Shown here: in pieces, positions 1 through 64,000 of the stretch
How positions within the stretch are numbered: the first letter of the stretch is position 1
Layout of the letters: each line of letters opens with the position of its first letter
From: Thermaerobacter sp. FW80
Lineage (GTDB): Bacteria; Bacillota; Sulfobacillia; Thermaerobacterales; Thermaerobacteraceae
Length of the DNA stretch: 64,000 nt
Reading direction: 5' to 3'
Assembly: GCF_004634385.1 (NCBI RefSeq)
Contig: NZ_CP037895.1
Coordinates: forward strand, 657,245-721,244
Made by a program: the position numbers and the translations under genes
The notes under the pieces: model-generated
The model's input: the letters and a program-made list of their open reading frames with translations, nothing else
Database searches by the model: none
Told to the model about the DNA's origin: nothing

Positions 1-105
1 CGACCTCGCCACCTCGCACCGTCCGGCCGGACCGCAGCCCCGCCCTCGCCCCCGCTGGTGGTCCGAGCGACGGAGTCGGAAGGCGGGACCCGCCGTCCTG
101 GAATG

Positions 106-134
106 ATCTTACATGAACAACCAAATGTTGTCAA
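106..134 (-). promoter_or_regulatory. Sigma-A promoter leaving the window
   Basis: On the minus strand there is a consensus -35 box TTGACA (134-129), a 17-base spacer and a -10 box TAAGAT (111-106). It lies downstream of the leuS stop and its hairpin and points towards position 1, so it should drive a gene just outside the window. No start codon with a convincing ribosome binding site is seen in the last 100 bases. Confidence 0.75.
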
Positions 135-164
135 TCCGGGCGAATCCGTGCGGACCCCTGACGC

Positions 165-197
165 CGCGGGGCGCCGGCCTGCAGCCGGCGCCCCGCG
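165..197 (-). terminator. Hairpin after leuS
   Basis: Perfect inverted repeat with 14-base arms around a 5-base loop, about 75 bases beyond the leuS stop and just upstream of the outgoing promoter. No U-tract follows on the minus strand, so it is either an atypical terminator or an mRNA 3'-end-stabilising hairpin. Confidence 0.5.
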
Positions 198-269
198 CCC
201 TCGCTCGGGATCGCCTCCCCTTCCTTCGCCGCCGCCCAGCCGTCATGGGCTCGTTCGTCCGTCCACCCC

Positions 270-2906
270 TCAGCGCACCACCACGTTGACCAGGCGTCCG
301 GGCACCGTGATCACCCGAGCGACGACCTTGCCGTCGATCCACTCCTTGACGCGCGGGCTCGCCAGCGCCCGCTGGCGAAGGGCCTCCTCGTCCAGATCGG
401 CGGGCACGCGCAGCCGATCGCGCACCTTGCCGTTGACCTGGACGACGATCTCCACCGTCCCCGCTTGTAGCACCGCAGGATCCCAGGTCGGCCAGGGCTG
501 CCGGTGCACGCTGCCCCGCGCGGCGCGCCAGCCCAGCACCTCCCACGCCTCCTCGGCCAGGAAGGGGGCGAAGGGCGCCAGCATGCGCAGCAGTCGGTCC
601 AGGGCCGCCGCCAGCAGATCGGGCCGCTGCGCGGCCGGTTCGACCCGGTCCCGGTAGCCGTAGATGGCGTTGACCAGCTCCATCAAGGCCGCCACCGCCG
701 TGTTGTACTGCATCCGCTCGGCGATGTCCGTGGTCACGCGGGCGACGGCCCGGTGCACCTCCCGCCACAGGCTCCGCTCGGCCTCGCCCCAGCCGTCCAT
801 GGTCGGCTGGATCTCGCCCGCGGGCGCCCCGGGGGCGGACGGCCCCTGCTGCGCCGGCCGATCGCCCCCGGCGCCGGCGGCCGCCCCGCCGTCCCCGGGC
901 GCCGGTCCGGTCGTCGCCACCGCCCCCTCGCGGGCCGCGGCCACCTGGCCGGCCGCGCTCCGGATCGCATCCGCGCAGCCCGCCACCAGACGCCAGACGC
1001 GCTGGACGAACCGGGCCGCGCCCTCGATGCCGTGCTCCGACCACTCCAGGTCGCGCTCGGGCGGCGCCGCGAACAGGATGAAGAGGCGCGTGGCGTCGGC
1101 GCCGTACTCCTCGAGGATGTCCTCGGGGCTGACCACGTTCCCCTTGGACTTCGACATCTTGGCGCCGTCCTTGATCACCATGCCCTGGGTCAGGAGGCGC
1201 TTGAAGGGCTCGGGGCTCGGCACCAACCCCTCGTCGTAGAGCACCTTGGTGATGAACCGGGAGTAGAGCAGGTGCAGCACGGCGTGCTCGATGCCGCCGA
1301 TGTACTGGTCGACCGGCAGCCAGTAGAACACCTTCTCCCGGTCGAAGGGCTGGTGTTCGTCCCGAGGCGACGTGTAGCGGTAGTAGTACCACGACGAATC
1401 CACGAAGGTGTCCATGGTGTCCGTCTCCCGCCGCGCCGGCCCCCCGCAGGAGGGGCAGCGGGTGCGGACGAAGGACTCGGAGGTCGCCAGCGGCGACGCC
1501 CCCACCTCGAAGCGCACGTCGTCCGGCAACAGGACCGGGAGCTGATCCTCGGGCACCGGCACGGTGCCGCAGCGATCGCAGTAGACGATGGGGATCGGCG
1601 CGCCCCAGTACCGCTGGCGGGAGATCAGCCAGTCCCGCAGCCGGTAGTTGACGGTGCGGCGACCGATGCCCTGGCGCTCGAAGTCCTCGGCCATCCGACG
1701 GTACGCCTCGCGGCTGTCCATGCCGTCGTAGGGTCCGGAGTGGATCATGCGGCCGGGGCCCGTGTACGCCTGGGACAGTCGGTCGCCGTCGGCCGGCACC
1801 CCCTCGCCCTGGATCACCACCCGGACGGGCAGCCCGTATTGACGGGCGAAGGCGAAGTCGCGCTCGTCGTGGGCGGGCACGGCCTGGATCGCCCCGGTGC
1901 CGTAGTCCATCAACACGTAGTTCGCCGTCCAGATGGGGATCGTCTCGCCGGTGACCGGGTTCTTGGCGTACGCGCCGGTGAAGACGCCCTCCTTGGCGTC
2001 CACCGCCTCGGCGCGATCGCGGACCGTCAGGCGCGTGACCCGCTGGACGAAGGCGCGCACCGCCTCCTCCTGCTCCGTCCCCCGGGCCAGCTCCAGCGTC
2101 AGCGGGTGGTCCGGCGCCAGCACCATGAAGGTCGCGCCGTAGATCGTGTCGTGGCGCGTGGTGAAGACCGTCAGCTTCTGGTCCCGGCCCACGATGGGGA
2201 AGTCCAGCTCCATGCCCTCGCTCCGGCCGATCCAGTTGCGCTGCATGAGCTTGACCCGCTCCGGCCAGCCCTCCAAGAGATCCAGGTCGCGGAGCAGGCG
2301 GTCGGCGTAGGCGGTGATCTTGAAGAACCACTGCTCCAGCTCCCGCTTCTCCACGGGCGTGCCGCAGCGCCAGCAGGAACCGTCCTCCACCTGCTCGTTG
2401 GCCAGCACCGTGGCGCAGCGCGGACACCAGTTGACCGGCGCCTTCTTGCGCTCCGCCAAGCCGCGGCGGTAGAGCAGCAGGAACAGCCACTGGGTCCACT
2501 TGTAGTAGCCCGGGTGGGAGCAGGCGATCTCCCGCCGCCAGTCGTAGCTCAGCCCGAGCCGCTGCATCTGCTCGCGCATGGCGGCGATGTTGGCGTTGGT
2601 CCACTCGGCCGGGTGGGTCTTGTTGGCGATGGCGGCGTTCTCCGCGGGCAACCCGAAGGAGTCCCAACCCATCGGGTAGAGGACGTTGTAGCCGCGCATG
2701 CGGTGGAACCGGGCCGTGGCGTCGCCGATGGAGTAGTTGCGCACGTGGCCCATGTGGAGCCTGCCCGACGGGTACGGGTACATCTCGAGGCAGTAGAACT
2801 TCGGCCGGGACGGATCGACCTCCGCGTGGTAGAGGCCCTCCTCCGCCCAGCGTCGCCGCCACTTCTTCTCCACGGCATGGAAGTTGTACCGGTCGTCGAC
2901 GGCCAT
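270..2906 (-). CDS. leuS: Leucyl-tRNA synthetase
   Basis: Charges tRNA-Leu with leucine in the cytoplasm. The 878-residue class I synthetase shows HMGH at 51-54 and KMSKS at 583-587, with the CxxC pairs of the zinc-binding insertion near 155-180 and the editing (CP1) region between. The ATG at 2906 has an AGAGGAGG ribosome binding site; the reading frame stays open upstream, but that part runs through the T-box leader and tRNA-Ala. Residues about 650-695, in the anticodon-binding part, are an Ala/Gly/Pro-rich insertion not expected in the family and probably disordered. The gene is controlled by a T-box leader. It ends the conserved block that starts at valS, directly after rsfS. Confidence 0.97.
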   Translation of the reverse strand: MAVDDRYNFHAVEKKWRRRWAEEGLYHAEVDPSRPKFYCLEMYPYPSGRLHMGHVRNYSIGDATARFHRMRGYNVLYPMGWDSFGLPAENAAIANKTHPAEWTNANIAAMREQMQRLGLSYDWRREIACSHPGYYKWTQWLFLLLYRRGLAERKKAPVNWCPRCATVLANEQVEDGSCWRCGTPVEKRELEQWFFKITAYADRLLRDLDLLEGWPERVKLMQRNWIGRSEGMELDFPIVGRDQKLTVFTTRHDTIYGATFMVLAPDHPLTLELARGTEQEEAVRAFVQRVTRLTVRDRAEAVDAKEGVFTGAYAKNPVTGETIPIWTANYVLMDYGTGAIQAVPAHDERDFAFARQYGLPVRVVIQGEGVPADGDRLSQAYTGPGRMIHSGPYDGMDSREAYRRMAEDFERQGIGRRTVNYRLRDWLISRQRYWGAPIPIVYCDRCGTVPVPEDQLPVLLPDDVRFEVGASPLATSESFVRTRCPSCGGPARRETDTMDTFVDSSWYYYRYTSPRDEHQPFDREKVFYWLPVDQYIGGIEHAVLHLLYSRFITKVLYDEGLVPSPEPFKRLLTQGMVIKDGAKMSKSKGNVVSPEDILEEYGADATRLFILFAAPPERDLEWSEHGIEGAARFVQRVWRLVAGCADAIRSAAGQVAAAREGAVATTGPAPGDGGAAAGAGGDRPAQQGPSAPGAPAGEIQPTMDGWGEAERSLWREVHRAVARVTTDIAERMQYNTAVAALMELVNAIYGYRDRVEPAAQRPDLLAAALDRLLRMLAPFAPFLAEEAWEVLGWRAARGSVHRQPWPTWDPAVLQAGTVEIVVQVNGKVRDRLRVPADLDEEALRQRALASPRVKEWIDGKVVARVITVPGRLVNVVVR

Positions 2907-3009
2907 GGCCGCTGCCTCCTCTGCCGACGGGGTCCCGCGTCCCCGGGGCCGTGGGTCCGGCACGGCGCCCCGCCCCGGCGCCGGGGCGCGGTCCGATGGC
3001 GACCGCCTC

Positions 3010-3360
3010 GGCGCCATAACGCCGGGAGCCTCCCGTCCCAAGGGACGGGAGGCTCCCGCGGTACCACCCTTCTTGATCAGTGTGGAGCGGATGGGACTCG
3101 AACCCACGACCTCGTCAATGCCATTGACGCGCTCTCCCAACTGAGCTACCGCCCCACGTACCGATCCCCTCGAACCCTTAACGCGGGTCACGTCGCCGGC
3201 TCCGGCGTCGGCCCGTGGGCCTCCGCCTTCGCCGGCGCGGCTCCCGGGCGAGTTCCCCTGCTGCGCACCGCCGGTTCGCACCACCACCGGCTCTCTGCGG
3301 GCCGCCGGCAGGGTACTGCTCCCGTTCCACGCCTTTGCCGGATCGACTTGTCGAACCGCG
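3010..3360 (-). promoter_or_regulatory. leuS T-box leader interrupted by tRNA-Ala
   Basis: Stem I features run from about 3340 to 3230: an AGTA motif, AGAGAG at 3296-3291, a distal-loop-like GGTGCGAACC, then a specifier loop reading GAA-CTC-GCC with the Leu codon CTC at 3252-3250. The T-box core AGGGTGGTACCGCG lies at 3069-3056; its TGGT would pair with a tRNA ending ACCA. A 16-bp perfect terminator-like hairpin (about 3055-3022) follows, with no strong U-tract. A complete tRNA-Ala gene (3083-3155) lies between the two halves. It is flanked by GATCGGT and ACTGATC, which can form a 7-bp helix (one G-U) around it. The valS leader has the same parts without a tRNA. Confidence 0.85.
3083..3155 (-). 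tRNA. tRNA-Ala(GGC)
   Basis: A 73-base cloverleaf with a 7-bp acceptor stem (one G-U), the D-arm GCTC/GAGC, anticodon stem CGTCA/TGACG with loop ATGGCAT (anticodon GGC, with the A32-U38 pair typical of tRNA-Ala), and T-arm GTGGG TTCGAGT CCCAT. The discriminator is A; CCA is not encoded. No promoter of its own is visible between the T-box specifier and the tRNA, so it should be transcribed from the leuS leader promoter. Confidence 0.93.
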
Positions 3361-3366
3361 TAGCCC

Positions 3367-3396
3367 ATTATAGGGAGGGCCCGCCGGGGGTGTCAA
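3367..3396 (-). promoter_or_regulatory. leuS T-box promoter
   Basis: Perfect sigma-A boxes on the minus strand: TTGACA (3396-3391), an 18-base spacer and TATAAT (3372-3367). Transcription should start near 3360, just ahead of T-box stem I, about 455 bases before the leuS start codon. It lies between rsfS and leuS. Confidence 0.92.
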
Positions 3397-3433
3397 GGCG
3401 ACCACCCCCGCCGCCGCACGGCCACCCCTGCCC

Positions 3434-3799
3434 TCAGCTCTCCGGCAGCGACTCCAGCTCCAGCCGGCGCGCGTCGGCCCAGAGCCGCTCGAGGCCGTAG
3501 TACTCGCGCTCCGCCGCCAGGAAGATGTGCAGCACCACGTCGTCGAAGTCCAGCAACACCCAGCGCGCCGAATCGTAGCCCTCCCGGTGGGAGGGCGCCC
3601 ATCCTTGCTCCCCGACCTCCTCCTCCACGCCGTCGGCGATGGCGCGCACGTGGATCGGGTTCTGGCCATGGCAGATGACGAAGTAGTCGGCGATCAGGGT
3701 CAGGCCCTGCATGTCGAGGATGACCACGTCCGCCGCCTTCTTGGCCTCGGCCGCGCGCGCGATGGCCACCGCCTTCTCCCGGCTGGTCAACCGTCCCAT
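3434..3799 (-). CDS. rsfS: Ribosomal silencing factor RsfS
   Basis: RsfS/YbeB-family protein that binds ribosomal protein L14 and blocks subunit joining when nutrients are low. The 121 residues cover the whole family: the VVILDMQGLTLIADYFVIC core, a WVLLDFDDVVLHIF segment near 80-95 and a short C-terminal helix. The ATG at 3799 sits only a base or two after GGGGAGGG. A TTG three codons later has the better-spaced ribosome binding site and may be the true start (118 residues). It follows the LCP gene and yqeK, the usual Firmicute order, and the leuS promoter starts just beyond its stop. Confidence 0.93.
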   Translation of the reverse strand: MGRLTSREKAVAIARAAEAKKAADVVILDMQGLTLIADYFVICHGQNPIHVRAIADGVEEEVGEQGWAPSHREGYDSARWVLLDFDDVVLHIFLAAEREYYGLERLWADARRLELESLPES

Positions 3800-3847
3800 C
3801 CCTCCCCGCCGCGCCCTGGTCTCTTCGGGTTGCGCGGGAATGCGCCG

Positions 3848-5161
3848 TCAGCCGCCGGCCCCGCGGGCGGCGAGGCTGTCGGTGAAGTCTCGCCCCACCA
3901 GGACCCGCGCGTCCACGTCCTCCGGGAGGTCGTCCACCGTCTCCAGGCGTACCGGCGCGCCCGCGCCCGCCAGGGCATCCCGCAAACGCCGGCCGACGTC
4001 CTCATCCCCCGGCCGCACCAGGACGGTGGTGGCCGCCACGTCGAACCGGTCGGCGTTGCCCACCGTCACCACCCGGAAGCCCAGCTGGCGCAGCACCTCG
4101 GCCATGCTGCCCGCCGCCCCCCGGCGCCCGTTGCCGTTGAGGACCTCGACGCGGACCGCCTCGTTCCCCTCCACGTCGACCCCTGCCAGGATCTTCAACG
4201 CCTCGCGGCGGGCATCCTCCGCGTCCACCAGCCAGTAGCTGATCCCATCCACGTATCCCGGCTCTCCCGGCAGGATCCCCATCTCCAGCTTGGCCGTGTC
4301 GAACTTGGGCAGCAGGGCGGCGAGCCCCAGCATCCGGCTGGTCGGCATGTCCGTGGTGACCTGGCGCCCGAGGGTGCTGGCCAGCTGGGGCAGCTTCAGC
4401 ACCCCGCGCATGCTGAGCACCTTCTCCGCCAGCGCCCGCAGGAAGCGCTGCTGCCGTTGGATCCGGAAGATGTCCCCGTCCTGTCGATACCGGACGTACT
4501 GCAGCGCCTTCTCGCCGTCGAGCACCTGGCAGCCGGGCTCGAGGTCGATGCGCAGGTTCTGGCTTCGTGCCGTGTAGCGCATCGGCTTGTCGATGCACAC
4601 CTCGACGCCGCCCACCGCGTCGACCACCGCGCGGAAGGCGTCGAAGTCCACCTCGACGAAGTGGTCGATCGGGATGCCGAGGAAGTCCTCCAGGGTCTCG
4701 GCGACCCTGCGCGCCCCTGCCCCCGGGCCCCCCTCCGCCTGGCCGTAGGCGTGGGCGTGGGCGATCTTCTCGGGATGGGGTCGGCCGGGGATCGGGACCC
4801 GGGTGTCGCGGGGGATGGACAGCAGCCCCACCCGGCCGGTGTGGGGATCGACCCGGGCCAACATGATCGTGTCGGACCGCTGCGGTGCCGCCGGCTCGCC
4901 CGCGCCGGCGCCCGCGTCGACACCCAGGATCAGGATGTTCAGCGGTCGATCCACGATCAACCCGGGCGGCTGCTGGGACGCCGACTCGGTGGGTACCTGT
5001 TGCACGCTGTGAAAGAACGTGTAGAGGGTCGAACCCAGCCAACCGGCGGCCGCCACCCCGCCCGCGGCCAGGAGCGCCACCAGCACCAGCAAGACGCGGC
5101 CGGCCTTGCGGCGCCGACGCTTCGGCTCCCCCGCCAGGGGATCGATCAGCGGCATGCTCAC
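3848..5161 (-). CDS. LytR-CpsA-Psr (LCP) family protein with LytR_C domain
   Basis: Probable membrane-bound glycopolymer transferase that attaches anionic polymers to peptidoglycan or another acceptor. A basic N-terminus (RRRRKAGR) and one transmembrane helix near 22-46 precede the LCP domain (about 75-225), with LNILILGVD, an SDTIML segment, the IPRDTRV arginine motif and QYVRYR. A C-terminal LytR_C domain (about 335-420) starts at VEVLNGNG. The GTG at 5161 is chosen because GAGGGG lies nine bases upstream; an ATG two codons later is the alternative. It sits between yqeK and rsfS, a common place for an LCP gene in thermophilic Firmicutes. The acceptor polymer cannot be told from sequence. 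Confidence 0.92.
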   Translation of the reverse strand: MSMPLIDPLAGEPKRRRRKAGRVLLVLVALLAAGGVAAAGWLGSTLYTFFHSVQQVPTESASQQPPGLIVDRPLNILILGVDAGAGAGEPAAPQRSDTIMLARVDPHTGRVGLLSIPRDTRVPIPGRPHPEKIAHAHAYGQAEGGPGAGARRVAETLEDFLGIPIDHFVEVDFDAFRAVVDAVGGVEVCIDKPMRYTARSQNLRIDLEPGCQVLDGEKALQYVRYRQDGDIFRIQRQQRFLRALAEKVLSMRGVLKLPQLASTLGRQVTTDMPTSRMLGLAALLPKFDTAKLEMGILPGEPGYVDGISYWLVDAEDARREALKILAGVDVEGNEAVRVEVLNGNGRRGAAGSMAEVLRQLGFRVVTVGNADRFDVAATTVLVRPGDEDVGRRLRDALAGAGAPVRLETVDDLPEDVDARVLVGRDFTDSLAARGAGG

Positions 5162-5331
5162 GATCCGATGCCCCTCTTCCCTTCCTCGTCCACGCGCTGC
5201 CATGGTACCGGCCGCGCCCTCGCCGTGCGAGGCGAAAGATACCAGGCTCCCGGCGGGATGGCCGCGGGCGTCCGCCGTCGGCGGACGCGCTCTGCGCGGC
5301 ACCGCGCTGCCGGCGGCCGGACTCCTCCCGT

Positions 5332-6003
5332 CTAGGACTTCGGCATCGGGGGACCGGTTCCCGCCCCTGCCGACGTCCCGGACAGCGGTCGCCGCTGCCG
5401 CCAGTGGTTGCGCGCCGCCACCGTGACCGCAGGCAGCCAGTACCCGCGATCCAGGCAATGGCGGATCAGGTCGTCCAGCACGGCGGCCATGGCGCCGTCC
5501 ACGTCCTGGGCCGCCAGGCGGCGCAGCGCGTCGACGCCCGGGTAGTCGCGCGCCGGCTCCAGCTTGTCCGCCAGGAAGACGATGCAGCCCACCGGACCGA
5601 GGCCCGGACGCGCCGTGGTGTGCCAGCGCACGGCCTCCAGCACGTCGGGATCCCGGGCCAGGCCCTTGCGGGCGGCCTCCCAGGCCGCCACGGGACCGTG
5701 CAGCAGCAGCGGGTCGGCGCGTTCCGCCGCGTCCAGGACCCAGCCCCCCCGGCGGGCCGCGGCCACGAGCTCCTCGGCGGGCCGCTCCCGCGCCAGGTCG
5801 TGCAACCAGGCCGCCAGCTCGACCCGCAGCGGATCGACGCCGTGCCGCAGGGCCAGCCCTCGCGCCGTCTCCACGACGCGGACGACGTGCTCGAAGCGCC
5901 GCGGACTGAGGGCGGCCGCGGCGGCGCGGCGGGCCCGCTCCAGGTCCGCCGGCGCGATCCCGCCCCCGAAGGTCTCCGCGGCGCCCCGGTCCCTCTCGGT
6001 CAT
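5332..6003 (-). CDS. yqeK: HD-domain hydrolase YqeK
   Basis: YqeK-family HD phosphohydrolase; characterised members cleave diadenosine tetraphosphate (Ap4A) symmetrically. The metal-binding pattern is visible: H39 in RRFEHVVRV, the HD pair in WLHDLAR near 67-68, LLHGPVAAW near 102, and a late D in LADKLEP. The 223 residues are slightly longer than usual because of a Pro/Gly-rich tail after about 200. Its start codon overlaps the nadD stop (ATGA), so it is probably translationally coupled to nadD, the standard nadD-yqeK pair. Confidence 0.92.
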   Translation of the reverse strand: MTERDRGAAETFGGGIAPADLERARRAAAAALSPRRFEHVVRVVETARGLALRHGVDPLRVELAAWLHDLARERPAEELVAAARRGGWVLDAAERADPLLLHGPVAAWEAARKGLARDPDVLEAVRWHTTARPGLGPVGCIVFLADKLEPARDYPGVDALRRLAAQDVDGAMAAVLDDLIRHCLDRGYWLPAVTVAARNHWRQRRPLSGTSAGAGTGPPMPKS

Positions 6004-6851
6004 GTCCGGACCGCGCCCCCTCCGGCCTGCGCCGCACCGGGGTCGTCACCGCCCGCGGCCCACCCCGCGGCCGGCGCCGCACCGTTCCCGTCCGCCGCGC
6101 CGCCGGGACCGGGCGGGGGTGAGCCGCCCGCCGGTGCGTCGTCGGGTCCCCCCGGCCCGGGGGCGCGCCCCTCCGCCGCGCCCGGTGCGGAGGCCCGGTA
6201 GAGCCCATATTTGTAGACGTAGTCCTCGACGGCCGCCGGCACCAGGTACCGGATGGAACGGCCCGCCGCCACCCGCTCGCGCAGCTCCGTGGACGAGATG
6301 CCGATCTCGGGGATGGGCAGCACGTGGACGCGCGAACGCCGCGCCGCCGGCAGGGCATCGAGGAACCGCTGCAGGGCCGCCCCGGGAAGACCCGGCCGGG
6401 TCACCACGATCAGCCGACAGACGTCCAGCAGGCTGAGCCCGCCGCGCCAGGAGGGCAAGGTGATCACGGAGTCGGCCCCGGCGATGAAGTAGACGGTGGC
6501 ACGCGGGCCGGCCATGGCGGAGAGCTGCCGCAACGTGTCGATGGTGTACGAGGGCCCTTCGCGGTCCAGCTCGAGGCGGGTCGTGTAGAAGTGAGGGTTC
6601 CCGGCGGTAGCCAGCACCGTCATGCGGTACCGGTGCTCCGCCTCGGTGACCGCCGCCGGGTCCTTGTGGGGTGGGCGGCCGGCGGGGACGAAGAGGACCC
6701 GATCCAGGCCGAAGTGGGTGCGGGCCGCCTCCGCCGCCACGAGGTGACCGATGTGGATGGGGTCGAAGGTCCCCCCCAGCACGCCCAGTTGCAGCGGCCG
6801 GCCGTCCCGGCGGGGCGCCAGCCACTCCTCGAGCCCTCTGGCCACCGCCAT
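6000..6851 (-). CDS. nadD: Nicotinate-nucleotide adenylyltransferase
   Basis: Transfers AMP to nicotinate mononucleotide in NAD synthesis. GGTFDPIHIGHL near residues 25-36 is the nucleotidyltransferase HIGH motif, and ISSTELRER near 190 is the second signature. Residues after about 215 are a Gly/Pro/Ala-rich tail of roughly 70 residues absent from most family members and likely disordered. The start is uncertain: the ATG at 6851 directly abuts GAGGAGG, while a GTG two codons later (6845) has a six-base spacing and may be the real start. The 3' end overlaps yqeK by four bases. A copy of the GGACGAACCGG motif lies between this gene and obgE (6922-6932). Confidence 0.94.
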   Translation of the reverse strand: MAVARGLEEWLAPRRDGRPLQLGVLGGTFDPIHIGHLVAAEAARTHFGLDRVLFVPAGRPPHKDPAAVTEAEHRYRMTVLATAGNPHFYTTRLELDREGPSYTIDTLRQLSAMAGPRATVYFIAGADSVITLPSWRGGLSLLDVCRLIVVTRPGLPGAALQRFLDALPAARRSRVHVLPIPEIGISSTELRERVAAGRSIRYLVPAAVEDYVYKYGLYRASAPGAAEGRAPGPGGPDDAPAGGSPPPGPGGAADGNGAAPAAGWAAGGDDPGAAQAGGGAVRT

Positions 6852-6948
6852 CCTCCTCGTGCCTGCCTCCGGTGGTCCGCCGCCGACGGTCCCGGTTCGG
6901 GCCGCGCAGGACCGGACGGCGCCGGTTCGTCCCCCCCGTGCGCACCGG

Positions 6949-9017
<2,069 letters not shown>

Positions 9018-9318
9018 GGCGATCCCCCACGTCGGATCGCAGCACCCCGCGTCGGCCACCGCGCCGGGCTCCCAGCCGGCGGCAGGCATCGGATGTCGCC
9101 GACGGGTCGCACCCCGGGGGTGCATCGGCACCTGGCTCCCGTCCCCGGCGCGCCGTCCGCCGCCCGCCCGGACGCCGCGTCCGTCCCGCGCGCCGCACCC
9201 GGCCCCGGCTCTGCTCGCGGCTTCGCCCAAGCCCGGCGTCGCTCCCGGCCCCCAGATAGCAAAAGGCCCCCGCTGAACCGGTGCCGGCCGCAGCGGAGGC
9301 GCCTCGGGCGGGGGGCGG
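9018..9318. other. Intergenic stretch between spo0B-like gene and rpmA
   Basis: About 300 bases without a gene. The only clear element is the terminator beside rpmA (9261-9300). No sigma-A promoter with both boxes is visible ahead of the spo0B-like gene. Confidence 0.5.
9261..9300 (-). terminator. Rho-independent terminator after rpmA
   Basis: Ten-bp stem (GCCTCCGCTG with CAGCGGGGGC, one G-U) followed on the minus strand by CTTTTG. It begins about 20 bases after the rpmA stop. This is one of only two hairpins in the window with a proper U-tract, and it separates the ribosomal-protein genes from the spo0B-obgE part. Confidence 0.75.
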
Positions 9319-9627
9319 TCAGTCGGCGGCGACGGGTGCGGTCGCGTCCTCGGGCAGGGGCTTGACGTGAACCACCCGGCGGCCGCCGCGGGTGCCGAAC
9401 TCCACCACCCCATCGACCAGGGCGAAGAGCGTGTCGTCACCGCCCCGGCCCACGTTCTTGCCGGGGTGGAACCGCGTCCCGCGCTGCCGCACCAGGATGG
9501 TTCCGGCGCGCACCACCTGGCCCCCGTACCGCTTGATGCCCAGGTACTTGGGGTTGCTGTCGCGGCCGTTGCGGCTGCTTCCGCCCGCCTTCTTGTGGGC
9601 GAAGAGCTGCAGGTCGATCCGGCGCAT
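9319..9627 (-). CDS. rpmA: 50S ribosomal protein L27
   Basis: Ribosomal protein L27 of the large subunit, whose N-terminus reaches the peptidyl-transferase centre. The 102-residue protein starts [18 protein letters not shown]: the first nine residues form the cleavable Firmicute extension ending in LQLF, removed before AHKK by the protease Prp encoded just upstream. The body has the usual [17 protein letters not shown] and [13 protein letters not shown] signatures. The ATG at 9627 has a full GGAGGTGA ribosome binding site. Confidence 0.97.
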
Positions 9628-9632
9628 GGCCC

Positions 9633-9977
9633 TCACCTCCCTCCGCTGCGGCGTTCCTCCACGCGCACGTAGTCGTCGTACTCGCCGGCGATGGCCTGGA
9701 TGCCCACCCGTGCCGTCTCCAGGATGGCTTGGGCCGCCCGGGCCACGTCGGCCGGCACCTCCGCCGGCAGCTGGCAGACGAGGCGGCCCTCCTCGTCCAG
9801 CTCTACCTCGGGCACCAGATCGAGCACCTCTTCCAGCCCCAGGATCGCCGCCTGGCTCAGGGCGGACACGGCGGCACAGACGATGTCCTCGCCCCGCTCG
9901 GCGAAGCCCGCATGCCCGCTGATCTCGAACCGGGTGATGGCGCCCTGGCCGTCGCGGTAGAACACGGCCCGGATCAC
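9633..9977 (-). CDS. prp: Ribosomal-processing cysteine protease Prp
   Basis: Prp (YsxB) removes the N-terminal extension of L27. The 114-residue protein has the family signature [20 protein letters not shown] with catalytic His22 and Cys34. It lies between rplU and rpmA, its constant neighbourhood in Firmicutes whose L27 has the extension; the L27 here has the matching LQLF-AHKK site. The start is GTG at 9977, a few bases after the rplU stop, with GAGG in the end of rplU as a likely ribosome binding site. Confidence 0.95.
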
Positions 9978-9980
9978 GGT

Positions 9981-10292
9981 TCACGCCTCGATGCGGTCGA
10001 TCTTCACCCGGGTGAAGGGCTGGCGGTGCCCCCGCTTGCGCCGGTAGTTCACCTTGGCGCGATACTTGAAGACGATGATCTTGCGGCTGCGGCCGTGACC
10101 CAGCACGTGGCCGGTGACCCGCGCGCCCTCCACCACCGGCGTCCCGACGCGGAACTCGTCGCCCTGCTTGACCGCCAGCACCCGGTCGAAGACCACCGTC
10201 TCGTTCTCCGCGGCGGGCAGCTTCTCGATCAGCAGCACGTCGCCCTCCTGCACCCGGTATTGCTTGCCGCCCGTCTCGATGATGGCGTACAT
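9981..10292 (-). CDS. rplU: 50S ribosomal protein L21
   Basis: Ribosomal protein L21 that binds 23S rRNA. The 103 residues start [18 protein letters not shown] and end with the [24 protein letters not shown] signature. An in-frame upstream extension exists, but the ATG at 10292 gives the family N-terminus. It is the first gene after the promoter at 10429-10458 and is preceded by a leader containing a terminator, so its expression is probably attenuated. Confidence 0.97.
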
Positions 10293-10387
10293 CGCGTCAC
10301 CCCGCCTCCACCGGACTCCGTCCGCCATCGCCCACCCTCGTCGCGTCGGTGCGTCGTGCGTGCAGCTGGCGGGCAGGAGGAAGGCAG

Positions 10388-10416
10388 AAAAAGGGACCCC
10401 GCGCTGCCGGGGCCTC
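10388..10416 (-). terminator. Attenuator hairpin in the rplU leader
   Basis: In the leader between the rplU promoter and start codon, GGCCCCG pairs with CGGGGTCC (one bulged base) and is followed on the minus strand by CTTTTTC. Its position, about 100 bases upstream of rplU and after the promoter, fits a ribosomal-protein (L21) leader attenuator. The alternative antiterminator structure was not worked out. Confidence 0.65.
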
Positions 10417-10428
10417 CACGGCGGTTGT

Positions 10429-10458
10429 ATTCTAGTCGCCGCCGCCCGGGGGTGTCAA
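10429..10458 (-). promoter_or_regulatory. rplU operon promoter
   Basis: Sigma-A boxes on the minus strand: TTGACA (10458-10453), an 18-base spacer and TAGAAT (10434-10429). Transcription should start near 10422 and read rplU, prp and rpmA. The spacer sequence is very like that of the leuS promoter. Confidence 0.88.
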
Positions 10459-10551
10459 GGCGACGGAGCCCGGCGCTGCGGCCCCGGGACCGGGCCGGCG
10501 CCGCGGCACGGCGCGGCGGCCGCGGACCGGGCCGCCCGCGCCCCGCGACGG

Positions 10552-12249
10552 TCACGACACCACCCGGGCCCGGGCATAGGTGCGGTGGGCGCGGGTGATC
10601 TCCACCAGCACCCGCTGGCCCACCCGGTCGCCCGCCCCCTGGATGTCGATCACGTAGCCCTCGATCCGCGCGATGCCGTCCTGCTGATTGTGGGCGTGGC
10701 GCTCCTCCACCTCGAGCTCCAGGCGCTGGCCGGCGTGGACGGGCAGGGCCTGCCGCTCCACCTCCGCGCGGCTGCCCAGGGCCACCAGGTTCATCCCCTC
10801 CAGGTGGACGTCCTCCCGCCCGCGGATGAACACGCTGCGCCCCGTCTGCCGCTCCAGCTCGCGCAGGTTCGCCCCGCCGGCGCCAATCAGCAGCGACGCC
10901 ACCGAGGGGTGCACCTCGACCAGGATCGCCTCGCTGGCCGCGTGGCGCAGGATCCGCTGGATCTCCCGCCGGATGCGGCGGGCCGCGCTCTCCTCGCTGA
11001 GGACCCGCCCGCGCCCGTCGCAATAGGGGCATTCGCGGGTGAGCTGTTCCAGCAGGCTGCGCCGCCCCTTCTTGCGGGTCATCTCCACCAAGCCGAGGCC
11101 GGTGATGCCCAGCACCGTCGCCTTGGTGGGGTCCCGCGCCAGGTGCCGCTCCAGCTCCTCCACCACCCGCCGGCGGTGGGCCGGGTCGTCCATGTCGATG
11201 AAGTCGATGACGATGATCCCGCCGATGTCCCGCAGGCGCAGCTGGCGCGCGATCTCCGCCGCCGCCTCCATGTTCGTCCGGAACACGGTGTCCGCCAGAT
11301 CCTTGGACCCGACGAACTTGCCGGTGTTGACGTCGATGGCCGTCAGCGCCTCGGTCTGGTCGATCACCAGGTAGCCGCCGCTCTTGAGCCACACCCGCCG
11401 CTTGAGGGCCCGCTCGATCTCCTCGTTGACGCCGAACTGCTCGAACAGGCCGACCTCCCGGTCCCGGTAGAGCTGGATCCGGTCGCGCAGCGGCGCGGCC
11501 AGGGCGCCGACCAGTTCCAGCACCCGGTGGTACTCGTCGGGATCGTCGATCAGCACCCGCTCGACCTCGGGCGTCAGCATGTCCCGGACCACGCGGAAGA
11601 CCAGACCCAGGTCGCGGTAGAGCAGCACCGGCGCGCGCTCCCGCCGCGCCCGTCGCTGGATGTCCGCCCAGAGCCGGGTCAGGTACTCCACGTCGCTGCG
11701 CAGCTCCGCCTCGCTGCGCCCTTCGGCCGCCGTGCGGACGATCAGGCCGGCGCCCGGCGGCTGCAGGCGCTGGGCCAGTTGCTTGAGGCGCTGGCGCTCG
11801 CGCTCGTCGTGGATGCGGCGGGAGACGCCGACGTACTGGACCCCGGGCATCAGGACCAGCAACCGACCCGGCAGGGTGATGCGCCGCGTCACCCGCGCCC
11901 CCTTGGTCCCCGTCGGCTCCTTGGCGACCTGGACGATGATCTCCTGGCCGGGGTGGAGGACGTCGGCGATGGAGGCGTGGCGGAGGTCGTCGGGCAGGTC
12001 GTCGTCCTCGGCCTCCTCGCCGCGGGGCACGGCATCGGCGACGTAGAGGAAGGCGTTGCGCTCGAGACCGATGTTGACGAACGCGGCCTGCATGCCGGGG
12101 AGCACGTTCTCCACGCGGCCCTTGTAGATGTTGCCCGCCACGCGCTGGGTGGAGGGACGCTCGTGGTACACCTCCACCAGGCGGTCGTCTTCGAGCACGG
12201 CGACCCGCGTCTCGTCGGGCTCCACCGTGATCAGGATGGATTTGCGCAT
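10552..12249 (-). CDS. Ribonuclease E/G family protein
   Basis: Endoribonuclease of the RNase E/G family, acting in rRNA maturation and mRNA decay. The 565 residues contain an S1-like domain (about 35-125, starting GNIYKGRVENVLPGMQAAF), the RNase E/G catalytic core (about 125-400) with ID-VNTGKFVG and IIVIDFIDMD metal-binding segments, and the zinc-link CPYC at 407-410 for dimerisation. A TRAM-like beta domain occupies about 505-565. The ATG at 12249 has a GGAGTGA ribosome binding site nine bases away. No C-terminal degradosome scaffold is present, so it is closer to RNase G in size. A weak TACACT -10 box lies upstream near 12285. Confidence 0.94.
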   Translation of the reverse strand: MRKSILITVEPDETRVAVLEDDRLVEVYHERPSTQRVAGNIYKGRVENVLPGMQAAFVNIGLERNAFLYVADAVPRGEEAEDDDLPDDLRHASIADVLHPGQEIIVQVAKEPTGTKGARVTRRITLPGRLLVLMPGVQYVGVSRRIHDERERQRLKQLAQRLQPPGAGLIVRTAAEGRSEAELRSDVEYLTRLWADIQRRARRERAPVLLYRDLGLVFRVVRDMLTPEVERVLIDDPDEYHRVLELVGALAAPLRDRIQLYRDREVGLFEQFGVNEEIERALKRRVWLKSGGYLVIDQTEALTAIDVNTGKFVGSKDLADTVFRTNMEAAAEIARQLRLRDIGGIIVIDFIDMDDPAHRRRVVEELERHLARDPTKATVLGITGLGLVEMTRKKGRRSLLEQLTRECPYCDGRGRVLSEESAARRIRREIQRILRHAASEAILVEVHPSVASLLIGAGGANLRELERQTGRSVFIRGREDVHLEGMNLVALGSRAEVERQALPVHAGQRLELEVEERHAHNQQDGIARIEGYVIDIQGAGDRVGQRVLVEITRAHRTYARARVVS

Positions 12250-12529
12250 GCAAAAGTCACTCCAAACCTGGCGACAAACTCAGTGTAATCCATCGGTCGA
12301 GCCCCATGCATGGCCGCGGCCCAGCAGCCGACGAGCGCACGTCGCCGCCAGCTGGACGGCCCCAGCGGCGCGCGCGGGGTGCACGATCCCCCTGACTTGT
12401 CTGGGGACAAGCCTTCCTGGGGCGCCCTGCGACGATCCCTCCCCGTCGTCCGCGGGAGCCGGCCCGACGGCCGGCGCACCGGCCCAGGCGGCGCCGCCGG
12501 GCCGGCGGTACCGGGTGCAGCCGCCCGGG

Positions 12530-13411
12530 TCACCGACGGCGTTCCAACAGCTCCCGCAGCGGCGCGTCGAGCCCGAGCCGCAGGATGCCATGGAGCAGGT
12601 GCACCTCGTCCAGCTGGCCCAGGGGGCGCTCCCGATCGTCCAGGACGACGATCTCGTGGTAGCCGCCCGGGCGCAGGGCCTCCGCCACCTGTTGCAGGCT
12701 GGTGTGCTCCAGGGCGACCATGCGGTGCACCGGCAACAGGCCGGCCCGCCGCAGGCGGCCCCGCTTGGTCCACAGGGCCCGCAGGGCGGTGACCCCGACC
12801 CACTGCTCCTCCCGCGCCGTCCCGACCCAGATGGTGGCGGCCGCCGCCAGCAGGTGCGGCGCCAGCACCTGCCAGTAGAGCGCCGCGCCGGTGGCCCCAG
12901 CCAGGACCAGGGCCACGGCGCGGCCGACCCGTCCCAGGATCGCCACGGCGGGACGCGGGCCGCGAGTGCGCCTGAGGAAGGCCAGCAGGATCCGGCCGCC
13001 GTCCAGGGGCAGGGCGGGCAGCAGGTTGAACAGGGCCATGGCCAGGTTCGCCGCCTGGAAGGGAGCGACCCACGGGCCGGCGAGCCAGCCCGCCTGTTGC
13101 AGGGCGATGCTGAGGGCCAGCAGCAGGAGGTTGTTGAGCGGTCCGGCCAGCGCCACCACGGCCTCCACCAGCGGCTCGCGCCGGCCCGGTCCGCGGATGT
13201 CCGCCACGGCGCCGTAGGGGAGCAGCTCGAGGCGCGCGATCTCCAGGCCGCAGAGCCGCGCCGCCACCAGGTGGGCCAGCTCGTGGGTGGCCAGGACGGC
13301 CAGCAGGAGGAGCAGTTGCCCTGACAGCCCGAGGACCGTCGCCAGGGCCACCAGGAGCAGCAGCAGGGGATGGACGAACACGGCCACGCCCAGGATGCTG
13401 CCGAGGTGCAG
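12530..13411 (-). CDS. SpoIVFB-like site-2 protease with CBS domain
   Basis: Intramembrane zinc metalloprotease (M50B). In B. subtilis SpoIVFB cleaves pro-sigma-K in the mother cell. HELAHLVAA supplies zinc ligands within transmembrane helix 2, and FNLLPALPLDGGRIL supplies the conserved LDG aspartate. Four to six hydrophobic segments and a C-terminal CBS-like region (about 200-290) follow. The frame stays open for 110 codons upstream, but these are Arg-rich and look non-coding. The best ribosome binding site (AAGGAGG) lies nine bases before a CTG at 13411, taken here as a tentative start (293 residues). It lies downstream of the SpoIVFA-like gene, the usual pair. Confidence 0.85.
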   Translation of the reverse strand: MHLGSILGVAVFVHPLLLLLVALATVLGLSGQLLLLLAVLATHELAHLVAARLCGLEIARLELLPYGAVADIRGPGRREPLVEAVVALAGPLNNLLLLALSIALQQAGWLAGPWVAPFQAANLAMALFNLLPALPLDGGRILLAFLRRTRGPRPAVAILGRVGRAVALVLAGATGAALYWQVLAPHLLAAAATIWVGTAREEQWVGVTALRALWTKRGRLRRAGLLPVHRMVALEHTSLQQVAEALRPGGYHEIVVLDDRERPLGQLDEVHLLHGILRLGLDAPLRELLERRR

Positions 13412-14014
13412 GGCCCCTCGCCTCCTTGCGGCCGTCCTCGGTGGGTGCGCGCGGCGGCGGGCGCCGGCGGCCAACCGCGACCCGTGGGCCGTTGCCGGCG
13501 GCGCGGACTCGGCGAACCACGGGGGCCGCCATACCGCGGGGACGACGGCCCGGCGGCCGCGTCGGGACCGGAGCCGCTTGGGCCGCCTGGGGGCCGGCGA
13601 CCGGCGCGCGGCTCGGCGCCGAAGGCCCCGACCGGGAGCCGGCGAGCGCAGCCCGGCGCGGGGCCGGCACTCACCGGCTGCCCGGGAGCGGTCCGGCATC
13701 GCGCTGGGGACTGGGGAGCGTAGCGCGGTCGAGGGGACCCGCACCGCGGTGATTCCACGCCGGTGCGGCCTGCCGGCCTAGCCGGGCCGCGCCGGCCCGG
13801 CTAGGCCGGGGCAGGGGGAGGGGCCGCGGCGGCGGACGAGGCGCTGGCGGCCAGGGCACCCGGACGGCGCGACGGACCGCAGCCGCTGCGGCGAGGTGCC
13901 GCCGGCGGGCGGAGCGGTGGCGTGGCAGCCGTCGACTCCGGGGCCGTCACGGCCCGCCCCGCGACCCGTGGCCGGCGGTGCCGGCGAGCTCCGCGCCGCG
14001 GCGCCTGGCAGGGC
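13412..14014. other. Gene-free stretch with a hairpin
   Basis: About 600 bases between the SpoIVFA- and SpoIVFB-like genes. Open frames are Arg/Pro-rich and match nothing I recognise. It holds a perfect inverted repeat at 13773-13809 (16-base arms, 5-base loop) without a U-tract. In related genomes radical-SAM genes often lie near the rng-spoIVF boundary; none is present here. Confidence 0.55.
13773..13809. repeat. Perfect inverted repeat
   Basis: Arms of 16 bases (starting CCGGCCTAGCC) separated by GCGCC. It contains CTAG twice, rare in this G+C-rich sequence. It lies about 200 bases past the SpoIVFA-like stop and could be a terminator or processing hairpin. Confidence 0.6.
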
Positions 14015-15334
14015 TCACGGCCCGCCGCGCGGCGGGAGGTGCAGCTCGGGATCCACCGCCTGGCCGCGGTGGCGCATCTCGAAGTGAAGGTGGGCGCCGC
14101 TGCCCTCCCCCTCGGCCGCCACCGCCGCCAAGACCTGGCCCGCGGCCACCTGGTCCCGGTCGCGCACCACCACGTGGTCGACCACGGCGTACCGCGTCAC
14201 CCACCCCCCGCCGTGATCGACCTCCACCAGCCAGCCCAGTCCCGCCCGGTCGTACCACACCCGCACCACGACGCCGTCGGCCGCCGCCCGGACCGCCGTG
14301 CCGGCCCGGGCGGCGATGTCGATCCCCTCGTGGAAGCGCGGCGCATCCCCCTCGTCCAGGCGCCAGCCGAAGGGCTCGGCGACCCGGCCCTCCACGGGCC
14401 AACGCCATCGCGGCTCGTCGGCCATCCTCGCGGACGAACGGGCCGCATCCCCCTCGCTGCCCGACGTGCCGTCCCCGCCGGCATCCGGGGCGCGCCCGCC
14501 GCCGGGCACCGGGCCGGCGGCAGGCGCCAGGCCGCCGTCGCCGGCGCGCCCGTCGCCCGCAGCGTCGACCCCCGCATCGCCGGCGGCCCCGTCCAGGGTC
14601 GCCGCGCCGTCGTCGTCCGCACCTCCACCGCCTGGGGTCGGCGTACCCCCTGGGACCGCGGGACCCTGGCCACCGGCTCCCGGCGACGCCGCCCCGCCCC
14701 GCCCGGGGGTTCCGGCGCCGCCGGCGCCGGAACCCCCGGGCGGGGCGCCCGCCTCGGCACCGCTGGCCCCGTTGGCGCCGGCCCCCGGCGGGGCCGGCGC
14801 CAACGGGGCCAGCGCCGGCAGGCTGCCCGCCTCACCCCCCGCGCCGGTGGGCGTGCCGCCGGCCGCCGGGCCGAGCAAGGCCGTGCGCAGCCACGGGCCG
14901 CCGGGCACCCGTTGCAGCCACCGCGCCACCGCGGGCCGGTCCAGCCAGTTCGCCGACACCAGGCCCTGGGTCGCCCGCTCCCAGCCGTCGCCCGCGCTGC
15001 CGGGGAGCCACCGCCCGGCCAGCAGCGCCGCTGCCAGCAAGACGGGGACCAGGAAGCCCGCCGTCCCGCGGGCGCCGGGCATCCAGCCACCGGGCGGTGG
15101 GGGCGCCACCGTCGCGCCGCCCTCCGCGGGGCCGCCGCCCGGCGCGGCGCCCAGGACGACGGTCCCCTCCCCTGCGGGCGCCGGTCCCGAGCCGGCGGGG
15201 CCGGTCCACCGGCGGGCCGCGGCGTCGTCCGCCCTGCCGGTTCCACCACCGGGGCGGGGGTCGGCGGCTCCTGGGGCCCGGGCGGCGTCACCGCCCCGCC
15301 CGTCTGCCGGCCGGCCTGCGTCCGGGCGCGCCAT
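14015..15334 (-). CDS. M23 peptidase-domain membrane protein, SpoIVFA-like
   Basis: Probable partner or regulator of the SpoIVFB-like protease. A Gly/Pro/Ala-rich N-terminus, one transmembrane helix (about 92-112) and a linker of nearly 200 low-complexity residues lead to a C-terminal LytM/M23 domain (about 305-435). FHEGIDIAA and GAHLHFEMR keep the His/Asp and HLH zinc ligands, so unlike B. subtilis SpoIVFA it may be an active endopeptidase. The ATG at 15334 has GGGAGGGA eight bases upstream. The assignment rests mainly on the position between rodA and the spoIVFB-like gene. Two long palindromes lie in the linker-coding part (14695-14814). Confidence 0.8.
   Translation of the reverse strand: MARPDAGRPADGRGGDAARAPGAADPRPGGGTGRADDAAARRWTGPAGSGPAPAGEGTVVLGAAPGGGPAEGGATVAPPPPGGWMPGARGTAGFLVPVLLAAALLAGRWLPGSAGDGWERATQGLVSANWLDRPAVARWLQRVPGGPWLRTALLGPAAGGTPTGAGGEAGSLPALAPLAPAPPGAGANGASGAEAGAPPGGSGAGGAGTPGRGGAASPGAGGQGPAVPGGTPTPGGGGADDDGAATLDGAAGDAGVDAAGDGRAGDGGLAPAAGPVPGGGRAPDAGGDGTSGSEGDAARSSARMADEPRWRWPVEGRVAEPFGWRLDEGDAPRFHEGIDIAARAGTAVRAAADGVVVRVWYDRAGLGWLVEVDHGGGWVTRYAVVDHVVVRDRDQVAAGQVLAAVAAEGEGSGAHLHFEMRHRGQAVDPELHLPPRGGP
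14695..14747. repeat. Long perfect palindrome inside the spoIVFA-like gene
   Basis: Arms of 26 bases (14695-14720 and 14722-14747) separated by a single C: a 53-base perfect inverted repeat, G+C-rich with GGTTCC/GGAACC in each arm. It lies in the low-complexity linker of the protein. Confidence 0.9.
14761..14814. repeat. Second perfect palindrome inside the spoIVFA-like gene
   Basis: Arms of 25 bases (14761-14785 and 14790-14814) around a 4-base CGGC loop, 13 bases after the previous palindrome. Each arm contains GTTGG or its complement. The arm sequences differ from those of the first palindrome. Confidence 0.9.
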
Positions 15335-15393
15335 GCGCCGTCCCTCCCGCCGCAGTATATGGATGGCCCGACCACCCCTATGCTGCCGGGGCG

Positions 15394-16530
15394 TCAGAAC
15401 AAGATCTTGTGGCGGCGGGCGTAGGCGCTCATCAGCAGGCCCAACCCGATGCAGTTGGTCATCAGGTTGCTGCCGCCGTAGCTGATGAAGGGAAGCGGCA
15501 GGCCGGTGATGGGCATCAGGCCGACGGTCATCCCCGCGTTGATGACGAAGTGGGTCGCCATCATGGCGACCACCCCGGCGCCCAGGAGCATGCCGTAGGT
15601 GTCGGCCGCCTGGGTGGCGTCGTGGAGGGCGCGCAGCAACAGCGTCAACAACAGGAGGACCAGCACGGTGGTGCCGACGAAGCCCAGGGTCTCCGCGGCC
15701 ACCGCGAAGATGAAGTCCGTCTGCGGCTCGGGCAGGAAGCTGGTGGTCGTCTGGGTCGGGCCCGTCAGCCCCTGGCCGAACAGCCGGCCGTTCCCCACGG
15801 CGAGGCGCGCCTGCAGCACGTGGTAGCCGGCCCCCAACCCGTTCTGGCCGTCGTTGTACGGGTTGAGGAAGACCACCAGGCGCATCAGCTGGTGGGACTC
15901 CAGCAGCGCGATCCTGTCGGGGAAGCGGAGCTGCGCCCACACCAGCGCCACCCCCGCAGCCAGCCCGCCGACGGCCAGCGCCGCCAGACGGCCGAGGGGG
16001 TAGCCGGCCATCAGCAGCATGCCGCCGGTGATGCCCGCGAAGACCAGGACCGTCCCCAGGTCGGGTTGCTTGAGCACCAGCAGCGCCGGCGGCGCCACCA
16101 TCGCCGCGACGGGCACCAGGTCCAGCCACGTCCACGGCCGGTCCTCCCGCCGGGCCAGCCAGTCCGCCAGCACCAGGATCAGGATCGGCTTGACGAACTC
16201 CGCGGGCTGGATGCTGACCGGCCCGGCCTGGATCCAGCACCGGCAGCCGTTGATCTCCGGCGCCACCACCAGCATGGCCGCGAGCCCCGCCACCGCGGCG
16301 CCGTAGAGGTACCACTGGATGCGCGGCAGGACGCGGTAGTCGACCCACAGGGTGAGGGCCAGCATCAGGGCGAGCCCGACCGCGGCGAAGATCGCCTGCT
16401 TCTCCACCAGGTCCATCATCCCGCGGGCCCGCACGGCGACGGCGATCAGCACGAGCCCGCAGGCCATGAGCACCATGACCAGGGCGATCAACGGCAGGTC
16501 CAGGGTCTTCAATAGGCGGCGATCCAGCAC
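15394..16530 (-). CDS. rodA: Rod-shape peptidoglycan polymerase RodA
   Basis: SEDS-family glycosyltransferase that polymerises lipid II during elongation together with the class B PBP encoded by mrdA. The 378-residue protein has about ten transmembrane segments, QPAEFVKP near 120, KQPDLGTVLV near 175, and the C-terminal PFISYGGSNL signature. The GTG at 16530 is chosen because GGGAGG lies nine bases upstream; the longer frame from an ATG at 16572 only adds Gly/Glu residues. RodA rather than FtsW is inferred from the linkage to mreBCD, mrdA and minCDE. Confidence 0.92.
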   Translation of the reverse strand: MLDRRLLKTLDLPLIALVMVLMACGLVLIAVAVRARGMMDLVEKQAIFAAVGLALMLALTLWVDYRVLPRIQWYLYGAAVAGLAAMLVVAPEINGCRCWIQAGPVSIQPAEFVKPILILVLADWLARREDRPWTWLDLVPVAAMVAPPALLVLKQPDLGTVLVFAGITGGMLLMAGYPLGRLAALAVGGLAAGVALVWAQLRFPDRIALLESHQLMRLVVFLNPYNDGQNGLGAGYHVLQARLAVGNGRLFGQGLTGPTQTTTSFLPEPQTDFIFAVAAETLGFVGTTVLVLLLLTLLLRALHDATQAADTYGMLLGAGVVAMMATHFVINAGMTVGLMPITGLPLPFISYGGSNLMTNCIGLGLLMSAYARRHKILF

Positions 16531-16850
16531 GCCCACGGGCCTTCCCTCCTCGCCCTCGTCGCCCGGGCCCATCGCCCTGGCCCCGGGCTTCGGTGCCCGA
16601 CCCCGCGCCGGGCGCCCCGAGCCCCCGCCGGGCCCCTCGCGGCCGGCCCGGACCCTCCTCCGGGACGGACCGCCGACCGGCACCTGGCGGACCGGCGTAC
16701 CCGCCGCGGGGAACGAGGAGACGGCCCACCCCCGCACGAAGCCGCCCGACGGCCGACGACTCCGGCCGGGCGCTCCCACGGCGACCCCTCGCCGGAGGAC
16801 GCGGGCCCGCGTCCTCCTGTCGACCACCTCGAGGACGTCCGCCCGCCCCC
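16531..16850. other. Spacer between minE and rodA
   Basis: About 320 bases, no credible gene. It contains a 24-base perfect palindrome without loop at 16794-16817 (GGAGGACGCGGG and its complement), 33 bases past the minE stop. No U-tract follows, and I see no promoter. Confidence 0.5.
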
Positions 16851-17210
16851 TCACGCCTGCCCCTCGCCGGAGGCCGTCGGCCGCCGCACCGCCCGGACCG
16901 GGATGCTGGCCACCAGGGCCACCGCCGCGGCCTGGCGGTGCAGGCCGACCTCCATCCCCGCCCGGTCCACCTCCAGGTAGCGCGACACGGTGCGGAGCAG
17001 CTCCTCCTTCAGGGCCTCCATCAGCTCGGGCTCCATGTCCACCCGGTCGTGGGCCAGCATGCGCTTCAGCCGTTCCCGGGCGATGTCCTTGCTGGCGGCC
17101 CGGCCGCCGCCCCATCCAGGGACCGCAGGCCGATCCGCCGCCCCGCGGTGTTCCGCGCCGGGCAGGCCCGATCCCCCGCGCCCCAGGACGCGCGCTAGCA
17201 GCTGGCGCAT
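16851..17210 (-). CDS. minE: Cell division topological specificity factor MinE
   Basis: Drives MinD off the membrane and so sets the pole-to-pole Min pattern. After MRQLLARVLGR, which would form the membrane-binding helix, comes an unusual Gly/Ala-rich insertion (about 12-36). The MinD-interacting segment SKDIARERLKRMLAHDR and the beta-rich dimerisation domain (about 58-105) follow. The 119 residues are longer than the usual 80-90 because of the insertion and a short tail. The ATG at 17210 has a GGGAGGGA ribosome binding site. It follows minC and minD. Confidence 0.92.
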   Translation of the reverse strand: MRQLLARVLGRGGSGLPGAEHRGAADRPAVPGWGGGRAASKDIARERLKRMLAHDRVDMEPELMEALKEELLRTVSRYLEVDRAGMEVGLHRQAAAVALVASIPVRAVRRPTASGEGQA

Positions 17211-17232
17211 GGCCCATCCCTCCCCCGCCGGT

Positions 17233-18027
17233 TCACGCGCCGCCCAGCAGCCGCCGCAGGCGGCCGAACAGGCCGTGGTCTTCCTTGAAGTCGGGGAAGG
17301 GGACCTGCTCGCCCAGCAGGCGGCGCCCGATGTCGCGGTAGGCGCGGCCGGCGCGGCTGCGGTCGTGGGCCGCCACCGGTTCGCCGCGGTTGGTCGCGTC
17401 GACCACCTGTTCGTCCTCGGGCACCACGCCGATCAGCTCGACGGCCAGCACGTCCAGGACGTCGTCGACGCCCATCTGCCGCCCCTGCTGGACCATCTCC
17501 GGTCGCAGCCGGTTGACGATGAGCCGGGGCGCGGGCATGCCCTCCGCCTCCAGCAGGCCGATGACGCGGTCCGCGTCCCGCACCGACGAGACGTCGGGCG
17601 TGCAGACCACAAGGGCCTCCTGGGCGCCGGCGACGGCGTTGCGGAAGCCCTGCTCGATGCCGGCCGGGCTGTCGACCAGCACGAAGTCGAACTCCTGGGC
17701 CAGCTCCTCGCAGAGCGCCTTGAACTGGTCGGGGCGAACGGCCGTCTTGTCCTTGGTCTGGGCCGCCGGCAGCAGGAAGAGCCCCTCGAACCGCTTGTCC
17801 TTGATCAGCGCCTGGCGCAACCGGCAGTAGCCCTCGACCACGTCGACCAGGTCGTAGACGATGCGGTTCTCGAGGCCCATCACCACGTCCAGGTTGCGCA
17901 GGCCGATGTCGGCGTCCACCAGCACGACGCGCTTGCCCATCAACGCCAGCGCGGTGCCCAGGTTGGCGGTGGTGGTGGTCTTGCCGACACCGCCCTTGCC
18001 CGACGTCACCACCAGCGTCGTGCCCAT
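17233..18027 (-). CDS. minD: Septum site-determining ATPase MinD
   Basis: Membrane-cycling ATPase that recruits MinC and is released by MinE. The 264 residues start MGTTLVVTSGKGGVGKTT, the deviant Walker A motif with signature Lys11 and Lys16. VLVDADIGLRNLD and the Walker B-like FVLVDSPAG follow, and the protein ends in an amphipathic FGRLRRLLG membrane-targeting helix. It ends 22 bases before minE. Confidence 0.97.
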   Translation of the reverse strand: MGTTLVVTSGKGGVGKTTTTANLGTALALMGKRVVLVDADIGLRNLDVVMGLENRIVYDLVDVVEGYCRLRQALIKDKRFEGLFLLPAAQTKDKTAVRPDQFKALCEELAQEFDFVLVDSPAGIEQGFRNAVAGAQEALVVCTPDVSSVRDADRVIGLLEAEGMPAPRLIVNRLRPEMVQQGRQMGVDDVLDVLAVELIGVVPEDEQVVDATNRGEPVAAHDRSRAGRAYRDIGRRLLGEQVPFPDFKEDHGLFGRLRRLLGGA

Positions 18028-18205
18028 GGGTCCCCTCCTCTGCCCTCGCCGGTTCGTCCGCGTCGGGGGCCCGGATGGCCAGCCGCCGCAGCGGGATCCC
18101 GGGCGTCCCCACGGACCCTGCGACCCCCGCCACCGCGCCGCCCCGCGCCGGCCGGGGTCGGTGCGCGCCGTCCCAGCACGGCCGCCGTCGGCCCGACGGC
18201 GGGGG

Positions 18206-19180
18206 CTACCCCGCGGTTCGCCGCGCCGCCGTCCGCTGCCAGAACCAGCGGGCGGGGTCGAAGGGCTCGATCACCACCCGCCCGTCCCGCACGTAGGCGA
18301 TCTCCGGCCCGGCCGCCGGCGCGACGGACGGCCGTCCGCCGGTCCCCGGCGGCTCCTCGTCGGGGGCCCGGCCGATCCAGCGGGCGATGCGCAGCTGGAT
18401 GGGCTCCATGGCCAGCGACGCCACCACCGCGCCGGCCTCGCCCCGGAATCCGGCATGGACGATGCCCCTCAGCCGGCCGAACACCACCACGTCGCCGGCC
18501 GCCAGGACCTCGGCCCCGGGGTTGACGTCGCCCAGGATCACCACGTCCCCGTCGTAGACCAGGCGGTGGCCGGAGCGCAGGGTTCGGCGCACCACCACCC
18601 CCGGCCGGGGCCGACCGGCATCGGCGGACGAACCGGCTCCCCTGCCCGCGCCGACGGCCGGCGCCTCCGCCGCCGGGCCGGCCGCGGCGGGCGGGGCCGC
18701 CGTCTCCCGGCGGTTCCGCCGCCGGGACCGCCGCCGGCCCGGCTCCGGGGCCGGGCCGGCGGCCTGCGCAGCGCCCCCAGGGGTTGGCGCCCCCGGCTCC
18801 GGCGGTCCCTCCCGGGCCCCGTCCCGGTGCGCCCCGGGGTCGGGTGCGGCCCACCACGCCGGACGCCGATCGCCGTCCAGGGGCAGGGGCGACCGCGCGT
18901 CCACGGCCCGCGCGTCCACCCGTGCGTCCACGTGTTCCGTGATCACGTGCAGCAGCCGCGCCCCGCCGAACCGGCTGACCAGGGCCTCGATGGCCATCAC
19001 CTGGTCGGCGGTGAGCTGGAGGCGGCCCGTGTCCAGCACCAGCGCCCGGCCCTCCCGCAAGGCGGGGTCGGCCGCCAGCATGCGCTCCAGCGCAGCGCAC
19101 AGGCTGGGGAAGTCGAGGTCGCCGGGCAGGGTGACGACCACCTCGTCCCCCGTCCGCGTCACCTGCGGCGCTCCCTTCAC
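18206..19180 (-). CDS. minC: Septum site-determining protein MinC
   Basis: FtsZ-assembly inhibitor delivered by MinD. The N-terminal FtsZ-binding domain covers about 1-90. A low-complexity linker (about 95-190, Pro/Gly/Arg-rich and much longer than usual) leads to the C-terminal beta-helix domain (about 190-300) with GDVVILGDVNPGAEVLAAGD and VVFGRLRGIVHAG. The GTG at 19180 follows a long AAGGGGGGGG tract that can serve as ribosome binding site; no better start is seen. A GGACGAACCGG motif lies in the linker (18626-18636) and another in the spacer before minD (18049-18059). Confidence 0.92.
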   Translation of the reverse strand: MKGAPQVTRTGDEVVVTLPGDLDFPSLCAALERMLAADPALREGRALVLDTGRLQLTADQVMAIEALVSRFGGARLLHVITEHVDARVDARAVDARSPLPLDGDRRPAWWAAPDPGAHRDGAREGPPEPGAPTPGGAAQAAGPAPEPGRRRSRRRNRRETAAPPAAAGPAAEAPAVGAGRGAGSSADAGRPRPGVVVRRTLRSGHRLVYDGDVVILGDVNPGAEVLAAGDVVVFGRLRGIVHAGFRGEAGAVVASLAMEPIQLRIARWIGRAPDEEPPGTGGRPSVAPAAGPEIAYVRDGRVVIEPFDPARWFWQRTAARRTAG

Positions 19181-19500
19181 CGCCGCCCCCCCCTTCCTAA
19201 CCGGCGCTGACCCGCTCCTTCGCCCCGGGGGGGACAAGTCCTGCCGCGAAGGGTGTCGGACGGCGGCGCCCGCCGGCGCAAACTCCGCCCCGCATCGCCA
19301 AGGCGCCCGCCACGCACCGACACGCGCGGGACCCCGGCGGCCTGCGGCGGGTGGCCCCCGACCGGTCGCGTCGCCGTCCCGGCGGGTGGCCCCGGCCATG
19401 CGCCCCCGTCGCCGTCCCGCTGGATGGACCCCGGCGGATGGCCCCCGGTCGGCCGACCTCGCCGCCGTCCCGGGGACGTCCGCCCCCGACGGGCGGCGGG
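19181..19500. other. Spacer with degenerate repeats between mrdA and minC
   Basis: No gene seen. From about 19345 to 19490 it holds imperfect repeats of CGCCGTCCCG followed by G/T-rich GGATGG or GGGTGG segments. No promoter with both boxes is visible, so minCDE may be read through from mrdA. Confidence 0.45.
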
Positions 19501-21543
19501 TCAGTCGGCCGGCACGCTGGTGGCGCGCTGGGCGGCATCCTCGTGGCCCTGCTCCGCCGCCTCCCGGGGGTCGTCCGGCAGGCCGTAGCGGCCGGCGAAG
19601 TAGGCGTCCAGGATCGCCCGGGCCACCGGTCCCGCCGCCAGGGCGCCGCCGCCGCCCGCGTGGATCACCACCGCCACCGCGATCTCCGGCTCCTCCCCCT
19701 CGCCGGCCGGGGCGAAGGCGATGAACCACCCGTGGTTCTCGTATTCCGGCTCGTTGGCACCGACCTCGGCCGTTCCCGTCTTCCCCGCGACGACGTAGGG
19801 CGCGTCGCGGAAGACGCCGTAGGCCGTCCCGGACCACCCGCCGTTGGCCCGCGTCACGGTGACCATGGCCTCCCGCACCCGTTCCAGGTACGCCGTGGGG
19901 AGGTCGACGGTGCCCAGCGGATCCGGCTGCGCCTTCCACAGGACGCGACCGGTGCGGCCGTCGCGGATCTCCTGCACCAGGTAGGGACGGTAGCGGGTGC
20001 CGCCGTTGGCCAGGGTGGCGGTGTAGACGGCCATCTGCAGCGGCGTGAAGGCGTGCAGCCCCTGGCCGATGGCCGCGTTGAGCGTGTCGCCCCCGTACCA
20101 CCGGCGCTCCTCGGGGCGGCCGCGGGCGTTGACCTTGGCCTTCAACTCGGGGGTCGCCAGCGACCCCGTGACCTCGTCCGCCAGGTCGCGCAGCCCCGTG
20201 GGCTGCCCCAGGCCGAACTGGGTCGCCACCTGGACGATGGCGTCGATGCCGGCGTTGAGCCCCGCCTGGTAGAAGTACACGTTGCACGAGCGCCCGATGG
20301 CCTCGTCGAAGTCCACGTGGCCGTGGGACCGCCAGTCGCCGAATTCGTTCCCCGCGAAGACGAACGAACCGGTGCAGGAGACGGAACGCGGCAGTCCTCC
20401 GCGCAGCATGGCCGCCAGCGCCGTGATGGGCTTGAAGGTGGACCCCGGCGGCAACGCCGCCTGGATGGCCAGGTTCATGGCGGGACCCAGCACCGGCTTC
20501 CCGCGGTACGTGGCGTCCCAGTTGACCACCGCGCCGACCCTGCGCGCCACCTGGGGGTACCGCGGGTCGCTGGGCTCCATGAACGCCTGCCTCGCGAAGT
20601 CGTTGGGGTCGAAGGCGGGGTAGGAGGCCATGGCCAGGATCGCGCCGGTGCGCACGTCGATGGCCACGGCCGCGCCATTGCGGGCGGGGCAGGGACAGGG
20701 GTCGGACCGCAGCCGGCGGAGCTCCTGGATGCGCTGGGCCAGGGCCTCCTCCGCGACCCGCTGCAGCCGCGCGTCCAGCGTCAGGACCACGGTGTTGCCG
20801 GGCCGGGGCGGCACGGCATACCGCTCCGCCTCGGCCCCCAGCAGCAGGTACTGGCTGACGTCGGCCAGCGGCCGGCCGCGGGCGTCCACCTCCACCAGGC
20901 GCTGGCCGTCGACGCCCGCCAGCCCGCGGACCACCCCCCCGCTCGGCAACCGGACCTCCTGGTCGTAGGTCCCCTCGATGCCGGAAACGCCTCGCAGCTG
21001 CCAGGGCCGCTGCCCCTCGCGCACGTAGCCCAGGACCTGGGCGGCCAGCGTCCCACCGGGGTAGTGTCGCAGGGGCTGCGCCTCGACGATCACCCCCGGT
21101 AGCCGCTCGCGGTTCTCGGCCAGGGCGGTGATCTCCGCCGGCGTCAGCTCAGCCTTCAGCCGCACGGGGATCTCCGGCACGGGCTTGAGGCGCAGCTGGG
21201 CCTCGGCGTCTTCGATCGCCTCCACCGGGATGTCGAGGATGCCGCTCAGCAGTCGCCGCGCCTCGGGGTCCAGCCCCTGGCGGGTGTACACCAGGTACGC
21301 CGAATAGGCGGGCAGGCTGGTGGCCAGCACCTGGCCGCGCCGGTCCAGGATCTGACCCCGCGGCGCGGGCACGTAGACCTTGCGCAGCCGTTGGCCGGCG
21401 GCGTACTCGCTGAGCTCGTCGCCCATGACCACCTGCAAGACGTAGAGGCGGCCGAGCAGCAGCACCGTCCAGGCCAGCAGGAGCCCCATCAGCACGTTGC
21501 GCCGGCGCAGGCGGCGCCGTTGGGCCAGTTCCTCCGGGTTCAT
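19501..21543 (-). CDS. mrdA: Penicillin-binding protein 2 (elongasome transpeptidase)
   Basis: Class B PBP that cross-links peptidoglycan in the elongasome, partner of RodA. The 680-residue protein has one N-terminal transmembrane helix (about 16-37), a PBP dimer domain (about 55-270) and a transpeptidase domain with S368-T-F-K371, S419-C-N421 and K588-T-G-T591. The ATG at 21543 overlaps the mreD stop (ATGA) and has GGAGG six bases upstream; an ATG two codons earlier is less well placed. It ends the mreBCD-mrdA run. Confidence 0.95.
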   Translation of the reverse strand: MNPEELAQRRRLRRRNVLMGLLLAWTVLLLGRLYVLQVVMGDELSEYAAGQRLRKVYVPAPRGQILDRRGQVLATSLPAYSAYLVYTRQGLDPEARRLLSGILDIPVEAIEDAEAQLRLKPVPEIPVRLKAELTPAEITALAENRERLPGVIVEAQPLRHYPGGTLAAQVLGYVREGQRPWQLRGVSGIEGTYDQEVRLPSGGVVRGLAGVDGQRLVEVDARGRPLADVSQYLLLGAEAERYAVPPRPGNTVVLTLDARLQRVAEEALAQRIQELRRLRSDPCPCPARNGAAVAIDVRTGAILAMASYPAFDPNDFARQAFMEPSDPRYPQVARRVGAVVNWDATYRGKPVLGPAMNLAIQAALPPGSTFKPITALAAMLRGGLPRSVSCTGSFVFAGNEFGDWRSHGHVDFDEAIGRSCNVYFYQAGLNAGIDAIVQVATQFGLGQPTGLRDLADEVTGSLATPELKAKVNARGRPEERRWYGGDTLNAAIGQGLHAFTPLQMAVYTATLANGGTRYRPYLVQEIRDGRTGRVLWKAQPDPLGTVDLPTAYLERVREAMVTVTRANGGWSGTAYGVFRDAPYVVAGKTGTAEVGANEPEYENHGWFIAFAPAGEGEEPEIAVAVVIHAGGGGALAAGPVARAILDAYFAGRYGLPDDPREAAEQGHEDAAQRATSVPAD

Positions 21544-22076
21544 GGCCATCCTCCCCGCCAGCCGCCCAGGGTCTCGAAAGCCCGCGCCTCCCGTTCCCGG
21601 CGCTGCAGCCAGAGGACGAACCGGAACACCAGGGGCGCCACCACGGCAGCCGCGATCAGCTCAGGCACCAGGGTGCGGGACCAGGCCCAGAGATCGACAG
21701 CGGTGACCGGCATGCCCGTCGCCCCCGCCACCAGGAGTCCGCGCACCGTCTCCGCGAGCCAGGTGGCCGTCACCCCCAGCGCCGGGGACAGGCCCGGCAC
21801 GTCGCGGTAGAGGCTCTCCCCCGCCTTGCCGCCCACCCACCCGGCCAGGGCGTGCAACAGGGACCAGGAGCCGACCAGCCTCCCCGTCCACAGATCCAGC
21901 GCCAGGCCGGCCATGCCCCCCACGGCCAAGCCCTGCCGCGGCCCGTAGACGAGGCCCGCGGCCACCCCCAGCAGCAGCGGCAGGTGCAGCCGCGGCAGCC
22001 CCAGGGACGGAACCCCGGTCGCCTCCAGCCACAGCGCCACCAGGGCGAGCAAGGCCCACCGCGCCGGACGCCTCAT
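21540..22076 (-). CDS. mreD: Rod shape-determining membrane protein MreD
   Basis: Small integral membrane protein of the elongasome that links MreC, RodA and PBP2. The 178 residues contain five to six hydrophobic helices, with LYRDVPGLSPALGVTAT between helices, and end in a charged C-terminus. Sequence conservation is low as usual for MreD; the call rests on size, topology and position. Its start overlaps the mreC stop and its stop overlaps mrdA, each by four bases, so the three are translationally coupled. Confidence 0.9.
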   Translation of the reverse strand: MRRPARWALLALVALWLEATGVPSLGLPRLHLPLLLGVAAGLVYGPRQGLAVGGMAGLALDLWTGRLVGSWSLLHALAGWVGGKAGESLYRDVPGLSPALGVTATWLAETVRGLLVAGATGMPVTAVDLWAWSRTLVPELIAAAVVAPLVFRFVLWLQRREREARAFETLGGWRGGWP

Positions 22077-23002
22077 GGCGCCGCCCCTCCGCGGGCCACC
22101 TCGGGCAGCCGCCCCGTCCGCGCCAGCGCTCCCCGGCCGGTGGGGCCGGGCCCCGACGCCGTGCCGCCCTCCGGCACGGCCTCCTCCGGTCGCAGGGGAT
22201 GGAGCAGCAGCACCGCCGCCAGGCGGTTCAGGGGCGCGCTGGGCCGCACGGTCGCCTGGACGCCCAGGCCGGTGGGGTCGCGGCCCACCGACGTGACGGT
22301 GCCGATGGGCAACCCCGGGGGGAAGACCGGCCCCAGCCCCGAGGTGACCACGTCGTCGCCCACCCGGACGTCGGCGTCGGGGGCGAACAGCGTCATCAGC
22401 AGCTCCGGGGCGTCGCCGCCGCGGCCGTAGACCACGCCCGCCTCGCCGCTGCGGCCGACCAGGGCGCCGACGCCGCTCTCCGGATCGGTGATCAGCAGCA
22501 CCCGTGCGGTGTGCGGCGTGACCGCCGTCACCCGCCCCACCACCCCACCGGGCACCACCGCCACCATGCCGGGCTGGACGCCATCGGCCGCGCCCTGGTC
22601 CAGGGTGACCTCCTGGTACCACCGATCCGGGGTGCGCCCGATCACCCGGGCGGCCAGGGCGGCGTCGGGTCGCGCCTGCTTGAGTCCGAGGAGCTCCTCC
22701 AGCTGCCGGTTCTCCCGCTCCAGCTGCCGCATCTGGGCCTCGACGCCATGCAGCCGCTGCAGCTCTGCCTGCAGCCGCTGGTTCTCCGCCTCCAGGCGCC
22801 CCAGCACCGCCAGGGTCCGCGCCATCTCTCCGGCGCCCCGCGCAATGCGCGAGGTCACGCCGCCCAGGGGCGCCATCACCTCCTGCAGCGCCCCCTCCAG
22901 GAAGGTCGGCCGCGGCCGCAGGGTGCGGGTGGCGGCCATCACGCCGGCCGCAAGGGCCAGCACCAGGGCCAGGGCCAGCAACCTGCGGAGCCACGGCACC
23001 AT
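22073..23002 (-). CDS. mreC: Rod shape-determining protein MreC
   Basis: Membrane-anchored extracellular scaffold of the elongasome. The 309 residues have one transmembrane helix (about 6-25) and a coiled coil (about 65-105, rich in LEAENQRLQAEL heptads). The beta-barrel MreC domain covers about 112-265, with VIGRTPDRWYQEVTLDQG and SGVGALVGRSGEAGVV. Residues after 270 are a Pro/Gly tail. The ATG at 23002 has GGAGAG upstream. It follows mreB by 42 bases. Confidence 0.94.
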   Translation of the reverse strand: MVPWLRRLLALALVLALAAGVMAATRTLRPRPTFLEGALQEVMAPLGGVTSRIARGAGEMARTLAVLGRLEAENQRLQAELQRLHGVEAQMRQLERENRQLEELLGLKQARPDAALAARVIGRTPDRWYQEVTLDQGAADGVQPGMVAVVPGGVVGRVTAVTPHTARVLLITDPESGVGALVGRSGEAGVVYGRGGDAPELLMTLFAPDADVRVGDDVVTSGLGPVFPPGLPIGTVTSVGRDPTGLGVQATVRPSAPLNRLAAVLLLHPLRPEEAVPEGGTASGPGPTGRGALARTGRLPEVARGGAAP

Positions 23003-23044
23003 GGCGCTCTCCGCCCCTCTCTCCCGTCGCCGGCGGTGCCGGCA

Positions 23045-24082
23045 TCAGGCCAGGCGGCGCGAGGTGGCCAGGCTCCGCTGGACGTTGTCGATCACATCCA
23101 GGTACTTGCCCGCCCCGAGAGCCACCGACAACAGCGGGTCTTCGGCGATGTGCACGGGCATGCCCGTCTCCTCGGCCACCCGGCGATCCAGCCCCCGGAG
23201 CAGGGAGCCGCCGCCGGTCATCACGATGCCCCGGTCCATGATGTCGGAGGCCAGCTCCGGCGGCGTCCGCTCCAGCGTCACCTTGATGGCGTCGACGATG
23301 GCCGCCACCGTCTCCGACAGCGCCTCGCGGATCTCCGCCGCCGTCACCTCGATGGTCTTGGGCAGGCCCGTGACCAGGTCGCGACCGCGGATCTCCACCG
23401 AGCCCTCGTCGTCCATGGGGTAGGCCGACCCGATGGCGATCTTGACCTCCTCCGCGGTGCGCTCGCCGATCAGCAGGTTGTAGTTGCGCTTGACGTAGTT
23501 GACGATGGCCTCGTCCATCTCGTCGCCGCCGATGCGGATCGACCGGTGGGTGACGATGCCGCCCAGGGAGATGATGGCCACCTCGGTGGTGCCGCCGCCG
23601 ATGTCCACGATCATGTTCCCCGTCGGTTCGTGGACCGGCAGGCCCGCCCCGATGGCCGCGGCCATGGGCTCCTCGATGGGGTATGCCTTGCGGGCGCCGG
23701 CCTGTTCCGTGGCGTCGACCACCGCCCGCTTCTCCACCTCGGTGACCCCGGAGGGCAGGCAGATGACCACCCGCGGCCGTAGCAGCGGGCGACCGCGCAG
23801 GGCCTTGGCGATGAAGTGGCGCAGCATCGCCTGGGTGATCTCGAAGTCGGCGATGACGCCGTCCTTCATCGGTCGCACGGCGATGATGTTGCCGGGCGTG
23901 CGCCCGATCATGCGCTTGGCCTCTTCCCCGACGGCCAGCACCTGCTTGGTCTCCGCCTGGACGGCCACCACCGACGGCTCGTGGATCACGATGCCCCGGC
24001 CCCGCACGTAGACCAGCGTGTTGGCCGTCCCCAGGTCGATCCCCATGTCCCGCGAGAAGTAGCGGTATACCGACTCCAGCAC
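23045..24082 (-). CDS. mreB: Actin-like cell shape protein MreB
   Basis: Membrane-associated actin homologue that orients lateral wall synthesis. The 345-residue protein has the phosphate-1 motif [14 protein letters not shown], phosphate-2 [20 protein letters not shown], and adenosine motif [14 protein letters not shown]. The GTG at 24082 is chosen because AGGGGG lies eight bases upstream and the product then begins near the family start; the frame is open far upstream through radC antisense composition. It lies between radC and mreC. Confidence 0.95.
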
Positions 24083-24204
24083 CGCCAACGCCCCCTGACC
24101 GTGCTGCCTCGTGGTCCGCGTTGCCGCGCCCGCGGCGGAGCGGCCGCCGGCGGCCGTGCCGCCGGTCCCCGACCGTTCCGGTGCACGGCCCCCGCCGCCC
24201 CGCC

Positions 24205-25107
24205 TCAGGTCTCCCCCACCAGGCCTGCCTCGCGCAGGCTGGCGTATCGCCGGTTGCCGATGATCACGTGGTCGAGCACGTCGATCCCGACGATGCGCCC
24301 GGCTTCCACCAGGCGACGGGTCACCTGGACGTCCTCCGGGCTCGGCGTCGGGTCGCCGCTGGGGTGGTTGTGCACCAGGATCAGCGCGGCCGCTCCGCGC
24401 CGGATGGCGGCGCGGAACACCTCCCGCGGGTGCACCATGGACCCGTTGAGCGTACCGATCGAGATCAAGTCCACACCTAGTACATAATGTTTGGTGTTCA
24501 AGAGGACCACGTATAAATGTTCCCTGTCCAGGTCCTTCATGCCGGCCATCAGCAACCGGCTCACGTCTTCCGGGCACCGCACGCGGGGTCGCGCCGGTGG
24601 CGCCGCGGCCAGCCGCCGGCCCAGCTCCACGGCCGCCGCGATGCGGGCGGCGCGGGCCGGGCCGATGCCGGGGATCTGGCAGAGCTCCTCCGCTCGCACC
24701 GCGGCCAGCCACTGGAGGGCGTCCAACTCCCCCACCGGCCGAGCTCCGCCGCCGGCACCTCGCACCTCGACGGCCCTCCCGCCGCCTGCCACCCGGTGGG
24801 CGCGGCGGCGGGGCGCGACCCCACGCGCCGCCCGCCCCCCGTCGCCCGGCGGGACGGCGGGCTCGCCCACCCGCCCATCCCAGCCGCCGACGCCGTAGGC
24901 CAGGACCCGGCGGGCCAGGTCGAGGGCGGACTCGCCGCTGCCCGTGCCCGAACCGATCAGGATGGCCAAGAGGTCGGCGGTGCTCAGAGCCGGTGCCCCG
25001 CCGGCCAGCAACCGCTCCCGCGGACGATCCGACGGGGGCAGGTCCTTGATGCGCGGCCGCCGGAGCCGGTGGGCAGCGGGGGCTCGTCCCCCGGGCGACC
25101 GCCTCAT
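24205..25107 (-). CDS. radC: RadC family JAB-domain protein
   Basis: RadC-type protein with a JAB/MPN metalloprotease-like domain; its DNA-repair role is disputed. An N-terminal UPF0758 helical region starts [19 protein letters not shown] helix-hairpin-helix (about 140-160, [15 protein letters not shown]) leads to the JAB domain (about 178-300) with [15 protein letters not shown], the His-x-His...Asp zinc site. Residues about 76-125 are a Gly/Arg-rich insertion. The ATG at 25107 overlaps the maf stop and has GGGGAGG ten bases upstream. The maf-radC-mreB order is standard. Confidence 0.93.
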
Positions 25108-25760
25108 CGGCTGCCGCCTCCCCGCAGCGTCGCCGCACCGCGGACCGCCAGGACGCGAACGCCGAATTGGGCCAAGAGATCGGCCAGCAAGGGGAGGGGC
25201 AAGCCAACGACGTTAAAGTAACACCCGTCGATGCGGGCAACAAGGGTCGCCCCGAGCCCCTGGATCGCGTAGGCGCCGGCCTTGTCCATCGGCTCCCCCG
25301 TCGCCACGTAGGCCTCGATCTCCTCCTGGGCCAAGGGGCGAATCCAGACCCGGGTCAGACGACTGCCCGTCGCCTCCCGCCCCGTGGCGGCGTCGACGAC
25401 GGCGACGCCCGACGCCACGCGGTGCTCGCGCCCGGCCAGCGTCGACAGCATCGCCACCGCGTCGGAGCGGTCCCGTGGCTTGCCCAGCAGGCGCCCGTCC
25501 ACCTCCACCACGGTGTCGGCGCCGATGACCAGGGCGCCGGGGTGGCGCCGGGCCACGTCCCGCGCCTTGCTCACCGCCTGGCGCATCGCCCAGGCGGCGG
25601 GATCCAGCGCCCCGGGCAGGGCCTCCGGCAGGGGCTCCTCCTGGTGCGACGGGTCCTGGGTGAAGGGCAGCCCCAGCATCTGCATGAGCTGGACCCGCCG
25701 CGGCGAAGCGGACGCCAGGACCAGCGGTCGGCTGGGCCCGATCCCGCTCACCGGCCCCAC
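25104..25760 (-). CDS. maf: Maf nucleotide pyrophosphatase
   Basis: Maf-family pyrophosphatase that hydrolyses non-canonical or pyrimidine NTPs, linked to septation control. The 218-residue protein has [11 protein letters not shown] at 12-22, the catalytic [16 protein letters not shown] segment near 78-93, and YAIQGLGA near 163. The first GTG (25760) and a GTG three codons later (25751) are both possible starts after a G-rich stretch. The stop overlaps the radC start by four bases. Confidence 0.93.
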
Positions 25761-25866
25761 CCCCCCACGGACGCAGCCGGGACCGAACTCCGGACGAACC
25801 GGCCCTGCGCCGACGGCCGCCGGTGCATGCCGACCCCCTCGCGACCGGCGGCCCGACCGGCGGCGC

Positions 25867-26121
25867 TCAACGCCGTCGCCCCAACCAGAGCAGGGCAGCC
25901 ACGATCCCCAACAGGCCGCCAGCGGTGACGTCCAGGTGCAGGCCGAGGGTGACCGCCCCCAGATGGGGGACGCGCAGCGTCGCGGGGCCGAAGGCGGGCC
26001 CTAGCCCTTGGCTCAGCCAGGGCAGCCCGAGACCGGCCGCATGGTCGGCCACCAGGTTGCCCAACCCGTTGCCGATCAGCACGGCGGCCACCGCGCGCCA
26101 CCCGCCACCCCGCCGTCGCAT
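25867..26121 (-). CDS. DUF4321-like small membrane protein
   Basis: Small two-helix membrane protein of unknown function. The 84 residues have hydrophobic segments at about 9-24 and 62-80, with GNLVADHAAGLG between and a basic start and end. Size, topology and position just upstream of maf match DUF4321 proteins found beside maf in other Firmicutes. The ATG at 26121 is preceded by GGGAGACG. A copy of the GGACGAACCGG motif lies between it and maf (25792-25802). Confidence 0.65.
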   Translation of the reverse strand: MRRRGGGWRAVAAVLIGNGLGNLVADHAAGLGLPWLSQGLGPAFGPATLRVPHLGAVTLGLHLDVTAGGLLGIVAALLWLGRRR

Positions 26122-26426
26122 GCCGATCCGTCTCCCTTCCCGTCGCCCTCAGGCCGGTCCCTTTCTTCGGTACGCCCACGCTGTCGCCTCCCGGTTGTCG
26201 AAAAGTGATGATGGCCACCATTATCTTGCGATATTCCAGGGTTTTCCACAAGCCTGGGGGTGCCGCCTTCCCACCCGTCGACGGGCCCGGGGCGGGCGGC
26301 TGGGCCCGTGCGCCGCGCGACCCCAGGGCGACCCCGGGACGGCCCCGCACGCGATGCGGCGGCGGAGGCCGGTGGCCTCCGCCGCCGCATCGCCGCCTGG
26401 AGCGCACCCTCGGCCCGGACCCGCTG
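26122..26426. other. Spacer after valS
   Basis: About 300 bases without a gene. It includes a perfect hairpin at the valS end and a less G+C-rich stretch at 26195-26255, unusual for this sequence, in which I recognise no promoter or RNA. Confidence 0.45.
26351..26393 (-). terminator. Hairpin after valS
   Basis: Perfect inverted repeat with 20-base arms around a 3-base loop, 34 bases beyond the valS stop. No U-tract follows. Position and strength suggest the 3' end of the valS transcript. Confidence 0.55.
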
Positions 26427-29456
<3,030 letters not shown>

Positions 29457-29486
29457 GGATCCCGCTCCTTTCCGGCCCAAGTCAAA

Positions 29487-29905
29487 GGGCCCCTCGCCAC
29501 AAGGGGCGAGAGGCCCTCCTCTCGCGGTACCACCCTTCTTCCGCCTCGCCAGCCGCCCGCCTCCCGGTGGACCCGGTGCGGGGCGACGGACGCCGGCGAG
29601 GCGCTCGCTGGCGCGCTCACGGGCGCCACCCGCCCGGCCTACCCCCGCCCGCCCGAGACGGCCGCCGTCGTCGGACCGCCCAGGCGGACGGGATCGACGC
29701 GGGAGCTCCGGGGCGACTTCGGGGCCCGCCGCTGCGGAGGGCGCCTCCCAGCCCCCGGGCGCCCCTCTCTGGCCGGGGCGCGGCCCCTACTCCTCCCCGT
29801 CATCGCCGGTCCGTCGACGGATGGCGACCGCCGGCCCCGCGGCGCGGCGACGAACCGCAGCGCCGGGCGACGACGCCCCATCCCGTCGACGACATGACGT
29901 TGACT
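29487..29905 (-). promoter_or_regulatory. valS T-box leader
   Basis: Contains an AGTAG motif, AGAGAG at 29770-29765 and a distal loop near 29750. The specifier loop reads GAA-GTC-GCC with the Val codon GTC at 29717-29715, matching the valS gene downstream. The T-box core AGGGTGGTACCGCG is at 29536-29523, followed by an imperfect terminator hairpin at about 29522-29487 and CCCTTTGACTT. It differs from the leuS leader in having no tRNA between specifier and antiterminator. Confidence 0.9.
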
Positions 29906-29907
29906 GT

Positions 29908-29938
29908 AGTGTAGGGGGAGCGCAGCGGGCCCTGTCAA
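29908..29938 (-). promoter_or_regulatory. valS T-box promoter
   Basis: TTGACA at 29938-29933 with TACACT at 29913-29908, a 19-base spacer (a shifted CTACAC gives 18). It sits at the edge of the TnpB-like fragment at 29939-30030. Confidence 0.7.
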
Positions 29939-30030
29939 GGTCCGCGCCCGCCGCAGGGCAGCGTCCACGGCACCTCCACGTCCCCGCCCGGGTGCCCGGG
30001 ACACGGCCTGCCAAGCGCTCTGTCACAGGA
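29939..30030 (-). pseudogene. Decayed TnpB-like fragment (short)
   Basis: Read on the minus strand, this stretch gives VTERLAGR, then after frame changes GDVEVPWTLP, resembling the N-terminal region of IS200/IS605-family TnpB proteins (LVKERL...EVPWTLPALRR). It shares a 17-base identical core (29961-29977) and the adjoining CGCCCGCCGCA with the fragment at 44021-44200. No RuvC-like motif, terminal hairpins or TnpA are present, so it is only a relic. Confidence is limited by its length. Confidence 0.45.
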
Positions 30031-30038
30031 TCGCCGCG

Positions 30039-31367
30039 TCACCGGTCGACGGAGACCGCGCGCCGTCGCGCGAGGCCGAGCAACTCCAGCCAGCCGGTGC
30101 GCTGCATGCGCAGGGCGGTCCGGGCGTAGACGCGACCGGCCAAGAGGAGCAGCAGGACCGCCACCGCCACCGTCCACGCCGTGGCGCCGGCCACCTCCCA
30201 CCACGCCGCCCGCCCCTGGACCAGTCGGACCAGCAGGGCCATGGGCGCTGCGGGCGGGATCCAGGCGGCCCAGCGGACCACGGCGCCGTCGGGGCTGCCC
30301 AGGCCGCTGACCCCAGCGAAGAACGCCACCGTCAGGAGCAGGGTCACCGGCATCTGCAGCTGCCCCGCGTCCTCGGTGCGGCCGGACATGGCGCCCACCA
30401 CGGCGTACAGCGCCCCGTAGATCAGGAAGGCGAGGGGGAAGGCGGCCAGCAAGGCGATCCACGCCTCCGGCGGCACCACCAGCAGCCCGCCCGTCCCGCC
30501 GTCCGCGCCACCGCCCCAGCGCTGGGCGCCGGGCCAGGCGGCGACGGCCAGCCCCGCCAGCGCCCAGCCCAGCACCTGGACCAGCCCTGCCAGCCCGACG
30601 CCGGCCAGCTTGCCGAAGATCAGCGTCGAGGGCGACACGGCGGCCAGGAGCACCTCGATCACGCGGTTGGCCTTCTCCATGACGATCCCGTTCATCAGCA
30701 CCGCGCCGTACCCCGCCACCTGGACGTAGAGGAGGAACAGCAACCCGTAGCTGGTGAAGAACCGGACCACCGGGTTGCCGTCCGCCCGCGGACCCCCGTC
30801 GAGCACCTCGACCCGCAGCGCCGGCTCCGCCGTCAGCGCCCGCCACTGGTCGGGGGACAGGCCCAGCTGCGCGCTGCGCCAGGCCCCGACCACCGGGGTC
30901 AGGGCCTGCTGCAACAGCGGCGCCAGCGCGTCGTCCGCGGTGGCGGTCGTTAGGACGAAGGCCGCCTCCCCCGCGGGCCCCTCCCCCGGCCGCACCGCGA
31001 GCACCGCGTCCACGTGGCCGTCGCGCAAGAGCTGGCGCACCCGCTCGGGGGTGGCGGGTCCCGGTTCGCGACGAACCCGGAAGCCCAGCTCCTCGGGACC
31101 CGCGGTGGCCACGGCGGCCGCCAAGGCCTCGTAGGTGGCGCCCCCCGGGTCGACCACCGCCACGTCGCGGACCCCCTTGCGGTCGAAGAAGGCGAGGATC
31201 GCCGGCGCGAAGCTCATCAGGGCGATCAGCGCCACGCCCGCCAGGGCGGCGACCAGGAACGCGCCGCTGCGCACGATGGCGCGGAACTCGTGGGCCGCCA
31301 CGACGGCGGTCCGTGGCGCCCGCCGGGGACGCCGCACCCCCGGGACCGGCGCCCGCTCACGCGACAC
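30039..31367 (-). CDS. ABC-2 type exporter permease, NatB-like
   Basis: Membrane subunit of an ABC exporter of the NatB/ABC-2 family, whose best known member exports sodium. The 442 residues have one N-terminal helix (about 35-57), a large extracytoplasmic domain (about 60-195) and five to six C-terminal helices, with NGIVMEKANRVIEVLLAAVSP (about 227-247), the hallmark motif of this family. The GTG at 31367 overlaps the end of the ATPase frame by 11 bases, so the two were translationally coupled. Because the ATPase gene is frameshifted, transporter function is uncertain. Confidence 0.85.
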   Translation of the reverse strand: MSRERAPVPGVRRPRRAPRTAVVAAHEFRAIVRSGAFLVAALAGVALIALMSFAPAILAFFDRKGVRDVAVVDPGGATYEALAAAVATAGPEELGFRVRREPGPATPERVRQLLRDGHVDAVLAVRPGEGPAGEAAFVLTTATADDALAPLLQQALTPVVGAWRSAQLGLSPDQWRALTAEPALRVEVLDGGPRADGNPVVRFFTSYGLLFLLYVQVAGYGAVLMNGIVMEKANRVIEVLLAAVSPSTLIFGKLAGVGLAGLVQVLGWALAGLAVAAWPGAQRWGGGADGGTGGLLVVPPEAWIALLAAFPLAFLIYGALYAVVGAMSGRTEDAGQLQMPVTLLLTVAFFAGVSGLGSPDGAVVRWAAWIPPAAPMALLVRLVQGRAAWWEVAGATAWTVAVAVLLLLLAGRVYARTALRMQRTGWLELLGLARRRAVSVDR

Positions 31368-32360
31368 CGGCCTCGCCCTCCCCGTCCGGCGGGGCCGACG
31401 CGCCGGGGCGCCGGCCCGTCAGCCGGATGTAGATCGCCTCCAGGTCCGGTTCTTCCCACTCGAACCGCACCACCGGGACGTGCTGGAGGATGGCGGCCAG
31501 CAGCCGCCAGCACAGGTCGGCCAGCGCGGGATCCTGCCAGGGGGCCGGCCCCGCCGCCCCCGCTCCCCGCGCCCCCGCTCCGTCGCGCAGGTCGAAGGCC
31601 AGGACCTCGCTCTCCACCGGCCGGGGCGACAGCGGCAACCGCGCCAGGGCGTCGGCCGGCAGCGGCCGCGCCAGCCGGACGCGGATCCGCGGCTCGCGGA
31701 AGGGGGCGACCACCTCCTCCAGGGTCCCGTGCAGGACCCCCGGCCGTCGTGGACCAGCGTGATCCCGTCGCACAGCTCCCGCACGTGGTCGAGGCGATGG
31801 CTGGAGAACAGGATCGTCCGGCCGTCGCCGCGCAGCTCCTGCAGCACCTCCTTCAGCGTGGCGGCGTTGCCCGGGTCCAGGCCGGAGAAGGGCTCGTCCA
31901 GCAGCAGGATCGCCGGCTCGTGCACCACCGCCGCGGCGAACTGGACCTTCTGCTGATTGCCCTTCGAGAGCTGCTCCAGCCGCCGCCGGGCCGCGTCCGC
32001 CATGCCCAGCCGGCGCAGCCACCGGTCGGCGCCGGCGGCGGCTTGCCGAGCGGACAACCCCTGCAGGCGGCCGAGGTACGCCAGCTGTTCCCGCACCGGC
32101 AGCTTCGGATAGAGCCCGCGCTCCTCGGGCAGGTAGCCCCACAGGCTCCGGGGCCACCGGGCGACGGGGCGTCCCTGCCACGTCACCTCCCCCGCATCCG
32201 GCGGCACCATGCCCAGCAGGATGCGCATCGTCGTGGTCTTCCCCGACCCGTTGGGCCCCAGGAGCCCCCACGTCGCCCCCTCCGGCACGCGGAAGGTGAC
32301 GCCGCGCAGGGCCTCGACGGCGCCGAAGCGCTTGCGCAGGTCGCGGACCCCGAGCGTCAT
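31357..32360 (-). pseudogene. ABC transporter ATPase, NatA-like, frameshifted
   Basis: ATP-binding partner of the downstream permease. From the ATG at 32360 the first about 206 residues contain Walker A GPNGSGKTT, signature LSKGNQQKVQ, Walker B ILLLDEPFSGLDP and the switch His in SSHR. At a run of five C on the plus strand (31737-31741) the frame breaks. The rest (VLHGTLEEVV to FEWEEPDLEAIYIRLTG, about 128 residues) continues in the next frame to the stop at 31357. A sixth G on the coding strand would restore one open frame. This may be a true mutation, a homopolymer sequencing error or, less likely, frameshifting. Confidence 0.85.
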
Positions 32361-32624
32361 GTCCCCACTCCTCTCCCACGCCTGGCGCACCGCCAGGGGC
32401 GGGACGACCGCCGCGGCCGCCCCGGGACGTGGCCGGGCGGTTCCGCCCGCGCTGGATGCGACGGTCCCTCGCGCGGCCCGATGCCACGGCGCGGCGCCGC
32501 ATCGTCCTCGCCAGGGACCATACGGGCCGTGGGGGCCGCGATCCTGTAGAGGGGGGTTTACGAGATGCTTACAAGACCGTTGACGACGGGTCCGCTCCCG
32601 CCGGCCCGCGGACCGCGCCGTCCC

Positions 32625-33176
32625 TCATCCGTGGACCGCCCGTCGCTCCCTCGCCGCCGGCGGCAGCAGGCGCACCATCAGGTACATGTCCACCACGCCT
32701 TCCGCCCGGCGGCGTCCGGCCCGCAACCGCGCCCGACGGTGGAAGCCGGCCGCCCGATAGCAACGGAGGGCGGCCACGTTGCGCACGTCGACGCGCAGGA
32801 AGAGCTGCCGCAAGCCGAGATCGGCGGCGTAGCGGGCGGCCGCCTCCAGGGCGTCGCGCCCCAGCCCCTGGCCGCGATGGGCGCGGTCGCCGATGCGGAT
32901 GCGCACCTCCGCCTCCCGGCGCACCCAGTTGATCTCCACCAGCTCCACGTCGCCGATCAGGCGGCCCGCCGCGGTGCGGATGGCCAGCGCCGCCCGCCGG
33001 GGATCGGCCTGCACCGCCCGCCACCAGGCCAGCGCCTCCGCCGTGTCGCGGAAGCGCCGTCCGGCGAAGCGGGTCACCTCGGGGTCCGCTTCCCAGCCCA
33101 CCAGCCACGGCAGATCGGAGGGGGCCAGCGGGGTGAGGGCGACCCGCCGCCCCCGGATCGGCATGCCGCTCGCCAC
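32625..33176 (-). CDS. GNAT-family N-acetyltransferase
   Basis: Acetyl-CoA-dependent acetyltransferase related to RimJ/RimL-like proteins; the substrate is unknown. The 183-residue product begins near [18 protein letters not shown], has [17 protein letters not shown] (acetyl-CoA-binding R/Q-x-x-G-x-G/A) at about 105-121, and [13 protein letters not shown] near 143-155. The GTG at 33176 has GAGGGG nine bases upstream; an ATG four codons later is the alternative. It stands alone between lonB and the ABC transporter genes. Confidence 0.87.
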
Positions 33177-33488
33177 GACCCGGTTCCCCTCGTTCCCAAG
33201 GGCCGCGGCGGCGGGGGAGCCCCCTCGCCGCCGCATCTCGCGGCGGCCTGGGTTCGGGACCGGGGGGCGACCTTCCTGCCGGACGGGCACAAGCAGTTTG
33301 CGGAAGGACCGTCAGGGGACGCCGGCCCGGGACGGACCGGCCCGGCGACGGGGACGAACCGGCCCGGGCGGCGCGCCCGGGCCAGGGAACGCCGACGGCG
33401 CCGGCGCCAGGGTCGGCCGGGCGCGCCCGGAGCGGGCGGCGCGACGCAGCCACGGCCCGCCGCGACGCCGCGGGCGGCGCGGCCGCCC
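33177..33488. other. Gene-free spacer with dispersed motif
   Basis: About 310 bases between the GNAT gene and lonB, rich in GGCCCGG repeats, with one copy of GGACGAACCGGCC at 33352-33364. I see no promoter or RNA gene. Confidence 0.5.
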
Positions 33489-35183
33489 TCAGGTCGTGAG
33501 GCCCCGCGCCGCCGCCGTCAGCACCGCGGCCGGCAGCTCCTCCCGGCCACCGTGCCGGGCCGGTTCGTCCTGGACCAGGGCGGCCCGGAGCACCTCTTCG
33601 ACGGTGCTCACCGGCACGATCTCGAGGCCGCAGCGGTCCAGGGACTCCTGCCAGTTCTCCCGGGGCAGGATCACCCGTCGCGCCCCCGCCTGCCGCGCGG
33701 CGGCCACCTTGGCCTGGATGCCGCCCACGGCCCGCACCAGCCCGCGGGCCGTGACCTCGCCGGTGATGGCCACCTGGTTGTCCACGGGCAGGCCGGTCAG
33801 GGCGGAGTAGAGGGCGGCGGCCAGGCAGGCGCCGGCCGAGGGCCCGTCCAGCGGGATGCCGCCGGGGAAGTTGACGTGCAGGTCGTAGTCGGCGGGGTGG
33901 ACCGGCAAGAGCCGCCGCAGCGCCGTCAGCACGTTGTCCACCGAGCCGCGGGCCGTGCTCTTGCGCCGCTTCAAGGGGCGGCCCCCGCCGCCGAACTCCT
34001 CCTCGTCGATGACGCCCGTCAGGGTGATGCGGCCCTGACCCGGGGCGGCCGCCGGGGAGGCCACCGCCTCGATCTCGATCAGCGTGCCCAGGTTGGGCCC
34101 GTACACCGCCAGGCCGTGGGCCACGCCCACCTGCGGCCGGTCCGCGATGCGCCGCTCCGGCCGCGGCACATACTGACCGGTGTTGACCACCCACTCCACG
34201 TCGGCCGCGGTCACCCGGCGCCGCCCCTCGGTGTCCGCCAGCCCCGCGGCGATCTGGACGATGTTCACCGCCTCGCGGCCGTTGCGGGCGTAGCGCTCGA
34301 TGACCCGCACGGCGCCCTCGTCCATCGGCATGTCGAGGCGCGCCGCCGCCCGCCGGGCGATGAGCCCCACCTCCTCCGGCGTCAGCGGCCGGAAGAAGAT
34401 CTCCACGCAGCGGGAGCGGATGGCCGGCGGGATCTCGTCGGGCATCCGGGTGGTGGCGCCCACCAGCCGGAAGTCGGCCGGCAGCCCGTTCTCGAAGACG
34501 TCCTTGATGTGGGGCGGCAGGTTGGGGTCGTCGGGGTTGTAGTAGGCGCTCTCCAGGATCACCTTGCGGTCCTCGAGCACCTTGAGCAGCTTGTTCATCT
34601 GGACCGGGTGCAGCTCGCCGATCTCGTCGATGAACAGGATGCCGCCGTGGGCCCGCGTGACCGCCCCGGGCTTGGGTTGCGGGATGCCCGCCACCCCCAG
34701 CGGCCCGGCCCCCTGGTAGATGGGGTCGTGGACCGAGCCGATCAGCGGGTCGGCGATGCCGCGCTCGTCGAAGCGCGCCGTGGTGGCGTCGATCTCCACG
34801 AAGGCCGCATCGGGCCGGAAGGGCGAGCGCGGGTTGCGCTTGGCCTCCTCCAGCACCAGGCGAGCCGCGGCCGTCTTGCCCACGCCCGGCGGGCCGTAGA
34901 TCAGCACGTGTTGCGGGTTCGGGCCGCAGAGGGCGGCACGCAGGGCGCGGAGGCCCTCCTCCTGGCCGACGATGTCCTCGAAGCGCTGGGGACGCGTTCG
35001 CTCGGCGAGCGGCTCGGTCAGGGCGATGGAGCGCAGGGACGCCAGGCGATCCTGCTCCTTGCGGGATTCTTTGCGCACCGCCACCTTGCTGCCCTGCTGC
35101 GCCTTGAGCAGGTTCCAGAAGTAGAGGCCGATCACCACCGCGAAGAGGAACTGGACGAAGGTGAAGATGCTCCCGTAGTCCAT
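33489..35183 (-). CDS. lonB: Sporulation-type Lon protease LonB
   Basis: ATP-dependent protease; in Bacillus LonB acts in the forespore. An N-terminal transmembrane helix (about 7-25) anchors it. The AAA+ domain (about 60-330) has GPPGVGKT and [10 protein letters not shown]. The Lon protease domain (about 345-550) has catalytic Ser449 in DGPSAG and Lys492 in GGIQAK. The 564-residue size and membrane anchor distinguish it from LonA. The last about 20 residues contain a copy of the GGACGAACCGG motif (33560-33570). It follows clpX, as in B. subtilis; no lonA is seen in the window. Confidence 0.93.
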
Positions 35184-35374
35184 GGCCGGCGGGCTCCCCT
35201 CGCGCTTGCCGCGCGCTTGCTGGGTGGGGCGCGGGTCCCGCGGGGGCCTGCGGCCCCGGCCCTCGGGCCCGCGCCCCGGGTACCGCCCCTAGTATCTGCC
35301 CGGCCCGCCGGCTTCACCCCGCGCCGTCCGCTGCCCGGCCCTCGCCCGCCGGGCCCGGCTCGGGCCCCGGGGGA

Positions 35375-36634
35375 TCAGGCGGTCTCCTCCTGCTTCTTCA
35401 GCCGCTCGCGGGTGACGATGATCGGCTCCCGCCGCTGGCGCACGGTCTCCTCGGTGATCACCACCCGGGCCACGTCGTCGCGGCTGGGCAGCTCGTACAT
35501 CAGGTCCAGCATCAGCTCCTCGACGATGGCGCGCAGGCCGCGGGCGCCGGTGTTGCGCTTGAGCGCCTCCTGGGCGATGGCCCGCAGCGCCGCCGGCTCG
35601 AACTCCAGCTCCACGTTGTCCAGCGCCAGCAGCTTCTGGTACTGCTTGACCAGCGCGTTCTTGGGCTCGGTGAGGATGCGCACCAGGGCGTCCTCGTCCA
35701 GGGCGTCCAGCGTCGCGATCACCGGCAGGCGCCCGATGAACTCCGGGATCAGGCCGAACTTCAGCAGGTCTTCGGGCATGATGTGGCGCAGGATGTCGCC
35801 CACGTTGGTCTCCCGCTTGCTGCGCACCTCGGCGCCGAAGCCCATGACCCGGCGGCCGATGCGGCTGGCGATGATCTTGTCCAGCCCCTCGAAGGCGCCG
35901 CCGCAGATGAAGAGGATGTTGGTGGTGTCGATCTGGATGAACTCCTGGTGGGGGTGCTTGCGCCCGCCCTGGGGCGGCACGCTGGCCACCGCGCCCTCCA
36001 GGATCTTGAGCAGGGCCTGCTGCACGCCCTCCCCCGAGACGTCGCGGGTGATGGAGGGGTTCTCCGCCTTGCGGGCGATCTTGTCGATCTCGTCGATGTA
36101 GACGATGCCGCGCTCCGCCCGCTCGATGTCGTAGTCGGCGGCCTGGATGAGCTTCAGCAGGATGTTCTCCACGTCCTCGCCCACGTAGCCCGCCTCCGTG
36201 AGCGAGGTGGCGTCGGCGATGGCGAAGGGCACGTTCAGCAGCTTCGCCAGGGTCTGGGCCAGCAGGGTCTTGCCCGAGCCCGTCGGCCCGATCATCAGGA
36301 TGTTGCTCTTCTGGAGCTCGACGTCGTCGATGCGCCCGCCCAGGTGGATGCGCTTGTAGTGGTTGTAGACGGCCACCGCCAGGATCTTCTTCGCCCGCTC
36401 CTGGCCGATGACGTACTGGTCCAGGAAGGCCTTGATCTCCGCCGGCTTGGGCAGGTCCTTGAGCTCGACGTCGGCCTCCTCGCTGAGCTCCTCCTCGATG
36501 ATGTCGTTGCAGAGCTCGATGCACTCGTCGCAGATGTAGACCCCCGGCCCCGCCACCAGGCGCTTGACCTGGTCCTGGTACTTGCCGCAGAACGAGCACT
36601 TCAGCTGGCCCTTCTCGTCGGTGAACTTGAACAT
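35375..36634 (-). CDS. clpX: ATP-dependent Clp protease ATPase ClpX
   Basis: Unfoldase that feeds substrates, including ssrA-tagged proteins, to ClpP. The 419 residues start with the zinc-binding domain ([19 protein letters not shown]...CDEC, Cys13-Cys38). Walker A GPTGSGKT near 115-122, Walker [11 protein letters not shown] near 175-184, the GYVGED pore loop, the RKH loop region and the IGF-like ClpP-contact region [10 protein letters not shown] follow. The ATG at 36634 has GAGGGG upstream. It lies 22 bases after clpP. Confidence 0.97.
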
Positions 36635-36656
36635 GACGACCCCTCTCTTGCCGGGC

Positions 36657-37256
36657 TCACCCGTCCGACCGCTTGGGCCGCGGCTCCAGGACGTGATCGA
36701 TGATCCCGTACGCCTTGGCCTCCTCCGCGGTCATGAAGAAGTCGCGCTCGGTGTCCCGCTCGATCCGCTCCAGCGGCTGCCCCGTGTGCTTGCTCAGGAT
36801 CTCGTTGGCCACCTGCCGCAGCTTCAGCAGCTGGTCGGCGTAGATCTTCACGTCCGACGCCGTCCCGCCGACCTGGGAGTGGGGCTGGTGGATCATGATG
36901 CGCGAGTGGGGCAGGGCGTACCGCTTCCCCTTCGCCCCGCCCGCCAGGAGGATCGCGGCCATGCTGGCGGCCAGCCCGACGCAGTAGGTGGCGACGTCGG
37001 GCTTGATGTGCTGCATCGTGTCGTAGATGGCCAGCCCCGAGTCCACGCTGCCGCCCGGGCTGTTGATGTAGATGGAGATGTCCCGGTCGGGATCGTCGGT
37101 CTGGAGGAACAGCAGCTGGGCGATCACGGAGTTGGCCACCACGTCGTCGATGGGCGTGCCGATGAAGACGATGCGGTCCTTGAGGAGCCGCGAGTAGATG
37201 TCGTAGGCCCGCTCCCCCCGGTTGGTCTGCTCGATGACGTACGGCACCAGGTTCAT
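36657..37256 (-). CDS. clpP: ATP-dependent Clp protease proteolytic subunit
   Basis: Serine protease core of the Clp machine. The 199 residues start [29 protein letters not shown] and contain catalytic Ser98 (GLAASMAA), His123 (MIHQPH) and the later Asp (RDTERDFFM). The ATG at 37256 has only a weak GGTGGGCTGGG ribosome binding site. It precedes clpX and follows tig, giving the tig-clpP-clpX order. Confidence 0.97.
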
Positions 37257-37381
37257 CCCAGCCCACCTCGCCCTCGCCCACCGAAGCCGGCGGTGCGCCC
37301 GCGGGGAACCTGCCGGTCTCCGGCCCGGCTCGTGGTCCGAGGGGGACGAACCGGCCGCCCGGAGGCGCAGCTTCGGTGTCT

Positions 37382-37387
37382 ATTATA
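37382..37387 (-). promoter_or_regulatory. Possible clpP -10 box
   Basis: TATAAT on the minus strand, 126 bases upstream of clpP in an otherwise very G+C-rich stretch. No recognisable -35 box lies 16-18 bases upstream, so the promoter may depend on an activator or another sigma factor. I see no CtsR or CIRCE operator. A GGACGAACCGGCC motif lies at 37344-37356, between this box and the gene. Confidence 0.4.
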
Positions 37388-37495
37388 TTGGCCCGATCCC
37401 GGGCCGCCCGCACCGCCCCAGGAATCCGAACCGGCCCGGGACCCGGCGCCGTGGCGCCCTCCCTGCGGCCGGTCGTCGTCAACCCTTGCGCCCGA

Positions 37496-38938
37496 TCAGT
37501 GGGCCGCTTCCGCTGCGGTCGGGCCCGCGGCGTCGCCCTGGACGTCGTCACCCGCCTGGACGGGGGCGACACCGGACGCCGCGCCCGCCTCCGCGCGGGC
37601 ACCGGCGGTGGCGGCCCCCTGCCCGGCCGCGGCCTCCGACGCCGCCGGCTGGCCCGTGGCCAGCGCCACCAGGCGGTCCACCGCCTTGCGCCGACGGACG
37701 TTGGCCACCACGCCATCCATCAGCCCCAGGCGGCGGAACCGCTCGCGCAGCTTGGGCAGGGGCTCGTCCAGGGCCGCGGCCAGCTCGCGCAGCTCCGCCT
37801 CGACCTCGGCGTCGGTGACCTGGATCCCCTCGGCCTTGGCCACCGCGTCGAGGACCAGGTCGGTGCGGACGTCGTCCTCCGCCGCGCGCCGGAGCGACTC
37901 CTCCAGCTGTTCGCGGGTCTGGCCCGTGGACCGCAGGTAGCCCTCCAGGTCATCGCCCTGGCGTCGGAGCTGGTCCTCGAGGGTGGCGAGCCGCTCCTCC
38001 ACCCGACGCCGCACCAGCGTCTCCGGCACCTCCAGCCGCGCGCCGGCCACGACCCTCTCCACCACCTGCCGTCGCACCTGGGCCCGAACCCGTTCCTCGG
38101 CGAGTCGGGTCAGTTGTTTCTCGACCCTCTCGCGCAACTCCTGCAGGCTGGCCACCCCGGCCACGTCGCGGGCGAAGTCGTCGTCCAGCGTCGGCAGCTG
38201 CTTGCGCTTGAGCTCCTTCAGCCGGACGCGGAAAGTGGCGGTCTTGCCCCGCAGACCCTCCTCCGGGTGGTCGTCGGGGAAGGTGACGGGGATGTCCCTC
38301 TCCTCCCCCACCCGCATGCCGACGATCCGATCCTCCACCCCGTCCACCAGGCGCCCCGACCCCAGCTCGACGGAGTAGTCCTCGGCGCGGCCGCCCGGAA
38401 TAGGCTGTCCATCCAGGGTCCCGGCCAGGTCGAGGACGGCCACCATCCCCTTCTCCGCCACGGCGTCCTCACCGGCCGGCTCCAGGGTGGCGTGGAGCTG
38501 GCGCCACTGCTCCAGCTCCCGGTCCACGTCCTCCGCGGTGACGGTCGCAGGCGGCACCTCGACGCGCACCGACCGGTAGTCGCCGAGCTCCACGTCCGGC
38601 TTGACCTCGACCTCGGCCTTGAAGCGCAAGCCGCTCTCCTCGCTGAAGGCCTCGATCTCGAGCTCCGGCTGGTCGATGGGCTCGATGCCGGTCTCCGCCA
38701 CCGCCTGCCGGTACGCGTCCGGCAGCAGGTGCTCCAGCGCCTCGTCGTACAGCGCCGCCTTGCCCAGGTGGCGCTCCACCAGGAAGCGGGGCGCCCGGCC
38801 CTTGCGGAAGCCCGGGATCTGCACGTGGCGCACCAGGTGGCGGTAGGCGCGGTCCAGCGCCCGGGCCACCGCCTCGGGCTCCACCTCCACGCGCAACGTC
38901 GCCCGGCGGTTCTCGATCTTCTCCACCGTCGCCCTCAA
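37496..38938 (-). CDS. tig: Trigger factor
   Basis: Ribosome-bound chaperone and peptidyl-prolyl isomerase. The 480-residue protein has the ribosome-binding loop IPGFRKGRAPR (about 43-53), an FKBP-type domain near 155-240 (KGMVAVLDLAGTLDGQ...VGMRVGEERDIPVTFP) and the helical C-terminal domain. The TTG at 38938 is chosen because GAGGAGG lies ten bases upstream and the product then begins LRATVEKIENRR; a GTG four codons later is possible. The last about 40 residues are an Ala/Gly-rich tail not typical of the family. Confidence 0.94.
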   Translation of the reverse strand: MRATVEKIENRRATLRVEVEPEAVARALDRAYRHLVRHVQIPGFRKGRAPRFLVERHLGKAALYDEALEHLLPDAYRQAVAETGIEPIDQPELEIEAFSEESGLRFKAEVEVKPDVELGDYRSVRVEVPPATVTAEDVDRELEQWRQLHATLEPAGEDAVAEKGMVAVLDLAGTLDGQPIPGGRAEDYSVELGSGRLVDGVEDRIVGMRVGEERDIPVTFPDDHPEEGLRGKTATFRVRLKELKRKQLPTLDDDFARDVAGVASLQELRERVEKQLTRLAEERVRAQVRRQVVERVVAGARLEVPETLVRRRVEERLATLEDQLRRQGDDLEGYLRSTGQTREQLEESLRRAAEDDVRTDLVLDAVAKAEGIQVTDAEVEAELRELAAALDEPLPKLRERFRRLGLMDGVVANVRRRKAVDRLVALATGQPAASEAAAGQGAATAGARAEAGAASGVAPVQAGDDVQGDAAGPTAAEAAH

Positions 38939-39014
38939 CGTCGCCCATCCTCCTCGGCACGGGGCCGGCACGGGCGGTGCCGGAGGCGTGACCTCCGCCC
39001 AACGGGACCAAGGC

Positions 39015-39043
39015 AGTCTACCACAAGGCATGGGCCGTGACAA
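39015..39043 (-). promoter_or_regulatory. tig promoter
   Basis: TTGTCA (39043-39038), a 17-base spacer and TAGACT (39020-39015) on the minus strand, about 80 bases upstream of the tig start. It probably drives tig, clpP and clpX together with any internal promoters. Confidence 0.75.
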
Positions 39044-39121
39044 TCGACGGGCGGGCGCCGCGCAGGCCCCCCGCGCCACCGGGCCGCGGCCCGCGCCCTG
39101 CCACCCCGCCGACCGGGCGCC

Positions 39122-39253
39122 GCGCCGCGGCTCGGGCTGCTGTCCCGCCGCCGATCGGGCGCCGCCGCGTCGCGCCCACCCCAAGCCGCCGCGCCGCGGC
39201 TCGGGCTGCTGTCCCGCCGCCGATCGGGCGCCGCCACCTCGCGCCAACCCCAA
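39122..39253. repeat. Direct repeat, two 63-base copies, period 69
   Basis: Copies start at 39122 and 39191. The first about 48 bases are identical (GCGCCGCGGCTCGGGCTGCT onward) and the ends differ at a few sites. A partial third copy may precede. It lies between tRNA-Gly and the tig promoter; the reading frame through it is not a recognisable protein. Confidence 0.8.
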
Positions 39254-39410
39254 ACCGCCAGCCGCGCCCCGGGCCCTGTCGGCTGCCCCCTGGCGCGGCG
39301 CAGCCCGGGCGCCGCCCGACCCGTGCCCCCGCGCCGACCCGACCGACCCAGGCAGCCCAATACGATGGTGGCGCCCTGCCGATGCCAGCGCGGCGGGCGC
39401 CACCGGATGG

Positions 39411-39482
39411 AGCGGGAGACGGGATTCGAACCCGCGGCCTTCTGCATGGCAAGCAGACGCTCTACCCCTGAGCTACTCCCGC
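39411..39482 (-). tRNA. tRNA-Gly(GCC)
   Basis: Cloverleaf with acceptor GCGGGAG/CTCCCGC, D-arm GCTC/GAGC, anticodon stem TCTGC/GCAGA around TTGCCAT (anticodon GCC), and T-arm loop TTCGAAT. The discriminator is T, as in bacterial tRNA-Gly; CCA is not encoded. Confidence 0.95.
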
Positions 39483-39531
39483 ATGCTCTCCTGCGACGGT
39501 GCGACCGCCCGCCAGGACGTCGCGGGCGATG

Positions 39532-39613
39532 TGCGGGCGGGGAGACTCGAACTCCCACGGGACGAGCCCACCAGATCCTAAGTCTGGCGCGTCTGCCATT
39601 CCGCCACGCCCGC
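39532..39613 (-). tRNA. tRNA-Leu(TAG)
   Basis: Class II tRNA of 82 bases with acceptor GCGGGCG/CGCCCGC, anticodon stem CCAGA/TCTGG around CTTAGGA (anticodon TAG) and a long variable arm. The discriminator is A; CCA is not encoded. It is transcribed ahead of tRNA-Gly(GCC) from the promoter at 39682-39710. Confidence 0.95.
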
Positions 39614-39681
39614 GCGTCGCCGGCGGTCGCTCCGGCGGGCCGACGACGCCATGCACGGCCCGCCGGCCGTGCGCGTCCTTG

Positions 39682-39710
39682 ATTTTAGCACCATCGTGTG
39701 CCCCTGTCCA
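39682..39710 (-). promoter_or_regulatory. tRNA-Leu/tRNA-Gly promoter
   Basis: TGGACA (39710-39705), a 17-base spacer and TAAAAT (39687-39682) on the minus strand, about 70 bases before tRNA-Leu. The -35 box is part of a 12-base inverted repeat (39705-39716). Confidence 0.8.
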
Positions 39711-39780
39711 CACGGGTGGACCGCGGGTGCGCCGCGCCTGGTCACCCCGGGATCCAGCGGCGCCCCCGCCCGTGTGGACA
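39705..39780. repeat. 12-base inverted repeat between divergent units
   Basis: TGTCCACACGGG at 39705-39716 and its exact complement CCCGTGTGGACA at 39769-39780. Each half carries TGGACA pointing outward: one is the -35 of the tRNA promoter, the other faces the speE-like gene, though no good -10 follows there. Confidence 0.7.
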
Positions 39781-39871
39781 ATCCCCGGGATTATGGCAAA
39801 GTGTATGGGGACGAACCCGCTGCACGCGGCCCATCGGGGACGCACCACGACCACGCAAAGGAGTGACGGCC

Positions 39872-40741
39872 GTGTCCCAGGCTGGGTGGCAGGTCGACCC
39901 CGAATCCGGGTGGCTGGTGGAGAACCAGACCATCGGGTTCGAGATCCGTTGGCGCCTGCAGCGCCTGCTCCACCACGAACGGTCCGCCTACCAGGACATC
40001 GTGGTCGCGGAGCTGGAGCGCTTCGGGCGCGCCCTGTTCCTGGACCGCATCCTCCAGGTCGCCGAGCTGGACGAGTTCATCTACCACGAGATGCTCGTCC
40101 ACGTGCCCTTGGCGGCCCTGCCCGCCGCCCGCCGCGTGCTGATCATCGGCGGTGGCGACGGCGGCACCCTGCGCGAGGTCACGCGCTGGCGCGACGTCGA
40201 AGAGGTCCACCTGGTGGAGCTGGACGAGGCGGTGGTGCGGGTGTGCCGCCAGTGGCTCCCGCAGCTGGGTGCCGGCGCGTGGGACGACCCGCGCCTCACC
40301 ATCCACTACGCCGACGGCTTCGCCTTCCTCGAGGCGGCGCCCGCAGGCCACTACGACGCCATCCTGGTGGACTGCAGCGACCCCGGCACGCCGGCGGACA
40401 CCCTCTACAGCGAGGCGTTCTACCGGACCGCCCACCGCGCCCTGGCCGAGGGCGGGTGCCTGGTCCAGCAGGCGCTGTCGCCCTTCATCCATCGCGACGT
40501 ATTGACCACCATCCTGCAGCGCCTGGCGGCGGTCTTCCCCCAGCGGGGCGTCTACTTCTGCCCGTCCATCAGCTATCTCATCGGGCTCCAGGCCTTCGTG
40601 TGGGGCGCCAAGGGGACGAACCCGGCCGCCGGCCCGGCCCGGACCGCTCCCGACGGGACCCGTTGGTACACCCCGGAGTCGCACCGCGCCGCCTTCCTCA
40701 TGCCGCCGGCCCTGGCGATCTTCCGAGCCAGCGCCGGATGA
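39872..40741 (+). CDS. speE: Spermidine-synthase-like aminopropyltransferase
   Basis: Polyamine aminopropyltransferase, expected to transfer the aminopropyl group of decarboxylated S-adenosylmethionine to putrescine or a related amine. The 289 residues show YQDIVVAELERFGRALFLD, the SAM-binding VLIIGGGDGGTLREV (about 90-104), the acidic VELDEAVV, DGFAFL and DCSDPGTPA (catalytic Asp region), and YYSEAFY-like LYSEAFYR. The GTG at 39872 has AAAGGAGTGA five bases upstream. It is one of two plus-strand genes. Its 3' end overlaps the ankyrin gene on the opposite strand by 44 bases. The exact amine acceptor is unknown. Confidence 0.92.
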   Translation: MSQAGWQVDPESGWLVENQTIGFEIRWRLQRLLHHERSAYQDIVVAELERFGRALFLDRILQVAELDEFIYHEMLVHVPLAALPAARRVLIIGGGDGGTLREVTRWRDVEEVHLVELDEAVVRVCRQWLPQLGAGAWDDPRLTIHYADGFAFLEAAPAGHYDAILVDCSDPGTPADTLYSEAFYRTAHRALAEGGCLVQQALSPFIHRDVLTTILQRLAAVFPQRGVYFCPSISYLIGLQAFVWGAKGTNPAAGPARTAPDGTRWYTPESHRAAFLMPPALAIFRASAG

Positions 40742-41603
40742 CGGGGTCCCGGGCGTGGTCGGCCGGCGTGCGGCCGCGGGCGTCGCGGGCCCGGGGGTCC
40801 GCACCCCGGTCCAGCAGCCAGCGGACGGCCGCCCGCTGGCCGGCCAGCGCCGCCACGTGGAGCGGCGTGCCCTGCCAGTCGTTGCGCGCGTCCAGGCACG
40901 CGGGATCGCGCCGCAGCCACGCCTCCAGCCGCTCCAGGTCACCGAGCCCGGCGGCCGCGAAGGGACCGATGGTCGCCCCGCGCTCCACCAGGAGCCGGGC
41001 CACCTGGGGATGGCCGAAGACGATGGCCCAGTCCAGGGGGGTCTGCCCGCCCTCGCCCTGCGCGTCGATCCGCGCACCGCGGTCGAGGAGCAGGGCGGCG
41101 ACCTCGGGGTGGCCGAACCGCGCCGCGTAGTGCAGGGGCACCAGGCCCCAGCGGTTGACGGCATCGGGATCGGCCCCCAGGTCCAGCAGGCGGCCGGCCA
41201 CGTCGGTCCAGCCGTGCCGGGCCGCGTGGTGCAGGGGCGTCATGCCGTTGGGGGCCGTGGCGCGGGCCAGCTCGGGGTGCGCGTCGAGGAGCGCCCGCAC
41301 CCGGGCGCGACGGCCGTCGCGCCCGGCCCGCAGCAGGGCTGCGGCCGGCCCCTCGGCGGCCGCCGCGTCCTGTCGCCGCCCCGCGGCGACAGGACGCGCG
41401 GGCTCTGGCGGGGCGGCGCCCGTCGCCGCCGTCCCGGCCCGGGCTGCCCCCGGTCCAGCCGCCGGCTCGCCCCCATCCCCCGCCGCACCCCGCGGCGGGG
41501 CGCCCCCGCCCGGCCACGGGGCATCCCCATCCGGCCGCGGGGCATCCCCCTCCCGCGGGAGGACACCTGGCTCCCTCTCTCCCCTGCCCGGTTCTCCGCG
41601 CAC
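40698..41603 (-). CDS. Ankyrin-repeat protein
   Basis: Protein-interaction repeat protein of unknown partner. The 301-residue product has a low-complexity N-terminal third (Gly/Pro/Ala-rich) and five to six ankyrin repeats from about 115 to 285, with NGMTPLHHAARHGWTDVAGR, WGLVPLHYAARFGHPEVAAL, GQTPLDWAIVFGHPQVARLL and QGTPLHVAALAGQRAAVRWL. No signal peptide or other domain is seen. The GTG at 41603 has GGGAGG seven bases upstream; the frame is open further upstream through repeats. It converges on and overlaps the speE-like gene by 44 bases. Confidence 0.82.
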   Translation of the reverse strand: MRGEPGRGEREPGVLPREGDAPRPDGDAPWPGGGAPPRGAAGDGGEPAAGPGAARAGTAATGAAPPEPARPVAAGRRQDAAAAEGPAAALLRAGRDGRRARVRALLDAHPELARATAPNGMTPLHHAARHGWTDVAGRLLDLGADPDAVNRWGLVPLHYAARFGHPEVAALLLDRGARIDAQGEGGQTPLDWAIVFGHPQVARLLVERGATIGPFAAAGLGDLERLEAWLRRDPACLDARNDWQGTPLHVAALAGQRAAVRWLLDRGADPRARDARGRTPADHARDPVIRRWLGRSPGPAA

Positions 41604-42064
41604 TGCGTCGCCTCCCTCGCCTGCCGCCGGGACGCACCGGGACGAGCCGTCCCCGCCGGGACGGCCCCGCACCGCGCGGCCGGGGCCCGGGCTGGGGCCG
41701 GGCTCGCCGCGCCCGGGCCGTGCCGGCCGGTCCCGGTCGTCGCGCCGCGGCGCCACGGCAGCAGCGGCTGGGCGCCGGCCCGGCGGATGTCGTCCGTACT
41801 GGGCGCCCGACGGGCGCCCGGCACGGACGACCGCTGGACGCTCCGGATGGGGTCCCGCTCCCGGCCGCCCCGTGCCCCGGATGCGGTCTCGCTGCCGGCT
41901 CCATGCCCCGTGCCCCGGATGCGGTCCCGCTCCCGGCTCCATGCTAAGGTCCGGGCCGCCCACGGGGAAGACGGGCGGCCCGGGTCCTCGGCCGGCCGCG
42001 GTGCGCGCACCGGGCGGGCGCAGCGGGGAGACGACCTGGCGTAGGTCGCCGGGCGGGTGATCCC
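41604..42064. other. Divergent intergenic region with repeats
   Basis: About 460 bases between the ankyrin gene (minus) and the permease (plus). It contains an imperfect hairpin near 41789-41828 (arms of about 18 bases) and the tandem repeat at 41840-41946. No clear sigma-A promoter is visible in either direction. Confidence 0.5.
41840..41946. repeat. Tandem repeat, 38-base unit, about 2.5 copies
   Basis: Two near-identical units start at 41871 and 41909 (CGTGCCCCGGATGCGGTC, then CGGCTCCATG), preceded by a partial unit from about 41840. It ends about 120 bases upstream of the permease start. Confidence 0.75.
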
Positions 42065-43801
42065 ATGGAACGGGGCCAGGGGCTCACCAGCGGCCAGATG
42101 ACGATGCTCGCCCTCGGCAGCGCCATCGGCGGCGCCTTCTTCCTCGGGTCGGCGGTGGCCATCCGCAGCGCGGGTCCCGCGGTGCTGCTGGGCTTCGCCG
42201 TGGGCGGCCTCGTCGTCTACGTGGTGCTGATGGCCCTCGCCGACCTGACGCTGGAGGACCCGGCCCCCGGTTCCTTCCGCGACTACGCCCAGCGGGCCTT
42301 CGGCCCGCTGGCCGGCTTCGTGGTGGGTTGGGTGTACTGGGCCGGGCTGGCCCTGGCGATGTCCAGCGAGGCCACGGCGGCGGCCGTGTTCCTCCGCACC
42401 TGGTGGCCCGACGCCTCCGGACCCGTGCTGGCCACCGCCATCGTGCTGGCGGTGACGGGCCTGAACCTCTTGGGCGCGCGCCAGCTGGCGCGCCTGGAGG
42501 GCGTGCTGGCGGGCATCAAGCTGCTGGCGGTGGTGGGGTTCATCCTGGTGGCGGGAAGCCTGATCGCCGGGCTGTGGCCCGGGCGCGCACCCGTGGGGTG
42601 GGGCGCCCTGGCCCGGGAGCCCTGGGTGGCCGGGGGCGGGCGCGGATTGCTGGGCGCCATGCTGGTGGTCATGTTCACGTACGCGGGCACGGAGGTCATC
42701 GGGCTGGCGGCGCCGTCGGCGCGGGACCCGCGGCGCACGGTGCTGCGGGCGGCGCGGCGCACCGCCCTGGCCCTGGCGGGCCTCTACGTCGTGGCGGTGG
42801 GCAGCCTGCTGCCGCTGATCCCGACGGCGCGCCTGGACGTGTCGGCCAGCCCGCTGGTGGCCGCCCTGGCGGCCCACGGGCTCGGGACCACCTCGCGCCT
42901 GGTGAATGGCGTGCTGGTGACCGCGATCCTCTCGACCATGCTGGCCGTGATGTTCAGCTTGGGCCGCGTGCTGCGGTCCCTGGCCGAGGACGGCATGGGG
43001 CCCACCTGGCTGGTGGACCCCGGGACGGTGCCGCGCCGCGGGATCGTCTTCTCGGGGGCCGCCATGCTGGGCGGCGTCGCGCTGGGGTACGTGGTGCCCC
43101 GTCAGGTCTACGTGTTCCTGGTCAGCGCCGGCGGGTTCGCCCTGCTGCTGGTCTACGGCAGCATCGTCGCCGCCCACTGGCGGCTGCGGGCCGACGCGGC
43201 GCCAGGGGCGAGGCTGGTGCCCGCCTTCCCCTGGAGCAACGCCCTGGTGCTGCTCCTGGTGCTCGCCGTGCTGGCCGGCATGCCCCTGGTGCCCGGCCAG
43301 GGGATGGGACTGGCGGCCGGCCTCGCCTTGACCGCGCTGGCGGCCGGGGTCTACGGGCTGCGGCGGCGCGGCGGCCGCCGGCCGGCAGGGCGCGGGACGC
43401 GGCGCGGTGCAGACGCGGCGAGCCGCCGGCCCGCCGATGACCGTGCCCCGGCTGCGGCCGGGACGCCGGCGGCGACCCCGGCGCCCGCGGGCGTCCGCCT
43501 GCCGAAGGCCGACCCGGCCCCGGCGCCGGCCTGGGACCTCGGGCAGGAGCTGGCACCCCCGACCCGTCAGCCGACGGCCCCAGCGCCCGCTCCGGCGCAG
43601 CCGGCCCGGCAGCCGGCGCGCCCGGCCGGGAGCGGCGCCCGGCCGACGCCGGCTGCGCCCGCCCCATCCCGAGGCGCGGGAGCAGCGGGCGGCGGGGGCG
43701 GCGGGCCGGCCCGCGGCGAGCGTGGTGCCACCGGAGGCGAGGGACAGCCGCACCGCCCGCGGCGCACCGCCCCTCGGCCCCCGCACCGGCGGACCCGTTA
43801 G
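42065..43801 (+). CDS. APC-superfamily amino acid permease
   Basis: Membrane transporter of the amino acid-polyamine-organocation family; the substrate is unknown. The N-terminus LTSGQMTMLALGSAIGGAFFLGS matches the conserved first helix with the GSxIGxGxF motif, and about 12 hydrophobic helices run to about 435. Residues about 440-578 are a Pro/Ala/Arg-rich tail with no helix, unusual for the family; a start or stop error is possible but the frame is unbroken. The ATG at 42065 has GGGTGAT upstream. It is on the plus strand near the speE-like gene, which makes a polyamine-related substrate conceivable but unproven. Confidence 0.85.
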   Translation: MERGQGLTSGQMTMLALGSAIGGAFFLGSAVAIRSAGPAVLLGFAVGGLVVYVVLMALADLTLEDPAPGSFRDYAQRAFGPLAGFVVGWVYWAGLALAMSSEATAAAVFLRTWWPDASGPVLATAIVLAVTGLNLLGARQLARLEGVLAGIKLLAVVGFILVAGSLIAGLWPGRAPVGWGALAREPWVAGGGRGLLGAMLVVMFTYAGTEVIGLAAPSARDPRRTVLRAARRTALALAGLYVVAVGSLLPLIPTARLDVSASPLVAALAAHGLGTTSRLVNGVLVTAILSTMLAVMFSLGRVLRSLAEDGMGPTWLVDPGTVPRRGIVFSGAAMLGGVALGYVVPRQVYVFLVSAGGFALLLVYGSIVAAHWRLRADAAPGARLVPAFPWSNALVLLLVLAVLAGMPLVPGQGMGLAAGLALTALAAGVYGLRRRGGRRPAGRGTRRGADAASRRPADDRAPAAAGTPAATPAPAGVRLPKADPAPAPAWDLGQELAPPTRQPTAPAPAPAQPARQPARPAGSGARPTPAAPAPSRGAGAAGGGGGGPARGERGATGGEGQPHRPRRTAPRPPHRRTR

Positions 43802-44020
43802 GGCCTGCGGCCCCGGCTCCTGCAGCACCGCCGCGCCCGCTGGAGTTCCCGCTGCTGGGCCTCCCGGCGACCCGACCGGGTGCGGCGGGGACCGAGCACC
43901 GGGGGCCGGACGGGGCCGGCTGCCCGCACCGGATTCCGTCGGCGCCGGGCGCCTTCGCCCCAGGCGCACCCCGCGCCCCCATCCGGGAATGGCGTGCCGC
44001 TCCGGGCACCGCTGCCTGAA

Positions 44021-44200
44021 CGGTTCCACGCCCGCCGCAAGGCCGGGAGCGTCCACGGCACCTCCCCACCCTCACCCCGGGCGCGGGCTTGGCGGCGCTC
44101 CTTCGCCAGGGCAAGACCCCAGGTTGCAGGCCAAGCGGCCGGCGCCCCCACGGAGGCCAGCGCCCGGCGCTGGCGAGGCGTGGGGTAGGGCGCAGCGGTC
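44021..44200 (-). pseudogene. Decayed TnpB-like fragment (N-terminal)
   Basis: On the minus strand the frame gives YPTPRQRRALASVG, then WGLALAKERRQARARG and EVPWTLPALRRAWNR, closely matching the first about 60 residues of IS200/IS605 or IS607 TnpB proteins. Between them, the expected GAARFAWNWG reads as GAGRLACNLG in another frame, so at least two frameshifts are present. The catalytic RuvC part, zinc finger and a matching transposase are missing. A second, shorter relic with a 17-base identical core lies at 29939-30030. Confidence 0.6.
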
Positions 44201-44444
44201 CGCCTGCGACCCGCGCGCATGAGGAAGCCCCGAGACCATCCAGGACATCGGACCTGAAGGACCAGAAGATGCGTGCTCGGACAGCGAACCGGCGGGGGAG
44301 GGCATGCCCAGCAGTCCTCCGATGGGACGCCATCGCCCTGGTCCATCCCGGTCCAGCATCGCGGGGGCCGGCGGGGCGCGGCGGGGCGCAGGCGGTGGGC
44401 CGTGGTAGCGGGCGGGGGCGGTGCACGCCCAGCGCCGGACACGC

Positions 44445-44498
44445 GAAGGCTCCTGGCGGCACCGCGGCGTGTGCCGCCGCGTGCCGCCAGGAGCCTTC
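44445..44498 (-). terminator. Hairpin after tRNA-Lys
   Basis: Perfect 17-base arms around a 20-base inner part that can pair further, 14 bases beyond the 3' end of tRNA-Lys on the minus strand. No U-tract follows. Probable 3' end of the tRNA transcript. Confidence 0.6.
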
Positions 44499-44511
44499 CA
44501 TCGCCGCCCGG

Positions 44512-44584
44512 TGGGCCATGAGGGAGTCGAACCCCCAACACCCCGGTTAAAAGCCGGGTGCTCTGCCAGTTGAGCTAATGGCCC
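44512..44584 (-). tRNA. tRNA-Lys(TTT)
   Basis: Acceptor GGGCCAT/ATGGCCC, D-arm GCTC/GAGC, anticodon stem CCCGG/CCGGG around CTTTTAA (anticodon TTT), and T-loop TTCGACT. The discriminator is A; CCA is not encoded. Confidence 0.95.
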
Positions 44585-44592
44585 TCCACCTG

Positions 44593-44663
44593 CTGGGGCG
44601 GCAGGATTCGAACCTGCGATCGAGGATCCAAAGTCCCCTGCCTTACCGCTTGGCTACGCCCCA
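44593..44663 (-). tRNA. tRNA-Gln(TTG)
   Basis: Starts with T, pairing TGGGGCG/CGCCCCA as usual for tRNA-Gln. The anticodon stem GGGGA/TCCTC surrounds CTTTGGA (anticodon TTG), and the T-loop is TTCGAAT. The discriminator is G. It lies nine bases before tRNA-Lys. Confidence 0.94.
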
Positions 44664-44736
44664 CCGTGGTCCGTGCGCGTGCGGCGCGCCCACCGTGCGG
44701 CCCGCTTCGCTCCCGAATGACGGGCGCCATGGCAAC

Positions 44737-44771
44737 CGGCGGCTCGGAACGCGCCGCGTTCCGAGCCGCCG
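44737..44771 (-). terminator. Hairpin between tRNA-His and tRNA-Gln
   Basis: Perfect 15-base arms around CGCCG, five bases past the tRNA-His 3' end. No U-tract. It may end part of the transcripts or mark a processing site, since no separate promoter is obvious for tRNA-Gln and tRNA-Lys. Confidence 0.55.
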
Positions 44772-44776
44772 TCGTG

Positions 44777-44851
44777 GGTGACTGAGGGGATTCGAACCCC
44801 CGACCTCCAGGGCCACAACCTGGCGCTCTAACCAACTGAGCTACAGCCACC
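44777..44851 (-). tRNA. tRNA-His(GTG)
   Basis: Acceptor GTGGCTG/CAGTCAC with the extra 5' G (G-1) opposite C73 that marks tRNA-His. The anticodon stem CCAGG/CCTGG surrounds TTGTGGC (anticodon GTG), and the T-loop is TTCGAAT. Confidence 0.95.
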
Positions 44852-44915
44852 ACGCAACGCCTGCGCACCATCGCCGCGCCTGCCGCGGTCGAGGGCTGCC
44901 CGCGGGCGGTGCGCC

Positions 44916-44966
44916 GCCGGTACCGGGCCTGCCCGCCGCGCCGCGCCGGTACCGGGCCTGCCCGCC
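44916..44966. repeat. Direct repeat, two 22-base copies, period 29
   Basis: GCCGGTACCGGGCCTGCCCG occurs at 44916 and 44945, each continuing CC. It lies in the tRNA leader between the promoter at 45022 and tRNA-His. Each copy contains GGTACC and the palindrome CCGGTACCGG. Confidence 0.8.
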
Positions 44967-45021
44967 CCGCCGCGAGCAGGGCGGCTTGCCGCGAGGCGGC
45001 CGACGTGCGCCGGCCCTCCCC

Positions 45022-45030
45022 ATCATAGCA
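45022..45030 (-). promoter_or_regulatory. Extended -10 promoter for tRNA-His/Gln/Lys
   Basis: TGCTATGAT on the minus strand (TG-N plus TATGAT), about 170 bases before tRNA-His. No consensus -35 box, as expected for an extended -10 promoter. Confidence 0.55.
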
Positions 45031-45116
45031 CAACCCGCCTGGATCGAGCACGACCGGCGTGCGCCGGGGGCCCGCCGGGGCGCCCGCACCCGTTCCATCC
45101 CGGCAAGACCCGATGG

Positions 45117-45188
45117 CGCGCCCGGAGGGATTTGAACCCCCGACCCACCGCTTAGAAGGCGGTCGCTCTTCCGCTGAGCTACGGGCGC
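45117..45188 (-). tRNA. tRNA-Arg(TCT)
   Basis: Acceptor GCGCCCG/CGGGCGC, D-arm GCTC/GAGC, anticodon stem ACCGC/GCGGT around CTTCTAA (anticodon TCT), and T-loop TTCAAAT. The discriminator is G. Confidence 0.95.
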
Positions 45189-45218
45189 GGGCCGGCGCCG
45201 CGCCGCGGCGCCCTGCTG

Positions 45219-45289
45219 AGCGGGAGACGGGAATCGAACCCGCGTCACCGGCTTGGAAGGCCGGCGCTCTACCATTGAGCTACTCCCGC
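45219..45289 (-). tRNA. tRNA-Gly(TCC)
   Basis: Acceptor GCGGGAG/CTCCCGC, identical to that of tRNA-Gly(GCC) at 39411. The anticodon stem CCGGC/GCCGG surrounds CTTCCAA (anticodon TCC), and the T-loop is TTCGATT. The discriminator is T. Confidence 0.95.
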
Positions 45290-45303
45290 GCGCACCGGTC
45301 GTG

Positions 45304-45375
45304 TCGGGGCGGGCGGATTCGAACCGCCGACCTCTTGCTCCCAAAGCAAGCGTGCTGCCCCTGCACCACGCCCCG
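45304..45375 (-). tRNA. tRNA-Pro(TGG)
   Basis: Acceptor CGGGGCG/CGCCCCG, anticodon stem CTTGC/GCAAG around TTTGGGA (anticodon TGG), and T-loop TTCGAAT. The discriminator is A. It is the first tRNA after the promoter in the 3' end of the pyrophosphatase gene. Confidence 0.95.
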
Positions 45376-45388
45376 CCGCACCGCGCCG

Positions 45389-46093
45389 TCACTTAACTAT
45401 ACCGTCCACCAGCCAGGCTCGCAACGCCGGCAGCAGCGCCCGCAGCGCCCGGCTGCGGTGGCTGACGCGGTTCTTGGCCTCGAGGCCGGCCTCGGCGAAG
45501 GTCATGCCGAGTTCGTCCGACAGGAACAGCGGGTCGTAGCCGAAGCCCCCTGTACCCCGGGGCGCCTCCAGGATCCGGCCCCGGGTCTCGCCCTCGGCCC
45601 ACGTCCAGCGGCCGTCGGGCAGGGCCAGGACGACCACGGCCCGGAACCGCGCCGTGCGCCGCTCCGCGGGGACCCCCGCCAGCTCCGCCAGCAGTCGCGC
45701 GTTGTTGGCCGCGTCGGTGGCATCGGGTCCCGCATAGCGGGCGGAGTGCACGCCGGGCCTTCCGCCCAGGGCGTCCACGCACAGGCCGGAGTCGTCGGCC
45801 AGGGCCGGCAGGCCGGTCTGCCGGGCCACGGCCACGGCCTTGAGGCGCGCGTTCTCGAGGAAGGTGGCCCCCGTCTCCTCCGGCAGGACCACCGTCGGGA
45901 AGGCGTCGAGGGTGGTGACCGCCAAGGGCAGCCCCGCCGCCGCCAGCAGCCGCTCCAGCTCGCGCACCTTGCCGCGATTGCGCGTGGCCAGCACCAGGCG
46001 ACCGGCGGCCCGCGAGCCGGGCGCCGCGGGTTCCGGGGCCTCCGGCCGCCGGCGGTCGCCGTCTGCACTTGCGCCCCTCGGGTGGGTGTCCAA
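45389..46093 (-). CDS. rdgB: ITP/XTP/dITP pyrophosphatase
   Basis: RdgB/HAM1-family enzyme that hydrolyses inosine and xanthosine triphosphates to keep them out of nucleic acids. The body begins [18 protein letters not shown] and has the catalytic [40 protein letters not shown] and [11 protein letters not shown] signatures. A TTG at 46093 preceded by GGGGAGG (eight-base spacing) is chosen (234 residues); the first 35 residues are variable. A longer GTG start at 46168 lacks a ribosome binding site. The 3' end contains the tRNA-Pro promoter. Confidence 0.94.
45396..45424 (-). promoter_or_regulatory. tRNA-Pro/Gly/Arg promoter
   Basis: TTGCGA (45424-45419), a 17-base spacer and TATAGT (45401-45396) on the minus strand. 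The -35 and most of the spacer lie inside the last codons of the pyrophosphatase gene, whose stop is at 45389. Confidence 0.7.
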
Positions 46094-46318
46094 GGCCGTC
46101 GCCTCCCCTTCGGGATCCCGCCGTCCTGCAGCCGCTGCCGCCCGCATCCCGGCGGTCGGCCATGGCACACGGGCCAGGCGGGGTCCTGGCGGGTCGCGCC
46201 CGCCACCGCCGCCGCGGCCGCCGCGGGCCAGCCGGCAGGCCCTGCGGCACGCTCCCGCGCCCGGATCCGAGGCCGGCCCCGGCTCCCGCCCGGAGGCCGG
46301 CGCGGCCCGACGCGCCCG

Positions 46319-47704
46319 CTACGCCACCCGGACGAGACCGGCCTTGAGGATCTTCAAGGCCGCCAACCGGTCGACCTCCGCCAGCAGGCCGGCGTGGCTG
46401 AGCAGGTAGTCGCCGTCGACCCACAGGGCGGCCCGGCGCGGCCTGAGCACCGGCCCGTTCCCCGCCGGGTCGAGGGCGGCGGCGAGGATGCGGGCCGGGT
46501 CAGGCGCATGGCGGAAGATGCCCCCCGTCCCGATGACGTGCCCGACCGACCGCAGGTCCTTGCCGTGCTGGACCCAGCGCCGCCCGTGGGGCGTGACCAG
46601 GGGCTCCCGCCGGCCGGCGTGCCGCTCCACCGCCACCCGTACCGCCGCCCGGGCCAGCTCCTGATCCGCCTCCTGCTCCGCCGGTTCGTCCGGCCCGGGG
46701 ACGAAGGGGGGATCCGCCGCCCGGCGACGGGCGCGGCGCCGCCACGTCTCGGCCTCGCCGCCCGCCTGCACCAGGCCGGCGGCCTCCACCAGCGAGGGGG
46801 CGCCGTGGCGCAGGCCCAGGTCCCCCTCCACGGTGCGCTGGCTGCGAGGTGGCGGCAGCCCGCGCAGCACCGTCTTGCCGTCGGTGGGCCGGCCGTCGGC
46901 GACGGAGTGGACGTCGGTGGTGGCGCCGCCGACGTCGACCACCAGCAGCTCCCCCAGGCCGGCGGCGTCGCCGGCCCCCTCCGCCAGCAGCTCGGCCCCG
47001 CGCAGGGCCGCCGCCGGCGTGGGCATCAGGATGGCCCCGAGGCGCGCCTCCACCGTCCGCCACCCGCGGGCCACCACGATGCGCTCCATGAAGACGCGGC
47101 GGATCGCCTCCCGCGCCGGCTCCACCTGGATGGTGTCCAGCCGCGGCAGCACGTTGGCGACCACCACCGCCTGCTTGCCGGCGCGCTCCAGGATCGCGGC
47201 CGCCTCGGGCGCGGCCTCCCGGTTCCCCGCCACCACCACCGCGGCGGCCGTGGGGCACCGGGCCAGGGCGCGGGCGAGATCCAGCAGCGCCGTGCGGTTG
47301 CCGCCGTCGGTGCCGCCCGCCAGGAGCACGATCTCCGGATCCAGCGCGGCTAGCCGGTCCAGGTCGGCCGGCCCGAGGGTGCCGCTGAAGGTGGCCAGGA
47401 CCCGCGCCCCGGCGCCCAGCGCGGCGCGCCGGGCCGCCTCGGCGGTCAGCCCGGGCACGAGGCCGACGGCCACCATGCGCAGGCCCCCGCCGGCGCTGGA
47501 GCAGGCCAGCCGGTGGTGAAAGGGCGGCAGCGGGGCGCCGTAGGCCCGCTCCAGCGCGGCCAGGGCGGCGTCCAGCCCGTGCTCCAGGCCGGTGGCGTAG
47601 GTGGTGGGCGCCTCGGCCCGCGCCAGCAGGCGCGGTTCGTCCAGGTCGACGGCGGCCACCTTGGTGAAGGTGCTGCCGAAGTCGACCAGCAGGGCGGCGT
47701 TCAT
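46319..47704 (-). CDS. MutL/GlmL-family protein
   Basis: Member of the GlmL/MutL family, ASKHA ATPase-like proteins encoded with the B12-dependent glutamate mutase or ornithine aminomutase and thought to reactivate or chaperone them. The 461 residues start LLVDFGSTFTKVAAVDLD (ATP phosphate-1 type), have EIVLLAGGTDGGN near 125, VVDVGGATTDVHSV near 255 and VIGTGGIFRHAPDP near 400. The ATG at 47704 has GAGGAGG six bases upstream. No mutase subunit is visible nearby, so it is an orphan here. This is not the DNA mismatch-repair MutL. A GGACGAACCGG motif lies within it (46681-46691), giving a Pro/Glu-rich insert. Confidence 0.87.
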   Translation of the reverse strand: MNAALLVDFGSTFTKVAAVDLDEPRLLARAEAPTTYATGLEHGLDAALAALERAYGAPLPPFHHRLACSSAGGGLRMVAVGLVPGLTAEAARRAALGAGARVLATFSGTLGPADLDRLAALDPEIVLLAGGTDGGNRTALLDLARALARCPTAAAVVVAGNREAAPEAAAILERAGKQAVVVANVLPRLDTIQVEPAREAIRRVFMERIVVARGWRTVEARLGAILMPTPAAALRGAELLAEGAGDAAGLGELLVVDVGGATTDVHSVADGRPTDGKTVLRGLPPPRSQRTVEGDLGLRHGAPSLVEAAGLVQAGGEAETWRRRARRRAADPPFVPGPDEPAEQEADQELARAAVRVAVERHAGRREPLVTPHGRRWVQHGKDLRSVGHVIGTGGIFRHAPDPARILAAALDPAGNGPVLRPRRAALWVDGDYLLSHAGLLAEVDRLAALKILKAGLVRVA

Positions 47705-47903
47705 CGGCATCCTCCTCGGGACGGCGTCCCCTGGAGCCGGTGGCGCTGCCCATAAGCCCCTGACGCCCGGTCCGGGCGCGCGGCAGGGTCTGGGCGCCGG
47801 TCCCGCCGCACGGCGGCACCTGGGCGGCGGTCCTACCGCGCGCGGTGGCGCTCGCGCGCCCGACCCGCCGCGCAGCGGCGCCCCCTCGCCGGGACCCGCC
47901 GGC

Positions 47904-48434
47904 TCACTTGCCCTTGCGCACGAACCCGCGGACGCCGCCGATGGCGCGGCGCGTGTCGAGGACGGTGACGAAGGCGTGGGGCTCGCGCTGCCGCAGGATC
48001 TCCAGCAGTTGCGGCAGGGCCTTGCGCTCCACCGTGATCAGCAGCACGGTGCGCTGCCCCTCGCGCCCCTGTCCCTCCAGCTCGGTCACGCCGTAGCCCT
48101 GACGGCGCAGGTCGTCGGCCAGGAAGCGGCCGCCGCTGCCATGGGGCACCACCTGGACCATCTCCACCCCCAGGGCCAGCCGCTCCTCCAGCAGGCCGCC
48201 CAGGTAGCTGCCGGTGGCGAACCCCAAGGCGTAGAAGACCAGGGTCAGCGGCCGCTCGTGCAGGCGTTCCACCACGAATCCCAGGGCGAGGATGTAGATC
48301 GTCACCTCGAAGAGCCCGACCACCGAGCCCAGCAGCCGCTGCCCGCGGAAGACCAGCATGAGCCGCAGGGTGCTGAGGCTGACGTCGGCGACCCGCGCCA
48401 GGAACACCAGCGCGTAGCTCAGGACCGGGTCCAT
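47904..48434 (-). CDS. DUF2179 membrane protein (YebE/UPF0316-like)
   Basis: Small membrane protein of unknown function with two to three helices (about 5-25, 35-55, 60-80) and a C-terminal soluble DUF2179 domain (about 100-176), with VTELEGQGREGQRTVLLITVERK. The same domain occurs in YitT-family proteins, where it may bind a ligand. The 176-residue size matches the UPF0316 group. The ATG at 48434 lies 16 bases inside the end of dinB, so the two overlap. Confidence 0.85.
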   Translation of the reverse strand: MDPVLSYALVFLARVADVSLSTLRLMLVFRGQRLLGSVVGLFEVTIYILALGFVVERLHERPLTLVFYALGFATGSYLGGLLEERLALGVEMVQVVPHGSGGRFLADDLRRQGYGVTELEGQGREGQRTVLLITVERKALPQLLEILRQREPHAFVTVLDTRRAIGGVRGFVRKGK

Positions 48435-49699
48435 GGGCGGCCGCCCCCTGCACCCGCCCCGGCCGCCGCGGGACCGGCGCGCCGACGGTCGGCGGTCGGC
48501 GTCGCGCGGCCGGCCGCCCGGTCCGACCCACCGCCCCGCGGCGCGGCCTCGCCTTCGCCACCGGGCAGCCAGCGCGCCGCCAGGCCGAGGGCGCGGCGAC
48601 CGAAGCGGCGGCGCACCCGGTCGACGGCCTCCGCCAGCCGCAGGCTGCGGGTGTCGCCCGGCCATAGGGACAGCTGCTGGGGATCGTCGCGGTGGACCAG
48701 CCCTGCAGCCGCCACCCCCACCAGGCGCAGCCAGCGGTCCGCGGGCACGTGGCGCGCCAAGAGCTCCCGCGCCACGGCGAACAGCTCGCCATCGGCGCAG
48801 ATCGGCCGGGGCAGGGCGCGGCTGCGGGTGATGGTGGTGAAGTCCGCATACCGCACCTTCAGGGTCACCTGGGTGGCCCGATACCCGTGCTGGCGCAGGC
48901 GGGTGCCCAACTCCTCGCAGAGCTCCGCCAGCACGGGCAGGACCGCCGCCGGCTGCCGGTCGCGGCCGAAGGTGCGCTCCTCGCTGAGGGAGCGGGTGGG
49001 CGCCGGCACCCCCACCGGGCGCGGATCCCAACCCCGCGCCCGGGCCTGCAGCTCGGCGGCCCGGCCCTTGAGCAGGCGCTGCAGCACCAGGGGGTCGGCC
49101 GCCGCCAGCTGCCCCAGCGTGGCGATGCCCGCGCGGCGCAGCCGCTGGGCCGTGGCCGGCCCCAGGCCCGGCAACGCCTCCACCGGCTGGGGCGCCAGCC
49201 ACGCCTGGACGCCCTCGGGCGGCACGGCCAGGAGCCCGTCGGGCTTGGCCATCTGGCACGCCATCTTGGCCACCAGCCGGTTGGGCCCCACCCCGACGGT
49301 CATGGCCAGCCCCACCTCGCGCCGCACCGCCTCCCGCAGGCGCCGCGCGGCCGCGACCCCGTCGCCCGCCACCTCCAGGTACGCCTCGTCGATGGAGACG
49401 GGTTCGACGACCGGGCTCTCCCGCGCCAGGATGGCCATCACCTGGCGGGACACCTCGGCGTAGCGCTCGCGGCGCACGGGGAGGAACACGGCATGGGGGC
49501 AGAGGCGCCGCGCCTGGGCCAGGGGCATGGCCGAGCGCACGCCGAAGGCCCGGGCCTCGTAGGAGCAGGTGGCCACCACACCCCGCGACCCGGGATCGCC
49601 ACCGACGATCACCGGCCGCCCCCGCAGCTCGGGCCGGTCCCGCTGCTCCACGGCGGCGAAGAAGGCGTCGAGGTCGCAGTGCAGCACCCAGCGCTGCAT
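48419..49699 (-). CDS. dinB: DNA polymerase IV (Y family)
   Basis: Error-prone translesion DNA polymerase. The 426 residues start MQRWVLHCDLDAFFAAVEQ, with catalytic Asp9 and SIDEAYLEV near 104-112. VGVGPNRLVAKMA and a helix-hairpin-helix (ALPGLGPATAQRLRRAGI) follow, then the little-finger domain and a sliding-clamp-binding QQLSLW at 341-346. The C-terminal about 60 residues are low-complexity. The ATG at 49699 has GGAGGGGAG upstream. I see no LexA-box-like element ahead of it. Confidence 0.94.
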   Translation of the reverse strand: MQRWVLHCDLDAFFAAVEQRDRPELRGRPVIVGGDPGSRGVVATCSYEARAFGVRSAMPLAQARRLCPHAVFLPVRRERYAEVSRQVMAILARESPVVEPVSIDEAYLEVAGDGVAAARRLREAVRREVGLAMTVGVGPNRLVAKMACQMAKPDGLLAVPPEGVQAWLAPQPVEALPGLGPATAQRLRRAGIATLGQLAAADPLVLQRLLKGRAAELQARARGWDPRPVGVPAPTRSLSEERTFGRDRQPAAVLPVLAELCEELGTRLRQHGYRATQVTLKVRYADFTTITRSRALPRPICADGELFAVARELLARHVPADRWLRLVGVAAAGLVHRDDPQQLSLWPGDTRSLRLAEAVDRVRRRFGRRALGLAARWLPGGEGEAAPRGGGSDRAAGRATPTADRRRAGPAAAGAGAGGGRPWTRS

Positions 49700-49838
49700 C
49701 GGACTCCCCTCCGGGCTCGCGGACCGGGCCCCGTCGGCGCATCCGGCGCCGCGGCCCCGACCGGCGACGGACCGCCCGCTCCCCGGTCCGCGTGCCCCCT
49801 TGGACACCTAGAACCCCTTCCGCGCGCCCCCGACATGC

Positions 49839-49882
49839 CGGCGCCCCGGGCGGCCGGCCGAGGCCGGCCGCCCGGGGCGCCG
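49839..49882 (-). terminator. Hairpin after tmRNA
   Basis: Perfect 21-base arms around a 2-base loop, 20 bases beyond the tmRNA 3' end. No U-tract follows. Likely terminator or boundary hairpin of ssrA. Confidence 0.6.
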
Positions 49883-49901
49883 CGATGACCGCGACAACCG
49901 G

Positions 49902-50253
49902 TGGAGGTGCGGGGATTTGCACCCCGGTCCGCCAGCGGGCCAGCCGGAGCCTCTACGAGCGTAGCCCCTGTCCGGTTCTCGCCCACCGGGCCCCCAGGGG
50001 CAGGGTCCGCGGCAGGCCAGCCCGCCTTGGGGATCTCGCCGCCGGCTCTGCGGGCGGAGCCGACAGCCAGCCTGCTGGGTTGGAACCGCGTCAGCCCCGC
50101 AGGCGAGGGCTCACGCGGCTTGGCCGCTATCGATCAAGCAGCCAGGGCAAGCTCTTCGTCGGCACTTATCGCCGTGCCGCTGTTTAACGAGGCGCGGCAC
50201 CTCGGCTCGCTTCTCCGGCCCACCCTACCGGCGTCGAATCTAGGATCACCCCC
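49902..50253 (-). ncRNA. ssrA: Transfer-messenger RNA (tmRNA)
   Basis: Rescues stalled ribosomes and tags the unfinished peptide for ClpXP. The 5' end GGGGGTGATCCTAGATTCG and 3' end GGTGCAAATCCCCGCACCTCC form the tRNA-like domain (acceptor GGGGGTG/CACCTCC, one G-U); the discriminator is A and CCA is not encoded. The tag frame at 50163-50134 reads GCC-GAC-GAA-GAG-CTT-GCC-CTG-GCT-GCT-TGA, giving ADEELALAA, with the LAA end recognised by ClpX. It is one-piece and lies just downstream of smpB, its partner. Confidence 0.95.
50134..50163 (-). other. tmRNA tag reading frame
   Basis: Nine codons plus TGA inside ssrA, coding ADEELALAA. It is shorter than the common ten-residue ANDENYALAA type and lacks the initial Asn. 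Confidence 0.88.
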
Positions 50254-50306
50254 GCGCTGTGCCCTGCACGCCGCCCCCTCGGGCAGGGCAGGAGGCGGCT
50301 ACCGGC

Positions 50307-50315
50307 ATTATAGCA
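50307..50315 (-). promoter_or_regulatory. ssrA extended -10 promoter
   Basis: TGCTATAAT on the minus strand (extended -10), about 55 bases before the tmRNA 5' end. No consensus -35 is seen. Confidence 0.7.
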
Positions 50316-50386
50316 CGGCACCACGCCCTGGCGTGGCCCCGGCGCGCCCGGCCGGCGCGATCCCGCCCGACGGCGGCCGATGCCCG

Positions 50387-50854
50387 TCAGCGGCGGGCGC
50401 GCAGCGCCTGGGCCATGCGCCGCTGGGCCTCCCTCTGGGCGATGGCGGCCCGCTTGTCGTAGCGCTTCTTGCCGCGGGCCAGGGCGAGCTCCACCTTGGC
50501 CCAGCCGCCCTTGAGATAGAGGCGCAGCGGCACCAGGGTGTAGCCCCGCTCCCGCACCCGCCCCGCCAGGTAGTCGATCTCCCGCCGATGCAGGAGCAGC
50601 TTCCGCGGGCGGTCCGGCTCGTGGTTGAACCGGTTGCCGTGCTCGTAGGGCGCGATGTGCATGCCGTACAGCCACACCTCGCCGCCCTCGACGCGGGCGT
50701 GGCTGTCCCGCAGGTTGACGCGCCCCGCGCGGATCGACTTGATCTCCGTCCCGGTCAACACCAGCCCCGCCTCGAAGGTCTCGTCGATGAAGTAGTCGTG
50801 GCGCGCCTTGCGGTTGTCTGCGATCAGGCGCACGCCCTCAGCCCGTCCCGCCAT
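50387..50854 (-). CDS. smpB: SsrA-binding protein SmpB
   Basis: Binds tmRNA and fills the decoding site during trans-translation. The 155 residues start with a short basic segment, then [35 protein letters not shown] (given here in its family position 14-48), [20 protein letters not shown], and end with the basic C-terminal tail RGKKRYDKR that enters the mRNA channel. The ATG at 50854 has GGGGAG upstream. It lies directly before ssrA and after rnr. Confidence 0.97.
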
Positions 50855-51013
50855 GGCTCCCCTCTCCCGCCGCCCGCGGCCTGGGGTCGCCGGCCGGCCC
50901 CTGCCGGGCCGGTGCCGCCGGGGTTGGGGTGCGTCGCCCGGGCGCGGCCGCCCCCGCGGCGCCTGGGCCCGTGGCCGGCCGCCGTGCGACGTCCCGTGGG
51001 ATGCCCAGCGCCC

Positions 51014-53689
51014 TCACCGCCGCCGGCGCCGGCGACGCGCTCCCTCCGCGGCGGCGGCCGCCTCGGCTGCCGCCGCCTTGCCCGGGGGCTGCGCGGCGTC
51101 GCCCGGGGTGCCGGCCGCGTTCCTCCCGCGCCGATCGCGCCGCCGCCCGGTCGCCGCGGTACGCCGGCGCCGCGCCTCGGCCTTCGCGGTGGATCCCCGC
51201 GCGCCCTTCCCCGCCGTGACCGCCCCGGCCGCCGCGGTCCCCCCGGCGCGCCGGGCCCGACCGCCCCCGGCGCCCGCCCGCCCCGCGGTCCCGCCGCGGG
51301 AGGCCGCGGCGTCGCGCCCCGCCCCACCGGACCGCCGGCCGGCCCGCGCCGCGCGGCCGGCGTAGTCTTCCAGCTCCCCGGCCAGCTCCGCTAAGACCAG
51401 GTCGACGGTGCGCGCCTCGGGGTCGACCTTGGCCACCACCACCTCCACCTCGTCGCCGAGGCGGAAGGTGCGGCGGGTGCGCTCGCCCACCAGGCTGTAG
51501 AGCTTCTCCTCGTAGTGATAGTAATCGTCGGTCAGCGTGCTGACATGGACCAGCCCCTCCACCAGGTTGGGCAGGGTGACGAACAGGCCGAAGGGCGCCA
51601 CGCCGGAGATGATGCCCCGGTACGTCTCGCCGACCTTGTCCACCATGAACTGGACCTTCTTGAGGTCGACGCTCTCCCGCTCGGCTTCCTCCGCCACCCG
51701 CTCCTGCTGCGAGCAGTGGTCGGCGATCTCCGGCAGCATCGCCTCCAGCCGCTCCACCCGCTCCGGCGGCAGGCTGCCGCGGGTGACCAGCTCCTTGACG
51801 ATGCGGTGGACCACCAGGTCGGGGTACCGGCGGATGGGCGAGGTGAAGTGGCAGTAGAAGCGCGCCGCCAGGCCGAAGTGACCCAGCGCCTCGGTGGCGT
51901 AGCGGGCCCGCTTCATGGTGCGCAGGACCACGGCGTTGACCAGGTACTCCTCCGGGCGCCCCTCCACCTGCTTGAGCACCCGCTGGAAGAGGCGCGGGTG
52001 CAGCTTGCGCCGCGGCGGCAGCGGATAGCCGAGGATGGTGAGGAACGCGGCCAGTTCCTCCACCTCCTCGGGATCGGGCTCCTCGTGCACGCGGTAGATG
52101 AAGGGCACCTGGCGCCAGTGGCAGTGCTCCGCCACCGTCTCGTTCGCCGCGATCATGAACTCCTCGATGATCCGCGTGGCCACCGTGCGCTCGCGCCGCA
52201 GCAGCTCCCTGGGCATCCCCTGTTCGTCCAGCACCACCTTGACCTCGGCGATGTCGAAGTCGATGCTGCCCCGCCGCTCCCGGCGGGCCGTCAGGCGCGC
52301 GGCCAGCTGGGCCATGTCCTCCAGCATGGGCAGCACGTCGGCATGCTGCTCGCGCAGGGCCCGCACCTCGGGGTCGTCGGGCGAACCCTCCAGCATGCGC
52401 TGCACGCCCTCGTAGGTCAGCCGATGGCGGCTGCGGATGACGCTGGGGAAGATCTCGTAGGCCACGCGCCGCCCGCGGGCGTCGAAGTCCATGACGACGG
52501 AGACCGTCAGGCGATCGACCCGCGGGTTGAGGCTGCAGATGCCGTTGGAGAGCCGCGGCGGCAGCATGGGCACCACCCGGTCCACCAGGTACACGCTGGT
52601 GGCCCGGCGGCGCGCCTCCAGGTCCAGGGGACTGCCCTCCGGCACGTAGTGGGAGACGTCGGCGATGTGCACGCCCAGGCGCCAGACGGCCTCGCCGCCC
52701 TCCGGGAGCCGCTGCAGCGACACCGCGTCGTCCAGGTCCTTGGCGTCGGCGCCGTCGATGGTGACCACCAGCCAGTCCCGCAGGTCGCGCCGCCCGCGGC
52801 GATCCCGGGCGGTCACGCGCTCGGGGACGCGCTCCGCCTGGGCCAGGGCGGCGGCGGGGAACTCCACCCGGAGCCCGGCCTTGGCGACGATGGCGGCGAC
52901 GTCGACGCCCGGCGCGTCGGCGGGTCCCAACACCCGGACGACCCGGCCCTCGGGACCGCGGCGCCTCTCGGGCCAGCGGGTGATCTCGACGACCACCATG
53001 TCGCCGGGCTTGGCGCCGCCCAGCTGTCCCGCGGGGATGAACACGTCCCAGAAGAGCCGCTGGTCCAGGGGCGTGACGAAGCCGTAGCCGTCCCGTCCCG
53101 GCTGCCCCTCCAGCCGCCCCACCAGCTCGCGGTTGGCCCGCTCCAGGATGCGGATGACCTCGCCCTCGGGCTTGCGACCGTCCCGCCCCCGACCCACCAG
53201 GCGCACCACGACCCGGTCGCGGTGCATGGCGCCGCCCAGGTTCTCCGCCGGGATGAACACGTCCTCGCCGTCGGGCTGGATCAGGAAGGCGTACCCCTTG
53301 GGGTGGCAGTGGAGCACGCCCACGGCCAGGTTCATCCGTTCGGGCAGGCCGTAACGCCGGGTGCGGGTGCGCACCACCCGGCCCGCGGCCTCCAGCCGCT
53401 CGAGGGCGGCGCGAAAGGCGGACTCGGCGTCGGGCCCGTCCACGCCCATGGCGGCCGCCAGCTGGGAGGCGGTCAGCGGCCGGTATGCCCGCTCGCGCAT
53501 GAAGCCGAGGATGCGCTCCTCCCACGCCGCGATGGCGGATTCGGCTTCGGCGGAGGAACCGGCCTGCCCGGGCGCACCCCCCGGCTGGCCCCCCGCGGCG
53601 GCCGCGGAGGCCTTCCCCCCGCGGCCGCGGCCCGGGCGATCCGCGTCGGACCCGTCGGCCCCCTGTCTTCTCCGTCTCGGCAATGCCAT
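51014..53689 (-). CDS. rnr: Ribonuclease R
   Basis: Processive 3'-5' exoribonuclease acting on structured RNA and in trans-translation. Domains in order are an HTH-like region (about 50-115), two cold-shock domains (about 115-260) and the RNB catalytic domain (about 290-620) with TIDGADAKDLDDAVSL and its four metal-binding Asp residues. An S1 domain (about 660-750) and a basic low-complexity tail (about 765-891) follow. The first about 45 residues are also low-complexity. The ATG at 53689 is only a base from GGGAGGG; a TTG two codons later is better spaced. The secG-rnr-smpB-ssrA grouping is typical, here with hppA inserted. Confidence 0.95.
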   Translation of the reverse strand: MALPRRRRQGADGSDADRPGRGRGGKASAAAAGGQPGGAPGQAGSSAEAESAIAAWEERILGFMRERAYRPLTASQLAAAMGVDGPDAESAFRAALERLEAAGRVVRTRTRRYGLPERMNLAVGVLHCHPKGYAFLIQPDGEDVFIPAENLGGAMHRDRVVVRLVGRGRDGRKPEGEVIRILERANRELVGRLEGQPGRDGYGFVTPLDQRLFWDVFIPAGQLGGAKPGDMVVVEITRWPERRRGPEGRVVRVLGPADAPGVDVAAIVAKAGLRVEFPAAALAQAERVPERVTARDRRGRRDLRDWLVVTIDGADAKDLDDAVSLQRLPEGGEAVWRLGVHIADVSHYVPEGSPLDLEARRRATSVYLVDRVVPMLPPRLSNGICSLNPRVDRLTVSVVMDFDARGRRVAYEIFPSVIRSRHRLTYEGVQRMLEGSPDDPEVRALREQHADVLPMLEDMAQLAARLTARRERRGSIDFDIAEVKVVLDEQGMPRELLRRERTVATRIIEEFMIAANETVAEHCHWRQVPFIYRVHEEPDPEEVEELAAFLTILGYPLPPRRKLHPRLFQRVLKQVEGRPEEYLVNAVVLRTMKRARYATEALGHFGLAARFYCHFTSPIRRYPDLVVHRIVKELVTRGSLPPERVERLEAMLPEIADHCSQQERVAEEAERESVDLKKVQFMVDKVGETYRGIISGVAPFGLFVTLPNLVEGLVHVSTLTDDYYHYEEKLYSLVGERTRRTFRLGDEVEVVVAKVDPEARTVDLVLAELAGELEDYAGRAARAGRRSGGAGRDAAASRGGTAGRAGAGGGRARRAGGTAAAGAVTAGKGARGSTAKAEARRRRTAATGRRRDRRGRNAAGTPGDAAQPPGKAAAAEAAAAAEGARRRRRRR

Positions 53690-53853
53690 TCCCTCCCGGG
53701 CCCGGGAACGGCCCGGGACCCCGATTCACATCCATGATACACGGCGGCCACCGGCCGCGCAGGCCCCGTCGCCCGCAAGCCCCGTGGGGCGCCCGCCGCG
53801 GCAGCGTCCGCCGGCGCGACCGGGGACTCGACCGCGGGACGCCGCCCGCCCGC

Positions 53854-55887
53854 CTAGCCGGCGGCGCGCTGGAAGAGCGGGGCGAACACCAGCGCCACCA
53901 CCGACATCAGCTTGATCAGGATGTTCAGCGAGGGGCCGGCCGTGTCCTTGAAGGGATCCCCCACGGTGTCGCCCACCACCGCCGCCCGGTGGGACGCCGA
54001 GCCCTTGCCGCCCAGGGCGCCCCCCTCGATGTACTTCTTCGCGTTGTCCCAGGCGCCCCCGGCGTTGGCCATGAAGATCGCCACCAGGACGCCGGTGACC
54101 AGCGCTCCCGCCAGCAGCCCGCCGACGGCCGCCGGTCCCAGCAGCCAGCCCACCACCAGGGGCGCCGCCACGGCCAGCAGGCCGGGCGCCACCATCTGGG
54201 CCAGGGCGGCGCGGGTGCTGATGTCGACGCAGCGGGCGTAGTCCGGGCGGTCGTCCCCGGTCAGGATGCCCGGCCGCTCGCGGAACTGGCGGCGCACCTC
54301 CTCGATCATGGCGAAGGCGGCGCGCCCCACCGCCTCGACGGCCAGGGAGGAGAACAGCATGGGGAGCATCCCCCCCACCAGCGCGCCGATCATGACCCGA
54401 GGCTCCAGCAGGTCGATGGCGCCCAGGCCGGTGGTGGCGGCGTAGGCGGAGAAGAGGCCCAGCGCTGTCAGCGCCGCCGAGCCGATGGCGAAGCCCTTGC
54501 CCATGGCCGCGGTGGTGTTGCCCACCGCGTCCAGCCGGTCGGTGACGGCCCGCACCTCGGCGGGCAGGCCCGCCATCTCCGCGATGCCGCCGGCGTTGTC
54601 GGCGATGGGGCCGTAGGCGTCGACGGCGACGGTGATGCCGGTGGTCGCCAGCATGCCGACGGCGGCCACGGCGATGCCGTACAGCCCGGCGACGTGGTGG
54701 GCGACCAGCGTGGCCGCCCCCACCACCAGCACCGGCAGGGCCGTGCTCTTCATCCCCACGGCCAGGCCGGCCAGCACGTTGGTCGCCGGCCCGGTGGCCG
54801 CCGACCGCGCCACCTGCCGGGCGGGCGGCCGGTCGCCGGCGGTGTAGTACTCCGTCACCAGCCCCACCAGCACGCCAGCGGCCAGGCCCGCGACCATGGC
54901 CACGGCGGCCTGGGGCAGGCCCAGCCAGCCGGCGGCCAGGCCGCCGCCCCCGGCCAGGGCGAAGGCCGCCGTCAGCGTGCCGCGCCGCAAGGCCCGGGCG
55001 GGGTCGTCACCCGAGCCGGCTTGGGTCACGGCGATGCCCAGCAGCGAGGCGACCACGCCCAGCGCCGCCAGCACCAGCGGGAAGACCACCGCGGCCCCGC
55101 CGCCGGAGCTGGCCGCGCCACCCGCCGCCGCCACCACCACCGCCGCCACCAGCGACCCCACGTAGGACTCGAACAGGTCGGCCCCCATACCCGCCACGTC
55201 GCCCACGTTGTCGCCCACGTTGTCGGCGATCACCGCCGGGTTGCGGGGATCGTCCTCGGGGATGCCCGCCTCCAGCTTGCCGACCAGGTCGGCGCCCATG
55301 TCCGCCGCCTTGGTGTAGATGCCGCCGCCGACCCGGGCGAACAGCGCCACGGAGCTGGCGCCCATGGCGAAACCGTTGAGGACGGCCAGCGTCGCGGGCC
55401 GCCCCGGGTCGACCCAGAGGAGGTACAGCAGTCCCAACCCCAGCAGCCCGAGGCCCACCACGGCCAACCCCATCACCGCGCCGCCGCGGAAGGCCACCGC
55501 CAAGGCGCCGGCCAGTCCGTGCCGCTCGGCCATGCGGGCGGTGCGCACGTTGGCGGTGGTCGCCACCCGCATGCCCCCGTAGCCCGCCGCCAGGGAGGCG
55601 GTCGCCCCCAGCAGGTAGGCCGCCGCCACCGCCGGACCGAAGCCCGACCCGGGCGCCCCGCGCCCCGCCAGGAACAGCACCCCGGCCATCCCGCCGACGA
55701 AGACCACCAACACCTGGTACTCCCGGGCCAGGAAGGCCATGGCGCCCTCCTGGATGGCCCGCGCCACGTCCACCATCCTGCCCTCGCCGGCCTCGGTCCG
55801 GGCCACGCTCCGGGCCATGGCAAGCGCCACCGCCAGCGCCAACAGGCCCGCGACCGGGGCAAGGAGGGCCAGTTCCCGCTCCGCCAC
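53854..55887 (-). CDS. hppA: Membrane-bound ion-pumping pyrophosphatase
   Basis: Pumps H+ or Na+ using pyrophosphate. The 677 residues have about 16 helices, the substrate site [22 protein letters not shown] and [20 protein letters not shown], and [16 protein letters not shown] with Ala460 and Gly463, the residues found in K+-dependent enzymes (K+-independent ones have Lys460). Whether it moves H+ or Na+ is not decided from what I can see. The GTG at 55887 has GGAGG nine bases upstream. It sits between secG and rnr, not a usual member of that block. Confidence 0.95.
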
Positions 55888-55992
55888 GGCACGACCCCTC
55901 CCTCGGCGCCCTGCGACGCCCCGGGGCGCGCAGGCTCCTGGGAAGTCCTATGCCGGGCGTCGGCTTGTCATCCCCCAAGACGCCAAGGACGC

Positions 55993-56030
55993 GGCGGGCC
56001 CGCCCACCCCAGCGGGTGGGCGGGCCCGCC
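55993..56030. repeat. Perfect hairpin upstream of hppA
   Basis: Arms of 17 bases (starting GGCGGGCCCGCCC) around CAGC, about 105 bases upstream of the hppA start. Could be a leader hairpin or terminator. Confidence 0.6.
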
Positions 56031-56059
56031 GATCGGCGGCTCTGCGCAGGCATGGGCGA

Positions 56060-56370
56060 CCCGCGCGGTCGCGATGCGGGGTCTTGTGCGCTCGCGGGGG
56101 CGACCCGCGCGGGTGCGATGCGGGGTCTTGCGCGGTCGCCGGAGCGACCCGCGCGGTCGCGGGGGCGACCGCGCGGCCGCGGTGCCGAGCCTTATGCGGT
56201 CGGCGGCGACCGCGTCATCGCGATGCGGCCCCGCACGGCCACGACGCGCAGCCTTGCGCGGTCGCGGGGGCGACCCGGGCCGGTGCGGTGCACCGCCCCG
56301 GGTCGCGATGCGCGGCCCGGCGTCGCGATGCGCGGCCCGGGGTCGCGATGCGGGACCCGGGGCCGCGATG
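56060..56370. repeat. Degenerate tandem repeats
   Basis: Repeating segments of about 18-45 bases built from GCGATGCGGGGTCTTGCGCG, GGTCGCGGGGGCGACC and CGATGCGCGGCCCGG, in three related groups. The last part (56296-56365) is a run of about 20-base units GGTCGCGATGCGCGGCCCG. Many units are themselves palindromic (CGCG). Confidence 0.75.
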
Positions 56371-56408
56371 CAGGGCGCCGCGGGGCCCACAGGCCCCGCG
56401 GCGCCCTG
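56371..56408 (-). terminator. Hairpin after secG
   Basis: Perfect 17-base arms around CACA, 28 bases beyond the secG stop. No U-tract follows. Probably ends the gap-to-secG transcript. Confidence 0.55.
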
Positions 56409-56435
56409 CGGGCCCCTGGGGCAAGGCTGGGCTCC

Positions 56436-56672
56436 TCAGTCCATGAAGTAGCCGAGGACGAAGGACGTGAGGAAGAAGACCACCGCCAGGATCACGGTCA
56501 TCCGCTCGAAGAACTGGTCCAGGCCCCGGCGCTTGCCGAAGAACGCCTCCGCGCCGCCGGCGATGGCCCCCGACAGGCCGGCGCTCCGTCCGGATTGGAG
56601 GATCACCACGGCGATCAGGGCGATGACCGCGAGGATGTGCAGGACCAACAGCACGGTCTCCACGGCGTCCAC
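56436..56672 (-). CDS. secG: Preprotein translocase subunit SecG
   Basis: Small subunit of the SecYEG channel. The product is 78 residues with two transmembrane helices (about 5-25 and 55-76) joined by the conserved loop VVILQSGRSAGLSGAIAGG and FFGKRRGLDQFFERMT. The GTG at 56672 has GGAGCGGG just upstream; a GTG three codons later is also possible. The frame is open further upstream but not SecG-like. It follows eno as in many Firmicutes. Confidence 0.95.
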   Translation of the reverse strand: MDAVETVLLVLHILAVIALIAVVILQSGRSAGLSGAIAGGAEAFFGKRRGLDQFFERMTVILAVVFFLTSFVLGYFMD

Positions 56673-56840
56673 CCCGCTCCGGGCCGCCGGCCCGGCCCGC
56701 CCTCGCGCCCGGCTCGCCCGCGGCCAGCGGCCATGCGGTGCCATGCTATCACAGCCCGCGGGCGGCGGCAACGGCTGCCCGCCCGGGGCGGGGCACCCCC
56801 TCGCCCCGGCGTCCGATCCGGGACGGGGAGGGACCGGCGG

Positions 56841-58679
<1,839 letters not shown>

Positions 58680-60224
58680 TCAACGGCCCGCGATCAGCGA
58701 GCGCCCCGTCATGGCATCCGGCGGCTCGAGGCCCATGAGCTCCAGCAGCGTCGGCGCCGCGTCCGCCAGGATGCCGTCCCGCAACCGGGCGTGGCGGTGT
58801 CGCGGGTCGACGAGGATGCACGGCACCGGGCTCGTGGTGTGGGCCGTGTGCGGCTCGCCGGTGTCCGGGTCGACCATGATCTCGGCGTTGCCGTGGTCCG
58901 CCAGGACCAGGGCCGCGCCGCCCTGGCGGCGGATCGCCTCCAGCACCCGTCCGAGGCAGCGGTCCACCGTGGCGCAGGCCCGGATGGCCGCCTCCAGCAC
59001 GCCGGTGTGCCCGACCATGTCGGGGTTGGCGAAGTTCAGCACCACGGCGTCGAAGCGGCCGCTGTCGATCTCCGCCACCACGCGCTCGGTGACCTCCGGC
59101 GCGCTCATCTCCGGCTTGAGGTCGTAGGTCGCCACCTTGGGCGAGGGGATCAGGACGCGCTCCTCGCCGGGGAACGGCGTCTCCTCGCGGCCGTTGAAGA
59201 AGTAGGTGACGTGGGCGTACTTCTCGGTCTCGGCGATGCGCAGCTGGCGCAGGCCGGCCCGCGCCACCACCTCGCCGAAGGTCTCCTTGAGGTACACCGG
59301 CGGGAAGGCGGTGGGCAGCGGGAACTCCTCGTCGTACTCGGTCATCTGGGTCAGCGGCAGCGGCCCGATGCCCTCGGGCCGCCGGAAGGCGTCGAATCCG
59401 GGGTCGGCCAGGGCCCGGGCCAGCTGCCGCGCCCGATCCGCGCGGAAGTTGAAGAAGACCGTCTCGTCCCGGGCGGTGATGCGAGGGAGCGGCCGGCCGT
59501 CGGCGTCGGTGACCACCACCGGCTCGATGAACTCGTCGGTCTGGCCGCGGGCGTAGGCCTGCTCGACGGCCGCCAGCGCCGACGGCGCCCGGTGGCCCTC
59601 GCCGAGCACCAGCGCGCGATACGCCCGTTCCGTCCGGTCCCAGCGCTTGTCCCGGTCCATGGCGTAGTAGCGCCCGACCACGGTGGCGATGCGCCCGCCC
59701 GCCGCCTCCACCCGCCGCAGGTACCCGGGGGCGCTGGTGGGAGGCGTGTCGCGGCCGTCGGTGAAGGCGTGGACCACCGTCTCGACGGCCTCCCGCCGGC
59801 CCAGCTCGAGGAGGGCCAGCAGGTGCTCCAGGTCCGCGTGGACGCCGCCGTCCGACACCAGGCCGATCAGGTGCAGCCGGCCGCCGCGCGCCCGGGCCCG
59901 CCGGGCGGCCCCCACCAGGGCCTCGTTGGTGAAGAACGAGCCGTCGGCGATGGCCCGGCTGATGCGCACGATGTCCTGGTAGACGATGCGCCCCGCGCCC
60001 AGGTTGAGGTGGCCGACGTTGGAGTTGCCCATCAGCCCCCGGGGCAGGCCCACCGCCTCCCCGCTGGCCTCCAGCTGCGAGTGGGGCCAGGCGGCCCACA
60101 GCTCGTCCATCACCGGGGTGTCGGCCAGGGCGACGGCGTTGTGCTCCCGTTCGGCCCGCAGGCCCCAGCCGTCCAGGATGATCAGGGCCACCGGCCGGGG
60201 CCGGTTCGTCCCGGGCGCGGTCAT
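58680..60224 (-). CDS. gpmI: 2,3-bisphosphoglycerate-independent phosphoglycerate mutase
   Basis: Interconverts 3- and 2-phosphoglycerate using two Mn ions. The 514 residues start with ALIILDGWGLRAEREHNAV (metal-binding Asp), have phospho-accepting Ser in GLMGNSNVGHLNLGAGR, DGRDTPPTSA, and the C-terminal metal ligands in NFANPDMVGHTG and LADHGNAE. The ATG at 60224 overlaps the tpiA stop by four bases. The first codons (GTNRPRP) are coded by a copy of the dispersed motif (60201-60211), giving a short non-conserved N-terminus. Confidence 0.97.
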   Translation of the reverse strand: MTAPGTNRPRPVALIILDGWGLRAEREHNAVALADTPVMDELWAAWPHSQLEASGEAVGLPRGLMGNSNVGHLNLGAGRIVYQDIVRISRAIADGSFFTNEALVGAARRARARGGRLHLIGLVSDGGVHADLEHLLALLELGRREAVETVVHAFTDGRDTPPTSAPGYLRRVEAAGGRIATVVGRYYAMDRDKRWDRTERAYRALVLGEGHRAPSALAAVEQAYARGQTDEFIEPVVVTDADGRPLPRITARDETVFFNFRADRARQLARALADPGFDAFRRPEGIGPLPLTQMTEYDEEFPLPTAFPPVYLKETFGEVVARAGLRQLRIAETEKYAHVTYFFNGREETPFPGEERVLIPSPKVATYDLKPEMSAPEVTERVVAEIDSGRFDAVVLNFANPDMVGHTGVLEAAIRACATVDRCLGRVLEAIRRQGGAALVLADHGNAEIMVDPDTGEPHTAHTTSPVPCILVDPRHRHARLRDGILADAAPTLLELMGLEPPDAMTGRSLIAGR

Positions 60225-61075
60225 GGCCGCTCCGCCCCCGTCGCCGGCCCGCCGGCGGCCGCCCGGGCCGCCGTGCCCTCCCGCACCAGCCGGGCGAAGG
60301 CGGTCCCGTCCAGCGAGGCGCCGCCCACCAGGGCGCCGTCGATGTCCGGCTGGGCCATGAAGCCGCCGATGTTGTCGGGCTTGACGCTGCCGCCGTAGAG
60401 GATGCGGACGGCGGCGGCCGTGGCCGGACCGTGGAGCCGCTCGATCAGCCGCCGGATGGCCGCCGCCACCGCCTGGGCGTCGGCGGGCGTGGCCGGCTGG
60501 CCGCTGCCGATGGCCCACACGGGCTCGTAGGCGATCACCACCCGGGCCGCCTCCTCCGGCTCGAGGCCAGCCAGGGCGTAGGCCGCCTGACCCAGCACAA
60601 CCGCCGCCGTGCGCCCCTCCTGCCGCTGGGCGGCGTCCTCGCCGACGCAGAGGATCGGGACCAGCCCCCCCGCCAGGGCGGCCAGGAGCTTGCGCTGCAC
60701 CAGGGCGTCGTCCTCGCCCAGCAGCCGGCGCCGCTCCGAGTGCCCGACGATGACGTAGCGGCAGCCCAGCGCCCGCAGCATGGGCGCCGAGACCTCGCCG
60801 GTGAAGGCGCCGAAGTCGCCCCATGCCACGTCCTGGGCGCCCAGGGCGATGCCGCTCCCCGCCAGGGCCTCCGCCGCCGTCGCCAACGAGGTGAAGGGCG
60901 GGCAGAGGACCACCTCGGCGGCACCGGCGGGGACCGGCCCCGCGGGCCCCTCCAGGCCCTCCCGCACCGCCGCCGCCAGTCGCGCGGCCTCGGCCGGCAG
61001 GGTGTGCATCTTCCAGTTGCCGGCGAAGAGGGGTCGGCGCCCGGCTGCGGGCGCGACGCGCGCCGGGGACGTCAT
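60221..61075 (-). CDS. tpiA: Triosephosphate isomerase
   Basis: Interconverts dihydroxyacetone phosphate and glyceraldehyde 3-phosphate. The 284-residue product has FAGNWKMH (Asn, Lys of the active site) near 17-24, YVIVGHSERR with catalytic His, the IAYEPVWAIGSG segment with catalytic Glu and the flexible loop, and LYGGSVKPDN and GALVGGASL for phosphate binding. The ATG at 61075 has GGGAGGGA and overlaps the pgk stop. The N-terminal 15 and C-terminal 25 residues are extra Ala/Pro/Gly-rich. Confidence 0.97.
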   Translation of the reverse strand: MTSPARVAPAAGRRPLFAGNWKMHTLPAEAARLAAAVREGLEGPAGPVPAGAAEVVLCPPFTSLATAAEALAGSGIALGAQDVAWGDFGAFTGEVSAPMLRALGCRYVIVGHSERRRLLGEDDALVQRKLLAALAGGLVPILCVGEDAAQRQEGRTAAVVLGQAAYALAGLEPEEAARVVIAYEPVWAIGSGQPATPADAQAVAAAIRRLIERLHGPATAAAVRILYGGSVKPDNIGGFMAQPDIDGALVGGASLDGTAFARLVREGTAARAAAGGPATGAERP

Positions 61076-62385
61076 CGGCCCATCCCTCCCGGCGACGGGC
61101 CCTCCGCCGGGGTCGAACCGGCCCCCGCGGGCCCACCCGCGGTCCGGGCCCCGCCGGCCCGGGCCCCTGGGGCTGCACCGGTGGCAGGCGCCGGCTCGCC
61201 GCCCCCCTGGGCCGGGGCGTCGGGCAGCACCGCCACGCCGGGCAGCTCCTTCCCCTCGAGGAGCTCGAGGGAGGCGCCGCCGCCCGTGGAGACGTGGTCG
61301 ATGCGGTCGGCGACGCCGGTGCGCTGCACCGCCGCCACGCTGTCGCCGCCGCCGACGACGGTCACCGCGTCGAGGTCCGCCAGGAACTCCGCCAGGGCGA
61401 AGGTGCCGCGGTGGAAGGGCTCCACCTCGAACACGCCCAGGGGGCCGTTCCAGAAGACGGTGCCCGCCCCGCGCAGCCGTTCCTGCCAGGCGGCCAGGGT
61501 GGCGGGCCCCACGTCGACGACCATGGCCTCGGGCGGGATGCGGTCGACGGGCACCACCCGGCTGGGCACCCCCGGCTCGAGACGCTCGGTCACCACCACG
61601 TCCACGGGCAGCAGCAGCCGGTCCCCCGCCCGTTCCAGCCACGGCCGGACCCGCTCCACCTGGTCCGGCTCGTAGAGGGAGCGCCCGACGGCATGCCCCT
61701 GGGCCGCCAGCAGGGTGTTGGCCATGGCCCCGCCGATGACCAGGCCGTCACAGACCTCCAGGAGCCGCCGGATGACGCCGATCTTGTCCGACACCTTGGC
61801 GCCGCCCAGCACCGCCCAGAAGGGACGCCGCGGCCGCTCCAGCAGGTCGCCCAGCACCTCGAGCTCCCGCTCCAGGAGCAGGCCCGCCGCCGCCGGCAGC
61901 CGCTGGGCGACGCCCACCACCGAGGCGTGGGCGCGGTGGGCGGCGCCGAAGGCGTCGTTGACGTAGACGTCCGCCAGGCGGGCCAGGGCCGCCGCGAATT
62001 CCGGGTCGTTGGCCGTCTCCCCGGGGTGGAAGCGGAGGTTCTCCAGCAGCGCCACCTGACCGGGCGCGAGTCCCTGGAGGCGCCGCTCCACCTCCGGTCC
62101 CACCACCTCGCGCAGCGCCAGCACCGGGCGGCCCAACAGCTCCTCCAGCCGCCGCGCCACCGGTTCCAGGCGCAGCTCCTCCACCACCTGGCCCTTGGGC
62201 CGCCCCAGGTGCGAGCAGAGGATGACGGCCGCCCCGCGCTCCAGCAGGTGGCGGATGGTCGGCAGCGCCGCCCGGATGCGGGTGTCGTCGGTGACGCGAC
62301 CGCCCTCCAGGGGCACGTTGAAGTCGGCGCGGACCAGGACCCGCTTGCCGCGCACGTCCAGATCCCGGATCGATCGCTTCCGCAA
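61072..62385 (-). CDS. pgk: Phosphoglycerate kinase
   Basis: Makes ATP from 1,3-bisphosphoglycerate. The body starts RDLDVRGKRVLVRADFNVPL and contains SHLGRPKG, LENLRFHPGE, DVYVNDAFGAAHRAHAS, LGGAKVSDKIGVI and the C-terminal GGGDSVAAV and STGGGASLELLEGKELPG. The TTG at 62385 has AAAGGAGG seven bases upstream; no ATG suits. The 437-residue product ends in an extra about 45-residue Pro/Gly/Ala tail after VLPDA. The stop overlaps tpiA by four bases. Confidence 0.97.
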   Translation of the reverse strand: MRKRSIRDLDVRGKRVLVRADFNVPLEGGRVTDDTRIRAALPTIRHLLERGAAVILCSHLGRPKGQVVEELRLEPVARRLEELLGRPVLALREVVGPEVERRLQGLAPGQVALLENLRFHPGETANDPEFAAALARLADVYVNDAFGAAHRAHASVVGVAQRLPAAAGLLLERELEVLGDLLERPRRPFWAVLGGAKVSDKIGVIRRLLEVCDGLVIGGAMANTLLAAQGHAVGRSLYEPDQVERVRPWLERAGDRLLLPVDVVVTERLEPGVPSRVVPVDRIPPEAMVVDVGPATLAAWQERLRGAGTVFWNGPLGVFEVEPFHRGTFALAEFLADLDAVTVVGGGDSVAAVQRTGVADRIDHVSTGGGASLELLEGKELPGVAVLPDAPAQGGGEPAPATGAAPGARAGGARTAGGPAGAGSTPAEGPSPGGMGR

Positions 62386-62620
62386 GACCGGGCCTCCTTT
62401 CCGGAACCGCCGCGCCCCGTCCGGCACCGCCGGGGTCGGACCGTCCGGCCCGCACCCCACGCCCACGGCGCCCGGCTGCCCGCCGCGTCCCCGGCGGGCG
62501 AGACAGGGCCCTTGGCGGCCGCGGGGGCCGGCCGGAGCGGCGGGCGGCGCCGGGGCCCCGCGCCGCCGATCGGCCCTCGCCAGCCGAACCCGCCGCCGCC
62601 CGCCGGTCATCCCGTCCCGT

Positions 62621-63658
<1,038 letters not shown>

Positions 63659-64000
63659 CTACGCGTCCATGATAGCAGTTTCCCCGCCGGGGACACGGCG
63701 CCCCCCGTCGCCGGCGCCCCGCTCCGCCGCCGTCGCCGCAGGGGTGGCGGACGAACCGGCCGCGCCCGTCGGCCCGGGCGTACCTGGGGAGCCTGGGGAG
63801 CGGGCCGTCCCGGCCGCCCCCGCGGGCGGTGCCCCAGGGCCACCCTCCACCTCCCGGGCCGCCGCCCGTCCCCCTCCCTGCGCCGCCGCACCCGGTGCCG
63901 GAGGTCCCGGTCCGCGGGCACCCCGCGCCGGCCGGGCCAGGCGCCTGGCCACCACGTCCACCGCCACCACGTTGAGGGCGGTCATGTGCTCGACCGCCTG
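63659..64000 (-). CDS. Asp23/YloU-like protein, 5' end outside the window
   Basis: Only the C-terminal part is present. The first residues in the window, QAVEHMTALNVVAVDVVARRLA, resemble the end of Asp23/Gls24 (DUF322) proteins, small envelope- or stress-related proteins common in Firmicutes. The remaining about 85 residues are a Gly/Ala/Pro-rich tail that contains a copy of the dispersed motif (63749-63759). The stop lies 27 bases before gap. Confidence 0.55.
   Translation of the reverse strand, partial: QAVEHMTALNVVAVDVVARRLARPARGARGPGPPAPGAAAQGGGRAAAREVEGGPGAPPAGAAGTARSPGSPGTPGPTGAAGSSATPAATAAERGAGDGGRRVPGGETAIMDA
63669..63677 (-). promoter_or_regulatory. Possible gap operon extended -10 promoter
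   Basis: TGCTATCAT on the minus strand (TG-N plus TATCAT), 38 bases before the gap start codon and inside the last codons of the upstream gene. No matching -35 box. It would drive gap-pgk-tpiA-gpmI-eno. Confidence 0.5.

Follow-up and report, generated by a model that had tools for sequence, protein, structure and literature searches.

The analysed stretch of DNA (the window) comprises 64,000 nt of the Thermaerobacter sp. FW80 genome; coordinates are positions in the window, and all elements of the leuS leader lie on its minus strand. The leucyl-tRNA synthetase gene leuS (270–2906, −) starts with the ATG at 2906 and encodes 878 aa, and the gene upstream of the leader (3434–3799, −) encodes a protein resembling the ribosome silencing factor RsfS, as identified by eye in its translation. 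A sigma-A type promoter, TTGACA-N18-TATAAT (3367–3396, −), matched at 12 of 12 positions, with transcription expected to start at about 3360 (−). It was the only promoter-like site in 2880–3480, where shuffled sequences gave a mean of 0.0. Downstream of it, a match to the whole T-box model RF00230 (3038–3338, −) covered stem I, stem II, the pseudoknot region, stem III and the antiterminator. Within this match were found a CTC specifier for leucine (3250–3252, −), the string GAGGG (3167–3171, −), the 5′ arm of stem III, GATCGGT (3160–3166, −), a complete tRNA-Ala(GGC) in the stem III loop (3083–3155, −), the 3′ arm ACTGATC (3075–3081, −), an AA directly 3′ of stem III (3073–3074, −), and the T-box core AGGGTGGTACCGCGGGAG (3053–3070, −), assigned as the 5′ half of the antiterminator from the sequence and the RF00230 alignment. 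A 16-bp competing hairpin with arms 3057–3042 and 3039–3024 lies at the terminator position (3024–3057, −). All parts named in the earlier note on this DNA, from the promoter, stem I motifs and Leu CTC specifier through the tRNA cloverleaf to the antiterminator core, hairpin and leuS, were present.

A covariance search restricted to the leader (cmscan) aligned positions 3338–3038 (−) with positions 1–219 of RF00230 at 88.2 bits (E = 6.8e-20). Because this score is about 5 bits below the curated cut-off of 93 bits, the T-box of the window is missed by a default Rfam scan. The Rfam tRNA model matched as well, at 63.3 bits, so that the pair of matches proposed as a check in the earlier note was obtained, and stem I was matched both in the window and in relatives. 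All 13 relatives' leaders with the insert that were tested matched RF00230 end to end, and scores above the cut-off, up to 120.8 bits, occurred among them. The specifier was aligned in a GAA-CUC context, which also occurs in relatives, and fits the downstream leuS; the expected ligand for CUC, tRNA-Leu(GAG), is encoded by a single gene in the genome. Both the UGGN of the T-box core and the RRRxG-stem III-AA motif are present. In an unconstrained fold of the leader, stem III and the acceptor, anticodon and T stems had pair probabilities of approximately 0.77–1.0 and the terminator hairpin was near 1, with about 1 for 15 of the 16 pairs. The region is a real full-length T-box leader with a Leu CUC specifier.

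The RF00230 alignment paired GATCGGT with ACTGATC as stem III (pair probability 0.81–0.93 for the 5′ arm, and likewise supported by pair probabilities for the 3′ arm), and the tRNA appeared as a 78-nt insert in the stem III loop. The tRNA had been thought to replace the loop of a linker stem; the loop of a T-box stem is indeed replaced, and the stem in question proved to be stem III. According to PMC7583486 and PMC7778990, stem III belongs to the aminoacylation-sensing "discriminator", which has the motif 5′-RRRxG-stem III-AA-3′, and the former describes this stem as variable among T-boxes. In most ordinary T-boxes measured, the stem III loop was 3 to 13 nt long. The RRRxG purine string, a motif taken from PMC7583486, was present in 88% of the relatives' leaders, and the window retains GAGGG before and AA after stem III around the tRNA. 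Since the loop of stem III is variable, an insert at this place leaves the sensing elements on both sides intact.

The two arms have evolved together. Stem III contained a mean of 6.3 uninterrupted pairs in register with the AA, compared to 3.7 when arms were swapped between species (sd 0.16, 300 shuffles, composition kept), a type of count that is inflated by relatedness of the species. The first three positions paired in 49–50 of 50 distinct arm pairs, with A-U, G-C, U-A, C-G and G-U all occurring there, and compensatory changes across species were found at pairs 1–7, indicating that such changes preserve the helix enclosing the tRNA. The duplex energy of the flanks, taken as a set, differed significantly from that of swapped arms (mean −10.1 vs. 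−7.0 kcal/mol, sd 0.23); taken singly, only 11% of the loci ranked in the best 5% of their own comparisons, a consequence of arms being shared among related species.

The embedded tRNA was recognised by ARAGORN as well as by the Rfam covariance match. It carries the identity pair G3:U70, and its CCA end is not encoded. Among the 46 typed tRNA genes matched in the genome it is the only Ala-GGC, and GCC is the main alanine codon of leuS (52 of 98 Ala codons). Being the sole copy, it is likely needed by the genome. G3:U70 was kept in all 87 distinct embedded instances. Exactly one tRNA-Ala(GGC) gene was found in 27 of the 28 class genomes with the embedded arrangement, using a strict anticodon pattern that overlooks some Ala-GGC genes, e.g., in Sphaerobacter; in most cases the genome thus apparently has no tRNA-Ala(GGC) besides the embedded gene.

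Comparison with other genomes showed that the arrangement is widely conserved, a point missed in the earlier note. When 84,980 species genomes were scanned for a tRNA T-arm 8–38 nt before a T-box core, at least 120 stretches were returned. Among the matches listed, a tRNA-Ala(GGC) called by ARAGORN overlapped the match at 62 of 80 loci; one further locus (L091) was cut by the locus end, and the remaining listed matches were attributed to chance. The arrangement thus occurs at no fewer than 62 loci in at least six phyla, the tRNA always being Ala(GGC) among the matches listed, and within the same set no tRNA was embedded in the leader of any T-box gene other than leuS. In nearly all of these listed loci, leuS came next or was separated from the leader by one or two genes, among them an IlvE-like aminotransferase and an acyl-CoA synthetase-like gene; a few end before the position of leuS, and wherever the sequence suffices, leuS or a leuS operon was found. 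The phylum names in the records were Bacillota, Chloroflexota, Thermomicrobiota, Armatimonadota, Coprothermobacterota and Caldisericota; single MAGs named Actinomycetota and Pseudomonadota also carried the arrangement, and these names may be wrong. Carriers among isolates included Syntrophomonas wolfei subsp. methylbutyratica, S. palmitatica, Thermosyntropha lipolytica, Desulfofundulus thermosubterraneus and D. thermobenzoicus. In the phylum of the window, a T-arm followed by a short gap and a T-box core was detected in 61 of 398 genomes, and the reversed pattern in none, which puts the pattern far above chance. The arrangement is a genuine T-box riboswitch variant with a wide distribution. 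At one locus (L335), the embedded-tRNA leader is followed by a sequence that looks, by eye, like a group II intron, and leuS was not detected within the 2.3 kb locus.

A search with wider gaps yielded further Ala(GGC) cases with a longer stem III; for tRNAs elsewhere in T-box leaders, it gave one chance match (L336) beyond Ala(GGC). Candidates with tRNA-Ser and tRNA-Gly (L117 and L132) were rejected as embedded cases, being neither T-box-like nor followed by leuS. Five Chloroflexota leaders (L105, L146, L149, L150 and L160) carry two tRNA-Ala genes, one with anticodon CGC directly behind the −10 box, 5′ of stem I, and one with GGC inside stem III. Their layout suggests that these leaders behave as a tRNA-Ala operon.

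Within the class to which the window belongs, 70 leuS upstream regions were surveyed and their states counted. A T-box with embedded tRNA-Ala(GGC) was found in 28 and a T-box core without tRNA in 20; neither was present in another 20, two of which are truncated. The remaining two (L223 in G040 and L240 in G056) retain the promoter, the tRNA-Ala(GGC) and the hairpin; stem I is lost, the T-box core is degenerate, and no RF00230 match was obtained in either leader. In these genomes, the tRNA has thus been retained when sensing was lost. Two other leaders with an embedded tRNA (L266 and L115) have a shortened stem I whose distal part is seemingly missing. In a quick LeuS tree, carriers occupied deep branches of several phyla, and at least five state changes were counted among the sampled rows, with non-carriers drawn from the class of the window and negatives outside this class under-sampled. 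The recurrence of the same isoacceptor in the same stem, always before leuS or a leuS operon, argues for a single origin followed by descent, transfer and loss, and the spread among the sampled rows fits an ancient origin as well as transfer. One MAG named Thermaerobacter marianensis (L126) has a LeuS far from the genus of the window in this tree, and its name may be wrong.

Below 60% GC, 44 of the 46 hairpin-bearing leaders have a U-run after the hairpin; at or above 60% GC, this holds for 14 of 26 leaders. No U-run terminator was found after the 16-bp hairpin of the window, which comes from a high-GC genome, and this makes termination at the site less certain than it is in relatives of low GC content. 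Transcription attenuation is likely for the family of embedded-tRNA leaders, as judged from these hairpins, and plausible for the leader of the window. In every case, the tRNA lies 5′ of the terminator position, and terminated and read-through transcripts consequently both contain it. This bears out the proposal that each transcript holds tRNA-Ala irrespective of read-through into leuS; a separate promoter that would isolate the tRNA was not found in 2880–3480. Approximately 59 nt separate the 3′ end of the tRNA from the end of the hairpin, a distance transcribed within seconds at usual bacterial speeds. The T-box decision should usually precede excision of the tRNA, since this interval is brief compared to the turnover of model pre-tRNAs by E. 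coli RNase P in vitro, at 0.025–0.26 per second (PMC9433436 Table 1).

The leader is probably best explained as a composite RNA, in which a Leu-specific T-box controlling leuS and the precursor of tRNA-Ala(GGC) are produced from one promoter. The tRNA gene would occupy the stem III loop as the only part of the discriminator with a freely variable loop. RNA polymerase starting at the single promoter would transcribe stems I and II, then the tRNA within stem III, and then the region of the antiterminator and terminator. Binding of uncharged tRNA-Leu(GAG) at the specifier would lead to read-through into leuS, and with charged tRNA-Leu the terminator would form; either outcome would leave an RNA holding the whole tRNA-Ala, presumably to be excised by RNase P together with RNase Z or, in genes with an encoded CCA, exonucleases. 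The supply of tRNA-Ala would then track a constitutive promoter, and leuS the charging of leucine. This reading is supported by the T-box and tRNA covariance matches, which interleave exactly at stem III, while the second tRNA-Ala in Chloroflexota, together with the loss of the sensor where the tRNA was kept, points to the leader as a transcription unit for tRNA-Ala. Several considerations count against it: the hairpin of the window has no U-run behind it, the stem III helix abutting the acceptor stem could slow RNase P, and the embedded tRNA could influence the folding or timing of the switch, an effect that the composite reading does not include.

An assembly or annotation artefact has next to no probability, given that three congeners, members of other families and isolates such as T. 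lipolytica all show this gene order; recurrence in dozens of independent genomes excludes an assembly join at the leader, and the comparison of related genomes suggested in the earlier note thus favoured a genuine locus. It is also very improbable that the T-box has decayed in the window genome, leaving simply a tRNA gene and a terminator before leuS. The score under the Rfam cut-off and the existence of decayed leaders in G040 and G056 would fit such a state, but stem I, specifier, purine string and T-box core are intact in the window, where they align end to end, and are kept in the congeners as well. A frozen accident is a possible, if somewhat unlikely, account: a tRNA gene landed in a permissive loop, became the sole copy and could then no longer be lost, with no benefit beyond the shared promoter. 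This is compatible with a composite RNA and differs from it only in the reason for retention. The variability of stem III (PMC7583486), the ordinary loop length of 3 to 13 nt, the sole-copy status of the embedded gene, and the same tRNA and same gene throughout, which suggest one origin, all speak in its favour. However, the deep LeuS branches in several phyla and the second tRNA-Ala added in Chloroflexota resemble repeated use as a tRNA unit rather than inertia.

A more active role of the tRNA in the switch appears unlikely. By cutting inside stem III, RNase P and RNase Z would detach the antiterminator from the specifier domain, so that the decision would become irreversible or the status of tRNA processing would act on leuS expression. 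Cuts at the tRNA ends would indeed sever both strands beside stem III, and the arrangement has been conserved across several phyla and not replaced by a separate tRNA gene. Against this, many leuS T-boxes have no tRNA, and the tRNA outlives the loss of sensing in G040 and G056. Pairing of the leader with the RCCA end slows RNase P (PMC9433436), but such pairing occurs equally at free-standing tRNA-Ala(GGC) genes. A special brake on RNase P by pairing of U-1/G-2 with A73/C74, which is common among embedded genes (GT in 50 of the 87), was accordingly rejected. Self-competition between the UGGN bulge and an ACCA end in the same RNA was also discarded as a general function, because only 58 of 87 instances encode ACCA and the window does not. 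That excision of the tRNA sets the time available for the T-box decision, and so couples alanine-tRNA supply, tRNA processing and leuS expression, is correspondingly doubtful.

Compared to known RF00230 leaders of leuS with a Leu specifier, the composite leader has the same stem I with GAA-CUC, stem II, RRRxG-stem III-AA motif, core, competing hairpin and downstream leuS, whereas the ordinary stem III loop of 3–13 nt is replaced by a whole tRNA gene for another amino acid. Where tRNA genes are co-transcribed with protein genes, as in the E. coli tRNA-tufB transcript, tRNA and mRNA are presumably separated by RNase P. One transcript likewise yields tRNA and mRNA there, but that tRNA stands beside the regulatory region, and here it lies inside the fold, between sensor and expression platform. 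tRNA-Ala is also joined with a T-box in the alaS leader of Clostridium acetobutylicum, where it is the ligand in trans (PMC4695836); in contrast, the tRNA-Ala studied here sits within a leader that senses leucine, whose specifier it does not fit. Translational T-boxes have reported insertions in stem III, which similarly show that this stem tolerates extra sequence, and a tRNA gene is not mentioned in the accessible parts of that source (PMC7583486). In agreement with the earlier note, which knew of no such case, no description of a tRNA gene inside a T-box leader was found in the accessible literature, with subscription papers mostly outside it; the parts available of the T-box database paper, the 2008 survey and the 2020 review contain none.

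If correct, the composite reading would define a widespread and apparently undescribed class of RNA that unites a riboswitch and a tRNA precursor in one transcript. A leader ending at the terminator, otherwise a waste product, would here supply an important tRNA, and this would explain why a genome can rely on a single tRNA gene inside a usually terminated leader. The link would escape annotation or tRNA-expression studies in which each tRNA gene is taken as a unit of its own. The composite reading also raises the questions of a competition in time between tRNA processing and the riboswitch decision and of how much longer the stem III loop of a T-box can become.

The valS leader in the window, described earlier as having the ordinary T-box layout, gave a match for the antiterminator half only (29540–29502, 21.9 bits), the rest of that layout being unsupported. 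No tRNA was found near any of the 19 other T-box matches listed for the window genome. ARAGORN called a tRNA-Gly at 10448–10544 (−) and a tRNA-Glu at 18670–18764 (+) in the window, both of unusual length and lacking Rfam support at the cut-off; they are probably false positives. Two T-box matches in G000 (C1:8562–8809 and C1:2930526–2930773) have identical scores, one towards each end of the main contig, which may reflect a duplication or an overlap of the contig ends.

What the first reader, a model, noticed from the sequence alone, without database searches (positions are those of the whole stretch)
44021..44200. Relic of a TnpB RNA-guided nuclease gene
The minus strand contains YPTPRQRRALAS, WGLALAKERR and EVPWTLPALRRAWNR in order, matching the N-terminal region of TnpB, with frame changes between them and nothing of the RuvC part. 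It lies in a 700-base gene-poor gap next to a tRNA cluster. It shows that IS200/IS605- or IS607-type elements once inserted here. The less G+C-rich patch at 44220-44340 could be the matching element end.
Basis: partly seen in the sequence, partly recalled or inferred. Interest (0 to 1): 0.5.

Follow-up and report, generated by a model that had tools for sequence, protein, structure and literature searches.

The report
Decayed piece of IS607 TnpB element
This is the broken, decaying left part of a common kind of bacterial jumping gene (an IS607-type element carrying the TnpB nuclease gene), of which the same genome still holds eleven full-length copies; it is ordinary genomic debris.

Summary
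On the minus strand, window 44305-44021 is homologous to the left end and first ~65 codons of a tnpB family with 11 full-length copies in this genome: blastn 79% over 282 nt, E 2e-62; element DNA profile E 5.9e-46 and TnpB protein profile E 7.7e-18, one frame. Homology stops sharply at 44021; no RuvC part follows. Two copies tested score 528 and 531 bits against IS607_TnpB. Six of 11 (two identical) lie behind a serine-recombinase tnpA, one of which was classified as IS607. So: IS607, not IS200/IS605. The less G+C-rich patch is the element's non-coding left part. Relic-private substitutions fall 3/10/5 on codon positions 1/2/3, against 6/3/23 variable sites among ten full-length copies: decay without selection. 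Three same-genus genomes share the neighbours, show no relic there, and have a 638-755 nt shorter gap. A 10-of-14 match to the element's right tip lies at the breakpoint, suggesting but not proving an internal deletion. Verdict: correct reading, ordinary object.

The parts
44021..44205 (-). Relic of the 5' part of IS607-type tnpB, about codons 3-65 (from the V of VLQAY), with indels; homology ends sharply at 44021
   Evidence: blastn E 2e-62; tblastn 67.9% over 56 aa; protein HMM E 7.7e-18 and nhmmer E 5.9e-46; alignment
44206..44305 (-). Relic of the tnpB start region and non-coding left part of the tnpB-only form of the element (G+C 67.0% against 75.4% for the window)
   Evidence: Alignment to five kind-A copies; matches reach 44302 with 2 of 5 kind-A copies, 44258 with 2 and 44242 with 1; nhmmer to 44305; composition
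44306..44345 (-). Where the outermost left end would lie; too decayed to recognise (weak)
   Evidence: Score of 44290-44420 against the left ends reached by 5 of 200 shuffles, but the best alignment was only a 13-nt piece at 44295-44307; nhmmer envelope reaches 44323
44009..44022 (-). Possible remnant of the element's right-end tip (full-length copies: GTTTCAGGTAACGG; here 10 of 14 identical), abutting the tnpB breakpoint
   Evidence: Found by eye, then tested: 4 of about 64,000 minus-strand positions of the window reach 10 of 14, none more; 0.145% of random places have so good a match within 12 nt
29939..30029 (-). Second, smaller and more decayed relic of the same part of tnpB in this window
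   Evidence: nhmmer E 2e-6; blastn matches with 10 of 10 full-length copies, E from 6e-11 (3 copies) to 2e-4

Best explanation
Window 44305-44021 (minus strand) is the left part of an IS607-family element, most like the genome's tnpB-only form. It once inserted between a permease-like gene and tRNA-Lys, lost most of tnpB (RuvC and zinc-ribbon parts and the RNA-bearing 3' end), and is now decaying without selection. Working elements of this family act as follows (established knowledge, not shown here): the serine recombinase TnpA inserts the element at a GG dinucleotide, and TnpB with an RNA from the element's 3' end is an RNA-guided nuclease thought to favour retention of the element. The relic can do none of this: neither the catalytic part nor the 3' RNA remains. 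Shown: homology, family, truncation point, substitution pattern without coding bias, no relic at the shared locus in three congeners. Inferred: insertion as an element at this place, and how the rest was lost.
For: blastn 79% over 282 nt, E 2e-62; 13 places in the genome match from exactly window 44021 on, 76-83% identical, E down to 2e-62. One-frame protein match E 7.7e-18 and DNA-profile match E 5.9e-46. Eleven full-length TnpB frames in the genome, one broken copy; NCBIfam IS607_TnpB 528 and 531 bits for the two tested. A 190-aa tnpA upstream of tnpB in five distinct copies, one classified as NF033518 transpos_IS607 at 222 bits. All 10 compared copies end ...AACGG, fitting GG exchange as described for IS607 (PMC6188088, passages). 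Relic-private substitutions 3/10/5 by codon position against 6/3/23 variable sites among ten copies. No continuation into the rest of tnpB: 139 of 200 shuffles score as high. G001-G003 share the neighbours but have a 638-755 nt shorter gap and no match to the relic there. Many other fragments of the same element in these genomes.
Against: Curated Pfam/NCBIfam models do not detect the relic on its own. The indels in the coding part cancel, so the minus-strand frame stays open for 247 aa; at 75% G+C long open frames are common, and the codon-position pattern speaks against a maintained protein. The relic explains about 285-320 of the extra 638-755 nt in the gap; the rest is unexplained. The empty site could not be aligned to the base, and a weak match of G002 inside the gap (window 43578-43644, E 3e-4) would, if real, lower the G002 difference beyond that point to about 450 nt. 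In the same-family genome G004 the gap is larger (4.7 kb), not smaller; no relic match there either.
Confidence: 0.96

Rival explanations
1. Sub-question of the best explanation, version 1: an internally deleted element keeping both ends, left end plus tnpB codons 1-65 joined directly to the right-end tip, possibly once mobile in trans through TnpA of other copies (a miniature derivative).
For: 10 of 14 match to the right-end tip exactly at the breakpoint, 0.145% of random places as good. In the same genome, relic L059 runs from tnpB ...GAGGACGT straight into AACGG, the last five bases of the tip.
Against: The match was noticed by eye before being tested and only 12-14 nt are involved; a MAFFT alignment instead spreads the following bases along tnpB with gaps. 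The L059 junction is so short that it is not among the four best tip matches of that locus. Relics L060 and window 29939-30029 have no tip at their breakpoints (best matches in the scanned stretches 9 and 8 of 14, elsewhere), and a 9-of-14 match beside the breakpoint of left-end relic L122 lies in bases that also resemble continuing tnpB. The outermost left end is not recognisable. No second copy with the same junction was found among the fragments.
Confidence: 0.4
2. Sub-question, version 2: simple 3' truncation plus decay; the rest of the element was lost with neighbouring DNA and the right-end-like 14-mer is coincidence.
For: Fragments ending at other places in tnpB exist in the same genome, so deletions with arbitrary ends are common. 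The right end as a whole does not align significantly downstream (19 of 200 shuffles as good).
Against: The tip match at the exact breakpoint.
Confidence: 0.55
3. A retained N-terminal TnpB-derived protein (for example a regulator) encoded by the open minus-strand frame 43798-44541.
For: Indels cancel and keep the frame.
Against: Relic-private changes hit second positions most (10 of 18), with no third-position bias. No match to it at the locus in three congeners. Known TnpB-derived regulators keep near-full length (recalled, no call).
Confidence: 0.02
4. Chance similarity in G+C-rich sequence.
For: The coding part of the relic is 78.9% G+C and has no curated-model hit.
Against: E 2e-62 (blastn), 5.9e-46 (profile DNA) and 7.7e-18 (profile protein); apart from the second relic, the next window matches of the DNA profile are at E 0.036 and worse.
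Confidence: 0.005

Closest known systems
IS607-family insertion sequence, tnpB-only form in the same genome (C1:2682004, 2452664, 651056, 1733769, 2676711)
   Same: Same left-end sequence upstream of tnpB and same first codons; 78-82% DNA identity over 225-287 aligned columns
   Different: Relic lacks tnpB after codon ~65 and the 3' RNA region (Rfam Transposase-2 in the one copy tested); carries indels and has an unrecognisable outer left end
IS607-family insertion sequence with tnpA + tnpB in the same genome (C1:1344498, 1215636, 1179038, 1069810; two identical copies on contig C2)
   Same: tnpB codons 3-65, 80-83% DNA identity
   Different: Their upstream part encodes tnpA and does not match the relic upstream of tnpB
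IS200/IS605-family elements (Y1 TnpA)
   Same: Also carry TnpB; the IS200_TnpB model scores 265 and 260 bits on the two copies tested, below its cut-off of 425
   Different: The relatives fit IS607_TnpB above cut-off (528 and 531 against 350) and pair with a serine recombinase; the only Y1 matches in the genome at E 0.001 are two pieces at C1:2565888-2566123

Membership tests
TnpB (relic of) | Sequence homology to TnpB N-terminal region | tested here: met
   67.9% over 56 codons, E 7e-16; HMM of ten own TnpBs E 7.7e-18; not detected by Pfam/NCBIfam models alone
TnpB (functional) | RuvC catalytic domain and zinc ribbon | tested here: not met
   No continuation past codon ~65: 139 of 200 shuffles as good; no domain hits
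TnpB (functional) | Guide RNA at the 3' end of the element | tested here: not met
   Rfam Transposase-2 (75.5 bits; that it is the guide RNA is my inference) at the 3' end of the one copy tested; none in window 43400-44900 up to E 1, where 8 matches were listed: 3 tRNAs and 5 below their gathering score
IS607 family | TnpB of the IS607 type in the closest full-length relatives | tested here: met
   NF038280 IS607_TnpB 528 and 531 bits, cut-off 350, for 2 of 2 copies tested of 11
IS607 family | Serine-recombinase TnpA with the family | tested here: met
   For related copies, not for the relic: 190-aa ORF in five distinct copies, one of them classified: NF033518 222 bits, PF00239 79.5 bits. No tnpA was seen in kind-A copies, whose left ends are about 150 nt
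IS607 family | GG at the element ends, no target duplication | tested here: inconclusive
   10 of 10 compared copies end in AACGG; in the relic only a possible AGCGG tip; empty site too diverged to test
IS200/IS605 family | TnpB of the IS200/IS605 type and Y1 transposase | tested here: not met
   IS200_TnpB below cut-off; genome holds only two Y1 pieces, over 100 kb from the nearest of these tnpB copies

The most novel reading that the evidence does not exclude
The relic is a member of a once-mobile miniature form of this IS607 element: left end plus tnpB codons 1-65 joined directly to the right-end tip and moved by TnpA in trans.
Probability: 0.08. Interest if true: 0.25.

Novelty: already known. 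Interest (0 to 1): 0.08.

Why it matters
It matters little beyond annotation: it shows that an IS607 element sat beside this tRNA cluster, and that TnpB elements in this genus leave many decaying fragments besides the full-length copies. This relic was not seen by the curated profile models tried; it was found only through full-length copies in the same genome.

Tried and rejected
Direct profile scans of the relic gave nothing: Pfam twice, NCBIfam twice, PDB sequences once. The identification was made through the genome's own copies.

Base-precise empty site: tried with same-genus loci from G001, G002 and G003 and a same-family locus from G004. The spacer between the permease-like gene and tRNA-Lys is too diverged to align; only the length difference is usable.

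A shared breakpoint for all N-terminal relics was considered: their ends in element coordinates are 194 (this one), 170-190, 169-187 and 149, and 254-256 for the contig C2 fragment. Not the same, so not claimed.

Continuation of tnpB beyond 44021 was tested and rejected (139 of 200 shuffles as good). The whole right end was tested downstream and was not significant (19 of 200); only the tip at the breakpoint stands out.

A sub-threshold Rfam match inside the relic (CRISPR-DR20, 44144-44179, 20.5 bits against a gathering score of 42, E 0.31) was taken as chance.

Literature: two searches (IS607/TnpB/relic; Thermaerobacter/IS607/transposase). I read passages of PMC9956272 and PMC6188088, and saw only listings and abstract beginnings of the others. 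The genus name was a guess of mine from recall and was not tested; 0 of the 10 papers listed (of 90 that matched) hold it.

Full report
What is there. The minus strand of window 44305-44021 is homologous to the left end and first ~65 codons of a tnpB-bearing insertion sequence. Whole-genome blastn with 43790-44520 lists the query itself and 18 further matches at E 0.001. Thirteen of the 18 begin at exactly the same query base, window 44021, and are 76-83% identical (best E 2.0e-62 over 282 nt), showing a sharp breakpoint. Of the other five, three are shorter pieces of the same part of tnpB, one is a hairpin in the query matching itself, and one (C1:655946, E 5e-4) matches the flank, not the relic. 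A DNA profile of the five tnpB-only copies finds 44305-44021 with E 5.9e-46. A protein profile of ten full-length TnpBs, run over all six frames with filters off, has one significant match in the window, E 7.7e-18, codons 10-66, one frame. tblastn of a single copy gives 67.9% identity over codons 11-66, E 7e-16. Codons are counted from the V of VLQAY.

Which family. The genome (3.04 Mb, 3 contigs) has 12 matches to the TnpB zinc-ribbon family PF07282. Eleven are in full-length TnpB frames and one, C1:1842458, is a broken copy. The two tested of these eleven score 528 and 531 bits against NCBIfam IS607_TnpB (cut-off 350) and fail the IS200_TnpB cut-off. The copies are of two kinds. Kind A, five copies, has about 150 nt of non-coding left end before tnpB. 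Kind B, four chromosomal copies and two identical copies on contig C2, has a 190-aa gene upstream (seen in all five distinct copies), classified in one copy as IS607 transposase NF033518, 222 bits, with a resolvase domain. All 10 compared copies (identical C2 copies counted once) end in AACGG, matching the GG exchange reported for IS607 (PMC6188088, passages read). The relic matches kind A upstream of tnpB and kind B only inside tnpB, so it most likely derives from a kind-A element.

Why it is a relic. Nothing of tnpB after codon ~65 can be recognised downstream: the local score is reached by 139 of 200 shuffles. Rfam finds the Transposase-2 RNA at the 3' end of the one copy tested (75.5 bits) and no such RNA in 43400-44900. 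In the coding part there are indels of +2, -2, -1 and +1. Substitutions private to the relic are 3, 10 and 5 at codon positions 1, 2 and 3 (of 62, 62 and 61 sites), whereas sites variable among ten full-length copies are 6, 3 and 23. The full-length copies have evolved as coding sequence; the relic has not. Its minus-strand frame is nevertheless open for 247 aa because the indels cancel and the DNA is very G+C-rich.

When and where. Three genomes of the same genus have the same neighbours: the permease-like gene (named by eye from its translation, not tested) on one side, tRNA-Lys and following tRNAs on the other. The distance from the last aligned base of that gene to the tRNA-Lys marker is 638 (G002), 755 (G003) and 755 (G001) nt shorter than in the window (computed). 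A weak further match of G002 inside the gap (E 3e-4) would lower its figure to about 450. No match to the relic part was found there by local blastn at E 0.001 or in the genus search (in which the best 40 candidates per genome were scored). G004, same family, has a larger gap of 4.7 kb and no relic match. The spacer itself is too diverged for a base-precise empty site. The relic accounts for about half or less of the extra length in the window.

How the rest was lost. Reading past the breakpoint the relic continues TTCAGGCAGCGG; the right-end tip of full-length copies is (GT)TTCAGGTAACGG. Only 4 of about 64,000 minus-strand positions of the window match the 14-base tip this well (10 of 14), one of them exactly at the breakpoint; 0.145% of random places have such a match within 12 nt. 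The match was seen by eye first, so this is suggestive only, and MAFFT spreads the same bases along tnpB with gaps. Another relic, L059, goes from tnpB ...GAGGACGT straight into AACGG, though this junction is too short to rank among its four best tip matches. Two others (L060; window 29939-30029) show no such tip, and L122 has an ambiguous 9-of-14 match. I give 0.4 to an internal deletion that kept the tip and 0.55 to plain truncation.

Fragments of this element are common. In addition to full-length copies, the own genome shows pieces of the left part (C2:46746, C1:1783299, 1886861, 1830200, 544858 and 687185, the last being window 29941-30000) and of the right part (C1:1821444, 382035, 1531275, 648185, 2128321, 1356809, 2012625). 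The three congeners have fragments too. The finding is one item of an ordinary population of decaying insertion-sequence copies.

Verdict. Observation confirmed, interpretation supported and narrowed to IS607. Already known kind; low interest.

Noticed in passing
window 29939-30029 (minus strand): A second, shorter relic of the same tnpB part (nhmmer E 2e-6), in the gap between ORF 30039-31367 (permease-like by eye) and ORF 26427-29480 (valine-tRNA-ligase-like by eye).
   Followed up: partly
L117:1822-1920 (G000:C1:2128321-2128419): A solitary right end of the element, 98% identical over 100 aligned columns and including the 3' hairpin region, stands without tnpB between a dapA-like and an RNase-J-like frame (named by eye); TATAAT follows one base after the element's final GG. 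Might be a promoter or RNA taken over from the element; untested.
   Followed up: partly
L058:1747-3774 (G000:C2:46746-48773): A tnpB fragment interrupted by about 1.4 kb near codon 85; the interrupting DNA was not examined.
   Followed up: no
window 44445-44498: 54-nt stretch downstream of tRNA-Lys that is 87% identical to its own reverse complement (self-match), possibly a transcription terminator.
   Followed up: no
G000:C1:2565888-2566123: Two overlapping partial matches to the Y1 transposase family in different frames, likely a broken IS200/IS605 TnpA.
   Followed up: no
L063 and L064 (kind A against kind B elements): The tnpB-only and the tnpA+tnpB forms share tnpB and the right end, but blastn aligns them only from tnpB nt 7 on; upstream I saw only a short shared AACAGCT. 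The tnpB-only form therefore need not be a simple tnpA deletion of the other.
   Followed up: partly
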